Positions 1 through 64,000 of a DNA stretch of 64,000 nucleotides are shown piece after piece. Within the stretch, counting starts at the first letter, position 1. Each line of letters begins with the position of its first letter. A model generated the notes under the pieces. That model made no database searches, was not told where the DNA came from, and saw only the letters and a list, made by a program, of their open reading frames with translations. Made by a program: the position numbers and the translations under genes. Origin of the DNA: Dethiosulfovibrio peptidovorans DSM 11002. Its GTDB lineage: Bacteria > Synergistota > Synergistia > Synergistales > Dethiosulfovibrionaceae. The stretch lies in the NCBI RefSeq assembly GCF_000172975.1, contig NZ_ABTR02000001.1, positions 684,001 to 748,000 of the forward strand. Direction: 5' to 3'.

Positions 1-1178
1 TGCTTGGACACCATCTCTGCCAGAGCTCCCGCCATCCTGCCCATCTCGCCACCCGACCCCACCTGGAAGTCCGATTCCTCCAGGGTTAGATCCCCGTCTC
101 TACCCTTCTCGGCAAAACGCACCACCGAGGCTATAGGACCGGTTATGGATCGAGACAAAAGGAAACCAAGCCCCAGAGCCAGAACGACTCCGATCGCAAC
201 CGACACTACTGCGGTCCTGGCCGACTTTTTAGCCATGGCCATGCCGTTCTTGGCGGCGGAGTTGACCTCACCGTCGGTCACGGCGATGACGTCGTCCATT
301 ACGGACACCACGGCCTGTTGTCCCTGAAGCATCTCCTCCCCGTAGAAACGGGCCATCTCCTCGTATTTTTCCACCGACAGCTGGGCCACATCGGAGGCCT
401 TCCTGAAAAGCCCCCTCATATTGGCCAGAGGAGACAGGATTCTGCTGACGTAAGCCAGCTCGAGCCTCTCCCTCATGACGTCGTTGGACACTGTTCCCTT
501 TCTGTCTATCAGCTTGTTTATGAAGGCCGCACTCTTGTGGAGCTTTTCGTGCTGTTTCGACATCAGCTTGAAGATATCGGCCAGTTTGCCATTATCCGTA
601 TGGAACGAGCTTAAAAAACCTCCGAGTGCGCATTTGGAGGGGTCGAGCTCACCAGTGAACTTGGTCTGGGTCACTATGGCCTCGCTCAGCTTTATGACCC
701 AGTCCTCGTGCTTAGACAGAAGCTTGGCCAGGTCGGCCTCGAAGGCAGTCGGAGCGGCTATCCCGAAACCGTCGAGCTCATCGCACATGGACAAAAACCT
801 CTCGACGCTCCCCTTCCAGCTCTCCCAGGATGGACCGAAAGAGTCCCATGCCATCTGTTCCATGGAGGACTTCGGTATGGTCGAGAAAACCTCTATGGCT
901 CTCTCTGCCCTGATGAATCCGTTTTTTATTGAATCGTAAAGTTCCTGGCGCCTCTCCGACGGAAGTCCTTCCTGAAGGAGCTGGGCCGCCGATTTGGCTA
1001 CCGTAAGCTGCTCCGAGTTTATCTCCTCCACCAGCTTGAGAGCCTGAACCTTCTCCGTGCCCAGCACGTTCAGAGACTCGGAGAGGATCGACATCCCTCG
1101 ATAGCCTACAGTTCCGACAACCGCACATATGGCGGCCACGGCGAGAAATCCGCCGATTAATTTAGTCGATATCCTCAT
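1..1178 (-). CDS. Methyl-accepting chemotaxis protein, C-terminus cut by window edge
   Basis: This is an inner-membrane chemoreceptor that would signal to CheA/CheW. About 392 residues are visible; the signalling hairpin lies beyond base 1. The ATG at 1178 follows GAGGAGG at good spacing. TM1 is about residues 7-27, a helical periplasmic region runs to about 290, TM2 is about 293-315, and a HAMP begins. The periplasmic part carries a CZB-like zinc pattern: His157 in KHEDW, Cys183 in CALGG, then His210 and His214 in KQHEKLH. CZB domains are known to bind zinc through one Cys and three His; a role for zinc here is inference. It lies 26 bases after transaldolase and may share its transcript. Confidence 0.88.
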   Translation of the reverse strand, partial: MRISTKLIGGFLAVAAICAVVGTVGYRGMSILSESLNVLGTEKVQALKLVEEINSEQLTVAKSAAQLLQEGLPSERRQELYDSIKNGFIRAERAIEVFSTIPKSSMEQMAWDSFGPSWESWKGSVERFLSMCDELDGFGIAAPTAFEADLAKLLSKHEDWVIKLSEAIVTQTKFTGELDPSKCALGGFLSSFHTDNGKLADIFKLMSKQHEKLHKSAAFINKLIDRKGTVSNDVMRERLELAYVSRILSPLANMRGLFRKASDVAQLSVEKYEEMARFYGEEMLQGQQAVVSVMDDVIAVTDGEVNSAAKNGMAMAKKSARTAVVSVAIGVVLALGLGFLLSRSITGPIASVVRFAEKGRDGDLTLEESDFQVGSGGEMGRMAGALAEMVSK

Positions 1179-1204
1179 GTCGCCCTCCTCATTTTAGCCT
1201 GGAT

Positions 1205-2290
1205 CTATCTGAAGCTAGACACCTTTTCCCGAACCGCATTCAAGAGCTCGTCGAAGGCCGTCACGAAGGCATTCACTCCGTCCTCTCTCAACCCGTCACA
1301 TATTCGATCCAGGTCCACCCCGAGATCGGCGAGGCTCTGTCTTCTGTGAAAAGCACCGTCCAGATCACAAGCGACTCTGTTCTCCACCACCCCGTGGTCC
1401 AAAAAGGCATCCATCGTCGCAGGAGGCACGGTGTTCACCGTGTCGGGACCGATGAGCTCCTCGACGTAGAGGGTATCCCTGTAGGATCGATTCTTAGTGC
1501 CTGTGCTGGCCCAGAGCATCCTCTGAGGGCAGGCCCCGGCCTTGGCAAGGAGCTGCCAATCCGCCCCGGAGAATATCTCTCCCCATTTACTGTATGCCAA
1601 CCTGGCGTTGTCGACGGCGATCTTTCCCATAAGTTCCGGGGCCCTTTCCTCAAGAAGGGGATCGACCGCCGAATCCACACGACTGACGAAAAGAGACGCA
1701 ACCGAGCGGATCGACGATACGTCGTCGCCTCTGTCGAGCCTGGTCTTCAGCCCCCTGATATAGGCCCTTCCCACCGCCTCGGTCTGAACCACTGAGAATA
1801 TCAATGTGGCGTTTACCGATACCCCCGCGGCGGTGGCCCTCTCCAGAGCGGAGATACCGGCTTCGGTAGCGGGTATCTTTATCATCACGTTAGGTCTTCC
1901 GAGAAGGGACCTAAGCCTTAGAGCCTCCGAGATGGTGCGTTCCTCGTCGTCGGCCAGACGGGGATCCACCTCCAGGCTGACGTAACCGTCGGTCCCTCCG
2001 GTGGCCTCGAATACCGGGGTCATACGGTCCGCCGCGTCGGAAATATCTTCCAGAGCCAGCCCCTCGTAAATGTCCAGATCGGACATTCCCGATTTCGCCA
2101 TGGCCTTTATATCGTCGTCATAGCCATCCCCTTTGGAGATGGCCTTGTTGAAGATAGCCGGGTTCGACGTCACCCCTCGAACGCCTTTTTCCATCATCTC
2201 GTCCAATCCGCCGGAGGACAGAAGTTCTCTGCTTATATAGTCGCACCATATGCTCTGACCCAGCTCGGCCGCTTTCCATATATTGGTCAT
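1205..2290 (-). CDS. tal: Transaldolase
   Basis: Transaldolase moves a dihydroxyacetone unit between sugar phosphates in the non-oxidative pentose phosphate pathway, in the cytoplasm. The protein is 361 residues, the long TalB-like/mycobacterial-type class. It opens with NIWKAAELGQSIWCDYISRE and has the VTSNPAIF motif; the Schiff-base lysine is in VMIKIPATEAG. I chose the ATG at 2290 because GGGAG sits about 8 bases upstream. An in-frame ATG at 2296 is almost on the ribosome site, and a longer reading frame to 2344 would overlap the upstream receptor. The gene lies between two chemoreceptor genes on one strand, an odd neighbourhood for a sugar enzyme, with no other pentose-phosphate gene nearby. 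Confidence 0.93.
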   Translation of the reverse strand: MTNIWKAAELGQSIWCDYISRELLSSGGLDEMMEKGVRGVTSNPAIFNKAISKGDGYDDDIKAMAKSGMSDLDIYEGLALEDISDAADRMTPVFEATGGTDGYVSLEVDPRLADDEERTISEALRLRSLLGRPNVMIKIPATEAGISALERATAAGVSVNATLIFSVVQTEAVGRAYIRGLKTRLDRGDDVSSIRSVASLFVSRVDSAVDPLLEERAPELMGKIAVDNARLAYSKWGEIFSGADWQLLAKAGACPQRMLWASTGTKNRSYRDTLYVEELIGPDTVNTVPPATMDAFLDHGVVENRVACDLDGAFHRRQSLADLGVDLDRICDGLREDGVNAFVTAFDELLNAVREKVSSFR

Positions 2291-2340
2291 GACCATCGCT
2301 CCCTTCGATCGTACAATATTAGACCGTACGGAGGACATTC

Positions 2341-4476
2341 TCAACCTTTCAGGGCAGGCCTATCTTCGACAAGCCGATAGACCGATACCAATTCCCTCAG
2401 CTCGGCCAGCTGGCTCTGCTGGTCCTTCCTTATCATCTGAAGGTTTTCCATGCGAGAGGCCATCTCCTTGGCGGCCTTCTCGGTGTCCTTGGCGGAGTCA
2501 CGGCCTCCGTTGAGCATCGAGGCTATAGTGTCTATGGCCCGGGCTATCTCCTGGGTGCTGGCGGCCTGTTCCTCAGAGGCGGCCGCTATGGACTGGATTC
2601 CCTCCGCCATGGAGGCGACTCCTCCCGTCACCTCCGATATCTTGGCCGCCGCCTGTCTGGAACGCTCCAGCAGATCGCCCATTACTGTTCCGGCTTCCCT
2701 GGTGTCCTTCGCAGCTACGGACATGTCCTTCTGGACTTCCTCTATGACCTTGCGGATGTTCGAGGCGGCTTCGTTGCTTTCCTCCGCCAGTTTCCTGACT
2801 TCCTCCGCCACAACCGCGAAGCCTCGACCGGCGTCTCCGGCCCTGGCCGCCTCTATGGCGGCGTTCAGAGCCAATAGGTTGGTCTGGTCCGCTATGGTGG
2901 CTATAGTGTTGACGAAGCCGCTTATTCCCTCGACCGATTTGCCAAGCTCCGCCACGGCTTCCTCTACTCGACCGCTGACCTCTCCGGCCTTGCCGGTTCC
3001 GTCCGTCACCGCCTCGACCGACCTGCGTCCCTCCTCGGCGTTCTCCGATACCACGCTGGCCTGTTCGCTCAGCTCGGTAACCACCTGGGTGGAGCTGGCC
3101 ACTCCGGAGGATACTTCCTCCACTCCGGCGTTGGTCTCCTCGGCGGAGGCCGCTATGGAGTCCACCATCTCGGCGACGGCTTTGGAGGCTTCGTCCACCG
3201 AGGTCAGCGATTCGTGGACGTCTCGGGATATTTCGTTCATGGCCTTGGATCCCTCGGCTATCCGGCGGTTCATGTCCTCTACCTTCTGCACAAGGGTCCG
3301 GTATTCCTCAAGGATGCGGCCGAAAGCGGCCATCACTTTCTTTATCTCGTTGCGGTTGGACGAGTCTCCCCTTATCTCCATGGAAAGGTCTCCCTGGGCT
3401 ATGCGGTCCGCCACGGTGACGACCTCCTTGAGGGGAGACACCAGCTTCATGACGGCGAAGGCCAGAAGGGCAAGACCGACCAAAGCCAGAGGAAGGGTCC
3501 AGAGCAGGAGCCCCCTCTTCATGGCTCCGATCGGAGCCATGGCAAGGTCGGCGTTGACCACCATCATGGCGTACCAGTCGGTTCCCTCTATTTTCTGCAC
3601 GTATCCCCTGGATAGACGACCGTTGAAGTCGTATTCGACACTCACGGGGTCCGTCGTGTCGGAAAGCCCCGCCGATTCACAGGCGTTCCAGAGGGGAGGG
3701 CAGCTCTCCGCCATGGAGACCCCCCTCTCCACCTTGGGATGGACTACTACTTTGCCGTCCGTATCGAAGATTATTCCGTAGCTGCCCTCTCCGAGGCTGG
3801 AGCCGAGTATCCTGTTCTCGACCGACTCCAGAGGGGTTCCGGCGAAGACTACTATCCGAACCGCCCCTTCCGCGTCCACCACAGGTTTGTAACAGCCAGC
3901 GTAGGGGATTCCTCCCAGCCAGACTATGTCCTCAAAGGTCTCTCTACCGTCCACCGTCGCTTTATAGACATCGGTGGTATCGTCGAAAAGCCCTCCTAGC
4001 ATAGAACGCCCCTCTTTATCCTTCAAGGTGGTGGAAACCCTGATCAGCCCCTCCTTCGTGACCTGAAAAATGGAGAACTGGCTTCCCATGGCCTCCTGCC
4101 ATTCGTTCACCATAACCTCGTTTCCTGTGATGAGTTTGAGACCGCCGTCCATTACGAATATCTTCTGGACCTCTCTGTCTCCTACCGGAACCATTTCCTC
4201 GTTCTCGAAGGTCCTCTTTCCGGACAGCCTCTGTACCACTATATTGACGAAGGACTCGTTGGACTTTCTGAGAGACCCTATCTCTTGAGATGCGCCGGTC
4301 TGGAGGCTTTCGACGAAGCCCAGACCTCCATCGTCTATAGTATCCTCCATCATCCTACCGGACCTCACCGACGCCACGGTGACGACGACGCCCACCAGGA
4401 GGGCTATCATGACACCGACCACCAAGGTAACCTGTATCCCCACGGACAAACCACGTGCTTCATCTGCTCGAGCCAT
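2341..4476 (-). CDS. Methyl-accepting chemotaxis protein with Cache sensor
   Basis: This is a complete 711-residue inner-membrane chemoreceptor. TM1 is about residues 12-36. A periplasmic sensor of about 280 residues follows; it looks like a Cache_3/Cache_2-type domain, with SQFSIFQ, a [12 protein letters not shown] strand and [16 protein letters not shown]2 is about 321-345, then HAMP, then a long signalling coiled coil. The conserved hairpin tip [20 protein letters not shown] is at about 527-546, with [17 protein letters not shown] after it. The start follows AGGAGG. I see no C-terminal CheR/CheB pentapeptide. The ligand is unknown; Cache domains usually bind small metabolites such as amino acids or carboxylates. 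Confidence 0.95.
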
Positions 4477-4595
4477 AAAATAGTCCTCCTCTTCCCAACC
4501 CTATCTCTAATCTGAAAAACGGATACAAGAAGAGTCTAAAGAATCACCTTCGACATGTCAATCACATCAAATCACAGAGGAGAATAGGCTCTAGG

Positions 4596-5522
4596 CTACC
4601 TCTGGCTGGGTTTCATCCCGAGAGATTCGATCAACTCCACGTCGTCCTTCGCGGAGCTGCCCGTCGTGGTGAGATAATCGCCGGTCAGAAGGCCCCCTAT
4701 GCCTCCTATGAGCCCCATGGACACAGCATCTCCCAGGATAGAGCGGCCTCCGGCGTAACGGACCGTCGCACCGGGAACGGCTATCTGCATCACAGCTCCC
4801 CACCGCAGCACCGTCTCTGGGTCGAGAGGAGCTGCTCCTGCCAATGGAGTTCCCTCTATGGGCATGAGGATATTCAGCGGAATCGAGTCCACCTCGATAT
4901 TAGATAGAAGAGCGGTCATCTCCGCCCTGTCTCTATCGGCCTCCCCCATACCGAAAAGGCCGCCGGAACACAGATCCAGCCCGGCCGCCCTGGCGGCACC
5001 GAGAGTATGCAGTTTCTCCTCTATGCCGTGAGTGGTGCATATCGAGGGGAAAAACCCTGGCCCGGTCTCCAAATTGCAGTGATAGCGGGACACCCCGGCC
5101 GACGCCAGTTTTTTCAACTGCCCCTCCTCCAATAATCCGTGGGAACCGCAGAGACTCAGCCCTACCTCGTTCGAGACGGCCTCGTAAATTCCACAGAGGC
5201 GGTCCAGTTCCCGATCGTTAAGGGTCCTGCCGCTGGTGACCAACGACAACCTATGGATCCCCGAATCGCGGCACCTCCTGGCTACGGACATAACCTCATC
5301 CAGAGAAAGGAAAGAGGATCGGCATCCCGTGTTCCACCTTACCGACTGGGCGCAGAAGGCACAGTCCTCGCTACACCCTCCGGTTCTGGCGTTGACTATG
5401 GAACAGAGCTCTATCCCGTCCCCGCTCATCCTGCGTATCGAATCCGCCCTTTCCAACAGGTCCTTCAGCTTTCCTCTCGATAGATCCAACAGAGACTCGA
5501 CGTCCCAAGTCATACCTGTCAA
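4596..5522 (-). CDS. bioB: Biotin synthase (radical SAM)
   Basis: BioB inserts sulfur into dethiobiotin, the last step of biotin synthesis. The 308-residue protein has the radical-SAM cluster motif in GCSEDCAFCAQS and the YHCNLETGPGFFP segment typical of BioB, and ends in a TIM-barrel region with VRYAGGRSILG. It is a little shorter than the usual 320-350 residues. The start is probably the TTG at 5522, five bases after AAGG; an in-frame ATG at 5513 has no well-placed ribosome site. No bioA, bioD, bioF or birA lies in the window, so it is an orphan here. A relative of BioB with another substrate cannot be excluded. Confidence 0.85.
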   Translation of the reverse strand: MTGMTWDVESLLDLSRGKLKDLLERADSIRRMSGDGIELCSIVNARTGGCSEDCAFCAQSVRWNTGCRSSFLSLDEVMSVARRCRDSGIHRLSLVTSGRTLNDRELDRLCGIYEAVSNEVGLSLCGSHGLLEEGQLKKLASAGVSRYHCNLETGPGFFPSICTTHGIEEKLHTLGAARAAGLDLCSGGLFGMGEADRDRAEMTALLSNIEVDSIPLNILMPIEGTPLAGAAPLDPETVLRWGAVMQIAVPGATVRYAGGRSILGDAVSMGLIGGIGGLLTGDYLTTTGSSAKDDVELIESLGMKPSQR

Positions 5523-5587
5523 CCACGCCTTCTAATTAAGATGACAAACAGAGTAACATCTCGAGAGGAGAAAATCAACGAAGACAA

Positions 5588-5627
5588 AAAGAGTTAGGAC
5601 CGGGCTCTGCCCGGTCCTAACTCTTTT
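5588..5627 (-). terminator. Rho-independent terminator of the 5631-6164 gene
   Basis: A long perfect stem (AGTTAGGACCGGGC with its complement, three-base loop) lies four bases past the stop codon and is followed on the minus strand by CTTTTTG. The plus strand also reads CTTTTCC, so weak two-way action is possible. Confidence 0.85.
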
Positions 5628-5630
5628 CCG

Positions 5631-6164
5631 TTATGGATGATCCCTATTAAGTTTATTCACCGGCCAATCGAAAAGATCCGGTATGTTCGCCATCTCGTGG
5701 ATTTCCTCTCGGTTCGAAAGTCCCGAGGAAGCCAGGGATATCTTGGCGGGAGCAGCCTGCCCTATACCCATGGCTATGGCACCACAGAGCATCATGGTGC
5801 TAACTCCTCTGGTTATCCTCTGTCTCAGGGCCTTGGACAGTCCGTCCAGATCCAACAAAGGAAGGGGACCTTTCTGTTCCCTGCCGTATCTGGCCCTCAA
5901 AGCCTGAAGCTGGGCCAGAAGCCTCTCGTCCTTCAGATCCGACGCCCCCTTAAGGAGCCTGTCGATCCTCTTCAAGTCCGCCTTGTCGAGCCGGGTTATT
6001 TTTCTGTCGAGACTTCGAAGCTCCTTCTCGGCGGCCTTTCGCTCCAAACCGTCCAATCGATCCATCTTGGACGCCAGATGCTCCATTCTCTCCATATACC
6101 TTACCCTGAGGCTCTCGTGTTCCACGAAAAGGTCGAGATCCTCACTCAAAGTATTGATGGTCAT
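5631..6164 (-). CDS. Small charged coiled-coil protein of unknown function
   Basis: I do not recognise this 177-residue protein. Residues 10-100 are rich in Arg, Lys, Glu and Leu (HLASKMDRLDGLERKAAEKE and similar) and probably form a coiled coil. A short hydrophobic stretch follows near 118-140 (STMMLCGAIAMGIGQAAPA), which could be a membrane contact or buried helix. The tail is polar. The start is the ATG at 6164, because GGAGGT sits six bases before it; a longer frame to 6239 has no ribosome site. It stands alone between bioB and a divergent thioesterase gene, with its own strong terminator. Confidence 0.7.
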   Translation of the reverse strand: MTINTLSEDLDLFVEHESLRVRYMERMEHLASKMDRLDGLERKAAEKELRSLDRKITRLDKADLKRIDRLLKGASDLKDERLLAQLQALRARYGREQKGPLPLLDLDGLSKALRQRITRGVSTMMLCGAIAMGIGQAAPAKISLASSGLSNREEIHEMANIPDLFDWPVNKLNRDHP

Positions 6165-6265
6165 CTCGATACCTCCGTATTCCACAACTATATTTTCTAT
6201 TGTAGTTATAAATATACACCTGGAGCCTCTAGAGTACATCGGCCCTTTTACCTAACCTAAAACCG

Positions 6266-6294
6266 TTGATACGGACAGATGAAGGTGCTAAAAT
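6266..6294 (+). promoter_or_regulatory. Sigma-70-type promoter for the thioesterase gene
   Basis: TTGATA (6266-6271) and TAAAAT (6289-6294) are separated by 17 bases and lie about 58 bases before the start codon of the plus-strand gene. Confidence 0.6.
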
Positions 6295-6351
6295 GGAAAT
6301 GCATTAGGACCAAGTCTTAAAAACAGACCCTCACAAAGGAGAGTGAAGGCC

Positions 6352-6771
6352 ATGCTCGACGTAAGAGAGCTTTTTCAAGAGGGAGAGACCATGGAGGTCA
6401 ACAGGACCGTCCAGGTAGACGACACAGTCGGGAATTTCTCGGTTCATCTGAACCAACTGCTGTCCACCACCGCCTGCATAGAGCGGATGGTACGTATGTC
6501 CACCGAGATGGTGGAGGGCAGATTGCCGGAGGGGTTCATCACAGTCGGCCTCAGCTACAGCGTTAGGCACGACGAGACAGCCATGCTGGGCACGGGACTA
6601 AGCTATTTGCTGAAGCTGGATGAGATAAAGGGGAACAGACTGGTATTCTCCATGAAGGTAACAGACTCGATCGGCGAGGTATTCCACGCCACCTGCGAGA
6701 GGGCGATCGTGAACCGTTACAAGCTGATCGACTCGGCCACGGAGAGAGCGAAAAGGGCCAGAGAGTCCTAA
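6352..6771 (+). CDS. Hotdog-fold thioesterase, FlK-like
   Basis: This 139-residue cytoplasmic protein matches the pattern of the FlK (fluoroacetyl-CoA thioesterase)-like hotdog family: a Val-rich N-terminal strand, the segment ACIERMVRMSTEMVEGRLPE (helix), FITVGLSYSVRHDETAMLG, and a final strand with DSIGEVFHATCERAIVN. These enzymes hydrolyse acyl-CoA thioesters; the real substrate is not readable. The Thr/Glu/His triad of FlK is only partly evident: His is present in SVRHDE and Glu in CIERM. The ATG at 6352 is about 10 bases after AAGGAG; a GTG at 6343 is too close to that site. Its stop overlaps the end of the convergent diguanylate cyclase gene by four bases. Confidence 0.72.
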   Translation: MLDVRELFQEGETMEVNRTVQVDDTVGNFSVHLNQLLSTTACIERMVRMSTEMVEGRLPEGFITVGLSYSVRHDETAMLGTGLSYLLKLDEIKGNRLVFSMKVTDSIGEVFHATCERAIVNRYKLIDSATERAKRARES

Positions 6772-8357
6772 GGAACAGGGTCGTCCTTTTCGACCACGGG
6801 GGGAGTCTCTATCGCAACCATGTTGCGGCCGTCTTCCTTGGCCTTGTAAAGGGCGTCGTCGGCGGTCCTCAGCAGATCGTTGAGGCTGAGGTCACCCTCG
6901 GCGGGGAAGGCGACCCCTCCGAAACTGACCGTCAGAGGTCGGCCCAGACCGAAATCGTTTTCCGATACGATTCGACGAATCCTATCGGCGACGGGGAAAA
7001 GATCCCGCTCAACCATATCGTCGAAAACTATTATGAACTCCTCCCCACCCCACCGTCCCACGAGATCCACCGCTCTCACGGCATCGACGAAGATCTCGGC
7101 CAACCTGACCAGCACCCTGTCGCCGATCTGATGGCCGTAGTCGTCGTTGACCCTCTTGAAGTGATCTACATCTCCTATGGCGACGCAAAAAGGGGTTCCC
7201 CGTCTGGCCTTGTGAACCGCCCTGTTCAGGAACGCCTCTATGCCGAAGCGATTGGCTATTCCGGTCAGGTGATCCATCTTGGAAAGCAGTTCCAGTCGTC
7301 TGTTCCCCTCTTCCAAGGCTGCCTTGGCCTTTGCCAGTTCTCGATTGAGAGCTCTCAACTGATCGTTTTTACGGACGAACCAATAGGCTACTCCGGAAGC
7401 CGAAGCTATCAGGACTATAAGCAGGACCACTATGGAGCAAAAGAGACCTCGGTCTATTCCCTTTGAAGCCAGAGGGTTCCAGCGGTCAAAGATCCTGGAG
7501 CTTTCCTTCAGGTTCAAAGAAAGGACAGCCTTCTGCATTATCCCAAGCAGAATAGGGTCGTCTTTCCTTATGCCCATCCGAAGCCTGTGCTCGAAATCGT
7601 CGTGCCCCCATAGTTTAAGCCCGGTCAAACCATCTTCATCTATCAGCAGAGACGCCACTATGAGAGGAGCCGAGGTGGAAAAGACCTCCCCGCTGGCCAC
7701 CATACGGAGCCCTTCTCGGTTGTTAGCCACCGGCACGATGGAGAGATCGGGATATCTCTCTCGTAGGATATCCTCTACGTTGTACCCCTTCACAACCGCA
7801 ACGGTCTTTCCGGCCAAATCCATGAAACCTGCCAAATCCGACACGTCATCCCTGGTGACTATCACGGCTGGGTTTATGACGTACGGAGAGGTAAAACCCA
7901 GGAACTCCTCTCGATCCTTAGTCCTGTTAAGCAAAGGGACCACGTCGGAGCTGCCGGCCTTGACGAACTCCAGGGTCTCCTCCCAAGACCTAGTGGGAAC
8001 CAGCTCCATGACGACCCCCAACTTTCCGGAGAGGAGCTTGAGGTAATCCGCCCCGACGCCCCGATATTTGCCGGATTCGTCTATCCATTCATAGGGAGCC
8101 CAGGAGGGGTCCACGGAAAAACGGATGGGGCCTCGATCTTTGAGATATTCTCTTTCTTCTTCCGAAAGGAACACGGAGGACTCCAATTGCGACAAGCCGT
8201 TGGAGGTCTCGGAATAGACGACGGAGCAGTTGAAAAAGACGCACAACACGACCGCCGAGAAGATCAAGCGAATCCCCCTACCCAAGTTGGCCACCCCTTC
8301 CTTTTTCTTAACAATATCACGAAAACTTTCTAAAAAAGCCGAGGGAGAGCTAAGCAC
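6768..8357 (-). CDS. Diguanylate cyclase with periplasmic SBP_bac_3 sensor
   Basis: This protein makes c-di-GMP in response to a periplasmic signal. Layout: signal anchor about 28-50; family-3 solute-binding domain about 75-295 (IRFSVDPSWAPYEWIDESG, then DLAGKTVAVVKGYNVEDIL); TM about 304-328; short coiled coil; GGDEF domain 355-525. The active-site motif is GGEEF (437-441), and the inhibitory-site pattern RAVD sits five residues before it, as in PleD, so it should be catalytic and feedback-inhibited. The start is uncertain: the GTG at 8357 has no spaced ribosome site, and a start 20-30 codons further in, close to the signal anchor, may be used. The ligand is unknown; amino acids are typical of this sensor fold. 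Confidence 0.9.
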   Translation of the reverse strand: MLSSPSAFLESFRDIVKKKEGVANLGRGIRLIFSAVVLCVFFNCSVVYSETSNGLSQLESSVFLSEEEREYLKDRGPIRFSVDPSWAPYEWIDESGKYRGVGADYLKLLSGKLGVVMELVPTRSWEETLEFVKAGSSDVVPLLNRTKDREEFLGFTSPYVINPAVIVTRDDVSDLAGFMDLAGKTVAVVKGYNVEDILRERYPDLSIVPVANNREGLRMVASGEVFSTSAPLIVASLLIDEDGLTGLKLWGHDDFEHRLRMGIRKDDPILLGIMQKAVLSLNLKESSRIFDRWNPLASKGIDRGLFCSIVVLLIVLIASASGVAYWFVRKNDQLRALNRELAKAKAALEEGNRRLELLSKMDHLTGIANRFGIEAFLNRAVHKARRGTPFCVAIGDVDHFKRVNDDYGHQIGDRVLVRLAEIFVDAVRAVDLVGRWGGEEFIIVFDDMVERDLFPVADRIRRIVSENDFGLGRPLTVSFGGVAFPAEGDLSLNDLLRTADDALYKAKEDGRNMVAIETPPVVEKDDPVP

Positions 8358-8377
8358 CCCTCGTCCTAAGACATCTC

Positions 8378-9910
8378 TTAGAGTCGGGCCAAACCTCTAT
8401 CCTCTTTCTTCAGCTTGAACCGTTTAACCAGCGACATCATGGAAGAGGCTCCTTCGGCCATGGCCTGAGCCTCCAGAGAAACTCCCTCGGAGGCCTTGGC
8501 GGTCTCCTCCGAAGCCCCTCTTATGGCCTCCATCATGCGAACGGTATCGAAGTTGGCGTTGGTGACCTGATCTATCGAGGAGGTCATCTCCAGAGACCGG
8601 TTCAACTCCTCCTGGGCTCCCTTGGCGGATTCGACCGCCTCTGAGAGAATAGAGCCGGTCCTCTCGGTGGCCTCTATTGACTCTACCGAGTGTTCCTCAA
8701 GCTCAACTATTATCTTGGCAACCTTGTCGGCCGACAGGGCCGATTCCTCCGCAAGCTTACGGACCTCCTCGGCTACCACGGCAAACCCCCGACCGGCCTC
8801 TCCGGCCCGGGCTGCCTCTATGGCGGCGTTAAGGGCCAACAGGTTAGTCTGATCCGCTATCCTAGTGATATCCCCTACGAAGCCGCTGATGGAATCCACC
8901 GATCCTGCCAGGTCCCTTATGCGTCCTATGCTTTCCCTGGACACCCCGCCAGCTTCCTCCATCTTGGAGATGGCTTGCTCGACCTTGCCCACCGCTTTCT
9001 GGGTAACCTCGGAGCTTCTCTGGGATGCCTCTGCTCCCTCCGTGGCAGACGAGGCCGACATCTGGGCGCTCTCCGCCACCTCCTGCACGGAAGCCCCGCT
9101 TTCCTGCAAAGCCGCCGAGTTGCTCTCAGCCAGAGAGGCTACCTTCTCGACGGACGAACGGATCTCCTCCATAGAGGCGTTGGCCTCCTCGGAGAGGGCC
9201 GCCAGACTGGTGGATCTGTCGGAGACCGACTGGGCCTCCTCGACCACCGAGCCGACTATGTCACGAAGGCCCTCGACCATCTCTGAGAGTGAGTCGGCCA
9301 TACGGCCCACCTCGTCGCCGGAGGAGGTCTGGAACTCGTCCCTGGTTATAGTGAGGTCGCCGTCCTTTGCTCTGCTCGCCAAGAGAGAGGCCGCCTTTAT
9401 GGGACGTACCATTCTGCTCACGAAGAACAGGACTACTCCGGCCAGCACCGCAAGGGCCGCTACTCCGACCATGATTCCCATGGTCATTATAGAGTCCGCC
9501 TCCTGATAGATCATGTCGTAGGGCAAGGCGATCTGCACCGACCAGGGAGCTCCGTACCTGTCCACCTCCACTGGCTGGAAGGTGTCCATGGATATGTCCA
9601 CCCCGACCACTCCTATGACCTTTCCACCCAGCTTCACCGGCACGCAGAGGGATGTCATCATGATCATCTTGCCCCCTACCTCCCATTCTGCCGGATCGAA
9701 GATTAGAGGCTCCCCGGTCTTCTTGGGCACCAGGTAGTAGTCGGACGTCTCCTATCCCACGCAGGGATCGTGCAGTATATCTCCGCCGGAATGCACCAGA
9801 TAGGGAATATAGCGCCCGGTATCGTCGTGTCCCACGGCCGACGAAAAGGCCAGAAACGAGATCGTCAGGATCACCGTCAGAAGCTTGGTCTTCAGACTCC
9901 AGTTTTTCAT
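8378..9910 (-). pseudogene. Broken Cache-domain chemoreceptor: internal deletion plus in-frame TAG
   Basis: Reading from the ATG at 9910 (AGGAGAG about 9 bases upstream) gives a normal TM1 start, MKNWSLKTKLLTVILTI. It then jumps directly to GHDDTGRYIPY, a segment that in dCache receptors comes only after roughly 100 or more sensor residues. Codon 53 (9752-9754) is TAG where relatives have a Tyr codon, between DPCVG and [11 protein letters not shown]. The frame then runs on undamaged for 458 codons: distal Cache part, TM2 about 142-166, HAMP and a complete signalling hairpin with [18 protein letters not shown] restart at the GTG at 9730 would lack TM1. I read it as a recent pseudogene; readthrough or a sequencing error at the TAG remain possible. 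Confidence 0.82.
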
Positions 9911-9960
9911 GTTCGATCGCTCTCCTCATGTTCAGAGATATTATCCCTGTATGCTTATCT

Positions 9961-9993
9961 AAAAATACCCCCTTGTATTTTACATCAAGGGGG
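9961..9993 (-). terminator. Terminator of the spermidine synthase gene
   Basis: The stem CCCCCTTG/CAAGGGGG with a 10-base loop is followed on the minus strand by TATTTTTAG. It lies 44 bases after the speE stop. Confidence 0.8.
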
Positions 9994-10036
9994 GCAGAGC
10001 GATCAAAGATCTTATGCGACTAAAAGTGCCGTGTCT

Positions 10037-10909
10037 TTAGTAATGGCTTTCAACGCCTTCTCCATTTTCCAACATATCGACCAGAAAGGGGGGAAGGGCG
10101 AAGGACGCCCTGTGGACGTCGGAGGTGTAGTACTTGAGTCCTTTAGGGGCCTCTCTCAGCGGCTTCGAAGGATCGTGCCTCTTGGAGCCTATGGCATATA
10201 CCCACATTCCAGAGGGATAGGTGGGCATGAAGCCCAGATAGGGATGTACCGAAGGGAAGACCTCCTTCATGGCACGATAGGCCGGAACCATTATGGCGGC
10301 GTCGGTGAAGGGCGACTCTATGTGGGTCACCATGAAGCCGTCGTCGGACAGGGCGTCCCACACGTCCCTGTAGAAGGGCGACTGGAAGAGTCCTGCCGCC
10401 ATGTCCACCGGATCGGTAGCGTCGACTATTATCACGTCGAACTCCCCTCGGTGGTCCTTCATGTAGACCATGGCGTCCATAGGCCTTATCTCCGCCTTTG
10501 GATCGTCCATGGCACAGCTCAAAGTCGGGAAGAATTCCCTGGAGGTTTTTATTACCTCCTCGTCTATATCCACCAGAACGGCCTTTTCAACCGACTCGTG
10601 TTTTACCGCCTCTCTGAGCGAGCCACCGTCTCCCCCTCCGACGATGAGGACCTTTTTAGGGTTAGGATGGGAACAGAGGGGCACGTGGGCCATCATCTCG
10701 TGATAGCAGAACTCGTCCTTCTCCGTCACCTGAATTGCCCCATCCAGGACCAGCATACGGCCGTACTCGGCGGTCTCCAGTGCCAGCAGAGACTGATAGG
10801 GAGTCTCCTTCCGAACCAGCTCTCCCGTCACCCTCAGGGACAGGCGCAGATGTTTTGTGGACTCCTCGGTAAACCACACTTCGTTGTGTCTCTTCTCTCG
10901 GGAAATCAT
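10037..10909 (-). CDS. speE: Spermidine synthase (polyamine aminopropyltransferase)
   Basis: SpeE moves the aminopropyl group of decarboxylated S-adenosylmethionine to putrescine in the cytoplasm. The 290-residue protein has the usual size and order: N-terminal beta domain with YGRMLVLDGAIQVTEKDEF and HEMMAHVPL; SAM-fold motif VLIVGGGDGG; VDIDEEVI; the catalytic Asp region VIIVDATDPV (most family members have DSTDP); and MPTYPSGMW. The ATG at 10909 follows AAAGGGG. It is a single-gene unit between two terminators. No SAM decarboxylase or putrescine-forming gene is in the window. Confidence 0.94.
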   Translation of the reverse strand: MISREKRHNEVWFTEESTKHLRLSLRVTGELVRKETPYQSLLALETAEYGRMLVLDGAIQVTEKDEFCYHEMMAHVPLCSHPNPKKVLIVGGGDGGSLREAVKHESVEKAVLVDIDEEVIKTSREFFPTLSCAMDDPKAEIRPMDAMVYMKDHRGEFDVIIVDATDPVDMAAGLFQSPFYRDVWDALSDDGFMVTHIESPFTDAAIMVPAYRAMKEVFPSVHPYLGFMPTYPSGMWVYAIGSKRHDPSKPLREAPKGLKYYTSDVHRASFALPPFLVDMLENGEGVESHY

Positions 10910-10941
10910 GGCGAATAACCCCTTTCGATGCTTTTATGCCG

Positions 10942-10988
10942 AAAAAAGAACCCCCGGCACAGACATTGTACAGTCTGGCACCGGGGGT
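10942..10988 (-). terminator. Terminator after the Hsp70-like/transglycosylase operon
   Basis: The stem CCCCCGGTGCCAGAC pairs with GTCTGTGCCGGGGG (one mismatch or bulge, 8-base loop) and is followed on the minus strand by TTCTTTTTT. It lies 58 bases after the transglycosylase stop and just before speE. Confidence 0.85.
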
Positions 10989-11045
10989 GTACATCTTGAC
11001 CTCGTAGCTATCTTCACCAAAGTGCCACCGCATCCCCTGTCAACA

Positions 11046-11669
11046 TCAAAGTTTTTTGCGCAACATATCCACCTGGTCGGAATAATATCGGTGTATCTTG
11101 GTGCGGTAGGAGGCGATGCTTCTACCCCTGTAGATATCCAGGGCCTTGTCCACGTTTCCTCCCCTTTTGAGGGCATCCCTCAACATATAGCAGCCGACGT
11201 ATATGTTCGGCCTGGAATGGAGCAGCTTCGAGGCGGATTTTATCGTGGGGAATACCCTGGGAATCCACTTTCTGTTGGCCTTCCAGTTTATCTGCATCAG
11301 GCCATAGGCCTTGCCGCTCTTGGCCCTCACCTTTACGGTGGATTCCTTCACTATGATAGAGGACACTAGGAAGGGATCCACCCCGTATTTTCTCGATATG
11401 GCCTCCACCAAAGACGCGTAGGTCCTGGCTGCCTTGGTACTGATGCCGGGGTTCTTCGCCTTGAAATAGGAGGTCATAACCGACACCCTGGCCTTGGCGT
11501 AACGTCTGGACCGGTGTTTTTCCATGTAGTTCCAGGCCGGACTGCCCCGGAAGACCCAACTGTAGGACTCAGCGGCGGGAGACAACACCAGGGTCGATAA
11601 GATCACAGTCAAGATCACCCACAGGACAGTCCGAGACGCTCTTTCCGGTGAAACCGCTCTAGTCTTCAC
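11046..11669 (-). CDS. Exported lytic transglycosylase (SLT family)
   Basis: This 207-residue protein has an N-terminal membrane or signal helix (about 14-36, VLWVILTVILSTLVLSPAA) and one SLT (family 1) lysozyme-like domain from about 88. The catalytic Glu is in IIVKESTV, and KAYGLMQINW is the family's GLMQI motif. It should cleave peptidoglycan glycan strands in the periplasm, giving anhydromuramic ends. The GTG at 11669 follows AGGAGG at 8 bases and overlaps the end of the Hsp70-like gene by 11 bases. Co-translation suggests that wall cleavage is part of the job of this operon. Confidence 0.88.
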   Translation of the reverse strand: MKTRAVSPERASRTVLWVILTVILSTLVLSPAAESYSWVFRGSPAWNYMEKHRSRRYAKARVSVMTSYFKAKNPGISTKAARTYASLVEAISRKYGVDPFLVSSIIVKESTVKVRAKSGKAYGLMQINWKANRKWIPRVFPTIKSASKLLHSRPNIYVGCYMLRDALKRGGNVDKALDIYRGRSIASYRTKIHRYYSDQVDMLRKKL

Positions 11670-13614
11670 GGGAGACTCCTCCTTCCAGTTGATTCAGCAT
11701 GGACAAAGCCGCTATCTCCTTTCGGACCATCTCCTCCACCGAGGCCATTAGCTCCGGCTCCAGAGCGGTCCATTCTCTTCTCACACCGTCTTGAAGGCCG
11801 TCGGAGATGGCCTTTTTAGACTTAGCGACGGCCTTCTCCACCGCACTTTCCGAAACGACAGCTCGTGCCATCATCTTCGGTATGGATATGTCCCTAAACC
11901 CTTTCCTCATCCTCTCTCGACCCAACGCGTAACCACCGAGACCTATGACTCCGCCCAGAAACAGTCCGGGCAAACCCGAGGCTATGAGGGCCATTCCCCC
12001 TCCACCACAGATAGAGGCGACCACGGCTCCTGCCAGGACAGCTGCGACCCTGTCCATTCCGGAGGACAGCCCCGCCACGGGGGATATGCCGCTCATGTCC
12101 AGGGCGGACAGAACATCCGGCCTCTCCTCTCCGAGACCGAGTTCCAGATGTCTAGGCATGGAGCGTACTCCGTTTTTCCTGAACCAGAGGGCCAGTTTTT
12201 CAAGTACCATGACGGGGATCTTCTCCGAGGCCGATCTGAGATGTTCCGTCACCTTACGGTCGACCGAGCCCCTTCTGTCCTCCATGGCGGAAGTCACCAT
12301 CTTCTCGAAGGCGGAGATCTTCCCTCCGGTTCTTCGGAATTCCTCGAGGGCTGGAATTACCGCCTCTCCGATCAAAAGGGACGCCACGTCGTCGGACGCA
12401 CGGTCCACCGTTTCCTCCAGCACAGGATCGATCACGTCGATCCGGACCTCCTCCACGAAACGATGCAGGTCTCTCCGGAGCGACGACAGGGTCTGGCCAT
12501 TTTTGTTCTTCAGCGCCGGGAACAGAGCCAGACCTCGGGAGACTACCCCGTAGGGCTGGTCGCTCCTTATCAGCCTGGCCTCGGGCATGATCCTCTGTAC
12601 GAGGTCCGACACGAAGGGCCAGAGACTGCTCCCCCCCGCCAATATGACTGAATCCGCTCCGTCACAGCTCAGGACAAGGTTTTCCAGTCGATCCACAAGG
12701 TTTTCCGGACCATCCGAACCGGGACAGTCTCCCCCTATTGAACGGATCATGTCCTCGGTGGGACGATAGTCGGAGATCCTCTCCATGAACTCGTCCCATC
12801 CCAGCCGTCGAATGCCGCCGTAGGCTCCGGCGGTCCCGCTCCACAGCACCGACCTGTCCCGGGCCATGGTCGTGGAGAAGCTTTCCTTTAGGATCCTGCT
12901 CCAATACCAGTGGACGAAATATGACGTTCCCTCGTCCATACTCTCCTCCAGACCGGGGTTTCTCTCGCAAAGGATCCGAAAGAACAGGTCGTCGAAAAGC
13001 CTTCCTCCCAGGGACCAGTCTCCCCAGGACGACCGAACCGATAGCCCCTCCAGGGAGGCCAGATCGCAGGTGCCTCCTCCGAAGTCCAGTACCAGCACCC
13101 GTTCCATGGCCTCCGACGGCGCCATGTCCCTCTGGGAGATGTGGTAGAGCAGGGCCCCGAGAGGCTCCTCCAGGGTCTTCACTCTACCGTAACCGGCCTC
13201 GAAGGCGGCGGAGGTCAGTGCGTCGAGGTAGGATCCGACGGCCTGACAGGGAACCCCGAAATAGACCTCTCTGGAGAGGGGATCGAAGGGGATGTGCCTG
13301 GCCTCGGCCTCCTCTCTAACGGAGGACAGAAAGGCCACGGCGGCCCTGTAGCTCTCACGGTCCCTGTCTATCTCGGGCTTGAAGCGGGTTATCAGTTTAA
13401 GAGACCGTCTCTCCTCCTCGGTAGACTCTCCCCAGGTGTTGAGGGCCATGGACCCCACAAGAGGGGATCTTCCATCTCTGTAGAGCACCACCGTGTCCAT
13501 CCCGGTACGGTCCGCGATGAAATCCACCGGGGAGGGCAGAAGCTCGTCCGAAGGGCACTTGCAGAAATAGGAGTTGGATGTGCCGAAGTCGACCGCCAGA
13601 ACCGGCCTGGTCAT
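11659..13614 (-). CDS. Hsp70-like ATPase with C-terminal membrane hairpin
   Basis: The first 370 residues form an Hsp70/actin-fold ATPase: VDFGTSNSYF (phosphate 1), VLVLDFGGGTCDLA (phosphate 2) and VILAGGSSLWPFV (adenosine loop). There is no canonical DnaK substrate-binding domain. A helical region (about 380-515) leads to a long Gly-rich hydrophobic stretch, about 523-562, likely a membrane hairpin, then a charged helical tail to 651. It is therefore probably a membrane-bound Hsp70 relative rather than a general chaperone; its client is unknown. The ATG follows GGAGGT and overlaps the upstream gene by four bases. Hydrophobic hairpins between helices also occur in bacterial dynamins, so a remodelling role is conceivable but unproven. 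Confidence 0.85.
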   Translation of the reverse strand: MTRPVLAVDFGTSNSYFCKCPSDELLPSPVDFIADRTGMDTVVLYRDGRSPLVGSMALNTWGESTEEERRSLKLITRFKPEIDRDRESYRAAVAFLSSVREEAEARHIPFDPLSREVYFGVPCQAVGSYLDALTSAAFEAGYGRVKTLEEPLGALLYHISQRDMAPSEAMERVLVLDFGGGTCDLASLEGLSVRSSWGDWSLGGRLFDDLFFRILCERNPGLEESMDEGTSYFVHWYWSRILKESFSTTMARDRSVLWSGTAGAYGGIRRLGWDEFMERISDYRPTEDMIRSIGGDCPGSDGPENLVDRLENLVLSCDGADSVILAGGSSLWPFVSDLVQRIMPEARLIRSDQPYGVVSRGLALFPALKNKNGQTLSSLRRDLHRFVEEVRIDVIDPVLEETVDRASDDVASLLIGEAVIPALEEFRRTGGKISAFEKMVTSAMEDRRGSVDRKVTEHLRSASEKIPVMVLEKLALWFRKNGVRSMPRHLELGLGEERPDVLSALDMSGISPVAGLSSGMDRVAAVLAGAVVASICGGGGMALIASGLPGLFLGGVIGLGGYALGRERMRKGFRDISIPKMMARAVVSESAVEKAVAKSKKAISDGLQDGVRREWTALEPELMASVEEMVRKEIAALSMLNQLEGGVSRED

Positions 13615-14399
13615 CTCGAGGACCTCCGTCGCACCAGGCCCTTGACGACCAGAGACCCGTCTCTGAAGACCGGAGCTCTCTCAACCGTCACAGGAGTACC
13701 CTCTTCGTAGTGTCCGAAGCTCTCGTAGGTCTCGGATAACTCGGAGCTCCAGACCATGGTCGAAGGTGCGGGAGAGTGGACTCCGGGGCGGTAAGTCGAC
13801 GGACCTCCGTACCCCCGGTTCTCCCCCTCTATCAGGAGGGCCTCCACCGCCGTCTCCAGCTGATCCCTGGGGACAGCCCTCAGATCGGCCAGAGCCCTTC
13901 CTATCCAGAGATCGTCCGAAACCCTCCTTGGATCCTCCGTCCCGTCCTCCACTGCCCTTTCGATCCTCTCCCTTGCGACAGACAGCATTATCTCGAGCCG
14001 CCTCTCCATCTCCTTCAGGTCGACCGATTCGGTCTTTCTACGGAAGAAGGACAGCCCTGTGGCCCCGAGGGCCGTACCCAGAAACAGGGGGAACTCCCCG
14101 GTCATACCCAGCGAGATCAGGGCAGGGGAGACGACAAGCCATCCCAACATGGCTCCTATGAAGACCGGTGCGGCGCTCCAGACCCGGTCGAATCCGTATA
14201 GGTAGGGGGTGTCTCCCGGGTCCATCTCCAGAGGAGCCAGCCTTATAGCCCCCTCTCTATCCGGGTTTTCCAAAGCCATATCGTCTATCATCCTGGAGAG
14301 GGCGACCCTCCAGGCTCTTTTCATCGGGTCGTCGCCGGGAAGGGATCGTTTAGCCTCCTCCAATCCCTCCAGGACGGCCGATCTACAGAGATCTTCCAT
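13611..14399 (-). CDS. Membrane protein of unknown function, partner of the Hsp70-like ATPase
   Basis: This 262-residue protein is not recognised. Residues 1-70 are helical and charged. Two hydrophobic segments at about 75-95 and 100-118 probably form a hairpin, with both ends in the cytoplasm. A helical region (RRLEIMLSVARERIERAVED) and a Pro/Ser-rich linker follow, then a C-terminal strand-rich piece ending FRDGSLVVKGLVRRRSSR. The ATG at 14399 follows GGAGG. The stop overlaps the start of the Hsp70-like gene (13611-13614), so the two proteins are probably made together; a regulator or adaptor of the ATPase is a fair guess only. Confidence 0.75.
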   Translation of the reverse strand: MEDLCRSAVLEGLEEAKRSLPGDDPMKRAWRVALSRMIDDMALENPDREGAIRLAPLEMDPGDTPYLYGFDRVWSAAPVFIGAMLGWLVVSPALISLGMTGEFPLFLGTALGATGLSFFRRKTESVDLKEMERRLEIMLSVARERIERAVEDGTEDPRRVSDDLWIGRALADLRAVPRDQLETAVEALLIEGENRGYGGPSTYRPGVHSPAPSTMVWSSELSETYESFGHYEEGTPVTVERAPVFRDGSLVVKGLVRRRSSR

Positions 14400-14542
14400 G
14401 TTAACGCCTCCGAACTCGTCTTCTGATTTCAGCCATTGCGACAGGCTCTATAATACATCCTGCGGCACTTGTGGGGATAGGAACTCTGGATTATGCTGGG
14501 ATATCCGAAGCGACCAATCTCGGTCGGGAAAGGGGACGTTCG

Positions 14543-15076
14543 ATGAACAGAAGAGGTTTTTCCGGCATTGTGGCCCTGATATTGCTGCTTATATCCCTGA
14601 TCCTTGGGACCTTGGCCGGTCTCATGGGAAGAAGGGGCGACGATAAAACCGATATGCCGATCTCCACTCCGGGCTACGTATCCGGCGACACCACCGAGGA
14701 GATGATCGCCTCGCCGGTGGCCCCTACCGATCCGGGGCCACACAGGAAGCCCCAGAAGCCGAAGGTGGAATCCTACAGCATAGGCGGGATGGGGTCCACC
14801 GAAAGGGTTCCGGTGGACCTTCCCGATCAGGATCCATCCGACGACCTGGCTACCGGAGAGGAACGAGAGAAACCGTCGATAAAGCTGCCCAAGGAGCTTG
14901 AGGAGCTGGGAGACAAGATGAAAGGCCATCTTGACGCCTTCGACGAAGCCACCAGACAGACCCTCAAGTCGGTCCTGGACTCCATAGAGCTGGACGAGCT
15001 GAGCCCCGACGAGGCTACCATACGCCCGAAAGGCGACGGACTGGAGCTGCGGTTCTCCCTACCCACAGGAGACTAA
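14543..15076 (+). CDS. Single-pass membrane protein of unknown function
   Basis: This 177-residue protein has a hydrophobic N-terminal helix at about 9-28 (IVALILLLISLILGTLAGLM) and then a Pro-, Asp- and Glu-rich, probably extended region. A short helical segment (KLPKELEELGDKMKGHLDAF) precedes a final strand-like part, GDGLELRFSLPTGD. The topology is probably one anchor with the rest outside the cytoplasm, because the start MNRRGF is positive. The ATG at 14543 follows AAAGGGGAC; a longer frame to 14471 has no ribosome site. It is divergent from the Hsp70-like operon and its stop overlaps the end of the convergent secreted-protein gene by four bases. Confidence 0.65.
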   Translation: MNRRGFSGIVALILLLISLILGTLAGLMGRRGDDKTDMPISTPGYVSGDTTEEMIASPVAPTDPGPHRKPQKPKVESYSIGGMGSTERVPVDLPDQDPSDDLATGEEREKPSIKLPKELEELGDKMKGHLDAFDEATRQTLKSVLDSIELDELSPDEATIRPKGDGLELRFSLPTGD

Positions 15077-15492
15077 CGCTCCGAGAGGATCACGATACGG
15101 TCCAGAGGGATCCATGCCCCCACGACGTAACTGCCGTTCCTCTCTCCGCCTAGAACCATAACGTCCTCGAAGAGCCCTCCGTCGGTCTCCGATTTGTCGG
15201 AGGGCTCCGTTCCTGTCAACTCGTGGGACAGAAGATAGCAGTTGAGAAAGAGAGACACCCTGGCGGCTCTGCGACACCGCAGCATCTCCGAGGGAGTTCC
15301 CCTCTCGGGCAGGGGGGCCTCCCCCGCCACGTAGGCCAGTTCACTCTCCCAGTCGACCTCCCCGTAGCGAAAAGGCTGGATCCCTTGGACCATACCGTTA
15401 GCCATCCAGATCTCCGGAATCGACGTAGAGGCGAGACAGACAGAGCCGACCACCAGGACAAAAAAGACGGCAAAAAACGGAACCGGTCTCAT
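15073..15492 (-). CDS. Small exported protein of unknown function
   Basis: This 139-residue protein has a clear signal peptide (FFAVFFVLVVGSVCLAS, cleavage near residue 22) and no recognised domain. Two Cys remain in the mature part (near RCRRAARVSLFLNCYLL) and could form a disulfide. The C-terminal segment GSYVVGAWIPLDRIVILSER looks like a beta-hairpin. The ATG at 15492 follows GAGG and overlaps the stop of the FlgT-like gene upstream, so the two are coupled and probably act in the same compartment. Confidence 0.7.
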   Translation of the reverse strand: MRPVPFFAVFFVLVVGSVCLASTSIPEIWMANGMVQGIQPFRYGEVDWESELAYVAGEAPLPERGTPSEMLRCRRAARVSLFLNCYLLSHELTGTEPSDKSETDGGLFEDVMVLGGERNGSYVVGAWIPLDRIVILSER

Positions 15493-16604
15493 CTCGATCG
15501 CCTCGCTCCCACAGTAGCGGCGGTCAGATCGACCACCTCGAGCCCGCTACCGTCCAGTATCACAGCCACGTCCTCCGCCGTTCCGTCCACCGTGACGTCA
15601 AGCTCCAGCCTGCCGGAACGGAAGGACCGACGATAGACTCCGACCACCCCGGGAGACTCCCTCAGGGCCGCCTCCAGTTCCCTGACGGACCCGAAGTCCA
15701 TTCCATCCACAGAGACCCTGATCAAGCGACCGGGAACGCCGTTTCCCCCGCCGGTCAAGGCATAGGCCACCTCGTTCACCAGAGAGAAGGAGGCCTTTTC
15801 CGCCGCTTCCTTGAGCCCCTTGACGGCCCCGTCCCTCTCGCTGAAGCCCTTGGACCTTACCTCCGGAACCTCCACGGCCAAACTCTGACCGGTCTGGGCG
15901 ATCACGGCCTTAAGCCTGAGAAGAGTCCTGACTCCGTATATGGTCTGCCCGGACATCTTCTGGGCCGTAAAGGAGGATGACTGTCCCTTGCCGAAGATAA
16001 GGACGTCGGCGTCGAAATAACGAGCCAGCGCGGCCAGCTCCGCCTCGTCCCCGGCTATCTTGGCCGCCTCCACCCTCTTGGAGGCTATGGCGTCCAGCTG
16101 TCCCTTGTCCTGCATGAGATACCCCGCCCTCTGGAAGGCCGACTCGACCTCGCCCTCGGCGGCGGAAAGAAACGGGCGATCATCTCCTATCATCTCGTCC
16201 ACCAGGACCACCACCCTGGGGTTGCCGAGGGCATCTATCACGGCCGGACCGAGAACCCCGTCCAGGGCCGTCTCCTCCACCTCACAGCGACCCTTAATGT
16301 GCAGTATTCCGTCTTCGGTACGCCACTCCTTCGATATCTCCAGATTCTTGACCAACCCTCTGGAACCGGAGAAAACCCTGTCCCTGACCACCTGGAAGTC
16401 CTTCATCTCCGTGATGCCCTCCACCCTGGCACCTATGGCCCTCTCCAGGGCGTTTCTGTATAGCTGCCTCTTGGCCTCCTCTCTGGCAGCTGAGACGTTA
16501 CCGTCCACCACTGCCGCCTCCCCCTCTGCCTCGATCGTCCGAGCCTCGGTGGTGCAGACGGAGAGGAACACGATCGATATAAGAACTAGAACAAGTTTTT
16601 TCAT
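15489..16604 (-). CDS. Exported FlgT/LPP20-like protein
   Basis: This 371-residue protein has a signal peptide (LVLVLISIVFLSVCTT). Residues 24-110 match the pattern of the FlgT N-terminal/LPP20-like domain: EAEGEAAV, then a helix AREEAKRQLYRNALERAIGA, then a strand HIKGRCEVEE. The middle part (about 125-250) resembles the FlgT middle domain, with ADVLIFGKGQSSS. The C-terminus (about 295-370) has a repeat-like pattern, LIRVSVDGMDFGSVRELEAALRE. FlgT of Vibrio is a flagellar H-ring protein, but such domains also occur in outer-membrane-associated proteins without flagella, and no flagellar gene is nearby. The start follows a GGAGGGAAGG tract. Confidence 0.65.
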   Translation of the reverse strand: MKKLVLVLISIVFLSVCTTEARTIEAEGEAAVVDGNVSAAREEAKRQLYRNALERAIGARVEGITEMKDFQVVRDRVFSGSRGLVKNLEISKEWRTEDGILHIKGRCEVEETALDGVLGPAVIDALGNPRVVVLVDEMIGDDRPFLSAAEGEVESAFQRAGYLMQDKGQLDAIASKRVEAAKIAGDEAELAALARYFDADVLIFGKGQSSSFTAQKMSGQTIYGVRTLLRLKAVIAQTGQSLAVEVPEVRSKGFSERDGAVKGLKEAAEKASFSLVNEVAYALTGGGNGVPGRLIRVSVDGMDFGSVRELEAALRESPGVVGVYRRSFRSGRLELDVTVDGTAEDVAVILDGSGLEVVDLTAATVGARRSR

Positions 16605-16636
16605 TACCTTCCCTCCTTTCCCTACTCTACTATTTC

Positions 16637-16666
16637 ATGGTATGGTTTTTGTGACCTGAAAGTCAA
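16637..16666 (-). promoter_or_regulatory. Possible promoter for the FlgT-like/exported-protein pair
   Basis: On the minus strand TTGACT (16661-16666) and TACCAT (16637-16642) are 18 bases apart, about 33 bases before the start codon. The -10 is imperfect. Confidence 0.4.
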
Positions 16667-16824
16667 CGGGGTCACATCGTGAAGAGGAACCTGCTATAAT
16701 GTTTTTCAGGGAAGACTTTGAGGCCGGATTTATGCTATTATTTTCGACGTAAGTCGATAGCGATGGACAGACAGGAGAAAAATCTCCGGCGTTTGTCCGC
16801 CGGACAGCAAAAGGAGATGGGATA

Positions 16825-17346
16825 ATGTACGAAGACGACAACATCAAGGCAAACAAGGCAGAGGAACAGGACGAGATGGACGTTCAGGCGGACGAGTTCG
16901 TCACAGAGGAAGAGGAGCAGGATTTCGACAGCTGCTGCTGCGACTCCGACTACGACTCCTGCGAGGGAAAGAGCGAGAGCAAGGTTAAGAAATACGGCCT
17001 TCTCATTTTCGTAGTAGTGGTCTTCCTGGGACTTTTCTCCGGGATAATGCTCAGGCTCGATCGTCTCGAGGAACAGACTGCGGTCGCCAGACAGGACGCC
17101 ATAGCCTCTCAGGCTGCCGTGATGGAGTCCGCCAAGGCAATGGAAGCTCAGTTCGCCGAGGTCAAGGCCACCTTCGACAACATCGAGAGCCGCCTCGACG
17201 TTATCGCCAAGGCCAATACAGGTGCCGTAGAGGCCGTCGAGGATATGAAGACCCTCTACAAGTCCACCGACCAGCTCCTTCGGGAGACCCTGGTAGCCAG
17301 AGATCAGCTCATCAGAGAGATCATCAGCAACCTAAGGCTTCCCTAA
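16825..17346 (+). CDS. Acidic single-pass membrane protein with a Cys cluster
   Basis: This 173-residue protein is not recognised. Residues 1-55 are very acidic and hold four close cysteines in DSCCCDSDYDSC (about 36-47). A TM helix is at about 60-78 (YGLLIFVVVVFLGLFSGIML), followed by a coiled coil of about 90 residues (RLDRLEEQTAVARQDAIAS onward). The Lys-rich stretch before the helix puts the Cys-rich end in the cytoplasm and the coiled coil outside. The Cys cluster could hold a metal or take part in disulfide chemistry; this is inference. The ATG at 16825 follows AAAGGAG, and a strong terminator comes right after the stop. Confidence 0.72.
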   Translation: MYEDDNIKANKAEEQDEMDVQADEFVTEEEEQDFDSCCCDSDYDSCEGKSESKVKKYGLLIFVVVVFLGLFSGIMLRLDRLEEQTAVARQDAIASQAAVMESAKAMEAQFAEVKATFDNIESRLDVIAKANTGAVEAVEDMKTLYKSTDQLLRETLVARDQLIREIISNLRLP

Positions 17347-17356
17347 AAAAGAAAAA

Positions 17357-17391
17357 AACGGAGACCGATCGATCGGTCTCCGTTTTTTTTT
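17357..17391. terminator. Two-way terminator between convergent genes
   Basis: A perfect 12-base palindromic stem (CGGAGACCGATC and its complement) has seven A's on its left and nine T's on its right, so it can end transcripts from both the Cys-cluster gene and the acetyltransferase gene. Confidence 0.92.
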
Positions 17392-18170
17392 CAGCTTACC
17401 TGGCTGTCCTCGTCTCCCAGAAGAGAGGAATCTCCGAGAAAAGAGGATACCATCATGGATCGCCTTATCCCCTTGCCGTAACGGAGAAATAGGTCCGGTC
17501 CGGCCCTGTCCAGTTCGTAACCAACCGCTCCCATGGCGAGAACCCTGCGGTGATGCTCCACCTCTTCTGCCGGGATCCTCAGGTGGAGGGGTCTGGCTAT
17601 CACCATCGGGTCGTCCAGATCCTGCCAGGTGACGAACCTGGTGTGCCCTCCGTACAGTTTCTTACAGGAAACGACGTAGTATCCCTCTGCCAGGACGTTC
17701 TTCAGGCTAGCCCAGTTTCTGGGTGAGACGGTGGATATGACGTAACGCCTGGTGGAGGGGATGAAAGACCCCGATGCAGATATGAGCATCCGGTGAAGCC
17801 CGTTTCCACGAAAATCACTGTCCACCACCACTATATCCCTCATGGCGAACTGCTCCAGGCTCCAGCTGTCCAGATACGTCCCCTCCACTACCTTGAACAT
17901 ATCCTCCAATACCCAGGAAAAGACGCACAATGCCACCAAAAGGCCACCGGCCTTGACCCCGAGGGCGAACCCCTCTCCGGAGAGGTTTCTCTCTATGGAG
18001 TTCTCCGAGGCATATATATCTTCGTCGCCGACCTCCTCATATACCTTGGAATTCAAGGCCATTATCTCGTCGTAGTCCTCCATGCCTAAGCGGCATAATC
18101 TGGCCGGGATCGGCACGGAACTACCGTGACGATGAAGATAAAGAAGCTTTCTGTCTCTGTCGGACAGCAT
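17391..18170 (-). CDS. GNAT-family acetyltransferase
   Basis: This 259-residue cytoplasmic protein has a GNAT acyl-CoA fold at about 25-170. The acetyl-CoA motif A is readable as RDIVVVDSDFRGNGLHRMLI (V..DFRGNG.H), followed by ISTVSPRNWASLKNVLAEGY, the usual motif B helix that reaches 'N..S...N....G'. The C-terminal 80 residues are outside the core fold and include RPLHLRIPAEEVEHHRRVLA. The substrate is unknown. The ATG at 18170 follows GAGGAGGG. It stands alone between terminators. Confidence 0.75.
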   Translation of the reverse strand: MLSDRDRKLLYLHRHGSSVPIPARLCRLGMEDYDEIMALNSKVYEEVGDEDIYASENSIERNLSGEGFALGVKAGGLLVALCVFSWVLEDMFKVVEGTYLDSWSLEQFAMRDIVVVDSDFRGNGLHRMLISASGSFIPSTRRYVISTVSPRNWASLKNVLAEGYYVVSCKKLYGGHTRFVTWQDLDDPMVIARPLHLRIPAEEVEHHRRVLAMGAVGYELDRAGPDLFLRYGKGIRRSMMVSSFLGDSSLLGDEDSQVS

Positions 18171-18498
18171 GAGACATCCCTCCTCTGAGATGTTATCCCC
18201 GCAGGATGCGGAGCTGAATTTTCAATCTTCGATACAATAAAAGAGCCTAAACCCCTCGACTCCGAGGGAAAAACAGTCGATTTCGGGCGAACTCGATTTA
18301 CTTTCGACGGTAGAAAAATACGAGGTAGAAACAACTAACTGACAAAAGCCCGAGGAAAAGGGAGGGTGGGGCAACAATCGAGCGTAAAAAAGCTAAACTC
18401 CGATACAAGTATATCATATCGATATCCATATACAACAAAGCGACAGGGGAGCACTTGCATTTCGCAAGGCTCCCCTGTCGCTCACAAGCTATTCCGAT
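18171..18498. other. Intergenic region without a gene
   Basis: The left part, up to about 18310, should carry the promoter of the acetyltransferase gene, but I see no convincing pair of hexamers. It also holds a small self-complementary element (CCCTCGGAGTCGAGGG on the minus strand, near 18260). The middle (18320-18438) is A/T-rich and featureless. The right end is the ddl terminator. No reading frame here has a ribosome site. Confidence 0.6.
18439..18482 (-). terminator. Terminator of the proB-proA-ddl operon
   Basis: The stem AGCGACAGGGGAGC pairs with GCTCCCCTGTCGCT, with a further inner stem GCAAG/CTTGC region. It is followed on the minus strand by TTTGTTGT. It lies 16 bases after the ddl stop; the T-run is weak but the stem is very strong. 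Confidence 0.7.
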
Positions 18499-19425
18499 TC
18501 AACTGGAAAAAGACGCCATGGACTCCTCCACTATGTGGTCCAGCAGGTCGGGAAAGGAGAATCCCCCCGCCATGGCCGCCTTTGGAACCAGGCTGTTGGA
18601 GGTCATGCCGGGAACGGTGTTTATCTCCAAAACGAAGGGACGATTTTTGCCGTCCAGCCTTATGTCCACCCTGGAGTAGATGGAACACCCCGATACCCTG
18701 TGGGCTATCTCGGCGGAACGGGAGACCACCTCCACCACCGACGGCTCTAGATCCGCCGGAGAGACGTAACGGCTGCCCCCGCCGTACTTGGCCCTGTAAT
18801 CGTAGAACTCACCGTCGGGAAGGATCTCCACTATAGGGAAGGCCCTGGGGATCCCCCTGTCCTCCACCACAGTCACCGTCAGCTCCCTGCCAGCCACGTA
18901 GGCCTCCACCAAAGCCCTGTTCTCTAGCTCCCACGCGGAGCTAAGGGCCTTCCTCAATTCGTCCTCTTCGGAGACTATGTAGGTCGCCACTGTGCTTCCG
19001 CCGCAACATGGCTTTACCACCAAAGTCCCCCATTTGGAGAGAGCCTTCATAGGAGAGGACCCCTCACCGGGATGGACCGCCACTCCCCAAGGAACGTCTA
19101 GCCCCGCCGCCGCGAAGGCCCCTTTGGAGAGGGTCTTGTCCATCGCAACGGCACAGCCTGATGGCCCAGAACCGGTGTAGGGAACCCCCGCCATATCCAG
19201 CACCGCCTGGAGCCTGCCGTCCTCGCCCCATCCTCCGTGAAGGGCCACGAAACACAGTTCGGGACGATCGCCGGCCAGAAAGGAGAACAGGGCCTCAGGA
19301 GACGACAGATCCATCAGTTCGACCGAATGGCCCTTGGCCTTCAGCCCCTCGGCTACCTCCTTGCCGCTGTCCAGAGAGACGTTCCTCTCCGGAGAGTCTC
19401 CTCCGCACAGGACCGATATCCTCAT
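18499..19425 (-). CDS. ddl: D-alanine--D-alanine ligase
   Basis: Ddl makes the D-Ala-D-Ala end of the peptidoglycan precursor, using ATP, in the cytoplasm. The 308-residue ATP-grasp protein has LCGGDSPERNVSLDSG at the start (the Ser/Glu of the D-Ala site), LHGGWGEDGRLQAVLD, PYTGSGPSGCAVAMDK, the ATP loop VVKPCCGGSTVA, and the metal/product site FVLEINTVPGMTSNSL. The length is normal. The ATG follows GGAGGCTCT. It is the last gene of proB-proA-ddl, 8 bases after proA. Confidence 0.95.
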   Translation of the reverse strand: MRISVLCGGDSPERNVSLDSGKEVAEGLKAKGHSVELMDLSSPEALFSFLAGDRPELCFVALHGGWGEDGRLQAVLDMAGVPYTGSGPSGCAVAMDKTLSKGAFAAAGLDVPWGVAVHPGEGSSPMKALSKWGTLVVKPCCGGSTVATYIVSEEDELRKALSSAWELENRALVEAYVAGRELTVTVVEDRGIPRAFPIVEILPDGEFYDYRAKYGGGSRYVSPADLEPSVVEVVSRSAEIAHRVSGCSIYSRVDIRLDGKNRPFVLEINTVPGMTSNSLVPKAAMAGGFSFPDLLDHIVEESMASFSS

Positions 19426-19433
19426 AGAGCCTC

Positions 19434-20678
19434 CTACGACCTTATCTGGCCCGATCCGGAGACTCGGAACTTGACCGTGGTAAGCTGTTCCACCCCCATA
19501 GGACCCCTGGCGTGAAGTTTCTGGGTGCTTATGCCCATCTCGGCACCTAAACCGAAGACCGCTCCGTCGGTGAACCTGGTAGAGGCGTTGACATAGACCG
19601 CCGCGGCGTCCACTCCGTCCAGGAACCGTCTGGAATTGCCGTAATCTCTGGTCACTATGGCCTCGCTGTGCCCCGAGCCGTGAAGGTGGATGTGATCCAT
19701 AGCCTGGTCCAGGGAGTCGACCATCTTGATCGAAAGGATCAGAGCCAGATATTCGGTGTCCCAGTCGTCATCTACGGCGGAGTTCATCGGCACTACCTTC
19801 CTGACCCTATCGTCGCCCCGAAGCTCCACTCCCGCCTCCTCCATCGCCTTTACCAGGGGAGGCAGGAACCGGGACGCCACGTCGGAATGGACCAGAAGGG
19901 TCTCTATGCTGTTGCAGACCGAGGGCCTCTGAGCCTTGGCGTTTACGGCTATCCTGACGGCCATATCCACGTCGGCCGAGCTATCCACGTAGAGATGACA
20001 GAGTCCCATGCCTGTCATTATCACCGGAACCTTGGCGTGCTGTTTTACCGCGGCCTTCAGGCCCTTTCCTCCCCTCGGTATGAGGACGTCCAAAGAATCC
20101 AAGGCCATGAGGGCCTGGGTCGCCTCCCTACCGGGATCGTCCAACAGCTGGACCGCTCCGGCGGGGAAACCGACATTCCCGAGGGCCTTTCCGATCGCGT
20201 CGGCTATGGCCCTGTTGGAGTGGTATGCTTCCTTGCCGCCTCTCAATATCACGGCGTTTCCCGACTTTAGGCAGAGTCCCGCCGCATCGGCGGTAACGTT
20301 GGGGCGGGACTCGTATATCATCCCTATGACCCCGAGGGGAACCCTGACCCGGGATATCTCCAGGCCATCCTCGTTTATATAGCTGCCAAGACCGGCCCCT
20401 ATCGGATCCGGCAACACCGCTATCTGCTCGAGCCCCACCGCCATGGACTCTATCCTCCTGTCGTCCAGAGTCAGCCGCTCCAGAAGAGGCTCGGACAGAC
20501 CGGCCTTCCGGCCCTCCTCCAAATCCAAGCCGTTGGCCTCCACGATGGGATCCCGGCGGGAACGGATGGACGAGGCCATCTCCCTCAGGGCTCGATCCTT
20601 CTCCTTCCTCCCAGCCAGGGCAAGGCTTCTAGCCGCCTCCCGAGCGGAGAGTCCCATCGATTTCAATTTATTTTCCAC
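19434..20678 (-). CDS. proA: Gamma-glutamyl phosphate reductase
   Basis: ProA reduces gamma-glutamyl phosphate to glutamate semialdehyde with NADPH, the second step of proline synthesis. The 414-residue protein has the aldehyde-dehydrogenase fold with VPLGVIGMIYESRPNVT, LKSGNAVILRGGKEA, the substrate loop DVLIPRGGKGL, and the active-site Cys in KAQRPSVCNSIETLLVH; the end is FGLGAEMGISTQKLHARGPMG. The start is a GTG at 20678, 8 bases after GGAGG. It lies 26 bases after proB. No proC is in the window. Confidence 0.96.
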   Translation of the reverse strand: MENKLKSMGLSAREAARSLALAGRKEKDRALREMASSIRSRRDPIVEANGLDLEEGRKAGLSEPLLERLTLDDRRIESMAVGLEQIAVLPDPIGAGLGSYINEDGLEISRVRVPLGVIGMIYESRPNVTADAAGLCLKSGNAVILRGGKEAYHSNRAIADAIGKALGNVGFPAGAVQLLDDPGREATQALMALDSLDVLIPRGGKGLKAAVKQHAKVPVIMTGMGLCHLYVDSSADVDMAVRIAVNAKAQRPSVCNSIETLLVHSDVASRFLPPLVKAMEEAGVELRGDDRVRKVVPMNSAVDDDWDTEYLALILSIKMVDSLDQAMDHIHLHGSGHSEAIVTRDYGNSRRFLDGVDAAAVYVNASTRFTDGAVFGLGAEMGISTQKLHARGPMGVEQLTTVKFRVSGSGQIRS

Positions 20679-20704
20679 TTTTCATACCTCCAAAAATAAG
20701 ACGT

Positions 20705-21826
20705 TCACAAAACGGCGAGATTGTCCCTGTGGACCACCTCGTCGAAGTCCTTGTCTCCCAGAAGATCGGCGATCTCCTCGCTCTGATGCCCCAATATGGC
20801 CAGTATCTCCGAGCTATCGTAGTTGGAGAGCCCTCGGGCCACCTCGTCTCCCTTGATTTCCTGGATGGAGACGATATGCCCCCTGGAGAACTCGCCTCTG
20901 ACCGCTATTACCCCCGAGGGCAGAAGACTTCCGCCACCCTCTGTGAGGGCTTCTACGGCACCGTCGTCTATGACGAGAACCCCCTGAGGTCTCGCCCCAG
21001 AGGCGATCCACTGCTTCCTGGCGTGTCTGCCGGTCTGATAGGGCACGAACAGAGTGCCGAGTTCCTCCCCCTCCAGGATCCTCCGGGTAATCCTGTCCTC
21101 TCCCCCGCTGGCTATCACCATCGGTATCCCCGCCGGAAGGGCTATATCCGCCGCGGCCAGCTTGGTGTACATCCCTCCGCTGGCGAAGCTTGACCCCCTG
21201 CCGGTGGAGTTGGCCCTGATCTCATCGGAGATATCGGACACCACCGACAGTCTGGTGGCGTCCGGATGTTCCTTCGGATTACGATCGTACAGGCCGTCTA
21301 TATCGGACAGTATTACCAGCAGATCGGCCTGAACCGCCACCGCGACCAGTGCGGACAGGGTATCGTTATCGCCGAACTTGATCTCGTCGACGGCCACGGT
21401 ATCGTTTTCGTTTATTATCGGCACGACTCCCAGCTCCAGAAGCCCGCACAGAGTGTTCCTGACGTTAAGATATCTATGTCTATCGTCGAAGGCGTCCCTG
21501 GTCAGAAGGACCTGTCCGACGTTCTGACCGTACTCTCCGAAGAACTTCTCGTACATCTGCATCAAAGATGCCTGACCTACCGCCGCCAGGGCCTGTTTCA
21601 TGGGAAGAGTCGACGGTCGCTCCCTGAGGCCCATCCGCCCCACCCCGGCTCCTACGGCACCGGAGCTTATCAGAAGCACGTCCTTGCCCTGATTGTGCAG
21701 GTCCGAAAGGGCTCTTGCCAGACGCTCCATCCGGAGAAGGTTGAGTTTTCCCGTCGGATGGGTGATCGTGCTTGTTCCCACCTTTACCACTATCCTGCGG
21801 CAATCCCTAAGATCCGATCTGTCCAT
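20705..21826 (-). CDS. proB: Glutamate 5-kinase with PUA domain
   Basis: ProB phosphorylates glutamate, the first and normally proline-inhibited step of proline synthesis. The 373-residue protein has the amino-acid-kinase core (IVVKVGTSTITHPTGKL, LISSGAVGAGVGRMG, VVPIINENDTVAVDEIKFGDND, SDIDGLYDRNP) and a C-terminal PUA domain from about residue 285 (VLVIDDGAVEALTEGGGSLL). The loop usually written GTGGMxTK reads ASGGMYTK here. I chose the ATG at 21826, spaced from GGGGTG; a GTG at 21835 overlaps that site. It is the first gene of proB-proA-ddl. Confidence 0.96.
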   Translation of the reverse strand: MDRSDLRDCRRIVVKVGTSTITHPTGKLNLLRMERLARALSDLHNQGKDVLLISSGAVGAGVGRMGLRERPSTLPMKQALAAVGQASLMQMYEKFFGEYGQNVGQVLLTRDAFDDRHRYLNVRNTLCGLLELGVVPIINENDTVAVDEIKFGDNDTLSALVAVAVQADLLVILSDIDGLYDRNPKEHPDATRLSVVSDISDEIRANSTGRGSSFASGGMYTKLAAADIALPAGIPMVIASGGEDRITRRILEGEELGTLFVPYQTGRHARKQWIASGARPQGVLVIDDGAVEALTEGGGSLLPSGVIAVRGEFSRGHIVSIQEIKGDEVARGLSNYDSSEILAILGHQSEEIADLLGDKDFDEVVHRDNLAVL

Positions 21827-21884
21827 GGTTTTCACCCCAATGGTTTTAAATATGTCGCGATGATGAAATTATACACCTCTACGG

Positions 21885-21917
21885 AAAAGGGGAGAGAGGC
21901 GCAATCCCCCTCTCCCC
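21885..21917 (-). terminator. Terminator of the AsmA/TamB-like gene
   Basis: The stem GGGGAGAGG/CCTCTCTCCCC with a short loop is followed on the minus strand by TTTTCC, 30 bases after the stop and before proB. Confidence 0.75.
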
Positions 21918-21946
21918 CTCTAAAGATAGAAGACACCGGAAAGACG

Positions 21947-24900
21947 TCAGTCCTTGCCGCCTCCCAGTATACCCTGAAGGAGCTTCCCCGCCTCTTCCTC
22001 GACGGCCTCCTTCAGCTGGTCCTCCAGCTTCTTGGGCTGAGAAGGCTCTTTAACGTCCTCGGAGACACCGGAGACGACGTCTTTAGGAACCGAGGGGAGT
22101 ACCTTCTCCGCAGGAGCGGCCTCGGTCTTCTCCGGAGCTATCTTGGAGGGACCTACCTTGAGATCCTTTATGGACGAAGAGTCCATGGTGCCGGCGACTC
22201 GGAAGGAGACATCCCTGAAATCATCCTTGGCGATGCCCTGCTGGGCTCCACCTAAGACCCCTCCTACCACAGCGGCCAGGGTTCCGACTCCGCCACCGGC
22301 CAGACCACCGATACCGGCTCCAACAGCAGCGTTGAGGAGCTTGACGTTGACCTCTCCGGAGCAGGACAGATTCAGCTTCTTATCCGGACCGACCGTCCCG
22401 ACAACAGCCATGGTCCTGTATATCCGGTCGCCCTCTCTGGCGGTGACCAGGGTTCCCTTGTCCAGGTGTAGCACCGTGTCCACCACTCTAAAATCGCCGT
22501 GCCCCTTGGCGTAGGAGATGCCGTCGGAACCGTGAAGCGACGCCGCTATATCGGCTATGGGGAAGCCAATCAGCTTACCTCCTCCGAGGTCAAGGGTCCC
22601 CTTTCCCTTCATGGCGAAGGGACTCAGAACGCCTGACGCGGAAAAATTAGCCTTGGCCGTTCCCGTCACCGTTCCCTTGGTACCGGCGAAATCCTTTATG
22701 AGAGGAGCCACGTCGGTTCCGGACAGGGAGACCTTCTTGGAGAACTTCATGGTAGCTAGATCGATCCATCCCGAGCTGCTCACCTTTCCTCCGTACAGTT
22801 CGGCGGTGGCTTCTGATACATCCAGCTTGGTCCCAGCCAACTTGAGAGGACAGTTCAGGTTCTTGATCGCCATGTTCATGACCGTGAGGGAAGGAGACTT
22901 GACGTATCCCGATCCGCTACCCTTATCTCCCTCGAAGGTTCCCTTGAAGACCACGGAAAGCTTGCCCCCTATTCCGTAGGCATCGGCATCCACTATATCC
23001 TTGGTAGCCTTGGAGAGATCCAGGTCCGGCCCGGAAAGCTCGAAACTACCCTTGGGCACCGATCCAGAGGCGTCCATATTTCCCTTGAGGGACAGAGGAC
23101 TTCCTCCCACCGAGGCGACCGCCTCCTTGAGATCCACCACTCCGTCTTTATAGACCAGAGAGGCCGATACCCCGTCGACTCCGACTCCCCAGGCCACGAC
23201 CTTGGGGCTGGACAGAGCCATGGATACCTCCGGAGAGCCGGCGGGGCCTTTTGCCCTTACGGTACCGGAAACGGCTGCCTTGAGAGGCAGGTCGACGGCC
23301 TTCTCCAACATTATCTTCGAACCCTCCAGAGCCAGGTCCAAAACGGGACCATCCACCAGAGATATCGAGCCCGACGCCTCCACGGAGCCGCCGGAGACCA
23401 TCGCCGAGCCCCTGGAGACCTTGAGAGCCGACGAATCGCCGGTAAGACCTAGGTCTACCTTCTCCACCGGCACACCCGCCAGGGAAAGTTTTCCCGAAGA
23501 CAGTGCCAAGTCCACCCCGAGGCCGTCCAGAGGGCCGTCGAGGTTCAACGAACCGTCGATCAACCCGGATAGAAGGCCGCTGGGCAGGTCGAATCCGGCA
23601 GCCACCTTGGCGAGGTCCAGACCGCCCAGTTTCCCCTTCATGGAAAGCTTAGGCGACTTGCCTCCGGTCGAGACCAGACCGGAAGCTGTGATAGGAGCTC
23701 CGAACCACTCTGCCTTGGCGGATGGGATCTCCAGGTCGGAGCCCTTCAGTGCAAAGTTGACCGACGGCTTGCCTATGGTCTGGCCGAAGCCTGAAAGAGA
23801 GGGCGAGCTCACCTTACCCTTGATAGAGGGGCCGGCCAAAGGCCCCTTGACCGTCACGTCCAGGTCAAGATCCCCTTTCACAGGTATATCCGCACCGGAG
23901 AGGGCCGCCACCAGTTTGGTGGACACCTTTCTGGCCTTCAGAAGCAGGTCGGCCTGGGGGGAGTCGCCCATGAAGGAAACTGTGCCCTCGAGATAGGCCG
24001 GCTGCCCCTGGAGAACCGTCTTTGACGACAGCTTGGCCACCCCTTTGGGATCCATGACCACCGAGATCCAACTCTGGGAAAGGGTCTGCCCCCAGAGGGA
24101 AAGGCTCTCGGCCCGAGCCTTAACGGTGCCCTTCAACCCGTCCACCGGGCCGCTGAGATCCACCGCTACTGAATCGATCACCCCGGAGACCTCCTTGGGA
24201 ATCTGGGAATAGGTGCCTCTGAGCTTGCCCAGATCGGCATCGGAGGCGTCCAACTTGACTGTCACCTTAGGCTTGCCAGGTCCGAAAAGAGCGGAAAGAC
24301 CTCCCGAAAGTGGAACCCCCGCCACGGCAGCCTTCAGAGACGAGACCTCCATGGACATATCCTGATAGCTCCAGTTACCCTTTAAATCCGAGACCGGAAC
24401 CGAGGCCAGCTTGCCGTCGAAGCCCATCGTTCCGGAGAGAACGGGAGCGGTCAAAGAGCCCCCGGCCTTTACGGTAAGGGAAGCCGATCCCGCCATACCT
24501 CCGTCTGCCAGAGGAGGCCACAACTTGGCCAGTTCCTCCAGCCTTAGCCCGTCGACGGTGCCGTCAGCGGCCAGGTCGGGCAGCAGATCGCCCTTAACCG
24601 ACACTGTGCCGGAACCGACCGACAGCTTGGAGGATTCGATTGTAGCTATCGATCCTCCGTAAAGAGCGGCGATATCGCCCTTGACGGGAAGCCCCAGATA
24701 AGACAGATCGAGCTTCAACCCTAAGTTCAGAAGCTCTCCCTGGTTTAAGGCGGCGGATAGCAGAGATATCTCGAGGTCTCCTCCTGGCAAAGCCAAGGAC
24801 GAATCCTTGAGCTCGACTGTCTCCACTGGTATGGAAGATGGCTCGCTCCCCTCCGACCTCGGAAGACCTTCGACCAAGGCCTGAATCTGGTCCGGATCGG

Positions 24901-25219
24901 TATCCAGTCCGACCAGAGAAAGACGCCTGACCAGGGCTCCCCTTCCAAGAATTCCCATCAGATTGGTCTTGATTTCTATAGAGGGGACCTTTAACGAATA
25001 CTCTCCGTCCTTCACGATATCCAAGTTCCGGATATCGTATCCCTTGACCGGGTTGCCCGAGACCTCTCCCATGGAGACCTTAGCCTCCAGAGTCTGAGAG
25101 AGTATCTTGGTAGCCTGGCTCTTGACGACCCCCGTACCGAGGTCGGTCACGGCCAGCAAAAATCCGGCCGCGACTACGAGAATAGCTAACGAAAGTCCGA
25201 CAGCGGTTTTTTTACTCAT
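21947..25219 (-). CDS. AsmA/TamB-like envelope protein
   Basis: This 1090-residue protein has one N-terminal anchor (about 6-28) and a very long repetitive part made of short amphipathic beta-strands rich in Gly, Ser, Leu and Lys, in blocks such as GSLNLDGPLDGLGVDLAL. This is the pattern of AsmA/TamB/YhdP proteins, which bridge inner and outer membrane and carry phospholipids or help outer-membrane assembly. Near the end (about 961-995) there is a Gly-zipper stretch (AAVGAGIGGLAGGGVGTLAA), unusual for the family, then a Pro/Lys/Glu linker and a last amphipathic helix. No Omp85-type partner gene is adjacent. The ATG follows AAGGAGGG. It supports a diderm envelope. Confidence 0.82.
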   Translation of the reverse strand: MSKKTAVGLSLAILVVAAGFLLAVTDLGTGVVKSQATKILSQTLEAKVSMGEVSGNPVKGYDIRNLDIVKDGEYSLKVPSIEIKTNLMGILGRGALVRRLSLVGLDTDPDQIQALVEGLPRSEGSEPSSIPVETVELKDSSLALPGGDLEISLLSAALNQGELLNLGLKLDLSYLGLPVKGDIAALYGGSIATIESSKLSVGSGTVSVKGDLLPDLAADGTVDGLRLEELAKLWPPLADGGMAGSASLTVKAGGSLTAPVLSGTMGFDGKLASVPVSDLKGNWSYQDMSMEVSSLKAAVAGVPLSGGLSALFGPGKPKVTVKLDASDADLGKLRGTYSQIPKEVSGVIDSVAVDLSGPVDGLKGTVKARAESLSLWGQTLSQSWISVVMDPKGVAKLSSKTVLQGQPAYLEGTVSFMGDSPQADLLLKARKVSTKLVAALSGADIPVKGDLDLDVTVKGPLAGPSIKGKVSSPSLSGFGQTIGKPSVNFALKGSDLEIPSAKAEWFGAPITASGLVSTGGKSPKLSMKGKLGGLDLAKVAAGFDLPSGLLSGLIDGSLNLDGPLDGLGVDLALSSGKLSLAGVPVEKVDLGLTGDSSALKVSRGSAMVSGGSVEASGSISLVDGPVLDLALEGSKIMLEKAVDLPLKAAVSGTVRAKGPAGSPEVSMALSSPKVVAWGVGVDGVSASLVYKDGVVDLKEAVASVGGSPLSLKGNMDASGSVPKGSFELSGPDLDLSKATKDIVDADAYGIGGKLSVVFKGTFEGDKGSGSGYVKSPSLTVMNMAIKNLNCPLKLAGTKLDVSEATAELYGGKVSSSGWIDLATMKFSKKVSLSGTDVAPLIKDFAGTKGTVTGTAKANFSASGVLSPFAMKGKGTLDLGGGKLIGFPIADIAASLHGSDGISYAKGHGDFRVVDTVLHLDKGTLVTAREGDRIYRTMAVVGTVGPDKKLNLSCSGEVNVKLLNAAVGAGIGGLAGGGVGTLAAVVGGVLGGAQQGIAKDDFRDVSFRVAGTMDSSSIKDLKVGPSKIAPEKTEAAPAEKVLPSVPKDVVSGVSEDVKEPSQPKKLEDQLKEAVEEEAGKLLQGILGGGKD

Positions 25220-25338
25220 TTCACACCCTCCTTATGTCTATCGTGCTGCTCCGAGTATAGCACGACGACGTAACGAAAGCGTTGACCACCGGGGCTCTCT
25301 GTTATAGGATGAACTTAAATCGGGGGGGTGTTCCGGAG

Positions 25339-25611
25339 ATGTCTCAGAACGAAAAAGACAAAAAAGAAGAGAACAAAAAGAAGGTCTTCGAAGAGGTGGC
25401 AGGAGCCACCAAGTACTGTCCAGTCACCTTCCAGGCGGACATAAGAGAGGCCGAAGAGAACGAGCTGGTAAGACAGGCGGAGGAAAAGCTGTTCCTCCAC
25501 AACATAGAGGTGGCGGACAAACTTCACAATATCTCGCTGGATCTATCCCTGGACGATCTGATGGGCGACGATACCTCGGAGGAAGAAAAAGACGAAAAGG
25601 AGGAGGCCTAG
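25339..25611 (+). CDS. Small acidic/charged cytoplasmic protein, unknown
   Basis: This 90-residue protein is not recognised. Both ends are Lys/Glu-rich (SQNEKDKKEENKKK and DDTSEEEKDEKEEA); the centre, GATKYCPVTFQADIREAEENE onward, is probably helical, with LFLHNIEVADKLHNISLDLS. It has one Cys and no membrane segment. The start is uncertain: ATG 25339 has GGAG almost against it, while a run of seven G's lies 8-14 bases upstream. A TTGACC/TATAGG pair at 25282-25308 has a short 15-base spacer. It is divergent from the AsmA-like gene, and its stop overlaps that of dapF by four bases. Confidence 0.6.
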   Translation: MSQNEKDKKEENKKKVFEEVAGATKYCPVTFQADIREAEENELVRQAEEKLFLHNIEVADKLHNISLDLSLDDLMGDDTSEEEKDEKEEA

Positions 25612-26420
25612 GCCTCCTCCTCTATTGTCCCTTTGGCGACGACGACCGTCTCGCCTCCCAGCACTATATCGCAGAGATCCTCCCTGAAGTTGGCCGTCAC
25701 TATGTTGACCCCTCCGGGGTTGTACACCGTTATGGGCGATTCCAGGTCAAGTCGTCGGACCGCCACCACCGCAGAGGCGCAGGAACCGGTACCGCAGGAA
25801 TCGGTCAGGTCCTCCACCCCTCTCTCGTAGGTCCACACCTTAAGAGACCGCCGGTCCACGGGGCCGACGAAGTTCACGTTGGTCCCCTCGGGAAAAAGCC
25901 CCCGATCCTCCCGGAGAGTTCTGCCCCATCGGGTCAGGTCCTCTCGATCGACCTTGTCCGGGTCTTCCAGATAGATCACAAGGTGAGGCACTCCTACGAT
26001 CAGGAAATCCGCCTCCACCTCTCCTCCAGCCATAGGCACCTTTCGACCGAACCATCCCTTTCCCAGATCGACCTCGCCCATATCCAGGTTGACGAAGCTG
26101 CCCTCGACTCTGGCCTTCATTATCCCCGCGATCGTCTCGAAAGACATCTCGAAAGGGGCTATCCCTCTCTCGAAGGCGTAGCGGGCTATACAGCGGGCGC
26201 CGTTGCCGCACATCTCGCCCTCCGAACCGTCCGAGTTGAACACCCTCATCCTAAAATCGCTGTTATCCGACGGCTCAACCACCAAGACCCCGTCGGCTCC
26301 TATGGATCTCCTTCTACGACAGACCCGTCTGGTCAGGTCCACCAGCTGTCCGTAGGCCATGCCGTCCCTGTCGATCACCACGAAATCGTTCCCGTTGCCG
26401 TTCATCTTCCAGAAATTCAA
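25608..26420 (-). CDS. dapF: Diaminopimelate epimerase
   Basis: DapF converts LL- to meso-diaminopimelate, the substrate of LysA and the cross-linking residue of peptidoglycan. The 270-residue protein has the family start NFWKMNGNGNDFVVID and the two active-site cysteines, in GEMCGNGARCIARYA and DSCGTGSCASAVV, with GTNVNFV between. The start is probably the TTG at 26420, 8 bases after GGAGG, giving the typical 'M-F-KM-G-GNDF' beginning; a GTG at 26429 sits on the ribosome site. It lies downstream of the NhaC-type carrier but behind a terminator, so it may also have its own promoter. Confidence 0.95.
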   Translation of the reverse strand: MNFWKMNGNGNDFVVIDRDGMAYGQLVDLTRRVCRRRRSIGADGVLVVEPSDNSDFRMRVFNSDGSEGEMCGNGARCIARYAFERGIAPFEMSFETIAGIMKARVEGSFVNLDMGEVDLGKGWFGRKVPMAGGEVEADFLIVGVPHLVIYLEDPDKVDREDLTRWGRTLREDRGLFPEGTNVNFVGPVDRRSLKVWTYERGVEDLTDSCGTGSCASAVVAVRRLDLESPITVYNPGGVNIVTANFREDLCDIVLGGETVVVAKGTIEEEA

Positions 26421-26448
26421 CGGGATCACCTCCCTACCGTAAATAGAA

Positions 26449-26470
26449 AGGGGCAGGTCGCCCCGCCCCT
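26449..26470 (-). terminator. Terminator between the NhaC-type gene and dapF
   Basis: The stem AGGGGC(G)GG/CCTGCCCCT with a short loop is followed on the minus strand by TTTCTATTT. It lies 17 bases after the carrier stop, so most lysA-nhaC transcripts should end before dapF. Confidence 0.7.
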
Positions 26471-26487
26471 ATAATACATCCTAATCC

Positions 26488-28170
26488 TCAATCGGCAGAA
26501 CCGGTCGACACCGATCGGGCGAAAGCCTGCTCCGGACGGTAATCCTCCACGGGACTGGATATCACGTGGAAGGACACCAGAGCCACCGTGACGGCCAGTA
26601 GGAGACACAGAGGGGCGCCCAGCCCCATGGCGACTCCCACATAACCGGCACCGGCCCCAACCGCCGCCAATATGGCGTAAGGCGCCTGGGTATTGACGTG
26701 ATCCATGTGGTCCGCCCCGCTGAACATGGAGGACATTATCGTCGTATCCGATATGGGGCTGCAGTGGTCGCCCCACACGGCCCCGGCGAAGACCGCCCCT
26801 ATGGTGGGGACCATGTGAGTCATGGGATCCACCCCTCCGTTGACCGAAACCGACGCCACCAGGGGCACCACGATAGGCATCAATATGCCCATGGTTCCGT
26901 AGGAGGTTCCGGTACAGAAGGAGATGACCGCACCGACGAAGAAGGTCAGTAGAGGTATCCAACCTGGGCTGAGGATATCTCCCGCCACGGATACTATGTA
27001 TCCCGCCGTTCCCACCGACTTTATGGCCGAGCCTATTCCCCAGGCGAAGATCAGTATGAGTGACCCCACGAAGATGGACTGGGCTCCCTTCATGAAGCCC
27101 CTGAACATGCTGCTGAGAGGAGCCAACCCCTGGAGAGAGTAGAGAACTATGGTCATGAAGGTCCCTCCGAAGGCTCCGTAGACCAGAGCCTTGGAACTAC
27201 TGCCCTCTCCGATGGCCTCGGCCAGCCCCACGTTGGGCCATCCTCCGGTGATCACCAGCATGGAGAAGATAGTCCCTATAAGGAAAAACAGGGGAAGCAC
27301 GAAGTTTATCACCCTCCTGGGAGTCTCGTCCGCAGGGGACAGGTCGGGGTCGGCGTCGGCGGAATTCAGAGGCTGAGCGCCCTCCCTCAGAAGCTTTCCG
27401 GTCTTTCTTGCCCGCCTCTCCGCCGTCAGCATGGGTCCGAAATCCCTGCCGGAGAGCACCACGTAGGTCAGCAAGGCCAGTGCCACCACATTGTAGATCA
27501 CGAAAGGGATGGATTTCAGATAGGTCACGTAGGCCGACGCCTCTATACCAAGCTCGTTGAACTGCATACCTATCTGACCCACCATGTAGGCCACCCAGGA
27601 GGAGATCCCGGCTATACAGGCAATGGGAGCCGCAGTGCTGTCCACTATGTAGGAGAGCTTCTCCTTGGACACTCTGTAGCGATCGGACACAGGGGCCATC
27701 GTCGTCCCCACCACGGCGGTGTTGACGTAGTCCTCGAAGAAGATGACGAACCCGGACAGTTCGGTGAAGAACATGGCACGTCTGCTGCTGGAGATCTTCT
27801 TGGAGAGCCAGCGCACCGCCGCGTCCACCCCTCCTCCGACCTGCATGACCCCGACCAGGCCTCCCATGGTGAGACAGGTAAGGACTATCCTGGCCCCCCA
27901 GGGATCGCCCAAACCGTTCCAGAGCGACTCGACCGCGTTGCCGAAGCCCACCACCGGATTCCATCCGGCCAACATGGTTCCGGCCACCCAGGAACCTACG
28001 AATAGGGCGGGAATTACCTCCTTTGTAACCACGCACAGCCCTATGGCTATAATGGGAGGGAGAAGGGACAGCACGCCGAAGTCGGGAACGACGCCGTCGG
28101 CGGCGAAAGCGCACCGGGCCCATGCAAAAGACAGGACCAGGGCGGAAGAAAAACGGTAGATCGATCTCAT
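26488..28170 (-). CDS. NhaC-family carrier, possible lysine transporter (LysW-like)
   Basis: This 560-residue inner-membrane protein has 10-12 hydrophobic segments and NhaC-family sequence (ALFVGSWVAGTMLAGWNPV, YVNTAVVGTTMAPVSDRY, AGAVWGDHCSPISDTTIMSS near the end). The first 24 residues look like a cleavable signal or first helix. The family is usually named Na+/H+ antiporter. However, the gene follows lysA by 28 bases behind a T-box leader, and comparative work on lysine regulation has proposed NhaC-like proteins (LysW) as lysine carriers, so lysine or another cationic amino acid is a plausible substrate here. Sequence alone cannot decide. The ATG follows CAGGAGG. Confidence 0.85.
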   Translation of the reverse strand: MRSIYRFSSALVLSFAWARCAFAADGVVPDFGVLSLLPPIIAIGLCVVTKEVIPALFVGSWVAGTMLAGWNPVVGFGNAVESLWNGLGDPWGARIVLTCLTMGGLVGVMQVGGGVDAAVRWLSKKISSSRRAMFFTELSGFVIFFEDYVNTAVVGTTMAPVSDRYRVSKEKLSYIVDSTAAPIACIAGISSWVAYMVGQIGMQFNELGIEASAYVTYLKSIPFVIYNVVALALLTYVVLSGRDFGPMLTAERRARKTGKLLREGAQPLNSADADPDLSPADETPRRVINFVLPLFFLIGTIFSMLVITGGWPNVGLAEAIGEGSSSKALVYGAFGGTFMTIVLYSLQGLAPLSSMFRGFMKGAQSIFVGSLILIFAWGIGSAIKSVGTAGYIVSVAGDILSPGWIPLLTFFVGAVISFCTGTSYGTMGILMPIVVPLVASVSVNGGVDPMTHMVPTIGAVFAGAVWGDHCSPISDTTIMSSMFSGADHMDHVNTQAPYAILAAVGAGAGYVGVAMGLGAPLCLLLAVTVALVSFHVISSPVEDYRPEQAFARSVSTGSAD

Positions 28171-28198
28171 AACGAAAACCTCCTGAAAAAATAAGATA

Positions 28199-29479
28199 TC
28201 AAAGCAAATCCTCCGGAACCGATTCGCCCTTTATCAGATCGTCAAAGGACTGACGCTCAACGATGCACCGCGCCTCGCCGTCTTTGACCAGGACCACCGC
28301 CGGGCGTCTGAGCCTGTTGTATCCGCTCGCCATGGAAAAGTTATAGGCTCCGGTGTCGAAGACCGCCACGACGTCGCCCCTTTCGGGAAGAGGCAGCTCG
28401 GCATCCTTTATCAGGATATCGCCGGACTCGCAGCACCTACCTGCCACCGTCACCACCGAATCGGCCGGATCGTCCAACCTGTTCGCCAGAACACATCGAT
28501 ACTCGGCCTGATACAGGGAGGGCCTGGGGTTGTCCGCCATTCCCCCGTCGACGCTGACGTAGGTCCTTATTCCCGGTATCTCCTTGACCGTTCCGACCCT
28601 GTACAGGGTGATCCCAGACGGACCGGCTATCCATCTGCCCGGCTCTATCACCAACCTGGGCCTTGCCATCCCCCTCTCGGAACATATCCTTTCGGCGGTC
28701 TCCACTATGCAGCCCAGAAAGAAGTCCAGATCCACCTCTCTCTGTCCTTTACCGTAGGGTATGCCTATGCCGCCTCCGATGTTGAGCTCTTTCGTCTCGA
28801 AGCCGTTCTCCTCTCTGAGGGTTTTCATAAGATCTCCCAGAACCTCCAGGGCCTCCAGATAGGCCCTGTTCTCCATCAGCTGGGAACCTACGTGGAAATG
28901 GAACCCCAGAAGCTTAACGTAGGGGGCCTTCGTAGCCGTATCGACGCAGTCCCTCAGTCCCTCCCCCAGAAGGGGCATCCCGAACTTGCAGTCCGTGTGG
29001 GCCGTCTGGATGTAGCGATGGGTATCGCCGCTGACCCCGGGAGCCAGTCGGAACAGCACGGAGACCTCCGTCTTCCTTTCCTCGGCCATACTGGCCAAAA
29101 GATCCAGCTCGTCCCGGTTGTCCACCACGAAACGTCCCACTCCGACGTCCATGGCCATGGTAAGGTCCTCGGCGGTCTTGTTGTTGCCGTGAAAATAGGC
29201 CCGCTCCATGGGGAAACCCACGCTAACCGCCGTATGGATCTCGCCGGAGGAGACCACGTCCAACCCCAGCCCCTCGGACTTCACCAGGGCGCACATGGCC
29301 CTGGGCAGAAAGGCCTTACCTGCGTAGAGGACCTCCACGTCTTCGTACCTCTCGGAAAAGGCCCTCTTGACCGCCCTCATCCTCCGCCTTAGCTCCGTCT
29401 CGGACATCACGTAAAGGGGCGTGCCGAACCTCTCGGCCAACTCGGTCACGTCGCACCCGTCGAAAACCATACCGCTCAT
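28199..29479 (-). CDS. lysA: Diaminopimelate decarboxylase
   Basis: LysA decarboxylates meso-diaminopimelate to lysine, using PLP, in the cytoplasm. The 426-residue fold-III enzyme shows the PLP lysine in VLYAGKAFLPRAM, the phosphate-binding GGGIGIPYGKGQ, VIEPGRWIAGPSG, GRCCESGDIL (the active-site Cys of the second subunit) and FDTGAYNFSMASGYN. The ATG at 29479 has GAGGTGG upstream; a GTG at 29491 is in frame but lies inside that region. It is the first gene behind a T-box leader with two antiterminator modules, so synthesis should rise when the cognate tRNA is uncharged. Confidence 0.96.
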   Translation of the reverse strand: MSGMVFDGCDVTELAERFGTPLYVMSETELRRRMRAVKRAFSERYEDVEVLYAGKAFLPRAMCALVKSEGLGLDVVSSGEIHTAVSVGFPMERAYFHGNNKTAEDLTMAMDVGVGRFVVDNRDELDLLASMAEERKTEVSVLFRLAPGVSGDTHRYIQTAHTDCKFGMPLLGEGLRDCVDTATKAPYVKLLGFHFHVGSQLMENRAYLEALEVLGDLMKTLREENGFETKELNIGGGIGIPYGKGQREVDLDFFLGCIVETAERICSERGMARPRLVIEPGRWIAGPSGITLYRVGTVKEIPGIRTYVSVDGGMADNPRPSLYQAEYRCVLANRLDDPADSVVTVAGRCCESGDILIKDAELPLPERGDVVAVFDTGAYNFSMASGYNRLRRPAVVLVKDGEARCIVERQSFDDLIKGESVPEDLL

Positions 29480-29530
29480 AACCCCCACCACCTCGCATCA
29501 TCTCTCTGATAAGATAAAATCCATCGAAAC

Positions 29531-29570
29531 AAAAAAACGAAGACCCATCCCATTCAGGGACGAGCCTTCG
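29531..29570 (-). terminator. T-box terminator 2
   Basis: The stem CGAAGGCTCGTCCC pairs with GGGATGGGTCTTCG (14 pairs including G-T) and is followed by TTTTTTT on the minus strand, about 50 bases before the lysA start. Its 5' arm overlaps the antiterminator 2 partner. Confidence 0.92.
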
Positions 29571-29579
29571 TAAAAGACA

Positions 29580-29603
29580 CGCGGTACCACCCTGCTTGGA
29601 CGT
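29580..29603 (-). repeat. T-box/antiterminator motif, module 2 (24-base direct repeat copy)
   Basis: Identical to module 1 over 24 bases. It is preceded by a sequence that can fold with it (TGCTTGG...CCAAGCA, 29596-29621), which may hide the second T-box until it is needed. Again AGGG and GCG can pair with CGTCCCT downstream. Confidence 0.92.
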
Positions 29604-29636
29604 CTACGTCCCAAGCATAGCACCACCGAAAGCATA

Positions 29637-29672
29637 ACAAAAAGGCCCGCCCCTACTGTAGGGACGGGCCTT
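29637..29672 (-). terminator. T-box terminator 1
   Basis: The stem AAGGCCCGTCCCTAC pairs with GTAGGGGCGGGCCTT and is followed by TTTGTT on the minus strand. Its 5' arm contains the CGTCCCT needed for antiterminator 1, so the two structures exclude each other. Confidence 0.9.
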
Positions 29673-29679
29673 GAATACC

Positions 29680-29703
29680 CGCGGTACCACCCTGCTTGGA
29701 CGT
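29680..29703 (-). repeat. T-box/antiterminator motif, module 1 (24-base direct repeat copy)
   Basis: The minus strand reads ACGTCCAAGCAGGGTGGTAC then CGCG. UGG of GGGUGGUACC is the tRNA acceptor-end contact. AGGG pairs with CCCT and GCG with CGT of the downstream CGTCCCT. The same 24 bases recur 100 bases further on. Confidence 0.93.
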
Positions 29704-29915
29704 GTAAACGCCCCGCTCGGACCCTTTGACGGAGGTCAACCGGGAAACGTACTACGGCCTAAAGGCCTTTCCGTTCCGGCTCGCCGGGCCTTATCCCAAA
29801 AGACAGCGTCCAAAGCCCCTTCCAGCCGACGGAGGCTTCTCTCTGGTCGTACGCGTTCAGTCCTATGGACTTCCGGTTCATCGCCTTTAGCCATATTGAA
29901 AATAACTTGAGCCGT

Positions 29916-29943
29916 ATTATACATCTACCAGACGACCTGTCAA
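29916..29943 (-). promoter_or_regulatory. Consensus promoter of the T-box-lysA unit
   Basis: TTGACA (29938-29943) and TATAAT (29916-29921) are both perfect, with a 16-base spacer, on the minus strand. The -35 box contains the TGA stop codon of the upstream M20 peptidase gene. Confidence 0.85.
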
Positions 29944-31499
29944 GCCCTAGACCGAGCCAACTCCACGGCCAGCCGCTCCACCAGATCGGGCAGAACGGAG
30001 AAAGCAAAGCGGGGCTCCAGCCTCTCGGTGGCCTTGTGTACGTCCTTGCCGAAGGGCCCCAGGTTGCAGACCGGGGCCTGCACCGCCTTCATGGCCTCGA
30101 AGGGCACGTCGTAGAGGTCGCCCCAACCTGCCATGTTCTCCTTCAGTACGGACATATCTCCGTTCCCGACGACACGACCTAAATAGCTCAGATCGGAGAT
30201 ACCCTCGAAAATCGGCTCCTTTACGGGCTCGTAGCCCCTCTCCCTGGCGAGGTCGAACACCGCTTCCAGAGCCCGATCCAATCGCCCTTCGGCTTCGTCG
30301 TCGACCTCCATGGTTGGAGGGTACAGCGGAGGCAGAAAGCCCACGACCGCCATTGGCCCCTCCAGACCACTTTTGTCCAGAAGAGATAGTACCTCCGCCG
30401 CGGCGATGTCGACCGGGGAGCCCGAGACGTTCTCTCCGACGGGATCGGCCTCTCCTGCGACCCTTCTCAGCTCGGAAAGGGTCATCACCTGCGACTCCGG
30501 CAGAGATAGACTTACGCCCAGCTTTCTGGCGGACCATGAGGTCAGATCTATCGCCCTGGCCAGCCCCTCTCTGGCGGAGCTCAGGAGAACCTTCAAAAGC
30601 TCCTCGGGAGAACGGGAACAGTAGAGCAGGTTATAACGGGCCATCACCCTGTCGTAGAGGGTAACGGAATAGCCGTCCCTCAACGCCTCCAGTCCCAGAC
30701 AGGCGGCGGGAGGAAAAATCAGATCGCCCAACCGATCAGCCGACTCGGGGCCTCCCTCCAGATGGGAGTTTATCTGACCGGCTATCTGAACGGCGCTTAT
30801 TCCCTTGAAGAACTCTCCCACGTGGGATCCCACCCCCACGGAGAGGACGAAACCCATGGCCTTGCCTATGGACCCACGGTGAACCGGCCAGCTAGAGCCC
30901 TTGGCACCTACTGTGGGCTCTCCGTTGACCCAGGCCGACACGCTCAGGCCCCTTTCCTCCAGAAAACGGGCGACCTCGGGAACGGCCTTTCTCATGCCGA
31001 GAGACAGGTTCTCCTCGTCGGGGACCGCCAGAAACAGCACGTTACAGGGGGCGCCCTCACGATCCCACCTTTCCATCAGCGCCATATGGACGGCCAGGCC
31101 GCACTTCATATCGGCGGTTCCCCGCCCGAAAAGCCATCCCTCGTCCAGATCCTTCCGGACCGACTCGGGAAGCTCCCTCATGGCGATATCGGCTGTTAGC
31201 CTCTCGGGATCGAAGGCCGTGTCGGCAAGCTCACCGTACACGGAGGCACTGACCACGTCGAAATGCCCCGTCAGCCCCAACGTGACGGAAGATCCGCCGG
31301 ACGCCTCAATAAAGGCCAACACGGCGGGGCGACCGTCGCAGTCTATCGTTTTAAGGTTCCCAGACCTCTCGCCGGAGAAACAGGACAACTTAGCTAAGAT
31401 GGAATGGATTCTCCGCCCCATCTCCGACTCGCCGGACGTGCCAGACACGCTCTTAACCGAACATATATCCAACAGCAGCTCTCTTATTCGATTTTTCAT
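29940..31499 (-). CDS. rocB: M20-family peptidase, RocB-like
   Basis: This 519-residue cytoplasmic protein belongs to the M20 zinc peptidases and has the length and order of RocB, a protein tied to arginine use. Metal ligands are visible in LGLTGHFDVVS (His), FGRGTADMKCGLA (Asp) and AVPDEENLSLG (Glu-Glu); WVNGEPTVGAKG and VHRGSIGKAMGFV follow. The exact substrate of RocB proteins is not settled. The ATG at 31499 gives MKNRIRELLL and has AAGGAGG upstream, although 13 bases away. The preceding 157 bases hold a good -10 (TATAAT, 31595-31600) without a clear -35. arcA lies next upstream, consistent with arginine metabolism. Confidence 0.83.
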   Translation of the reverse strand: MKNRIRELLLDICSVKSVSGTSGESEMGRRIHSILAKLSCFSGERSGNLKTIDCDGRPAVLAFIEASGGSSVTLGLTGHFDVVSASVYGELADTAFDPERLTADIAMRELPESVRKDLDEGWLFGRGTADMKCGLAVHMALMERWDREGAPCNVLFLAVPDEENLSLGMRKAVPEVARFLEERGLSVSAWVNGEPTVGAKGSSWPVHRGSIGKAMGFVLSVGVGSHVGEFFKGISAVQIAGQINSHLEGGPESADRLGDLIFPPAACLGLEALRDGYSVTLYDRVMARYNLLYCSRSPEELLKVLLSSAREGLARAIDLTSWSARKLGVSLSLPESQVMTLSELRRVAGEADPVGENVSGSPVDIAAAEVLSLLDKSGLEGPMAVVGFLPPLYPPTMEVDDEAEGRLDRALEAVFDLARERGYEPVKEPIFEGISDLSYLGRVVGNGDMSVLKENMAGWGDLYDVPFEAMKAVQAPVCNLGPFGKDVHKATERLEPRFAFSVLPDLVERLAVELARSRA

Positions 31500-31716
31500 C
31501 GCAATAGATCGTCCTCCTTCACGGATACATAAAATCTCCGAAAACGGCCTCGCCATCACAGAGGAAACCGTTATTTAAAAGGATTACGTCATCGATTATA
31601 CTAGAAAAATCGAACATACTACAGAGGACTTATAACCCCTTTATACATCAGAGTCAGGGCCAAAACGGAGCCAGAGAAGTGATCGACACGAGGACAAAGT
31701 GGTATGGTCGACGAGA

Positions 31717-32940
31717 CTAGATATCTTCCCTGACCAGGGGCATGCTCATGCAGCGCGGGCCTCCACGTCCTCTGGAGAGCTCGGAGCTCGGCATTACGTA
31801 GGTCTTTATGCCGTTATCCCTGAGAAGCTCGTTGGTGACGTAGTTTCTGGAGTAGACAACCACCTCGCCGGGAGCTATAGCCAAGGTGTTGGAGCCGTCG
31901 TTCCACTGCTCTCTGGGGGCGTCCACCGGGTCTCCTCCGGCGCAACGGATGAGGGTTACGTCGTCCAGCTTCAGGGTGCTCTTGAGGATCTCCTCCAAAG
32001 TGGCGGTCATCTCCTCTATCTTGAGGCCGTCTCCGTCCTTCTTTATTGAGAAGACCTGCAACGGCCCCTCTATCTCGGGGTGGATGGTGAACTTGTCCCT
32101 GTCCACCATGGTGAAGACCGTATCCAGGTGCATAAAGGCCCTCTTCTTGGGGATATTGAAAGCCAGTATGGTCTCGAAGGTCTGGCCGTCCCGGAATATA
32201 TTATTCGCCAGGGTCTCCACGGAAGCGGCGTCGGTCCTCTGGGAGATACCTATAGCCAACACCTTCGGGCTGAGGATCAGCTCGTCCCCTCCCTCCAAGG
32301 AGGTGAGCTCGTCTCGATCGAACCATATGGGGATCTCACAATCGGCAAAACGAGGATGATTCTCGAAAATGTACTTGGCGAAAAGGGTCTCCCTGTTTCT
32401 CGTGTCGGTGCGCATGTGGTTGAGGGTTATCCCGCTGCCCATGGTGGCGAAGGGATCCCTGGTGAAGTAGAGGTTGGGAAGGGGGTCGATCGCGAAAGGA
32501 TCGTCGGTGCTGAGCTTATCCGCCAAAGACAGCCTGCGGGCATCGGCCATCTCGTGCCAACGGACTCCTGCCATCATACGGTCCACCATATCTCTGGGAT
32601 CGAAGGAAAGAAAATAATCCTTGAGGCTTTCTCTGGTACCGCGGCCGGGAATCCTCGCCTCGGAGATGAAATCGTCGACGAAACTGTCTCTAACGAAGAC
32701 ATCCGTCAGGGACTCGGCGGCCAGGTTCTCCAGATAGAGGACCTCCACCCCGTTGTCCGTCAGGATCTCGGCAAAGGCATCGTGTTCCTGTCTGGCGACC
32801 TCCAGGTAGGGGATATCGTCGAAGAGAAGGCGCTCCATTAGATCGGGGGTGAGATTCTCCACCTCTTTACCCGGTCTGTGAAGAAGTACCGTCTTGAGAC
32901 GACCGATCTCGGAAGAGACTTTTAAAGGAGACGGGTTCAT
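31717..32940 (-). CDS. arcA: Arginine deiminase
   Basis: ArcA hydrolyses arginine to citrulline and ammonia, the first step of the arginine deiminase pathway that yields ATP in fermenting cells. The 407-residue protein has the full set of motifs: [60 protein letters not shown], and the catalytic Cys near the end in [16 protein letters not shown]. The ATG at 32940 follows AAGGAGG. arcB, arcC and an arginine/ornithine exchanger are not in the window, so it is uncoupled from the usual operon. Confidence 0.97.
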
Positions 32941-33339
32941 ATATATTCCTCCTTACATTGGATAGTGTAACTGAAACAAACGGGATCTCGCTCTACGGCT
33001 TAAGTCTATATCATAAACCAAGTATGTCAATAGGTTCAGAAACCCTAAAATGAACCACCCCTCCGAAGAAAAACAAAAAAACACTCGCAGCAAGGCTTTA
33101 AGGCTAAACCAGAGATCTTTTTCACAGATAGACCGGCTCGCCCAAAAACTTACAATAAACCGAAATAAACCAATACAGTTTCCATCAACTTTGATTTAGA
33201 AAACCTTCGTTCGATTTACAAGTCGTCAAAAAATAAAGTACACCGATCAGCTCGTTTATAGTTTAAATATTCAACTACAGAACCTCTCCGAGGAGTACGA
33301 AAAATAAAGAGAAGCCACTTACTGGAGGAGGGAAATCCG
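32941..33339. other. A/T-rich intergenic region between arcA and a divergent gene
   Basis: About 400 bases without a supported gene, clearly richer in A/T than the rest. The left 90 bases hold the arcA promoter and the GGTTCA/TGAACC inverted repeat. Near 33145-33180 AATAAACC occurs twice at a spacing of about 10 bases. The right part should hold the promoter of the 33340 gene, but I see no clear hexamer pair. Confidence 0.6.
33003..33030 (-). promoter_or_regulatory. Promoter of arcA
   Basis: TTGACA (33025-33030) and TAGACT (33003-33008) are 16 bases apart on the minus strand, leaving a leader of about 55 bases. Directly upstream lies an inverted repeat, GGTTCA...TGAACC (33033-33056), which could be a regulator site. 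Confidence 0.55.
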
Positions 33340-33603
33340 ATGACCGAGAGGATCGAGAGCATAAGACCGGTAAAATCCATAGCCCCTGCCAAACTGAAGA
33401 GAGTGGAGAGAAGAGGAAAAGACGGAAAGGGTAGCAACAAAGACTGGGAAGAGGCCCTGGAGGAAGAGCTCCGACAGGAACAGGATAGGGAAAAAGACGA
33501 GGAAAAAGAGGAGAAGGACGAGCCGGAGGAACGGGAACCGGAAAAGGCGCCGCATGCCAGCAAGCCTATAATCGTCCACGGCCATCTGGACGTAAAAGCG
33601 TGA
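33340..33603 (+). CDS. Small highly charged protein, unknown
   Basis: This 87-residue protein is not recognised. The middle is almost entirely Glu, Asp, Lys and Arg (EEALEEELRQEQDREKDEEK) and should be one long helix or disordered; the end is KPIIVHGHLDVKA. There is no signal, membrane helix or Cys. It is believable because GGAGGAGGG lies a few bases before the ATG. It precedes the glycan cluster by 50 bases on the same strand and may be its first gene. Confidence 0.6.
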   Translation: MTERIESIRPVKSIAPAKLKRVERRGKDGKGSNKDWEEALEEELRQEQDREKDEEKEEKDEPEEREPEKAPHASKPIIVHGHLDVKA

Positions 33604-33653
33604 TAGAATATCGATCGAAACCGGTCTAAATCAAAAATGAAGAGGGTGACCTT

Positions 33654-34805
33654 TTGACTACGCAACGGGAACGAATAATACTGTCACCGCCCCACATGAG
33701 CGGAGACGAGCTTCGTTTCGTCCACGAAGCCTTCGAGTCTGGCTGGATAGCCCCTCTGGGGCCTCAGGTGGACGCATTCGAGAGGGAGACGTCCGATTAC
33801 ATAGGAAGGCCTCAGGCCCTGGCACTCAGCTCGGGCACGGCGGCGCTCCATCTGGGGCTGCGGCTTCTAGGTGTAGAGACCGGAGACGTGGTGCTGTGCT
33901 CCAGTCTGACCTTCATAGCGTCGGTCAGCCCTGTGACTTTCATGGGAGCCAAGCCCTACTTCGTCGACTCCGACGAGGACACCTGGAACATGTCGCCTCG
34001 GGCCCTGGAGCGCGCCATAGACGACCTGTCGTCCAAGGGAATAAAGCCCAAGGCGGCCATAGTGGCGGAACTGTACGGCCAGGCCCCCAAATGGGACGAA
34101 CTCATGCCCATCTTCGACCGCCACGACATCCCGGTGCTGGAGGATTCGGCGGAGGCCCTGGGAGCCGAATACGACGGCAGAAAGTGCGGCACATTCGGAC
34201 GCTACTCGGTGCTTTCCTACAACGGGAACAAGATAATAACCACCTCCGGAGGAGGAATGCTCCTGCTGGACGACCCCGAATCCAGGGAGAAGGCCTTCTT
34301 CTGGGCCACCCAGGCCAGGGACAAGGCTCCCTGGTATCAGCACAGCGAGATAGGCTACAACTACAGGATGAGCAACGTCCTGGCCGCCATAGGCAGAGGG
34401 CAGATGCTCCACCTGGACGAGAGGGTCGAGGCCAAGAGGGCCGTCTACGAAAGATACGAAAAGGCATTCTCGGACATTCCGGGAATCGCCCTGATGCCCG
34501 AGGCCAAAAAGGGAAAATCCTCCATGTGGCTCACCTCCATAACCGTCGATCCCGACGAGACCGGCACCACCGCCATGGACATATGGAAGGCCCTGGGAGA
34601 CGAGAACATAGAGAGCCGACCGGTCTGGAAGCCAATGCACCTTCAGCCGGTATTCGAGGGCTGTGGCTACGCCTCCCACGACGACGGGATAAGCGTCGGA
34701 GACAGACTCTTCGAGAACGGCCTCTGCCTCCCCTCCGGCACCTCCATGACGGAACTGCAGCAGGACAGGGTCATAGAGACGGTAAGGAAGGCCCTGAAAA
34801 GGTGA
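33654..34805 (+). CDS. DegT/DnrJ/EryC1 sugar aminotransferase, PglE-like
   Basis: This 383-residue PLP enzyme transfers an amino group to a nucleotide-linked keto-sugar. It shows ALSSGTAALHLGLRLLGV, VLCSSLTFIASVSPVTFMGA, VLEDSAEALGAEYDG (Asp/Ala-Glu, PLP site), the PLP lysine in SYNGNKIITTSGGGML, and IGYNYRMSNVLAAIGRGQM. These are the patterns of the PglE/WecE/LegC branch that makes UDP-4-amino sugars such as bacillosamine. The start is a TTG, after GAGGGTGA. The stop overlaps the next start (GTGA). A dehydratase that would supply the keto-sugar is not in the window. Confidence 0.9.
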   Translation: MTTQRERIILSPPHMSGDELRFVHEAFESGWIAPLGPQVDAFERETSDYIGRPQALALSSGTAALHLGLRLLGVETGDVVLCSSLTFIASVSPVTFMGAKPYFVDSDEDTWNMSPRALERAIDDLSSKGIKPKAAIVAELYGQAPKWDELMPIFDRHDIPVLEDSAEALGAEYDGRKCGTFGRYSVLSYNGNKIITTSGGGMLLLDDPESREKAFFWATQARDKAPWYQHSEIGYNYRMSNVLAAIGRGQMLHLDERVEAKRAVYERYEKAFSDIPGIALMPEAKKGKSSMWLTSITVDPDETGTTAMDIWKALGDENIESRPVWKPMHLQPVFEGCGYASHDDGISVGDRLFENGLCLPSGTSMTELQQDRVIETVRKALKR

Positions 34806-35425
34806 AAGCCCCTCATCCATCCGTAACCGATCCTATCAAGAGAGCCGTCGACATATACCTGGCGACGGCCGGCATCGTGGCACTGTCTCCGATACTGGCA
34901 GCCGTGTCCCTGGCTGTTCGGACCAAGCTGGGCCGCCCCATATTCTTCAAGCAGAGAAGACCGGGACTTAACGGCAGGATCTTTCACATGATAAAGTTCC
35001 GCACCATGACAGACGGCAGAGACGAAAGCGGCGAGCTCCTGCCGGACGAAAAGAGGCTTCCTCCCTTCGGAAGGTTCCTCCGCAGCACCAGTCTGGACGA
35101 ACTGCCCGAGCTGTTCAACGTCCTGAAGGGGGATATGAGCCTGGTGGGGCCCAGACCTCTGCTGGTCGAGTACCTACCTCTCTACAGCCCGGAACAGTCC
35201 AGACGCCATCTGGTCCGACCGGGAGTGACAGGCTGGGCTCAGGTGAACGGAAGGAACGCCCTGTCCTGGGAGGACAAGTTCTCCCTGGACATATGGTACG
35301 TTGACAACTGGTCCAGAAAACTGGACTGGAAGATACTCGTCATGACGGTGAAATCGGTGTTCCGCCGGGAAGGCATAAGCTCGGGAGACCACGCCACCAT
35401 GCCGCCTTTCGGAGGCTCCCGATGA
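34802..35425 (+). CDS. Undecaprenyl-phosphate sugar-1-phosphate transferase, PglC-like
   Basis: This 207-residue membrane enzyme moves a sugar-1-phosphate from UDP-sugar to undecaprenyl phosphate, starting a lipid-linked glycan. It has one N-terminal membrane helix (about 14-33, YLATAGIVALSPILAAVSLA) and the small PglC core: FFKQRRPGLNGRIFHMIKFR, STSLDELPELFNVLKGDMSL, VGPRPLL and RPGVTGWAQVNGRN. The catalytic Asp-Glu is in SLDELPE. The GTG start overlaps the stop of the aminotransferase; the stop overlaps the next start (ATGA). The three genes are one coupled unit. Confidence 0.92.
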   Translation: MKAPHPSVTDPIKRAVDIYLATAGIVALSPILAAVSLAVRTKLGRPIFFKQRRPGLNGRIFHMIKFRTMTDGRDESGELLPDEKRLPPFGRFLRSTSLDELPELFNVLKGDMSLVGPRPLLVEYLPLYSPEQSRRHLVRPGVTGWAQVNGRNALSWEDKFSLDIWYVDNWSRKLDWKILVMTVKSVFRREGISSGDHATMPPFGGSR

Positions 35426-36033
35426 GAGACGTTTTCGTTCTCGGCGCGGGAGGACACGGCAAGGTGGTCATAGCCACATTGAAGGCCATGGGATATTATG
35501 TGGTCGCCGTACTGGACGACGACGAAAAACTGTGGGGATCGAAGGTATCGGGAATAACCGTAGCGGGTCCCATGGATGCCGTCAGGAAATCAAAGAACCC
35601 CTCGGCGATCATAGCAGTGGGGATCAACGAGACCAGACGAAAAATAGCCCGGAGAATAGAGGGGGTGGATTGGATCTCCGCCGTTCACCCGTCCGCTATC
35701 GTCGATCCCTCGGCAAGGATAGGCCCTGGCACGGTAGTCTTCGCCGGGGCGGTGATCCAGCCGGACTCGGTTCTGGGAAGCCACGGCATAATAAACACCG
35801 GAGCCACGGTGGACCACGACTGCCGCATAGGGAACTTCGTCCACGTGGCACCGGGATGCAACCTGGCCGGGGCCGTGACCCTGGAGGAAGGGACCTTCAT
35901 GGGCATAGGAAGCCGGGCGATCCCCGGCGTCACAGTCGGAGCCTGGACCACCGTCGGAGCGGGAGCTACCGTCTTGGGTGACCTGCCAGGAAACATCACA
36001 GCGGTGGGAACGCCGGCCAGATCGATCCGTTAG
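35422..36033 (+). CDS. Sugar N-acetyltransferase, PglD/NeuD-like
   Basis: This 203-residue protein has an N-terminal Rossmann-like part (FVLGAGGHGKVVIATLKAMG, typical of PglD/NeuD) and a C-terminal left-handed beta-helix of hexapeptide repeats (INTGATVDHDCRIGNFVHVA, MGIGSRAIPGVTVGAW). The catalytic His is probably in TVDHDCRIG. It should acetylate the 4-amino group made by the aminotransferase, giving a bacillosamine-type sugar. Together with its two neighbours it matches the PglE-PglC-PglD set. Confidence 0.92.
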   Translation: MRDVFVLGAGGHGKVVIATLKAMGYYVVAVLDDDEKLWGSKVSGITVAGPMDAVRKSKNPSAIIAVGINETRRKIARRIEGVDWISAVHPSAIVDPSARIGPGTVVFAGAVIQPDSVLGSHGIINTGATVDHDCRIGNFVHVAPGCNLAGAVTLEEGTFMGIGSRAIPGVTVGAWTTVGAGATVLGDLPGNITAVGTPARSIR

Positions 36034-36059
36034 CCCTCGACTATATATCGTCGAGGGCT
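36032..36059. terminator. Hairpin between the convergent glycan gene sets
   Basis: The stem AGCCCTCGAC/GTCGAGGGCT has an 8-base loop and is followed on the plus strand by TTCG only. It overlaps the stop codon of wecB on the other strand. The T-run is poor, so termination is likely but not certain. Confidence 0.55.
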
Positions 36060-37141
36060 TTCGCTATCCTCTCCGACGCCCTTCCGTCCCCGTAGGGATT
36101 GGGAGACGACGCCATACGGGCCAAACGGTCATCGTCGTTTAGGAGAGCCGACACGGCCTCCTTCAGGTTCTTAGGGTCGTTGCCGACCAAGGTCAGTATG
36201 CCGGCCTCCACACCCTCGGGCCTCTCCGTGACGTTTCTGGCGACAGCCACCGGAACCCCAAGAGAGGCTCCCTCCTCCTGAAGCCCTCCCGAATCGGTCA
36301 GAATGAGACGGCTGGCGGACAGCAACGCCGCCATGGCCCCGTATCCCAGAGGATCCAGAAGAAGGATGTTGGGTTCTTTCTCCAAAATCGGCCACACCGA
36401 CTCACGGACCGTAGGGTTGAGATGGACCGGATAGACGAAGAGATGATCCCGATGCTCCCTGGCTATCGAGGCCACCGCCTCTGCCAGGCCTGTCAGAACG
36501 GGCCAGTTTTCCCTCCTGTGGAGGGTCACCGTTACGATCCTTCCCGACTCGGGCATCTCTACAGGCAGGGCCCCCTTTCGGGCGGCGTAGAGTATAGCGT
36601 CCACTCCGGTCTGACCGGTCACCACTATACGGTCCTCTCTCTTGCCCTCCCGAAGCAAATTGTCCCTGGAGGATTCGGTAGGGGCGAAATAGAGATCGCA
36701 TATGACGTCGGTCAACACCCTGTTGGCCTCCTCCGGAAAGGGCTCGGACATTGAGCCGGAGCGAAGCCCCGCCTCGACGTGCCCCACGGGGATCCTCTCC
36801 AAGAAGGCAGCCCAGGCCACGGCGAAGGTGGTCAGGGTATCTCCGTGAACCAGGACGTAATCTGCCTCAAGTTCCCTCAGGGCTTCGGCGGCCTGGGGAA
36901 GAATCTTGGCCGCCAGATCCGGAAGGCTCTGGCGGTCTGTCATGACGTTCAAATTCGCGTCGGCGGATATGTCGAAGATCTCAAGTGCCTGGCGAAGCTG
37001 TTCCCTGTGCTGCCCTGTGAGCAGTATCTTGGGGATCAGGCCGTCTCGTCCGGAAAGGGCCCTGTAGACCGGGGCCATCTTTATTGCCTCCGGCCTGGTG
37101 CCGAAGGCCAGGACGACTACCTTATCCCTTCCCTTCACCAT
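36041..37141 (-). CDS. wecB: UDP-N-acetylglucosamine 2-epimerase
   Basis: This enzyme interconverts UDP-GlcNAc and UDP-ManNAc, a source of mannosamine sugars for surface glycans, in the cytoplasm. The protein of about 366 residues shows FGTRPEAIKMAPVYRAL, LTGQHREQL, VLVHGDTLTTFAVAWAAF, VGHVEAGLRSG, VTLHRRENW and ILTDSGGLQEEGASLGVPV, all family motifs with the catalytic Glu/His residues. I place the start at the ATG at 37141, in a TGATG overlap with the upstream epimerase; an in-frame ATG at 37153 is possible. No ManNAc dehydrogenase (wecC) is next to it. Confidence 0.93.
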   Translation of the reverse strand: MVKGRDKVVVLAFGTRPEAIKMAPVYRALSGRDGLIPKILLTGQHREQLRQALEIFDISADANLNVMTDRQSLPDLAAKILPQAAEALRELEADYVLVHGDTLTTFAVAWAAFLERIPVGHVEAGLRSGSMSEPFPEEANRVLTDVICDLYFAPTESSRDNLLREGKREDRIVVTGQTGVDAILYAARKGALPVEMPESGRIVTVTLHRRENWPVLTGLAEAVASIAREHRDHLFVYPVHLNPTVRESVWPILEKEPNILLLDPLGYGAMAALLSASRLILTDSGGLQEEGASLGVPVAVARNVTERPEGVEAGILTLVGNDPKNLKEAVSALLNDDDRLARMASSPNPYGDGRASERIAKALDDI

Positions 37142-38097
37142 CAGAGGCCGCATCTTCGACGATAATAGGAGACCGTGTCGTCTATGCCGTCCTCCAGGGA
37201 TCGGAAGGACGAAAGGTCCATCAGGCTCCTCAGTTCAGACAGATCTGCGAAGCTGTGCCTGATGTCTCCGGGCCTCTCCGGCTCGAAGGAAGGAGACTCT
37301 TTTTCCGAAACCAGTCGGGACAAGAGCGAGTAGACCTCGTTTACCGAGGCCCTGCGACCGCTTCCCACGTTCATTACCGAACCGCCTATGGACTGGGCCT
37401 CGTCGGCGGCCTTCACCATGACCCTGGCGACGTCCTCAACGTGAACGAAGTCCCTGGTCTGCTCTCCGTCGCCGAAGACCGTCACGGCACGGCCGTCCAG
37501 AAGAGCCGTTGTGAAACGGGGTATGACAGAGGCGTAGGGCCCTTCGGGATTCTGTCTGGGACCGTAGACGTTGAAGAACCGAAGCCCCACCGAAGGGATA
37601 CCCCAACAGCGAAAAGCCGCGGCTGCCACCAGCTCGTCCATGGCCTTGCTTGCACCGTAGGGAGATTGAGGCATAGGAAGCTCGGTCTCTCGTCTTGGAC
37701 CGTCGTCGGCCCCCTCTCCGTAGATGGCGGCGGAGCTGGCGTATACCACCGGAACGGGCCTGTCTTTCAGTAGCTCGAGCATATCGGAAAAGGCGGTCAC
37801 GTTCACCTCGTAACACTCTCTGGGCTTCTGTACCGACTTTGGAACCGATACCATGGCGGCTAGGTTGAACAGTGCGTCCGAATCCTCCAGAAGCCCCTTC
37901 ATGAGATCTAGATCCCTGATATCGCCTACGTGGAGGGAGACCCTATCGCCTAGCCCCTCTATGTTGGAGCCATCGGACGACGAGAGATCGTCCACAACCG
38001 ACACGTTCCATCCCCTATCTATCAAGACACCGCACAGATGGGAGCCTATGAATCCCGCTCCTCCGGTCACCAAAGCTTTTTTACCGGCCATAGCCAT
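37141..38097 (-). CDS. NAD-dependent sugar epimerase/dehydratase
   Basis: This 318-residue short-chain dehydrogenase of the extended type has the NAD motif ALVTGGAGFIGSHLCGVLID, VHVGDIRDLD, and the catalytic set Ser (YASSAAIYGEG) with Tyr-x3-Lys (SPYGASKAMDELV). It also has LRFFNVYGPRQNPEGPYASV and RDFVHVEDVARV, the pattern of the UDP-glucose/UDP-GlcNAc 4-epimerase branch. The exact sugar is not decided by sequence. The ATG at 38097 follows GAGAGG at 10 bases; a frame to 38121 would overlap the regulator gene. It is coupled to wecB by TGATG. Confidence 0.88.
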   Translation of the reverse strand: MAMAGKKALVTGGAGFIGSHLCGVLIDRGWNVSVVDDLSSSDGSNIEGLGDRVSLHVGDIRDLDLMKGLLEDSDALFNLAAMVSVPKSVQKPRECYEVNVTAFSDMLELLKDRPVPVVYASSAAIYGEGADDGPRRETELPMPQSPYGASKAMDELVAAAAFRCWGIPSVGLRFFNVYGPRQNPEGPYASVIPRFTTALLDGRAVTVFGDGEQTRDFVHVEDVARVMVKAADEAQSIGGSVMNVGSGRRASVNEVYSLLSRLVSEKESPSFEPERPGDIRHSFADLSELRSLMDLSSFRSLEDGIDDTVSYYRRRCGL

Positions 38098-38102
38098 ACT
38101 CA

Positions 38103-38639
38103 CTAATCCTCTCTCTTCCATATGACGAGGGCATCCTGTCCCTCGAAATTAGTCCTCAAAGTACCGAACTCGGCCTCGTTCAGCACCAGCCATCGGATCT
38201 TTACCTTGAGATCTCCCTCGAGTCGAGATACCAGGCTCTGGAGATAGCCTCGATCGATATCTCCGACTAAAACAAGGTCGATAAGACCGGAGTTCACCCC
38301 TCTGGCGTAATCGCCGGTGACGAAAGCCAGTTTTACGTCACCCAGTTTGGCCACGACCGACTCGACCAGACGATCTATTCCCATGGTCTTTCGGACAAGT
38401 CCCTGTATCTCCGGAAACAACGGATGTCCGCTGTTGGCCCGATAGACCTTGGTCCTGCCCTCGGTGGAGGACTCGAGCAATCCCGCCTCGGCCAGACGGT
38501 TCAGCTCCACCCTGACCGAGTTGGTCGACTCGCCGAACTCGTCGGCCAGTTCCCTCAGGTATCCAGAGGATCCGGGATTCAGAAACAACTTTAGAAGAAG
38601 ACGCACCCGCGTCTTGGACGTTATCAGAGATTCAAGCAT
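38103..38639 (-). CDS. Winged-helix regulator with nucleotidyltransferase-like domain
   Basis: This 178-residue protein has an N-terminal winged helix at about 5-75 (ITSKTRVRLLLKLFLNPGSS, LRELADEFGESTNSVRVELN as recognition helix) and a C-terminal alpha/beta domain. The latter, with VKLAFVTGDYARGVNSGLID and LVLVGDID, has the outline of a minimal nucleotidyltransferase fold without a full GS...DxD site. Such regulators are commonly found at the head of polysaccharide gene sets. It is the first gene before the epimerase and wecB, 5 bases apart. A 19-base near-palindrome upstream (38699-38717) is a fair candidate for its own operator. Confidence 0.78.
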   Translation of the reverse strand: MLESLITSKTRVRLLLKLFLNPGSSGYLRELADEFGESTNSVRVELNRLAEAGLLESSTEGRTKVYRANSGHPLFPEIQGLVRKTMGIDRLVESVVAKLGDVKLAFVTGDYARGVNSGLIDLVLVGDIDRGYLQSLVSRLEGDLKVKIRWLVLNEAEFGTLRTNFEGQDALVIWKRED

Positions 38640-38698
38640 CTCACCCGCTCCAATCCTATAGCCTAGAAAAGTCGATACGACCTGTAGAAGGCCAGATA

Positions 38699-38717
38699 TG
38701 AGTCATAATATAACTCA
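38699..38717 (-). promoter_or_regulatory. Candidate operator palindrome before the winged-helix regulator
   Basis: The minus strand reads TGAGTTAT-ATT-ATGACTCA; the arms match at 7 of 8 positions. It lies about 60 bases before the regulator start, and the TATATTAT core could overlap a -10 region. Confidence 0.45.
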
Positions 38718-38753
38718 AAGCCACCTTGCGGGAAAGTGTGTTTATACCTAACA

Positions 38754-38789
38754 GAGAAAGGGACAGAGGAAATCCTCTGTCCCTTTCTC
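38754..38789 (-). terminator. Strong hairpin after the large lipoprotein gene
   Basis: A perfect 16-base stem (GAGAAAGGGACAGAGG and complement) with a 4-base loop lies 27 bases after the stop. No T-run follows on either strand, so it may be a terminator of low T content or an mRNA-end stabiliser. Confidence 0.5.
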
Positions 38790-38816
38790 GATCAAAAACG
38801 GAATCTTATATCTCAG

Positions 38817-41800
38817 TTACCAGTAGAGAGCTCCCGGAAAGTCCGCTTCCAGAATCCGTAAGGCCGACTTCTCCGGATCCTGCCCGCTGAGGACCAGGTC
38901 CATCAGAGAACTATACCCGGTGAGGTTATCGTAGTCTATGACGGAAACGGTAAAAGTCGGGTCCCCTTCGACATCGTCGAACCAGGCCTCCAGGTCTTCG
39001 GGAAGGGACGGGAAGGTGTAGCTTTGGGTTCCTTTACCCTTCTCGAAGAATACATCCCAGTTGACCTGCGTATGAGTATTCACCGTCCCATCAACGGACG
39101 TCACAGAAGAATAGGCTTCCTCACTTACTCCCGCGTTCATAGCGTCTATGTCCTGAGTTGTGCTGAGAGTCCAGGTCAATTCGGGATTGATTCCCGAACT
39201 GTCGACGCTGACGTTGGTAAAGGAGTAATCCGGCAGAGATACGGCCAACTTATCGGGCAGAGACGAACCCAGACGTTTCTTCTCCTCCACCGAGGTGATA
39301 TCGGTGCTTACTGTCTCGTCTCTGACGAGAGCCAATGCGTCCTGGAAGAAGACATCACCGTCGAAATCGGGAAGCTGTATGGTACCGGACTTAGCTGCCC
39401 TGTCCAGGATCTCGGAGAGGGACTTTTCCTCGACCTCACGGCGCTCTGTCGTGGAGCCAGTCATCATGAACTCGTGCTGGAAAAGGTTGAACAGATCGTA
39501 CTCGACGCCTTTTCTTTCCGCCATGACCGAAAGGGAGATTATGTCCTTTTCGGAAGACCAGGGCAGGTTAACGGGTTTCTTATCCAGAGGCAGAGTGTAG
39601 GAATCTCCCGACTTGGGAGTCTCGTCGTAAAGGACGCCCCAGGATGTCATCTTCTCCGTTTCGTCTTCCCAAACCTTGGCCATGGAAAGAAGGGTCAGAT
39701 TACCGTCACTTTGCAGATCGTCAGGATAGACCGGAACGTTGTCCTGGCTGGTTGTCCAATTATTTAGGTAAACATTTCCAAGTGGCTGACAGGTAACGTT
39801 CGTCTCGTCGGAAAGATCGGAGGGGTCTACCGATATGTTCAAGTTATAGTTGGGATCCTCCCTATCCTCTACGACCTCGTCTCCCAGAACCTCGGTAACT
39901 ATGGTCAGTTCCGCGACCGGGACGCCTACCGCGGTCACTATATTGCGGTTGAGATCTTTTTGGACATACGTTTGATAACCGTAATCCGTAACGGTCTCGC
40001 GATCCGACTCGTAAGCATAGGAGATTGTGGCGGTCTTTCTCCCTATATCCCCGAAGTTCGCCTTACCTCTCGCATCGGTCTTCCTGTATTCCTCGACCGA
40101 TCCATCGTCCTTATGAAGCACCACCCAGGCACCAACTACGGGATCTCCGTCGTCGTCCTTGAGGTTCACCACCAACCGTCCGGGAGAAGGAAGGCTCCCC
40201 CAAGAGACGGGAACGGTCATAGCGCTGGTCTTTTCGTCGCTATCGGTGGCGGTAAAGGTTATCTGAGCGTTGCCCGAACCGGCAGGAGCGGTCCAAACGG
40301 TGGAAGCTCCGGTAGCTCCGGAAAAGGACCCCTCGGAGGCGGTCCAACCGTAGGTCACGGTGCCGCCCTCCGGATCCATAGCCTCTCCGGTGAAGGTGGT
40401 CGACGACCCCGCGGCTACGTTGCCCTCGGGAGTTCTGCTCAGTTTGGTTATGACCGGAGGCTGGTTCGCCACGGTGAAATCCAGAACCTTCGGGGTGTCC
40501 TTATCGCTTACAGTAGCGGTCTTTCCCTCGACACCGGCTATGTAAACCGTCACCTCGGCGCCTACAGGCACGTTCAAGCTGTAGCTTCCGGAGGAATCGG
40601 TCTCGGCCACTCCGCCAACGCTGGAATAGACCTTGACTCCAGACAGAGCCTTGCCCGAATCGTTGGTGACGGTTCCCGTTACGACCCCTTCGAAGCTTAT
40701 CCTTATGACCTCGTCCAGCTCGATAGAGGGTCTTCCGTCGGTTCTTCCACACTCGTTTTCATCGTAAGGAGTGTAGATATCGTCGGAAGCAACAACGCCC
40801 TCCCCATCGGATTTAACGTCGTAGAAGAATTTGACGTTACCAGCGAGAGCGTATACCTGGGCTCTCTCCCGATCGGCCTTGGAGGTCGACTTCTTCACCA
40901 CGATTCCTCTGGCCCAACCGTCCTTGTCCGTCTTCTTGGGCTGAGAGGTGTTTTTGTATGTCACGCCGGAGGAGTAGACAGCCACGTTTTCCATGGGCTC
41001 GCCGTCTCCGTCGACCACCTTGACGCAGAAATAGGAGAATTCCTGGGGGTAGTCTGCGTTCCACCAACTGAAATGGTTGACCTTGGCGTTGACGTAAAGC
41101 TTGCCTCCATCTCCGGAAGTTATCCAGGCCTTTTTCATGGGATCCGAAGGAGATCCGGGAGTCATGGCATCTTCCTGAACCCACATAGCCCCGTCGTCGT
41201 CGTAGGACCACCACTCTATCCTGCAGGTGAACTCATCGGGACTGGCAATAAGCCTGCTGTCGCCGGAGGCCACGTAGGTCTTTCCTTGGGGGTCCTTCAA
41301 CGTACCGTTTCGATAGTCTTCGGGCAAGAGCATGGAGACCTCTACGGGGTCGAACCTCTCGATCTTATCCCCGCTCGGGTCGGTCAAGGTAGCCTCGAAG
41401 AAAGCCATGCTGACAAGAGGAACGTCGTCGGCACTGGTAGCCGCCATGTAGTCGCCGGGGAAAACCGCGGCCCCGTCGGCACTGGTGGGATCTCCAACGA
41501 ACAAGGTCAGATTGCCGTCCCTCGGAGCCTCTATCTCGATACGCCCGTTATCGTCGGATACGATATCGCCTGATTTCACCTCTTTATCCACCGCCACCGG
41601 TAGAAGGGTAGCGTGGACGGAATGGCTCTCTTCCGGCTTGACAGTTATCGCCTTCTGATAGGTGATACTGCCGTCTTTGGAGAAGGTAAGGACCAGTCGT
41701 CCTCCCTCGGACGGAACCGGCACGTCGAAAGCGTAAAAACCGGACTTATCGGAGGAGGTCTTTTTAAGCTCCCAGCCTTCCATCTTTGCCGATATGTCGA

Positions 41801-42056
41801 CTCCGGCAAGCCCAGATCCACTCTTGAGACGAGACACCTTCATGGCACTGAGTCTCTCGGTCGCAGCGACTGAAATCTCCGTCGGAACCGAGTTTGCAAC
41901 CTGACCGGAGATAGACACGACCCCCGACGTAGTAGGTGCAGGAGTCGGTCCGGGATCATCACCGCTGCTTCCGCAACCTCCCAGCAGGAAGGCCGATCCC
42001 ACTATCAGGACCAGAAAAACCGCCCACCTCTTCATAAAACCTCTACTCATCCTCAC
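38817..42056 (-). CDS. Very large surface lipoprotein with carboxypeptidase-regulatory-like and Ig-like domains
   Basis: This protein of about 1079 residues has a lipoprotein signal with the lipobox LLGGC (Cys28), then a Pro/Thr linker. Domains: a carboxypeptidase-regulatory/CnaB-like fold at about 50-150 (KTSSDKSGFYAFDVPVPSEG); a second at about 450-540 (GTVTNDSGKALSGVKVYSSV, DSSGSYSLNVPVG); a PKD/Ig-like domain at about 540-630 (NQPPVITKLSRTPEG, AMDPEGGTVTYGWTASEGSF); and a third CnaB-like block (LVVNLKDDDGDPVVGAWVVL). The last 350 residues are not recognised. It is probably exported and outer-membrane bound; binding or adhesion is a guess. The start is uncertain: GTG 42056 (7 bases after AAGGG) is my choice; ATGs at 42050 and 42035 are alternatives. 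Confidence 0.8.
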   Translation of the reverse strand: MRMSRGFMKRWAVFLVLIVGSAFLLGGCGSSGDDPGPTPAPTTSGVVSISGQVANSVPTEISVAATERLSAMKVSRLKSGSGLAGVDISAKMEGWELKKTSSDKSGFYAFDVPVPSEGGRLVLTFSKDGSITYQKAITVKPEESHSVHATLLPVAVDKEVKSGDIVSDDNGRIEIEAPRDGNLTLFVGDPTSADGAAVFPGDYMAATSADDVPLVSMAFFEATLTDPSGDKIERFDPVEVSMLLPEDYRNGTLKDPQGKTYVASGDSRLIASPDEFTCRIEWWSYDDDGAMWVQEDAMTPGSPSDPMKKAWITSGDGGKLYVNAKVNHFSWWNADYPQEFSYFCVKVVDGDGEPMENVAVYSSGVTYKNTSQPKKTDKDGWARGIVVKKSTSKADRERAQVYALAGNVKFFYDVKSDGEGVVASDDIYTPYDENECGRTDGRPSIELDEVIRISFEGVVTGTVTNDSGKALSGVKVYSSVGGVAETDSSGSYSLNVPVGAEVTVYIAGVEGKTATVSDKDTPKVLDFTVANQPPVITKLSRTPEGNVAAGSSTTFTGEAMDPEGGTVTYGWTASEGSFSGATGASTVWTAPAGSGNAQITFTATDSDEKTSAMTVPVSWGSLPSPGRLVVNLKDDDGDPVVGAWVVLHKDDGSVEEYRKTDARGKANFGDIGRKTATISYAYESDRETVTDYGYQTYVQKDLNRNIVTAVGVPVAELTIVTEVLGDEVVEDREDPNYNLNISVDPSDLSDETNVTCQPLGNVYLNNWTTSQDNVPVYPDDLQSDGNLTLLSMAKVWEDETEKMTSWGVLYDETPKSGDSYTLPLDKKPVNLPWSSEKDIISLSVMAERKGVEYDLFNLFQHEFMMTGSTTERREVEEKSLSEILDRAAKSGTIQLPDFDGDVFFQDALALVRDETVSTDITSVEEKKRLGSSLPDKLAVSLPDYSFTNVSVDSSGINPELTWTLSTTQDIDAMNAGVSEEAYSSVTSVDGTVNTHTQVNWDVFFEKGKGTQSYTFPSLPEDLEAWFDDVEGDPTFTVSVIDYDNLTGYSSLMDLVLSGQDPEKSALRILEADFPGALYW

Positions 42057-42171
42057 AACACATCCCTTCTTCTCTCTCCTTATACCCGTTCTCCTAGAAT
42101 CACAGACGACTGAAACGATTGAAAACTTCGAACACATTTCAATAATAGCATAGACGGGAGCAGGATTCCAT

Positions 42172-42223
42172 AAAAAATCCCATGAAAATCCCGCGAAACG
42201 AAAAGCAGAAAATTCATGGGATT
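42172..42223 (-). terminator. Terminator of the RND efflux operon
   Basis: Perfect 11-base arms (AATCCCATGAA/TTCATGGGATT) enclose a 26-base A-rich loop and are followed by TTTT on the minus strand, 36 bases after the RND stop. Confidence 0.7.
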
Positions 42224-42258
42224 AAGAATATCAAAATAAATCGTCTAACTAAAAGTTT

Positions 42259-45200
42259 TTACCGGTCCCCCTCAGGCACGTCTATCCCATAGAACAGCAC
42301 GAACAGCACCGGCACGAACAGAAGGGTAAGAACCGTGGCGAAGCCAAGACCGCACATTATGGTCACCGCCATGGGACCGAACAGCACGTCTCTGATCAAG
42401 GGAATCATGCCCAGTATGGTCGTGCCAGCCGCCATCATGACCGGCCTTAGACGACTGACGCCGGAGTCCATCACAGCGTCGAAGGGGATCATTCCGTCCT
42501 CAAGGTTTATGTTGACCTGATCTATCAACACTATGGCGTTCTTTATCAGCATTCCGATCAGGCTTAAGACCCCCAACAGAGCCATGAAACTGAACGACTT
42601 GCCGAAAAGCAGCAACCCTACCGTAACCCCTATTATGCAGAGGGGAAGACAGGCCACGATGATGGCGGACTGTTTTATCGAGTTGAAGAGCATGACTATG
42701 ATCGAGAGCATGACCACCAGGCTGAGAGGCAACATCCGCTTGATGCCCTTCTGGGCGTCGCTGCTGCTCTCGAACTCGCCTCCCCACTCCATCGAATAGC
42801 CTAAAGGCAGCTCTATGGCCTCCACGCCGGATCGGATCCTCTCGAAGAGGGCGTTGCTGTTGGCCCCTATGATCGGGTCGGCCTTCACGGTCAAGGTCCT
42901 CTCTCTGTCCCTCCGTCGAACGATGGGATTTTCAAAGACGGTCTCAACCCCCGACACCAGGGATCCAAGAGGAACCATCTTTCCTGTAAGGGGACTCCAT
43001 ATCTGTACCAGCTTCAGCCCCTCTACTCCGTCCCTCTCCCTCTCGGGAAGCCGGGAGTATATGGTCAGAAGCCTGTTATCCTCCCGATAGACCCCGACCG
43101 GGTCTCCCTGATAGCTGTTCATGAGGGCCTCGTTTATCTGCGGACGGGAGAGCCCCATATTCCTCATCTGGTTGGTCATGACCTTGGGCCTGATGACCTT
43201 GGCCAACTGACGCCAGTCCTGCCTGACGAAACCCGCTTTAGGATCGGCCGCAATGACCGCCTCGGCCTGCTCCGCCAAGGAGCGCAACACAGCCGGGTTC
43301 GATCCCTGAAAACGGACCTGTATCTTAGCCTCCGAGCCGCCGCCCTTGCTGAACTGCCTGGACTGGGCCACAGCCCCGGGAAGGTTTTTGCTCACGAAAT
43401 CCTCCGCCCCCTCCATGGCGTCGAAGAGGGTGTCCGATCCCTTCAGGTTGACCACCGCCTGGCCGTAGGCCGAGTCGGGATCTTCCGCCGTGTAGGTCAG
43501 GGTAAACCTGAGGGTTCCCCCTCCGACGGTGGTGGCCACCGACTCCACGTCCGGTCGACTCAAAAGATAGGCCTCAAGCTTTGCTATGTTCTCGGAGGTC
43601 TCGTATATATCGGACCCCTCGGCACGCCAGAGATCCACGGTGAAACGTGGAGACGCGTCCTGAGGCATGAAGGATTTATCGACGAAACGGAATCCGAAAA
43701 GCGCCAGGGCGAAGAGGACCACCATCACAACGGCGAATATCCTTCCGTTTTTAAGGGCGGAGAAGAGAAACCCCCTGTAGACCCTGAAGAACTTGCCCTT
43801 GTAGGGATCGTCCGGCTCGCCCTCGGGATCCTTTAGCACCATGACCGCTATCAGAGGGGTTACTGTTATGCCGAGCACCCAGCTCCAGAGCAGCGATATC
43901 CCCACCACCTGGAATAGGCTGCGACAGAACTCTCCTGTGCTGTCCGGCGAAAGGCCTATGGCGGAAAAGGCCATTATGGCTATGACGGTGGCTCCCAGAA
44001 GGGGCCAGATATTTCCCGCCACGGTCTTGGCCGCCGCGGCAGGGCCGCCCTGGCCTTTCTGAACCCCTATTAGGACCCCCTCAGTTACGACTATGGCGTT
44101 GTCCACCAGCATCCCCAGGGCTATTATTAGAGAGGCCAGAGAGACGCTCTGGAGGGTTATACCCATGTAGAGCATGGTGGCGAAGGTGGCCGCTATGGTC
44201 AAAAGCAGTATCCCCCCTATGAGGAGGCCGCTCCTCATGCCCATGAACACCACCAGAACCCCGACCACTATAACCAGAGACTCTATCAGGTTCAGCACGA
44301 ATCCGTTCACCGCCGTGGTGACCTCGCTGGCCTGAAGATATATGGGCTCCAGCTCCATCCCCACCGGTGTGATCTCCACCAACTCCCTGAGCCTGGCGTC
44401 CACAGCCAAACCCATATCGACCACGTTGCCGCCCTTAACCGTAGAGATACCTATGCCCAAAGCGGGGTGACCGTCGTAGCGCATGATCTTCTGGGGAGGA
44501 TCGACGTACTTCCTCTCCACCACCGCCACGTCCTTGAGGCGGATCACCCCTCCGGACCCGCCGCCTATCATTACATCTCCGATATCCTCCTCCGACTTGA
44601 CCGCTCCGGTGGGATCGATCCTTATGTATTCGTTTCCCACGGTAACCTGGGCCATAGGAGAGAGGGTGTTCTGCTGATTCAACGCACCGTATATGTCCTG
44701 AGGCGAGACTCCCAAGGCCGACATCTTGGAACGGGATATCTCCACGTATATGCCCTCGGGCTGATCCCCTATTATGGAGACACTTCCGACTCCGTCCACC
44801 AGGAGGAGCTCTTTTTTAAGCTTATCGGCGTAATCCTTGAGCTCCCTGTAGGAATATCCATCTCCTACCAGGGCGTAGAACTGTCCGTAGACGTCGCCGT
44901 AATCGTCGTTCACGATGGATTTTTGAACGCCCGGAGGAAGGTTCGCCTGGACGTCGTTGACCTTCCGCCTCAACACATCCCAGATCTGAGGGAGGTCCCC
45001 CTCGGTGTATTCGTCCCTTATATCCACGTACACTATGGAGAGGTTGGCCTTCGAGAGAGAGCGAACCATCTTGACCTCGCCCATCTTCTGTATGGCCTCC
45101 TCGACCCTGTCGGTTACCTCCTGCTCCACCTCCTGGGAGGTCGCACCGGGATATACGGTGGTCACCACGGCGGTCTTTATGGTGAAATCCGGGTCCTCCA

Positions 45201-45303
45201 GCTTGCCGAGTTTGGAGTAGGAGATCAATCCCGCTATGGCTACGACCACCACCATGTACAGGACGATAACTTTTTTCTTTATGCACAGTTCGGCTATGTT
45301 CAT
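42259..45303 (-). CDS. RND-family efflux transporter, inner-membrane subunit
   Basis: This 1014-residue proton-driven pump of the AcrB/HAE-RND superfamily has 12 TM segments in two halves, each with a large periplasmic domain. Visible marks: TM1 about 13-33 (VIVLYMVVVVAIAGLISYSK), KTAVVTTVYPGATSQEVEQEVTDRVE early in the porter domain, the TM4 pair in LIIALGMLVDNAIVVTEGVL (Asp-Asn instead of Asp-Asp), and LIGMLIKNAIVLID in TM10. One TM4 Asp only is typical of several RND groups. The ATG at 45303 is five bases after AGGTGG. It pairs with the membrane-fusion gene upstream; no outer-membrane channel gene is present. Confidence 0.94.
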   Translation of the reverse strand: MNIAELCIKKKVIVLYMVVVVAIAGLISYSKLGKLEDPDFTIKTAVVTTVYPGATSQEVEQEVTDRVEEAIQKMGEVKMVRSLSKANLSIVYVDIRDEYTEGDLPQIWDVLRRKVNDVQANLPPGVQKSIVNDDYGDVYGQFYALVGDGYSYRELKDYADKLKKELLLVDGVGSVSIIGDQPEGIYVEISRSKMSALGVSPQDIYGALNQQNTLSPMAQVTVGNEYIRIDPTGAVKSEEDIGDVMIGGGSGGVIRLKDVAVVERKYVDPPQKIMRYDGHPALGIGISTVKGGNVVDMGLAVDARLRELVEITPVGMELEPIYLQASEVTTAVNGFVLNLIESLVIVVGVLVVFMGMRSGLLIGGILLLTIAATFATMLYMGITLQSVSLASLIIALGMLVDNAIVVTEGVLIGVQKGQGGPAAAAKTVAGNIWPLLGATVIAIMAFSAIGLSPDSTGEFCRSLFQVVGISLLWSWVLGITVTPLIAVMVLKDPEGEPDDPYKGKFFRVYRGFLFSALKNGRIFAVVMVVLFALALFGFRFVDKSFMPQDASPRFTVDLWRAEGSDIYETSENIAKLEAYLLSRPDVESVATTVGGGTLRFTLTYTAEDPDSAYGQAVVNLKGSDTLFDAMEGAEDFVSKNLPGAVAQSRQFSKGGGSEAKIQVRFQGSNPAVLRSLAEQAEAVIAADPKAGFVRQDWRQLAKVIRPKVMTNQMRNMGLSRPQINEALMNSYQGDPVGVYREDNRLLTIYSRLPERERDGVEGLKLVQIWSPLTGKMVPLGSLVSGVETVFENPIVRRRDRERTLTVKADPIIGANSNALFERIRSGVEAIELPLGYSMEWGGEFESSSDAQKGIKRMLPLSLVVMLSIIVMLFNSIKQSAIIVACLPLCIIGVTVGLLLFGKSFSFMALLGVLSLIGMLIKNAIVLIDQVNINLEDGMIPFDAVMDSGVSRLRPVMMAAGTTILGMIPLIRDVLFGPMAVTIMCGLGFATVLTLLFVPVLFVLFYGIDVPEGDR

Positions 45304-45312
45304 GGCATCCAC

Positions 45313-46614
45313 CTATTCGGCGGTCATCAGGCGGACCTTCTGACCTTCTCTCAGAAAATGGACCCCGGCCGTCACGACCACGTCTCCGGTCTCGAGATCC
45401 CCTGTTACGGAGAGTCTGTCGTCCATGTAGGGGCCGGTCTTCACCTGGACCTTGCGAACGGTACCGTCCTCGTAGAGCCATATGTAGCTATTGCCGGACT
45501 GATCGGCGAAGACTGCGTCCACTGGAACGGAGAAAAGAGACTTAAGCTTCGAGTCCTGACCTTCAAGAACTCCGCTGGCCCTCAACGTAACGGCCATCCC
45601 TGGAAGTATGGTCACGTTTTCCGGGTAGGGCATGGTGACCGTCGCCTGGTAGGTCTGAGTCGAGGGATCCGCCTGGGTGGAGAACTCCTTGAAGGTAACC
45701 GGGAACACCCGTCCTGGCATGGCGTCCAGAGTGGCGGAGAGCATCACCTCTCCGATCTGTTTTTCCCTTATCCTGACCACGTCTCCGTCGGGCACGTGGA
45801 CCACCATCTCTATGTTCTTGAGGTTCTGAAGGCTCAGTATAGTCTGCTTCGCCTGGACGAACTGGTGGTTGTCGACGAAGGTATCCGCCACGACCCCGTC
45901 GAAGGGGGCTCTAAGCTCCGTGTCGGACAGGGCGGAGCGGGCGGCTTCGACCGCCGACTCCTGGGCCTGAATGGCCGCCTCCTGTTGCTGGAGCTCTTCC
46001 TTTCTGGCTCCGGAGCGGGCCTTCTTAAGGGACTCCTGGGCGGACCGGAGGGACGAACGGGCGACATCGTAGGCGGTCTTATATTGCTCGTACTGCACCT
46101 GGGAGACCGCTCCCTGATCGTAAAGAGACTTGAATCTCTTGTAGTTCGACTCGGCCTCGGCATACTGGGCCTGGGCGGCGCTTACCGACGCCTGAGCCGC
46201 TGCCAGGTCCTCCGCCCTGGCTCCGGATTTCATCTCCGCCAGCTTCGCCTGTAACTGCCTGAGCTGGCTCTCGGCACTGTCCAGTTTGGTCTTGAAATCC
46301 CTGGGGTCTATACGGGCTAGAAGGTCGCCATTCTTGACCGCCTGTCCCTTGTTCATCGGAAACTCCACCAGGGGGCCCGATACCCGAAAGGAAAGGTCCA
46401 CCTTCTGGGAGGCCTGTACCGTTCCCTGATAGATTCCCTGAAAGGCCTTGCCCTCCGGAGCCAGTATCTCGGTACGGATCGGACGGACTATCTCCGGCTC
46501 CGGGGCCTTCTCGCCGAGACGGGAACGCACAAACTCCATGCCTCCGTATCCCACCACCACCAGGATAACCACCGCCAAGGCGATCTTTTTACCTGCCCAC
46601 AACATTCTCTTCAT
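45313..46614 (-). CDS. RND efflux membrane-fusion (periplasmic adaptor) protein
   Basis: This 433-residue adaptor links the RND pump to an outer-membrane channel. It has an N-terminal anchor (about 10-27, IALAVVILVVVGYGGMEFVR), a barrel-sandwich lipoyl half (VDLSFRVSGPLVEFPMNKGQ then AVKNGDLLARID), a long alpha-helical hairpin at about 100-205 rich in Ala/Gln/Glu, the second lipoyl half (LSDTELRAPFDGVVADTFVD) and beta-barrel/membrane-proximal parts. The ATG at 46614 follows GGGAGGT; upstream in-frame codons have no ribosome site. The gap to the pump gene is 9 bases. The substrate is unknown. Confidence 0.93.
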   Translation of the reverse strand: MKRMLWAGKKIALAVVILVVVGYGGMEFVRSRLGEKAPEPEIVRPIRTEILAPEGKAFQGIYQGTVQASQKVDLSFRVSGPLVEFPMNKGQAVKNGDLLARIDPRDFKTKLDSAESQLRQLQAKLAEMKSGARAEDLAAAQASVSAAQAQYAEAESNYKRFKSLYDQGAVSQVQYEQYKTAYDVARSSLRSAQESLKKARSGARKEELQQQEAAIQAQESAVEAARSALSDTELRAPFDGVVADTFVDNHQFVQAKQTILSLQNLKNIEMVVHVPDGDVVRIREKQIGEVMLSATLDAMPGRVFPVTFKEFSTQADPSTQTYQATVTMPYPENVTILPGMAVTLRASGVLEGQDSKLKSLFSVPVDAVFADQSGNSYIWLYEDGTVRKVQVKTGPYMDDRLSVTGDLETGDVVVTAGVHFLREGQKVRLMTAE

Positions 46615-46780
46615 TTTCTGACCTCCCAGGAATATGAATCCGTATATCGACCATCGTACTATTAAGACGATCTTACCATAGAGGAGGTCCAAAAGTTCGT
46701 CATTTTATGATACAGTGTCCTGACTTGATGTATCCGTTCAGCTATGGAAAGGGGGGGAACGGCGTTCGCGCCGACTGGAT

Positions 46781-47689
46781 ATGGCAGAGAGAATATACGA
46801 CAAAAAGAAGATGGCCCTAGGGGATCTGGGCATTCTAACCTGTGCACTGCTTTGGGGGGTTTCCTTCGCCGCCACCAAAGAGGTAATGAAATACATGGGC
46901 CCTCTTTGGCTTCTGGCCTTCAGGTTCACCTTCAGCTTCCTGCTAATAGCGGGGCTGTCTCCTAAGAGGCTGAAAAAACTCACCGCCAGGGATATCAAGG
47001 TCGGAGGGATAATAGGCTCTCTGCTGCTGGTGGCCATGGCTCTCCAGACCATAGGGCTTCAATATACCACGACAGGCAAGTCGGCCTTTATAACGGCCTG
47101 CTACGTCGTGATAGTCCCTTTCATAACCTGGGCTGCCGACAGAAGAAGCCCGGGATTCAAGGCCTTCGTTGCCTCGGGTATATGCCTCTTAGGGATGGGG
47201 GCCATAACCCTGGACGGGGTCAATATGGGCATAGGCTTCGGGGAACTTCTAACCCTGGGCTGCGCCCTGGCCTTCGCGATTCAGCTGGTGGTGATAGACC
47301 GGATGGCCCAGGAAAGCGACGCCCTCACCCTCACCATGGTGGAGACCGCCTTGAGCGCCGTGGCCTGCGTCGTAGGAGCCCTTATATGGGAGCCGATGCC
47401 CCAGGTCAGATCGATGGCGGTGGTGGGCTGGATGGCCTATCTCGTCGTGGGGTGCACCTTGATCCCCTACGCCCTACAGATAAAATCGCAGCAGCTGACG
47501 TCGCCCACCCACGCCAGCATACTGCTCATAATGGAGTCGGTCTTCGCCATGACGGTCGGTATCGTCTTTCTCGACGAGCCCCTCACGTCCCGACTCGCCC
47601 TGGGCTGCGGCCTGATATTCTTCTCCATCCTTCTCACCGAGCTGGATTTGGCCAGCCTGTCGAAAAAGCTCAGGAGACAGGAGGCCTGA
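46781..47689 (+). CDS. EamA/DMT-superfamily transporter
   Basis: This 302-residue inner-membrane protein has ten predicted TM helices in two EamA repeats; the second starts near residue 155. Marks are LLWGVSFAATKEVMKYMGPL in TM1, TTGKSAFITACYVVIVPFIT, and the second-repeat THASILLIMESVFAMTVGIVF with FLDEPLT. Members export amino acids, metabolites or drugs; the substrate cannot be read. The start at 46781 has no strong ribosome site; an ATG at 46811, after AAGAAG, is a fair alternative. Its end overlaps the convergent GGDEF-EAL gene by 20 bases. Confidence 0.9.
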   Translation: MAERIYDKKKMALGDLGILTCALLWGVSFAATKEVMKYMGPLWLLAFRFTFSFLLIAGLSPKRLKKLTARDIKVGGIIGSLLLVAMALQTIGLQYTTTGKSAFITACYVVIVPFITWAADRRSPGFKAFVASGICLLGMGAITLDGVNMGIGFGELLTLGCALAFAIQLVVIDRMAQESDALTLTMVETALSAVACVVGALIWEPMPQVRSMAVVGWMAYLVVGCTLIPYALQIKSQQLTSPTHASILLIMESVFAMTVGIVFLDEPLTSRLALGCGLIFFSILLTELDLASLSKKLRRQEA

Positions 47690-49370
47690 GGGATTCTACA
47701 AAATCCGGCAGCTTCTCCGGGTTTAGAGGTCGGCTGTAGACGAAACCCTGAATTATGAGGTCGGCCTTCTCTCCTCCTATGTGGAAAAGCTGACTTTTCG
47801 TCTCGACCCCCTCTACCACGACCGCCCTAGCCATGTTACGGGCCATCGCTATCACCGAGTTCGCCACTGCGGCGCTTCTGGGAGACCGCTCCAGATCCAG
47901 CACGAAGGAGCGGTCTATTTTTATGCCGTAGAAGGGAAAGTTCCTTATAAAGTCGAAGGAGGCATAACCCGTTCCGAAATCGTCTATAGCTACCTTGACC
48001 CCCAAAGCCTTTATCCTGTCGAACAGTTCGAGCAACAGCCCCTTCTCGTCCCGAAAGGTGTTCTCCGTTATCTCCAGGGTAAGCCGTTCCGCCGGGAACC
48101 CCGTCTCCTCTAGAGCGGAGGCCACAGTTTCGTAGAGATCGTCTCCGTATATCTGCACCGGCGACACGTTCACCGACATCTTCAACTCAAATCCCGCTCT
48201 ATTCCAGAGAACCCCCTGACGACAGGCCTCCTCCAGTATCCATCTCCCCAGAGGAATCATTATTCCCGTCTCCTCCGCCAGTGGGATGAACTCTCCGGGA
48301 GAGACCACCTCTCCGTCCGGCTTCCGCCACCTCACCAGGGCCTCCACCCCCACGATCTCCGATCCTCCCATGAGGACCTGAGGCTGATATTGCAAAAAGA
48401 ACTCGCCTCGCTCCATGGCGAGCCTCATCTCCTGCTCTAGTGCGACCCGGCGACGGGCATCGCGGTCCATCTCGTCGTTGTACAGAGCATAGCCTCCAAG
48501 TAAGGCCTCCCTCTTTACCCTGTGCATGGCCAGTCCGGCGTTTCGTATCATCTCGTCTCCGTTGGCAGCATCGTCGGGGAACACGCTGACCCCCACGCTG
48601 ACCGATATGTTGAGCTCCGCCTCGGAGATGGAGATGGGGCTGCTGAACACCTCGCAGATCGAGCGTAGGACCGTTCGTATCCTGTCGGATTTTCCGTTCT
48701 GAGGGATAACGAAGGCGAACTCATCGCTGCCGACCCGAGCCACCATCTCGTGGTCCTTCACGATAGACCGGAAACGATCGCCTATATGTCTCAGGACTTT
48801 GTCGCCCACCAGATAGCCGAAACCGTCGTTGACGTCTTTGAAGCGGTTCAGGTTCAGCACTATCAGCCCAACCGATTCGCTCTGCCTCTCCCCCCGGGCC
48901 AACGACGCCGAGAGCCGTTCCATAAGGACGAAACGATCGGACAGGCCGGTCAGGGCGTCCTTAGCGCCGTGAAAGGACTTGCCCTCTTTCATCGACTTCA
49001 TCCTGGACAGATCGGAGAAGACCGCCATGTAATATATCGAGCCGTCCGAGCCGGGAAGTCTCTTTATGGAAAGCCACTCGGGATAGATCTCTCCGTCCTT
49101 GCGGCGGTTCCAGATCTCCCCCTCCCATCGGCCTTCGCCCTTTATGGACAGCCACATGTTCCTGTAGAAAAAATCGTCGTGATGCTGGGACTTCAATATC
49201 CTGGGGTTTCGGCCCATCGCCTCGGATGCCTCATAGCCGGTTATAGCGGAGAAGGCCCTGTTGACCGCCAGTATGGTCCCAGAACTGTCGGTCAGGGTAA
49301 CCCCCTCTGTTATCTCGTCCCAGACAGCCTCCACCAAGGAGCCTCGGTCAACCGAAAAATTCAAAATCAT
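47670..49370 (-). CDS. PAS-GGDEF-EAL protein, probable c-di-GMP phosphodiesterase
   Basis: This 566-residue cytoplasmic protein has a PAS domain at about 10-120 (DSSGTILAVNRAFSAITGYE), a GGDEF domain at about 145-305 with a changed active site (RVGSDEFAFV, GSDEF for GGDEF), and an EAL domain at about 320-560. All EAL catalytic marks are present: VGVEALVRW, SVNVSPVQ, LTLEITENTF, AIDDFGTGYASFDFIRNFPF, IKIDRSFV and VVEGVETKSQ. It should degrade c-di-GMP, with the GGDEF part perhaps only binding GTP. The ATG follows GGGAGGG. It lies 22 bases after the molybdenum-hydroxylase genes and may be read with them. Confidence 0.93.
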   Translation of the reverse strand: MILNFSVDRGSLVEAVWDEITEGVTLTDSSGTILAVNRAFSAITGYEASEAMGRNPRILKSQHHDDFFYRNMWLSIKGEGRWEGEIWNRRKDGEIYPEWLSIKRLPGSDGSIYYMAVFSDLSRMKSMKEGKSFHGAKDALTGLSDRFVLMERLSASLARGERQSESVGLIVLNLNRFKDVNDGFGYLVGDKVLRHIGDRFRSIVKDHEMVARVGSDEFAFVIPQNGKSDRIRTVLRSICEVFSSPISISEAELNISVSVGVSVFPDDAANGDEMIRNAGLAMHRVKREALLGGYALYNDEMDRDARRRVALEQEMRLAMERGEFFLQYQPQVLMGGSEIVGVEALVRWRKPDGEVVSPGEFIPLAEETGIMIPLGRWILEEACRQGVLWNRAGFELKMSVNVSPVQIYGDDLYETVASALEETGFPAERLTLEITENTFRDEKGLLLELFDRIKALGVKVAIDDFGTGYASFDFIRNFPFYGIKIDRSFVLDLERSPRSAAVANSVIAMARNMARAVVVEGVETKSQLFHIGGEKADLIIQGFVYSRPLNPEKLPDFVESLRPPVS

Positions 49371-49392
49371 ATGAAATCCCTCCCGACGAGGA

Positions 49393-50238
49393 TTATACGT
49401 CGACCACGACGGCGGACGACCTGAAGATCATAGGATAATTCCTCGCCAACTCCACCCGATAGGCCCTGGACGCCCGGATGTCATCTACAGGTTCTACCTC
49501 GGAGCTCAGAATATCTCCTGCAGACCGAAAAGGCCCCTCATCGGAAAGGCTAGCTCCTGCCATGGCCGCCTCAGTCCTAAGCGACCTGACCGGAACCGGC
49601 CCCATGGAGCCCAGGGCCATCCGAATATCCTCCACCGATCCTCCATCCTCCGAAGGCCTCCAAATTGCCGCACAGGAACCCACCGAGATAGCCATGGCCC
49701 TGCGCAGACCGTCTTTTCGGAAAAAAGGACGCCAGCCGGGCCTCAGAGGGACCAGTATCTCCGTCAGAAGCTCTCCCGGTTTCAGGGCGGTCTTTCCCGG
49801 TCCCAGTATGAAATCGTCTATAGGCAAGGACCTGGCCGAGTCAACCGACCTTATACACACCTCAGCTCCCAGGGCCCAGAGGGAACAGAGACCGTCCGCC
49901 CCGGGGGAGCCCGTACATATATTCCCCCCTACCGTCCCCATATGGCGCAGGGCCGGACCTCCCACGGAGGAGGCGGCCATGGCCAACAGGGGCACCTCAT
50001 CGTCTATGAGGGGACTGTCTATCACCCTCTGCCAGGTGGCGCAGGCCCCTAAAGCCAGATAGTTTCCCCCTAGAGAGATCCATTTCATGCTCTCTATCCG
50101 GTCGAGCAGGACAAGATCGGGACGTTTTTCCGAGGATCGGAGCCTTAACGAAAGATCCGTGCCTCCCGCCATGGGGACAGCCCCGTCGGACAGGCATTCC
50201 AGGGCCTCTCCGACGGTGATCGGGCTGTATACCGTCAC
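49393..50238 (-). CDS. Molybdenum hydroxylase FAD-binding subunit
   Basis: This 281-residue subunit of a xanthine-dehydrogenase-type enzyme carries FAD and passes electrons on from the iron-sulfur subunit. FAD motifs are visible: VPMAGGTDLSLRL (pyrophosphate loop), LGACATWQRV and SVGGPALRHMGTVGGNICTGSPGADG. The C-terminal CO-dehydrogenase-flavoprotein-like domain begins near 170. The start is the GTG at 50238, which overlaps the stop of the iron-sulfur gene (GTGA) and follows GGGAG at 8 bases; a longer open frame to 50595 is a shadow of that gene. Confidence 0.92.
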   Translation of the reverse strand: MTVYSPITVGEALECLSDGAVPMAGGTDLSLRLRSSEKRPDLVLLDRIESMKWISLGGNYLALGACATWQRVIDSPLIDDEVPLLAMAASSVGGPALRHMGTVGGNICTGSPGADGLCSLWALGAEVCIRSVDSARSLPIDDFILGPGKTALKPGELLTEILVPLRPGWRPFFRKDGLRRAMAISVGSCAAIWRPSEDGGSVEDIRMALGSMGPVPVRSLRTEAAMAGASLSDEGPFRSAGDILSSEVEPVDDIRASRAYRVELARNYPMIFRSSAVVVDV

Positions 50239-50708
50239 GAAGGGAGCTCCCTCATAATCTCGGCCCCCTCCATGACGGCGTCGACTATGGCCCTGTAGCC
50301 GGTGCAACGGCAGATGTTGCCGCTCAGGGCGATTCTGACCTCGTCCCTGGAGGGATCGGGATTCCTGGTCAGAAGGTCGACGGCGGCCAGCACCATGCCG
50401 GGAGTGCAGTAGCCGCACTGGACCGCTCCCAGGCGATCGAAGGACTCGAAAAGGGGCGCCCACCTGGGGAGGTCCCTTACCCCCTCCACGGTGGTGACGG
50501 TTTTCCCGTCCAGCTGAGCGGAGACCATGAGACAGGACAGACGGCTCTCCCCGTCGACCAGCACGGTGCAGGTTCCGCACTCTCCTGTACCGCATCCCTC
50601 CCGACAGGATGAGATACCCACCCTCTCCCTCAGGATCTCCAGAACTCTTTCGTCCCCGGACAGATCCATGGAGAGGGGCTCTCCGTTCAGCTTAAACTCT
50701 ATCTTCAT
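50235..50708 (-). CDS. Molybdenum hydroxylase [2Fe-2S] subunit
   Basis: This 157-residue subunit carries two [2Fe-2S] clusters. The plant-ferredoxin-type N-terminal half has Cys39, Cys44, Cys47 (CGTGECGTC) and Cys59; the C-terminal helical half has Cys98 and Cys101 (CGYCTPGMV) and Cys133 and Cys135 (NICRCTGYR). The length and order are those of XdhC/CoxS proteins. Its start overlaps the end of the large subunit by 17 bases and its stop overlaps the FAD gene, so the three subunits are made in one run. Confidence 0.95.
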   Translation of the reverse strand: MKIEFKLNGEPLSMDLSGDERVLEILRERVGISSCREGCGTGECGTCTVLVDGESRLSCLMVSAQLDGKTVTTVEGVRDLPRWAPLFESFDRLGAVQCGYCTPGMVLAAVDLLTRNPDPSRDEVRIALSGNICRCTGYRAIVDAVMEGAEIMRELPS

Positions 50709-52995
50709 CTATCGTACCTCCGGACAAAGAGAAAAACACCCTCTCGGCGGTGAAGGGAGAGACTGTCAGAGGGCCGCATATATGGGCCAGACCGTTCGCC
50801 ACCGCAGGGAGAGGCCCTATCAGGGGGAGCTCTCCCAACCCCTTCAATCCCTTCGGGCCGGAAGGTTCGTCCAGCTCCACAGCCAGACATTCCACCTCGG
50901 GAAGGTCCATGGAGGTGGGTACTATGTAGGTGGAGAGGTCTTTCGAAGCAACCTCGCCGTTCTTGACGGAGAAATCCTCGAAAAGGGCGTATCCCAGTCC
51001 CTGGGCTACGCCGCCCTCTATCTGCTGACGGTACATCTGAGGGTCCACCACCCGCCCCGCCTCGGTGATCGCCAGATAACGGGGAACCGACACCTGGCCG
51101 GTTAAGAGATCCACCTCGACTCTGGCGATGTGCACCGCCCAGGAGAAGATACAGTGAGGAAAACCGGAGCTCTTCGGACCATAGTCCGTCTCCGGCCCAG
51201 GAAAGGAAACGGGAGCCAAGCTCCCCGCCACGGAGCATCTTTCCGGAGGCTCCATGAAACCGGCGAGACCCTTCAGGGGCAGTTCCCTTCCGGAAGAAAT
51301 ACATCTTACCTTGCCGGGGAGGAGGGCAAGATCGTCCTCCCTCGCTCCTAGGACCATTCCGGCCTTTACGTACATGCGCCTCTTCAGCTCGTCCACCGCG
51401 GCGAGGAGGGCCCTGCCGTATATATAGGTGGTGCGGCTGGCAGCAGCAGGACCGGAGCGGAGGCTCCTGTCCGTGTCGGGCTGGACGAGATCGAATCTAT
51501 CCCGCTCCTGACACAGAGACTCTCCCGCAAGGTGTACGTAGGTGGAACCGTTGCCCTGCCCCATGTCGGGTATTCCAGAGTAGAGCCTGAAGCGCCCCTC
51601 CTCGGTCAGCTCTATTCTGGCATTGGCGAAATCCGGTATGCCAGGGCCGAAGCCCTGACCGTGACATATCAGAGCAGCTCCGGTGGAACGGGCCTTGCCC
51701 TCCGGGGCGGAGTTTCGCCATTCCTGTCTGGATCTCCAAATTTCCTGTTCCAGAGCTCGATCCAGACAGGGGACGGCTCCTACCGTAGAGGTAAGGACCA
51801 CTCCTGAACCATTCATATCGCCTCGTACAAGTCCGTTCTTTTTGCGAAACGCCAGGGGATCCGCTCCGAGTCTCTTGGCAAGGCGGTCCACCAGCTGTTC
51901 CAGGGCTCCCATCACCTGAGGGGCACCGAAGGCTCGAAAGGCTCCCCCGAAGGGGTTGTTGGTGTAGACCGCCCGCCCCTCCAGTTCTACCGCCTCGAAC
52001 CGGTAGCCCCCGCAGCAATGATCCAGACCGTTGGTGAGCACGGGGACGGACATGGATGAGTAAGCCCCCGAGTCCAGGGTGAAGCGACACTTTATGGCCC
52101 TGAGGGTTCCGTCGGAGGAACACCCCAAGGTCATTTCGGTCACGGAAGAATGCCTTTTGGGGGAGCAGAGAAAGCTCTCCTCTCGAGAGAAGACCATCTT
52201 AACCGCCCGCCCCGGGCAGGTCATGGCGGCGGCACCGAGAAGTCCCTGAATCACCACTCCGTCCTTCCCGCCGAAGCCTCCTCCCAGACAGGGAGCCTTG
52301 ACCCTTATCCTCTCCCGGGGAAGACCGAGCGCCCTCGACAATTCGTCCCTATCCCTCCAGGGATTCTGAGTGGATACCTCCATCTCCAGAACCTCTCCGT
52401 CATAAAGTGCCACTCCAGACTCGGTCTCCAGATAGGCGTGCTCCTGCATGGGGAAACGAAAGACATCGTACTCCATCAGATCGCAGTCCTCCAACACCGA
52501 CCGGACGTCTCCTCTTCTGACCCATCCCGACGCCAGGAGATTGCCGCCCTCTCTGCCAGGATAGAGAACGGGAGCCTCCGGAGACAGGGCCTCCAGGGGA
52601 TCGAAGACCGCCGGAAGGGGGTCGATCTCCACGGTCAAAGCCCTGGCGGCCGCCTCGGCCCTTTCTCTAGTGTCAGCAACGACCACGGCCACAGGGTCTC
52701 CGCGATATCTTATCCTCCCTCCCAGAGGGACCAGGACCGGCTGATCCAGCTCCAGTATCCCCAGGAGGTTCTCTCCCTCTATCGAATCAGCCTTACAGAC
52801 GGCTACGACCCCGTCCATTGAGGCCGGCTCGTCCCCCAGAGATCGTAGAATCCCCGAGGGAGTTCCGGCACGGCGGGCCACCGCCCATAGGATTTTAGAC
52901 CCGGTTATGTCCGAGGCGTAGCGTTCCTCGCCGCGGATCTTGGCCATTCCCTCGATCCTGGGCACCGAGATCCCGGCGACCAAGGGGCCTCTCAT
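50692..52995 (-). CDS. Molybdenum hydroxylase large subunit (molybdopterin-binding)
   Basis: This 767-residue catalytic subunit of the xanthine oxidase family has an N-terminal a/b-hammerhead domain (KIRGEERYASDI) and molybdopterin-binding domains with CLGGGFGGKDG, AFRAFGAPQVMGALEQLVDRL, HGQGFGPG and, near the end, EGGVAQGLGYALFEDF, where the catalytic Glu usually lies. GPAAASRTTYIYG resembles the product-side loop of purine and nicotinate hydroxylases. It hydroxylates a heterocycle or aldehyde; the substrate is not decided. The ATG at 52995 comes just after the stop of an acyl-carrier-protein gene. No cofactor-maturation gene (XdhC/CoxF type) is nearby. Confidence 0.92.
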   Translation of the reverse strand: MRGPLVAGISVPRIEGMAKIRGEERYASDITGSKILWAVARRAGTPSGILRSLGDEPASMDGVVAVCKADSIEGENLLGILELDQPVLVPLGGRIRYRGDPVAVVVADTRERAEAAARALTVEIDPLPAVFDPLEALSPEAPVLYPGREGGNLLASGWVRRGDVRSVLEDCDLMEYDVFRFPMQEHAYLETESGVALYDGEVLEMEVSTQNPWRDRDELSRALGLPRERIRVKAPCLGGGFGGKDGVVIQGLLGAAAMTCPGRAVKMVFSREESFLCSPKRHSSVTEMTLGCSSDGTLRAIKCRFTLDSGAYSSMSVPVLTNGLDHCCGGYRFEAVELEGRAVYTNNPFGGAFRAFGAPQVMGALEQLVDRLAKRLGADPLAFRKKNGLVRGDMNGSGVVLTSTVGAVPCLDRALEQEIWRSRQEWRNSAPEGKARSTGAALICHGQGFGPGIPDFANARIELTEEGRFRLYSGIPDMGQGNGSTYVHLAGESLCQERDRFDLVQPDTDRSLRSGPAAASRTTYIYGRALLAAVDELKRRMYVKAGMVLGAREDDLALLPGKVRCISSGRELPLKGLAGFMEPPERCSVAGSLAPVSFPGPETDYGPKSSGFPHCIFSWAVHIARVEVDLLTGQVSVPRYLAITEAGRVVDPQMYRQQIEGGVAQGLGYALFEDFSVKNGEVASKDLSTYIVPTSMDLPEVECLAVELDEPSGPKGLKGLGELPLIGPLPAVANGLAHICGPLTVSPFTAERVFFSLSGGTIDEDRV

Positions 52996-52996
52996 A

Positions 52997-53236
52997 TCAC
53001 GAAACCCGGGCCGCCACGTAGTTGGTTAGGTCCGATACAAGCTTGACCGCCTCCATGGCCTCCTCGGGAACCTCGAGGCCGTAGGCGTCCTCCAGCTCCA
53101 TCACTATGTCCACCACGTTCATCGAATCGGCCCCGAGGGTCTCCAGATCGCCGTCTGACGGGACGTCCTCCACCGACATACCCAGCTCGGTGGCCACAGC
53201 CTGACGAACCTTAAGCTCTATATCCGCTCTGCTCAT
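52997..53236 (-). CDS. Free-standing acyl carrier protein
   Basis: This 79-residue four-helix carrier has the phosphopantetheine site Ser38 in LGADSMNVVDIVMELED. It is acidic and has normal ACP length. DSM rather than the DSL of housekeeping AcpP, and the lack of fab genes around it, suggest a dedicated carrier for a special pathway. It lies between an SGNH hydrolase (19 bases upstream) and the molybdenum hydroxylase (one base). The ATG follows AAGGAGG. An adenylating or acyl-loading enzyme is not in the window. Confidence 0.93.
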   Translation of the reverse strand: MSRADIELKVRQAVATELGMSVEDVPSDGDLETLGADSMNVVDIVMELEDAYGLEVPEEAMEAVKLVSDLTNYVAARVS

Positions 53237-53255
53237 CTCTTTCTTCCTCCTTAAT

Positions 53256-54338
53256 TCAACGGTCCAGGTCGAGCCATCCTAGGTCTTCCAGGGCCTTTTC
53301 CATGTATTCCGCGACGACGGTATGTCCTCTGTCGTTCCAGTGAACCCCGTCGAAATAAAGCGTTCCCACATCCTCCCTCCGGGAAAGGTGCTCCCTCAGG
53401 TCCAGAAAGGGAATTCCGGCGTCGGAGCAAAAATCGTCCCTCAGGAGGTCTTGACATATGTCCAGGGTGGGGCCGTACCCCTCGGAAAAGGCCCTCCAGT
53501 TTTCGTTGAGGGCGTCGAGAGGGCCCTTGTCCTCCCCGTCCCTGAGACACTGCTCCAATCCGGCGGCGGATAGGACCGCCACCTTGGCCCCCGACGCTTC
53601 GGCTATCTTCAGGATTTTTCGGTGGTTGTCCATGACTACCGCCAGTGCCTCGTTTCGCTTCTCCTCGGGGAAGGTCTTGAGCACGTCTCCGAATGCTCTC
53701 CTGTAGAAATCCCGCCCCTTCCCCTGATAATATAGACAGCTGTGCATCATGGCAATCTGAAGAGGCGACTGGGCGGAGTTCATGCCCCATAGAAATTTTA
53801 TAGGCCAGCGACTTTCCCTGTTCCACCTCCGCCCCATGGCGTAGGCCATGGATAGGTCGTTTCCTCCGAAACGCAGCAACACCACGTCCGGTCGAATAGA
53901 TTCCATCAGCTCGCCATCCCACAGAAGCCGATGCTGCTCCGACGAGTAGCCGGGATGGCCGCCGTTTATGACCTCCCACCGTCCCGGGCGACTCCGGTCC
54001 AACGAGTCCTGCAGCACCCTGCGCCAGACCATGTCCTCTCGAGAGAGCTTCACACCGAAGATCTCCGATTCGCCTATGACGACCAGCCTTTTTCTGCCCT
54101 CGAGGGGTTCGGGCCCTCTCAGCCCCCAACGGTTAATGGAGACGCATCGTGAACGATACCCCCTGAGAAGCCTGCTGTCCAGAGGTCCGTCGTCCTTCAC
54201 GACGAACTCCCTGTATCTGTAGTCGCCGTAGATCCTGGGTCTGTAGGGTATACCGTAACGGTGTTTGTAGGAATATCGGGAAAGTATCTCCGCCGTGACC
54301 GTGACCATCGCCCCGGCGGAACAGAGAGTGCCTATCAA
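53256..54338 (-). CDS. SGNH/GDSL-family hydrolase, membrane-anchored or exported
   Basis: The 360-residue protein starts with a hydrophobic stretch (about 2-19), likely an anchor or signal, then a region of about 65 residues before the SGNH fold. Block I is VVIGESEIFG with nucleophile Ser91; block II Gly is in NGGHPGYSSEQ; block III is FGGND (Asn160); block V is DGVHWNDRG (Asp330, His333). It should cleave an ester or thioester, possibly removing an acyl group. The start is the TTG at 54338, overlapping the previous stop (TTGA), 7 bases after GGGAGGG; longer frames have no support. Confidence 0.82.
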   Translation of the reverse strand: MIGTLCSAGAMVTVTAEILSRYSYKHRYGIPYRPRIYGDYRYREFVVKDDGPLDSRLLRGYRSRCVSINRWGLRGPEPLEGRKRLVVIGESEIFGVKLSREDMVWRRVLQDSLDRSRPGRWEVINGGHPGYSSEQHRLLWDGELMESIRPDVVLLRFGGNDLSMAYAMGRRWNRESRWPIKFLWGMNSAQSPLQIAMMHSCLYYQGKGRDFYRRAFGDVLKTFPEEKRNEALAVVMDNHRKILKIAEASGAKVAVLSAAGLEQCLRDGEDKGPLDALNENWRAFSEGYGPTLDICQDLLRDDFCSDAGIPFLDLREHLSRREDVGTLYFDGVHWNDRGHTVVAEYMEKALEDLGWLDLDR

Positions 54339-55315
54339 AGCGATCCCTCCCGGTCGGATCTGACCAGATCCATCAACATCGTGCCTCTCGGTGGAAGCAC
54401 CTTTATCTCCTCCCACGTAGGCTCGCCGGTTCTCTGAAGCAGAATACCGTCCGACCCCTGGAACCACCGTGGAAGATAGCCCCCCAGGCGAAATCCCATC
54501 TCACGAACGACCTCCACCGATCGGTCGATACCCGGAAGTAGAGGCATCTCCAACATAATCACGTCCAGATCTCCCATCTCCTCCAGAGATTCCTCCATCG
54601 TGTCGACCAGTTTTTCGCCCAAATCGGTCACGGTGATGTAAGCCACTCCGGCCACAGGAAAAACAGCAGACTTGAGGCAGGCTTCCCCTTTAGGGAAACA
54701 GTTGTCCCGTCGGAACATCCTGGGAAACCCCTCGGCCAATGCCTCGATAGCCGAGGCATATCTGATGGGCAAAACCGATTCGACAGGAGGGATCCCCGGT
54801 TTTTCCATAAAGCTCATTATACAGCTGACCCGTCCGGACACGGAGAACAGCTCGTCGTGACCGTAAGCCCTTCCTGGAAGGAGGTTCAGAGCCAAAGCGC
54901 AGTGTTGGTGCCCCATTCGAAGGTCGATCCTCTGGGAACGGTCATGGGCCGTCGTGCTCTCGGTGTAACGAGCCTCCCATTCCAGTGAGGGCAACACCTC
55001 GTCGGAGATAGCCTTCGCCAGCATAGAAGCCGCAGGAGAGGACCTGAACTCGGGCAGAACCATGAGTCCCATGAGCTCGTAGAGGCCGGGATTCCATGCG
55101 GACCGGGACGCAACAGCCTGTCCAATCACCCGATCTCCGGAAAAGGCCAGCAAGGTAACCTGATCGCCATCCCTGTCGGCCTTGAAAACCGCCTCGGGAT
55201 CGTAGACCACCGATGCTGGAAAATCGTCGCCGTATATGGCCCTGTAGAGCTTCGGAACCTCTTCGGCCGAGCTCTTTTCCAATCGTCTTATGCTTATCTC
55301 CAATCTATCCGACAA
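54335..55315 (-). CDS. GNAT-like acyltransferase, two-domain
   Basis: This 326-residue protein has a GNAT fold at about 8-150, with VIGQAVASRSAWNPGLYELM, then GLMVLPEFRSSPAASMLAKA as the acyl-CoA motif (the usual RxxGxG/A is weak). A second domain at about 200-300 ends DLDVIMLEMPLLPGIDRSVE, then GFRLGGYLPRW. This end resembles in outline the end of the 56444-57655 protein. The substrate is unknown; a role in acylating the product made by its operon neighbours is inference. The start is probably the TTG at 55315, 8 bases after GGAGG. It overlaps the SGNH gene. Confidence 0.7.
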   Translation of the reverse strand: MSDRLEISIRRLEKSSAEEVPKLYRAIYGDDFPASVVYDPEAVFKADRDGDQVTLLAFSGDRVIGQAVASRSAWNPGLYELMGLMVLPEFRSSPAASMLAKAISDEVLPSLEWEARYTESTTAHDRSQRIDLRMGHQHCALALNLLPGRAYGHDELFSVSGRVSCIMSFMEKPGIPPVESVLPIRYASAIEALAEGFPRMFRRDNCFPKGEACLKSAVFPVAGVAYITVTDLGEKLVDTMEESLEEMGDLDVIMLEMPLLPGIDRSVEVVREMGFRLGGYLPRWFQGSDGILLQRTGEPTWEEIKVLPPRGTMLMDLVRSDREGSL

Positions 55316-55331
55316 GCCATACACCTCCTCG

Positions 55332-56447
55332 TCAAGTTATTATCCCCCTTAAAGCCTTCACAAACTCCTCCATCACCGACAAAGTCGAAAGGGTTACCCT
55401 TATCTGATTAGGGGCCCGAAAGCCCGTCATGGAACGTATCATTATACCCCTCCGCATAAGTTTTCTGTACGCCAGGGTATCGCTCATGGGAAGGGACACA
55501 ACGGCGAAGTTACCCTCCCTCACAGTGTGTGGTAGCCCCATGCCGGCCAGTTCCTCCAGTAGATATTCCCGGGCCTTACGACACATCTTTCTGGTACCCT
55601 TTATATGGGGTCCGTCGTCGGACAGAGCAGCCATCGCCGCCACCTGGGCCGGACCATTCACCGAGTAGACTACGCAGGTCCTCCGGATATCGTCCACCAC
55701 CCTCCTGTCGCCGAACAGATAGCCGATTCGGAGTCCGGCCAGACCGTACATCTTGGAGAAGGTACGAAACACCACCAGGTTGGGGTAATCGTCCAGCATG
55801 GATACGGTCCGGGGAAAGTCGGATGCCTCTACGAACTCCATATAGGCCTCGTCCACCACGACTATGCACCGGCCGTTCACACTGTCCAGAAAAGACCTGA
55901 GCTCGTCCTCGGACCAGTAGGTCCCGGTGGGGTTGTTGGGATTGCACAGAAAGAGAACCTTGGTCCTCTCGTCCATCGCAGCAAGCATGGCCTCGCCGTC
56001 GAAACGATCGTCCTTCAGCGGAAGCACCCTCGCCTCGAAGCCGGAGAACTGGGCCACCCACTCGTAAACGGCGAAGGTCCTGTCGGCTGTGACGATGTTG
56101 TCTCCCTCCTTACAGAAGGCCTTGATGACGAAGGCTATCACCTCGTTGGCGCCGTTGCCCACTATGAAACAATCCGGATCCAGACCTAGCCTCTCTCCCA
56201 GACGGCAGCGGAGGTGATAGGCATCTCCGCTGGGATAGACCGAGGCCTCCGAAGGGGGCCAATTATCCAATACTTTCCTCGCCGCCTCGGGAGGCCCCAG
56301 TGGATTTTCGTTGTTGTTTAGCCTGTAGAGTCTTTCGCAACGATACAGACGACATAGGACGTCGTCGGGGCGACTGGGTATATAGGCCTCGAATCCCCTG
56401 ACGTGATCCGGCACTAGCCGATCCAAAGGAGGGAAAGGGATCCTCAC
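55332..56447 (-). CDS. hisC: HisC-type aminotransferase (class I/II PLP)
   Basis: This 371-residue PLP enzyme has the histidinol-phosphate aminotransferase pattern: LYRLNNNENPLGPPEAARKV, VGNGANEVIAFVIKAF, FLCNPNNPTGTYWSEDEL, VVVDEAYMEFVE and the PLP lysine in RTFSKMYGLAGLRIGY. HisC proteins also act on aromatic amino acids and other substrates, and no other his gene is in the window, so its job may belong to the operon around it (acyl carrier protein, acyltransferase, hydrolase) rather than to histidine synthesis. The GTG at 56447 overlaps the previous stop and follows GGAGG; it gives the start MRIPFPPLDRLVPDHV. Confidence 0.88.
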   Translation of the reverse strand: MRIPFPPLDRLVPDHVRGFEAYIPSRPDDVLCRLYRCERLYRLNNNENPLGPPEAARKVLDNWPPSEASVYPSGDAYHLRCRLGERLGLDPDCFIVGNGANEVIAFVIKAFCKEGDNIVTADRTFAVYEWVAQFSGFEARVLPLKDDRFDGEAMLAAMDERTKVLFLCNPNNPTGTYWSEDELRSFLDSVNGRCIVVVDEAYMEFVEASDFPRTVSMLDDYPNLVVFRTFSKMYGLAGLRIGYLFGDRRVVDDIRRTCVVYSVNGPAQVAAMAALSDDGPHIKGTRKMCRKAREYLLEELAGMGLPHTVREGNFAVVSLPMSDTLAYRKLMRRGIMIRSMTGFRAPNQIRVTLSTLSVMEEFVKALRGIIT

Positions 56448-57655
56448 TTCCGTACCTCCATCACCAACAGATCCCCCTTGCCTCCCCAAGGTATAAGAAC
56501 CTTGGGAACGAAACCGGCTTCAAGGGCATCTTGAGCCATATAGGCGAAGTCGGGCCATCCCAGATCCAGGTGGAAAGATACGGACCGAACGCCCCTCTCG
56601 ATCAGAACGTCGAGATGGGCCAGGAGGTTTTTACCAACGTCGTTACCGGCCAAAAGAGGCTCTATCACCGCCGAGCCGTCCACCTCGGTGGAGACGGCCA
56701 AGAGGGACTTTTCGTCCAAATCTTCTCGTCGCTCCGCCGAACGGATATCCCTCGGAAGCTCCAGACGGTCCACCCCTTCCTCAACGAAAGGACGAAGGTC
56801 GTTCGGAACCCAGATCAGGGCGCCGTTGTCCTCCCTGAGCTGTCGAAAAAGGACACCTTCCGACGAGGACAGAGGCTCGAAATATCCCTCGGGCACATCG
56901 GCAACAGGTCGATCAACCACAATACCCATGGCGTCGCTCTTGCCCAAGACCTTCAAAGCCTCCTCGACCAGATCTCTGCCCACCGGCGAGAAACAAAACG
57001 GCCCTCTAAGCTCTATGACCCTCCCCATGGGCCTCCATAGGACGAGCCCTCCCAGCCGTCCCCTAGGAGAGCGGGCCACCAGAGCCCCTATAAGGCCCAG
57101 CTCCAGGGAGCGGTCCATACGTCCCGCCTTTTTGAGATCTCCGCCGCAACCGTAACGCTCCTCCACCTGGGTCGCCAGATGAGGCCATTCGTCCAGCCTG
57201 GGGATCCCTACATCCATCGGCTCGTCTTTATCTGGATAGAGGGGCTCCGCCGAGATCTCCCTGTACTCCCGATCCCTCTCGAAGGATATGACCGCCAGAT
57301 CCCCCTTCTCCAGGGCGACTCCCATCCTGTGAGCCGATCTCGCCGCCAGGACCAGCCCCATCCTGTCCGGGTCGTCCGCTCTAGAGGTCATGTTGAAGGC
57401 CTCCAGGGGAAGCCTTTCCCGAGGGACCCTGCATTCCACCCTTATGGAGACTCCCCTGTCGGAACAGACCACATCCATGGTTCCTCCCCCTCCGGAGGAA
57501 CCGGCAAATGCCAGAATTTCCTCCGCCGCCAGGGCGAGTCCCAGCTGTCCTCTACGGTCCAGGCCGAAGGCCTCGGAGGACCTCTCCACCACGGAGGTCG
57601 CCACTGGAATCATAGCTACCTCGAATGGGACCGATACAGACACCTCTCGTTCCAT
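56444..57655 (-). CDS. RsbW-like degenerate ATPase domain with GNAT-like C-terminus
   Basis: Residues 1-140 of this 403-residue protein have the outline of an anti-sigma/histidine-kinase ATPase fold: VSVPFEVAMIPVATSVVERS, AAEEILAFAG where such proteins have E...N, and DPDRMGLVLAARSAHRM in place of GxGL. The key Asn and DxGxG are missing, so ATP binding is doubtful. Residues 180-403 look like one or two GNAT-type units, ending GWPDFAYMAQDALEAGFVPK and VLIPWGGKGDLLVMEVR. It is the first gene of the long operon, with a promoter directly upstream. The ATG at 57655 follows GGGAGG. A switch protein controlling the operon products is possible, but no partner is visible. Confidence 0.65.
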   Translation of the reverse strand: MEREVSVSVPFEVAMIPVATSVVERSSEAFGLDRRGQLGLALAAEEILAFAGSSGGGGTMDVVCSDRGVSIRVECRVPRERLPLEAFNMTSRADDPDRMGLVLAARSAHRMGVALEKGDLAVISFERDREYREISAEPLYPDKDEPMDVGIPRLDEWPHLATQVEERYGCGGDLKKAGRMDRSLELGLIGALVARSPRGRLGGLVLWRPMGRVIELRGPFCFSPVGRDLVEEALKVLGKSDAMGIVVDRPVADVPEGYFEPLSSSEGVLFRQLREDNGALIWVPNDLRPFVEEGVDRLELPRDIRSAERREDLDEKSLLAVSTEVDGSAVIEPLLAGNDVGKNLLAHLDVLIERGVRSVSFHLDLGWPDFAYMAQDALEAGFVPKVLIPWGGKGDLLVMEVRK

Positions 57656-57693
57656 GAAAAAAACACCTCCCGATTTAAGCACCAATCTTCACG

Positions 57694-57722
57694 ATTATAA
57701 CCTCATGGAGGTACAATATCGA
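57694..57722 (-). promoter_or_regulatory. Promoter of the 49.4-57.7 kb operon
   Basis: TCGATA (57717-57722) and a perfect TATAAT (57694-57699) are 17 bases apart on the minus strand, about 39 bases before the first start codon. A weaker plus-strand pair for mgsA (TTCACG 57688-57693, TACAAT 57712-57717) overlaps it. Confidence 0.6.
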
Positions 57723-57753
57723 TGGAATACCACCTATATAGGAGGGGATACCC

Positions 57754-58227
57754 TTGGAAGCAGTCAAGAAAATCGCCCTGGTGGCCCACGACAGCAGGAA
57801 GAAGGACCTGATACGATGGGCTAAAAGACACAGGGAGCAGCTGGCGGCTCATCGGCTATGCTCCACCGGAACGACCGGAGCCCTTCTGGAGGCAGCGCTG
57901 GGTCTTCCGATAGACAAGCTGAAATCGGGACCTCTCGGAGGAGATCAGCAGCTCGGAGCCAGAATAGCCTGCGAGAGACTGGACGCCATCGTTTTTCTGT
58001 GGGATCCGCTCAACACACAGGCCCACGATTCGGACATAAAGGCACTGCTGCGCATAGCGACCTTATACAACATCCCCATGGCCTGCAACATGGCCTCGGC
58101 GGACTTCCTATTCTCGTCGCCTCTGATATCCCTGCCATACAACAACGAACACAGGGATTTCGACGCCCATCAGCAGGCTAGAAATGAGGCTATCATAGAG
58201 GAATACCTGAAGGAGGAAGAACGATGA
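57754..58227 (+). CDS. mgsA: Methylglyoxal synthase
   Basis: MgsA turns dihydroxyacetone phosphate into methylglyoxal and phosphate, a bypass of lower glycolysis used when phosphate is short. The 157-residue protein has [18 protein letters not shown], the phosphate site [12 protein letters not shown], the catalytic Asp in [14 protein letters not shown], and [20 protein letters not shown], typical of the family. The start is a TTG, after AGGAGGGG. Its stop overlaps the start of the receptor-like gene (ATGA), so the two are translated together; that pairing is unexpected. Confidence 0.95.
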
Positions 58228-59963
58228 AAAGAGGAGGACTCATACCGCTAAGTCTCTTCGGAAAATCGGAAGCAAGGCGCCCATCGATCGAGACGCCCCA
58301 CAGACCCGCCGAAGACGACCGATCCGTCAAGAAACTGTCCCTCTCCATAAGAGCTCAGGGCCTCTCGGAGGACCTGGAGGCCCTGGTCTCCGACGGCAGC
58401 GATTCTATGGACAAAGTGGGAGAACACGCCGACGGAATAGCCGAGTCCCTCTGCGACCTGGACCGCATAACGGGACGACTTAGCGAAGAGGTAACGAAAA
58501 TAGGCGAACTGCACCACGGTTCCGCCGAGATACTGAAAGAGATAGCCCAAGGAGGCGCCTCCGTAAGAGAGAAGGCGGAGAAGAACAGAGATCTCGCCGT
58601 CGACACGGAGGAGGCCAACGAAAGGGTCGAGACGACCGCCAGGGCACTGGGAGAGGCCATAGAGAAGATGGTCTCCGTCAGCGGAGACATAGGCCGTTTC
58701 GTAAACGTCATAGCAGGGGTCGCAACTCAGACCAACCTGTTGGCCCTCAACGCCGCAATAGAGGCCGCCAGGGCTGGAGAACACGGAAGAGGCTTCGCCG
58801 TCGTGGCCGAGGAAGTTAGAAAGCTGGCGGAGGAATCCTCCCTGGCTGCCAAGCAAATCGGAGATCTGGCCCACTCCATAGAGGAACTGGCCCAAAGGGG
58901 GCAGGAGAGAATCTCCGAGGCGGATCGGTCCGTCTCGGAGGCGGGCAGACAGGCCAGAGAGAGCAGACTCAACCTGGAGTCCATGCTGGACGATCTGGTC
59001 AAGGTGCAAAACAGCCTGGAGACCGCATCCTCCAACGTGAACGACCAGGCCGAAGGAGTGGAGACCTTCGTGGCGTCCCTCCAGGAAACCGCATCGGTGG
59101 TGACCCAGGAATCGGTCAGGGTGGAGTCTCTCGCCGCCGCCATAGGAGAACAACGGGTCATAATGAGGTGCCTGGAGAAGAGGACCACGGAACTGAGCCC
59201 CATCGCCCGAGACCTGGAGAGAGAGGAACTCCCCCTAGATGGATATCCTTCGGTGAGATCGATATTGGACGACGGCAGGCTCAAGGTGGCCATGCTGGAC
59301 ACCGACTACGGCCTGTTCCACTTCGACCTGCACGGCAGCCCTAAGGGATTCGACGTCGATCTGTCCCGCGCAATAGCGGAAAAGATAGGTGTACCACTGG
59401 AGATAGTGCCGGTTCCCCAGGGAAACGGCGAGCCCGGAACCAGGTCGGGAATACTGAACCAAGGCCTCTGGGGAAAGGACGTCCACATCATGGCGTCCGC
59501 CGTGACCAAGACGGTAAAAAGAGGCGAAAAGGTCCTGTTCTCGCCCCTTTCCTTCGCCAGCGGCCAGTGCGCCGTATCCACCTCGGACAGAGGACTGACC
59601 CATCTGAGAGACCTCAGGGGAAAGACCCTGGCGGTTCACGGAGGACTCACCGGATCCGACCTGGCCCGGGAACTATTCCCCGACGGCAGAATCGTCGAGA
59701 AGGACAATTGGGACGACATCTTCCAGGCGGTGAAAAAAGGCGAGGCCGACGGCGCCATAGTTGAGACGCCGGTCTTCCTCCAGTACGGCTCTAACGACCC
59801 ATCTCTCGTCATGGTGGGATCCCAGATGGACCGGGAAAACTACGGGGTGGTCATGCCTCTGACGACCTCCTCGGACCTGTTCGACCTTATAGCCAAAGTG
59901 GTAAAGGAAAAGCGAGACGAACTGGAACGCCGCTGGTTCGGAAAGGGCTTGCAAAAAAGTTAG
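58224..59963 (+). CDS. Soluble chemoreceptor with C-terminal SBP_bac_3 domain
   Basis: This 579-residue protein has no signal peptide and no TM helix. Residues 40-320 are a chemoreceptor signalling coiled coil with the hairpin tip [20 protein letters not shown] (about 167-186) and [17 protein letters not shown]. Residues 350-575 are a family-3 solute-binding domain ([77 protein letters not shown]), normally a periplasmic fold. Here the sensor is cytoplasmic and placed after the signalling part. It probably reports an internal metabolite to CheA/CheW. Coupling to mgsA hints at central metabolism; the ligand is unknown. Confidence 0.9.
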
Positions 59964-59977
59964 CACCTTCTTATACT
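59949..59977 (+). promoter_or_regulatory. Promoter of the zinc transporter operon
   Basis: TTGCAA (59949-59954) and TATACT (59972-59977), 17 bases apart, begin inside the end of the receptor gene and lie about 38 bases before the first start. I see no clear Zur palindrome. Confidence 0.5.
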
Positions 59978-60014
59978 TAAAGGCTGCACCATCGGGAAAG
60001 GAGAGATACAACCT

Positions 60015-60878
60015 ATGAGAAAATTTTTTCTATGGCCCCTGACGGCGGCACTATGTCTGACCGCCGGAGCGGCCTTGGCAAGTCCTACTCTTCACGTGGC
60101 GGTAAGCATTCTGCCTCAGAAATTCTTCGTCGAGAAGATAGGGGAAAGCTATGTGGACGTGACCACCGTGGTTCCCAAAGGGGCAAGCCCTGCCACCTAC
60201 GAGCCCAAGCCCTCTCAGATGGCCGAGCTGTCCAGCTGTTCACTCTGGTTCACGATCGGTGTTCCCTTCGAGAGAGCCCAGAAAGACAGGCTGCTGGCAG
60301 CCCTACCGAATCTCGAGGAGGTCCCCACCTACCAGGGGATCAAGCTCTACCCCATAGAGGGAGCCGATCACCACGACAATCACGGCCACGGAGCCCTGGA
60401 CCCCCACATATGGCTCTCCCCGCCGGAGGTCATGCTCCAGGTCAGGTCTATCGCCATGGCTATGGCCGAGGCAGACCCCCCTCGAAGCGACGTCTACATG
60501 AGCAACTACATAAAGTTCGCCACAGAGCTGGCGGATCTGGACCGCCGCCTGGCCCAGGAGCTCGCCCCCTTGAAGGGCAGGTCCTTCATGGTGTTCCACC
60601 CGTCCTGGGGTTACTTCGCCAGAGCCTACGGACTTAGGCAGAGGGCGGTGGAGCTGGAGGGCAAGGAGCCAAAACCAGCGGAATTGGGACAACTGGTAGA
60701 GCTGGCGAAGAACGAGGGGATAGATACGATATTCGTACAGCCGCAGTTCTCCACCGCCGCGGCTAAGACTCTGGCAAAGACGCTCGAAGGGGAGGTGGTC
60801 CCTCTGGATCCCCTTGCGGAGGACTGGGACTTCAACCTCCGCAAGACCGCCAAGGCCCTCAGGAAGGCCCTGCGGTGA
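60015..60878 (+). CDS. znuA: Zinc ABC transporter, substrate-binding protein
   Basis: This 287-residue periplasmic metal-binding protein of the cluster A-I family has a signal peptide (LWPLTAALCLTAGAALAS). Metal ligands are expected in the His of ASPATYEPKPSQ (a Tyr or other residue seems to replace the first His), HIW in ALDPHIWLSP, and HPSWGYFARAYGL. A His-rich loop, DHHDNHGHG, lies before HIW, as in zinc-specific ZnuA. The end WDFNLRKTAKALRKAL is usual. The ATG follows AAAGGAGA. It is first of znuA-znuC-znuB. Manganese cannot be fully excluded, but the His loop favours zinc. Confidence 0.9.
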   Translation: MRKFFLWPLTAALCLTAGAALASPTLHVAVSILPQKFFVEKIGESYVDVTTVVPKGASPATYEPKPSQMAELSSCSLWFTIGVPFERAQKDRLLAALPNLEEVPTYQGIKLYPIEGADHHDNHGHGALDPHIWLSPPEVMLQVRSIAMAMAEADPPRSDVYMSNYIKFATELADLDRRLAQELAPLKGRSFMVFHPSWGYFARAYGLRQRAVELEGKEPKPAELGQLVELAKNEGIDTIFVQPQFSTAAAKTLAKTLEGEVVPLDPLAEDWDFNLRKTAKALRKALR

Positions 60879-61609
60879 ACTCCGTAGAATTCGACCAAGT
60901 ATCGTTCGGATACGAGGGAGCCCCGATCTTCGATCGAGTCTCCTTCTCCGTACCCACCGGGGAGTTCCTGGTGGTGATCGGCCCCAACGGAGGAGGCAAG
61001 TCCACCCTCCTCCGGCTTATGCTCGGGCTTCTCTCCCCGTCGGAGGGTAGAATCAACGTATTGGGCAAACCTCCGGGCAAGACCTCCGAGGTGGGCTACG
61101 TCCCTCAGGACGTGGAGAAGAGCCTTTCCATGCCTGTGACGGTAAGAAGGGTGGTCTCCATGGGCAGACTGGGAGCCCGATCCGGAGGAAACGACTCGGT
61201 CGATCGGGCCATGGATGCCATGGACCTGAAGCCCCTTTCGGACAGGCCGGTCGGGTCCCTGTCCCAGGGGCAGAGACAGAGAACCCTCATAGCCAGAGCA
61301 CTGGCCAGCGAGCCCAAACTGCTGCTTTTGGACGAACCTCTTGCCAGCGTCGATCCCGACGCCAGAAAATCCGTCTTCGACAGCCTCAACGACGTGGCAG
61401 AGGGACGAACGGTCGTAGTGGTAAGCCACGACTACTCGATAATCCCCGCCTGCGCCTCCGCAGTGGCCTGCGTGGACCGAAGCGTCTATTACCACGACGG
61501 AGGGGAGTTGACCGAGAAGCTATTCTCCAAGGCCAGCGGTTCCTGTCCGGTGGAGATAATAGGGCACGGCCTTCCCCACAGAGTGCTGGAAGAGCATCGC
61601 CATGGTTGA
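60875..61609 (+). CDS. znuC: Zinc ABC transporter, ATP-binding protein
   Basis: This 244-residue ABC ATPase has Walker A GPNGGGKST, Q-loop GYVPQDVEKSL, signature SLSQGQRQRTLIARAL, Walker B LLLLDEPLASVD, and H-loop VVSHD. It powers the ZnuAB uptake system at the inner membrane. The GTG start overlaps the stop of znuA by four bases. The last 50 residues extend beyond the core and include a His near the end (GHGLPHRVLEEHRHG), possibly regulatory. Confidence 0.94.
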   Translation: MNSVEFDQVSFGYEGAPIFDRVSFSVPTGEFLVVIGPNGGGKSTLLRLMLGLLSPSEGRINVLGKPPGKTSEVGYVPQDVEKSLSMPVTVRRVVSMGRLGARSGGNDSVDRAMDAMDLKPLSDRPVGSLSQGQRQRTLIARALASEPKLLLLDEPLASVDPDARKSVFDSLNDVAEGRTVVVVSHDYSIIPACASAVACVDRSVYYHDGGELTEKLFSKASGSCPVEIIGHGLPHRVLEEHRHG

Positions 61610-62402
61610 TCTTCTGCAATACGAGTTTATGAGAAACGCCCTGGCGGCGGCGGTACTGGCCAGCCTTATATCGGGAATACTGGGACCTATCACAGTCATA
61701 AGGCGTTCGGTAATGACCACCGGAGGGGTGGCCCACGGCGCCTACGGCGGACTCGGCCTGGCGTGGTTCGTGGGATGGCCCCCAAGGGCGGGGGTCTACG
61801 GTGCCGCCCTGATACTGGCCGGAATCGCAACCTATTTGAACAGGAAGGCCCCGGACAGATCCGACTCGATCATGGGGATCCTCTGGGCGGTGGGGATGGC
61901 GGTGGGAATAATCTTCACCGACCTGACCCCGGGATACGGAACCGAGCTGACCAGCTACCTCTTCGGCAGCATATTGACCGTGTCCTCCTCGGACCTGGCT
62001 GTAATGGCCTGCCTGGCCCTGGCGTCTATCGGACTGACGATCTTTCGCTATTCCTCCATCGAGGCCTTTCTCTTCGACGAGACCTACGCCGCCACCAGAG
62101 GCATCCCGGTCGGCAGGCTGGACTGGATCCTGACGGTCCTGACCTCCCTGGCGGTGGTGGCGGTTATAAGGGTGGTCGGTCTGATACTGGTTATAGCCCT
62201 TTTCACCATACCCTCCGCTCTGACCGAGAAGGGCTCCCGGTCACTGGCGTCGATGATGGTCCGATCCACCCTGGCGGCGGGGACCTTCTGCATGGCCGGG
62301 CTCTGGTTGTCCGTGCGGTTCGACGTCACCGCCGGGGCCGCCATAGTTCTCATAGCCGCTCTGAGCTGCCTTGCGGCATATGGAATGAAATCGTTACGCT
62401 GA
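61602..62402 (+). CDS. znuB: Zinc ABC transporter, permease
   Basis: This 266-residue inner-membrane permease of the ABC-3 family has about eight TM helices. Family marks are FMRNALAAAVLASLISGILG at the start, VMTTGGVAHGAYGGLGLAWF, LTSYLFGSILTVSSSDLAVM and the C-terminal VVGLILVIALFTIPSALTEK. Its start overlaps the end of znuC by eight bases. It completes a three-gene metal uptake operon ending in a strong terminator. Confidence 0.94.
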   Translation: MVDLLQYEFMRNALAAAVLASLISGILGPITVIRRSVMTTGGVAHGAYGGLGLAWFVGWPPRAGVYGAALILAGIATYLNRKAPDRSDSIMGILWAVGMAVGIIFTDLTPGYGTELTSYLFGSILTVSSSDLAVMACLALASIGLTIFRYSSIEAFLFDETYAATRGIPVGRLDWILTVLTSLAVVAVIRVVGLILVIALFTIPSALTEKGSRSLASMMVRSTLAAGTFCMAGLWLSVRFDVTAGAAIVLIAALSCLAAYGMKSLR

Positions 62403-62429
62403 GGGAACTCTATCGTTACGTCGAGAGAA

Positions 62430-62473
62430 CAGAATGGGGACGACCTCCTAGGAGGCCGTTCCCATTCTTTTTC
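62430..62473 (+). terminator. Terminator of znuA-znuC-znuB
   Basis: A long stem, AGAATGGG...CCTCCTAGGAGG...CCCATTCT, with one small internal mismatch near its middle, is followed by TTTT. It lies 28 bases after the znuB stop. Confidence 0.88.
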
Positions 62474-62487
62474 AGAGGTGATTCGCG

Positions 62488-63939
62488 GTGATATTTATGA
62501 GAGGGAGACGCTTTTTAGCTAAGTTCGTCCTTGCGACGGTCATGGTGACGGTCCTGGCGGGAGGAGCCTGGGCCGATAGGGCAAAGTACGTCTTTTTGAT
62601 GATAGGCGACGGCATGGCCATGCCCCAGAGAAACGCGGCGGAGATATACCTGGCCTCCATGGCTGGCAAAGACGCCAGACCGGGGATAGTCAAGCTGGCC
62701 ATGAGCACCCTTCCAGCCCAGGGTTTCTGCACCACCTACTCGACCAACTCGATCATAACCGACTCGGCGGCGGCCGGGACGGCCCTGGCCACGGGGAACA
62801 AGACCAAGTCGGGGGTCATAGCCATGAACCCCACCGGCACGGAGTCCCACGAGACCATCGCCGAGATGGCCCATAAAAGGGGTATGAAGGTCGGAATCGT
62901 GTCGTCCGTGTCCATAGAACACGCCACCCCCGCCTGTTTCTACTCACACAACGAGTCCCGCAACGACTACTACGAACTGGCCTGTCAGCTTCCAGAAAGC
63001 GGCTTCGAGTACTTCGCCGGAGGCGGTTTCAAGAAACCCAAGGGCCCCAAGGGAGACCAGCCCGACGTCATGGGAATCATAGATAAGGCGGGCTACAGGA
63101 TAACCGAGACGATCGAGGATTTCCGGAAACTTTCCAAAGAGGATGGCAAGATCGTGGCGATCAACCCCGTGTTGTGGTCCGGCAAGGCCATGCCCTACGC
63201 CGTAGACGAGACGGACCGGTCCATCTCCCTGGCCGACTTCACCGCCAAGGGTATAGAGCTCCTGGACAACCCCGAGGGCTTCTTCATGATGGTCGAGGGC
63301 GGCAAGATAGACTGGGCCTGCCACGCCAACGACGCGGTCTCCTCCATAGGTGACACCATAGCCTTCGACGAAGCGGTCAAGGTAGCCCTCGATTTCTACA
63401 ACGATCACCCCGAGGACACCCTGGTGGTGGTGACCGGAGACCACGAGACCGGAGGTCTCACCATAGGCTTCGCAGGAACCAAGTACGACACCTTCTTCGG
63501 CAAGCTGGACGGACAGAAGATGTCCTACGAGGCGTTCGACCTCGTCCTGGTCGACTATAGAAAATCCACCGAAGGCAAGGGATCTCTGGAGGACTTCTTC
63601 CCCCAGGTGGAAAAGGCCTTCGGCCTCAGCCTGAAGGGACAGGACGCCGTAACCGGCTCGGAACTGGCATCCCTCAAGCAGGCCTTCGCAGAGAGCATGA
63701 AGGGATCCAAGGAAAGGTCCGAGGACCAGGAGACCTATCTCCTCTACGGAGGCTACGAGCCCTTCTCCATAGCCCTGACCCATCTTCTCAACCGCAGGGC
63801 CGGTCTGGCCTGGACCAGCTACGCCCACACAGGCGTACCGGTTCCGGTAAGTGCCGTCGGAGTCGGACAGGAGACCTTCAACGGCTACTACGACAACACC
63901 GACGTATTCCGCAAGATGACATCCGCCATGGGGCTCTAA
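62488..63939 (+). CDS. phoA: Alkaline phosphatase, exported
   Basis: This 483-residue phosphomonoesterase with a signal peptide (FVLATVMVTVLAGGAWA) is probably periplasmic. Metal and catalytic residues are clear: Asp in FLMIGDGMAMPQ, nucleophile Ser in IITDSAAAGTALATGNKTK, VEGGKIDWACHAND, TGDHETGGLTIG, and a late His in SYAHTGVPVPV. The order is that of the alkaline phosphatase superfamily. It should release phosphate from organic esters outside the cytoplasm. The GTG at 62488 is about 9 bases after AGAGG; an ATG three codons later is an alternative. It stands alone between terminators; I see no Pho box. Confidence 0.92.
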   Translation: MIFMRGRRFLAKFVLATVMVTVLAGGAWADRAKYVFLMIGDGMAMPQRNAAEIYLASMAGKDARPGIVKLAMSTLPAQGFCTTYSTNSIITDSAAAGTALATGNKTKSGVIAMNPTGTESHETIAEMAHKRGMKVGIVSSVSIEHATPACFYSHNESRNDYYELACQLPESGFEYFAGGGFKKPKGPKGDQPDVMGIIDKAGYRITETIEDFRKLSKEDGKIVAINPVLWSGKAMPYAVDETDRSISLADFTAKGIELLDNPEGFFMMVEGGKIDWACHANDAVSSIGDTIAFDEAVKVALDFYNDHPEDTLVVVTGDHETGGLTIGFAGTKYDTFFGKLDGQKMSYEAFDLVLVDYRKSTEGKGSLEDFFPQVEKAFGLSLKGQDAVTGSELASLKQAFAESMKGSKERSEDQETYLLYGGYEPFSIALTHLLNRRAGLAWTSYAHTGVPVPVSAVGVGQETFNGYYDNTDVFRKMTSAMGL

Positions 63940-63965
63940 GCCCCTTTTCTTCCCCCCTGAACGAG

Positions 63966-63995
63966 GAGGGACGAGCCTGGACGGGCTCGTCCCTC
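63966..63995 (+). terminator. Terminator of the alkaline phosphatase gene (T-run cut by window end)
   Basis: The perfect 12-base stem GAGGGACGAGCC/GGCTCGTCCCTC has a 6-base loop and is followed by CCTTT at the edge of the window, 27 bases after the stop. Confidence 0.8.
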
Positions 63996-64000
63996 CCTTT

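Follow-up and report, generated by a model that had tools for sequence, protein, structure and literature searches.

How can a leader RNA that carries one tRNA-docking domain make use of two complete antiterminator/terminator switches? The question is raised by a lysine T-box leader of Dethiosulfovibrio (Synergistota), which lies on the minus strand (29943-29531) upstream of lysA in the stretch of 64,000 nucleotides analysed here (the window). In known T-boxes Stem I decodes the identity of the tRNA while the discriminator domain senses its charging, and one decision is made as the polymerase passes (PMC7583486). An earlier note on this DNA had read the leader as one Stem I followed by two complete switches. 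Our analysis confirms this architecture, with one match to the T-box covariance model RF00230 and with a pairing partner and a terminator in each module.

The lysA leader and its two modules

The promoter of the leader and the genes of the presumed operon are arranged as follows:

29916-29943, minus strand: promoter TTGACA-N16-TATAAT, sigma-70-type, 12/12 consensus positions
28199-29491, minus strand: lysA, diaminopimelate decarboxylase (TIGR01048, E=8.3e-131)
26488-28170, minus strand: Na+/H+ antiporter-family transporter (PF03553, E=6.5e-56), downstream of lysA in the presumed operon
25608-26429, minus strand: dapF, diaminopimelate epimerase (TIGR00652, E=3.3e-69), further downstream in the presumed operon

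The -35 box TTGACA (29943-29938), which shares bases with the stop codon of the M20 peptidase gene lying upstream, is separated by 16 nt from the -10 box TATAAT (29921-29916). The promoter that had previously been called perfect thus agrees with the consensus in all 12 positions but has a spacer of 16 and not 17 nt; shuffled sequences contain 0.2 consensus promoter sites on average. The 16-nt spacing recurs in each of the 18 lysA/asd leaders from the family that includes the genera Dethiosulfovibrio and Pyramidobacter, which we take to be the Dethiosulfovibrionaceae of the Synergistota, and the dapA leaders have 17-18 nt. Translation of lysA starts at GTG 29491 or at the in-frame ATG 29479. 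Within the leader the following elements are discerned:

29779-29892, minus strand: Stem I, the single tRNA-docking domain (RF00230 alignment and aligned orthologues)
29790-29792, minus strand: favoured specifier codon AAG (Lys), followed by the purine G29789 (alignment with family and single-module leaders)
29726-29778, minus strand: Stem II with S-turn motif AGUA, and IIA/B region (CUCCGUCAA) (Rfam alignment)
29698-29713, minus strand: Stem III of module 1 (GGGCGU UUAC ACGUCC), pairing probability of the 3' arm 0.94-1.00 in 24/24 leaders
29660-29693, minus strand: antiterminator 1, with AGGG 29693-29690, bulge UGGUACC 29689-29683, GCG 29682-29680 and partner CGUCCCU 29666-29660
29638-29672, minus strand: terminator 1 with U-run, hairpin 29672-29642 of 14 bp (-26.9 kcal/mol, z -5.7)
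29594-29616, minus strand: local hairpin (GCUUGGGACGUAGACGUCCAAGC) that precedes T-box 2 and takes the position of Stem III, without conservation across the family
29556-29593, minus strand: antiterminator 2, with AGGG 29593-29590, bulge UGGUACC 29589-29583, GCG 29582-29580 and partner CGUCCCU 29562-29556
29531-29571, minus strand: terminator 2 with U-run, hairpin 29571-29537 of 15 bp (-25.8 kcal/mol, z -8.4)

A scan with RF00230, which the earlier note had proposed, gives a single match at 29890-29657 (75.3 bits, E=1.5e-16, model positions 1-219) that spans Stem I, Stem II/IIA-B, Stem III and module 1 and stops before module 2. This whole-model match falls below the curated cut-off of 93 bits, and the Rfam scan of the 64-kb window at the gathering threshold returns no match, the T-box surfacing only below the cut-off; in the phylum, matches above the cut-off are found in only 49/188 genomes. 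Stem I contains the K-turn GAUGAA (29882-29877), the distal AGAGA / GGCUGGAAG motifs and the closing GAGC (29782-29779). In the lysine leaders of the family its specifier loop (29795-29784 and 29876-29870 on the minus strand of the window) leaves only some two nucleotides unpaired on the 5' side, and the AGUA/GAA element that is usual there is missing, which may help to explain the low score.

Downstream of this platform the 24-base motif that had been noticed twice at a distance of exactly 100 bases, each copy with a CGTCCCT partner and a T-run terminator, is indeed found on the minus strand. T-box 1 (29693-29680) and T-box 2 (29593-29580) are exactly 100 nt apart, and the identical 24-base repeat sits within a 33-nt repeat of 91% identity with the same spacing of exactly 100. 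As befits a T-box, the antiterminator and the intrinsic terminator are predicted to be mutually exclusive in modules 1 and 2, and in both modules the terminator is more stable than the antiterminator (-11.7 and -10.5 kcal/mol for antiterminators 1 and 2). A scan for terminator-like sites yields three, the third on the opposite strand, as compared to 0.7 in shuffled sequences.

Between the modules there is neither a Stem I nor a Stem II. U-run 1 is followed at about 20-50 nt by T-box 2 and already at about 20 nt by the hairpin preceding it, and because of this short distance a second Stem I can be excluded, including the degenerate one that the earlier note had named as an observation that would speak against its reading. 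The leader is thus partially tandem, i.e. one Stem I (one RF00230 match) is followed by two modules, and not fully tandem with a Stem I for each module. Two further pairings were considered and set aside. Pairing of T-box 1 with T-box 2 through the palindrome GGUACC occurs in some predicted folds only and is absent from others, including that of the window leader. Pairing of an arm of the spacer with T-box 1, which would evict the tRNA end, is conspicuous in the window leader (0.89 versus 0.57, with 1/99 shuffles reaching this value) but weak in the family and in 71 leaders from elsewhere (Fisher p ~0.03-0.04), and is not claimed.

Specifier and tRNA identity

We favour reading the specifier strand of the window leader (UAAGGCCCGG) as AAG-G and hence as addressing tRNA-Lys, on the grounds of alignment, of the purine following the codon, of the regulated genes and of the discriminator base. 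AAGG is invariant in 24/24 family leaders, and 13 lysA leaders with a single module from other Synergistota have AAA plus a purine in the matching strand; the Phe, Leu and Arg leaders that were checked likewise obey the rule that a purine follows the codon. AAG agrees with the regulated genes lysA, dapA and asd and with the presence of tRNA-Lys(CUU), for which the genome has two genes. Both modules have U as the last base of UGGN, in agreement with A73 of tRNA-Lys: tRNA-Lys(CUU) and tRNA-Lys(UUU) end in A73-CCA, so that the UGGU bulge of either module is complementary to ACCA, whereas tRNA-Arg(CCU) ends in G73. The alternative specifier AGG (Arg), obtained by a strict count off the 4-bp helix, was rejected on the same four lines of evidence. 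The tRNA-Lys which the earlier note had chosen for its check is thus the one to which the specifier (29792-29790) corresponds. As a control for the base-73 rule, the third T-box of the genome (2499257-2499441 of the contig), a single-module leader with the specifier ACC (Thr) before thrC (TIGR00260), has a UGGA bulge that matches the U73-CCA of the three tRNA-Thr genes examined.

The two-module leaders of Synergistota all have AAG and the single-module lysA leaders all have AAA. This split by module number amounts to one evolutionary contrast; extra stringency is conceivable, because tRNA-Lys(UUU) can also read AAG by wobble. AAG together with extra modules is not a general rule, as Phe leaders with UUC carry several modules too.

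Conservation and age of the second module

Two modules, spaced by 91-116 nt, are present in 24/24 lysine leaders of the family (13 genomes, two genera), before lysA in both genera, before dapA in Dethiosulfovibrio and before asd in Pyramidobacter. The window's own genome has a second such leader (1349881-1350240 of the contig), with two T-boxes 106 nt apart, before dapA-dapB; genome G114, which represents a third genus of the family, has no T-box. Across the phylum the strict two-module pattern is found in 12/188 genomes, all within the family, and genome G119 joined the two-module set via a single-motif search. Other Synergistota families have, in at least 13 genomes, an orthologous T-box with one module before lysA. 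All second modules of the lysA leaders fall into a single clade that spans both genera (local support 0.985, of moderate weight given the short sequences), and the duplication therefore predates the split of the genera, having arisen in, or just before, their ancestor.

Core identity is 0.934 among these second modules as compared to 0.912 among the first. The 14-nt T-box 2 is identical between the window leader and four divergent orthologues, whereas the inter-module spacer is 0.32-0.44 identical; the sequence of terminator 2 differs almost wholly between the genera, and every leader retains a strong hairpin and a U-run. In 24/24 leaders module 2 has kept the bulge UGGUACC, which is unpaired, together with a G·U pair where helix A2 begins at its base. 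This conservation of the T-box is partly ascertained, as the loci were found with the search string GGTGGNACCGC, but it extends to positions not fixed by that string, namely the N of UGGN, the CAA upstream and the U in CGUCCC. The G·U pair has been described as a sieve against aminoacyl-tRNA (PMC7583486). The eighth pair varies in the second modules (U·G, G·U or C-G, and U·U in Dethiosulfovibrio lysA). Since the UGGU bulge and the G·U wobble are retained throughout, module 2, as judged from sequence, is very probably functional and not decayed.

This conservation weakens most of the readings that compete with serial checking. It makes it highly improbable that module 2 is a non-functional remnant, either of a recent module duplication or of a full tandem T-box that has lost its second Stem I. 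Relatives outside the family do have a single module, and module number ranges from 2 to 4 in related Bacillales transporter leaders; however, the second module is kept in every leader of two genera, as one clade and at the core identity given above, the spacer is far more variable than the module core, and a spacing of 91-116 nt leaves no room for remnants of Stem I or Stem II. The decayed tandem riboswitch envisaged by the earlier note thus gives way to an old and maintained duplication of a unit. Its proviso that relatives with one module would point to a recent duplication without function applies insofar as such relatives exist outside the family, but the duplication is not recent and very probably not functionless.

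It is also unlikely, if somewhat less so, that module 2 acts mainly as a second stop which lowers the leak, its T-box no longer contacting tRNA and a constant fraction of polymerases passing. The terminator 2 of Pyramidobacter is very strong (-31 to -43 kcal/mol versus -20 to -24 kcal/mol for terminator 1), and Stem III of module 2 is unconserved, both of which would suit such a role. Yet a mere stop does not need the UGGUACC bulge, which is unpaired in the antiterminator, dispensable for the terminator and nevertheless invariant in 24/24 second modules, nor does it need the equally invariant G·U wobble; moreover, a constitutively strong terminator 2 would silence lysA even under starvation. 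A point against two serial checkpoints is that in three dapA leaders, those of the window's species and of two relatives, the U-run of terminator 1 is interrupted (TTGTCTTTAGG), so that the two stops are not always equally needed.

The same two elements of T-box 2 would be left without a reason if the tRNA stayed on T-box 1 and T-box 1 traded its own CGUCCCU for that of module 2, thereby holding terminator 2 open. We regard this as very unlikely even though the CGUCCCU strands are identical in both modules and terminator 1 can, to judge from the sequence, form inside the resulting loop, which would have to be very long.

Stem III is part of the discriminator domain in solved T-boxes. In module 1 its substitutions preserve pairing, as for instance GGGCGC/GCGUCC in genome G109. 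At the corresponding position of module 2, by contrast, mean pairing in the 24 leaders is 0.55 versus 0.48 with shuffled 5' flanks, and the view of module 2 as a full copy including Stem III was dropped, as conservation lends it no support. The hairpin found there in the window had been placed by the earlier note at 29596-29621 and was thought to hide T-box 2, but it occupies 29616-29594, ends right before AGGG, spares both AGGG and UGGU and is not conserved in its pairing. Without a conserved Stem III, module 2 may test charging less strictly. This also bears on the proposal that a second tRNA-Lys binds to module 2 alone, in the absence of Stem I. Module 2 does retain the full acceptor-end contact site; nevertheless we think such binding very unlikely, as four acceptor pairs confer no amino acid specificity beyond base 73, a conserved Stem III is missing, and Stem I has been described as the obligate identity-decoding domain (PMC7583486).

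Related leaders and a proposed mechanism

T-boxes with duplicated terminator-antiterminator elements were reportedly described by Vitreschak et al. in 2008. 'Partially tandem T-boxes' are listed among the known types in a review of 2020, which gives their mode of action as unknown (PMC7583486). The lysA leader belongs to this known class, in a phylum for which our literature search found no report of a partially tandem T-box. A shared Stem I outside Firmicutes, which the earlier note had considered to be notable, is less exceptional than supposed, since the layout also occurs in Chloroflexota and Sumerlaeota besides many Bacillota. A scan of the genomes of 84,980 species for the two-module pattern gave 79 stretches, from which 71 leaders were left after matches without a terminator or Stem I marks had been dropped (61 with two T-boxes, seven with three and three with four; 59 from Bacillota, five from Chloroflexota, four from Synergistota, two from Sumerlaeota and one from another phylum). 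The pattern matches L055, L067, L082, L094 and L105 lack terminators or Stem I marks and were rejected as chance or coding repeats. An Rfam scan of eight multi-module loci found one Stem I in each, including the four-module Lysinibacillus leader L091 (152.5 bits). The genes behind multi-module leaders include those for DAHP synthase, branched-chain-type binding proteins and sodium-dependent transporters as well as serC, ilvD, trpE and lysA.

With the single-module lysA T-boxes of other Synergistota (RF00230) the window leader shares the Stem I K-turn and AGAGA/GNUG motifs, the Stem II AGUA S-turn, Stem III, the UGGN bulge, the CGUCCC partner and the U-run terminator; it differs in its second module 100 nt downstream, in having AAG instead of AAA and in lacking the AGUA/GAA element. 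Like the partially tandem T-boxes already named (PMC7583486), it combines one specifier domain with several antiterminator/terminator elements, and it is distinguished by its lysine specificity, by its occurrence in Synergistota and by the persistence of the type across a genus split in three lysine-pathway leaders. Fully tandem T-boxes, as in the thrS, trp and ilv leaders of Bacillota (PMC12452182), likewise place serial terminators in the path for one amino acid, with a pseudo-cooperative response to be expected, but each unit has its own Stem I, whereas Stem I is shared in the window leader. A similar layout is that of the Phe T-box leaders of sodium-dependent (NSS) transporters in Lysinibacillus, Paenibacillus and Priestia (L091, L100, L107, L040, L072, L074), which have one Stem I and units about 88 nt apart but differ from the window leader in their three to four units and in the specifier UUC.

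Some of these leaders show peculiarities of their own. The Lysinibacillus Phe leaders L091 (421-700), L100 and L107 have four T-box units 88-89 nt apart, the fourth of L091 being without a clear partner and terminator, and two or three units are seen in their relatives from Paenibacillus, Priestia and Bacillus. In the serC leaders L065, L073, L103, L108 and L109 (Phascolarctobacterium, Veillonellaceae) the fourth base of UGGN is C in module 1 and U in module 2, and module 2 would therefore pair with G73 of tRNA-Ser by wobble only. In Alicyclobacillus fastidiosus (L038) a complete T-box is followed by a partially tandem one before the DAHP synthase gene, with two more T-boxes nearby on the opposite strand. 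Near lysA in a Dethiosulfovibrio MAG (L083, 2686-2839, minus strand) Rfam matches the uncharacterised TwoAYGGAY RNA with 47.3 bits, above the gathering score.

How, then, would one Stem I serve two modules? We propose, with a probability of roughly 0.6, that the lysA leader acts as a partially tandem T-box riboswitch which responds to lysine at the level of transcription, and in which one Stem I/Stem II platform carries two serial checkpoints that are queried through tRNA docked on the one Stem I. Among the options raised by the earlier note, serial checking and tighter shut-off are thus best supported and the decayed tandem is not. According to this proposal tRNA-Lys would dock on Stem I and, if uncharged, pair through its 3' ACCA with the UGGU of module 1, allowing RNA polymerase to pass terminator 1; about 100 nt further on, module 2 would repeat the charging test. 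Module 1, irrelevant once the polymerase is past, could refold into terminator 1 and release the acceptor end, whereupon the released end of the same docked tRNA, or a replacement on the same Stem I, would engage T-box 2. Read-through would then require two successive 'uncharged' verdicts, the default leak would be roughly the two single leaks multiplied, the response would rise more steeply with the uncharged fraction, and a charged tRNA exchanging in between the modules could still stop transcription. We infer the steps in which module 1 lets go and the same tRNA is passed on, as opposed to the use of two tRNAs or an independent module 2. More tentative than serial checking as such, and in our estimate somewhat short of an even chance, is therefore the stricter form of the proposal, in which one tRNA on one Stem I is handed from antiterminator 1 to antiterminator 2 during elongation, so that a single ligand is interrogated twice and the module count, which ranges from 2 to 4 in nature, sets the number of checks.

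If true, such a hand-off would be a transcriptional counterpart of kinetic proofreading. The Synergistota provide, within one phylum, a comparative set of orthologous lysA leaders, single-module in 13 genomes and two-module in 13, and a second natural series is formed by the Phe-transporter leaders of Bacillales, whose modules number two, three or four. These series would allow a direct test of what the added modules do, be it to multiply shut-off, to make the response sharper or to proofread the charging of tRNA, and likewise of whether a single docked ligand is able to run several expression platforms one after another.
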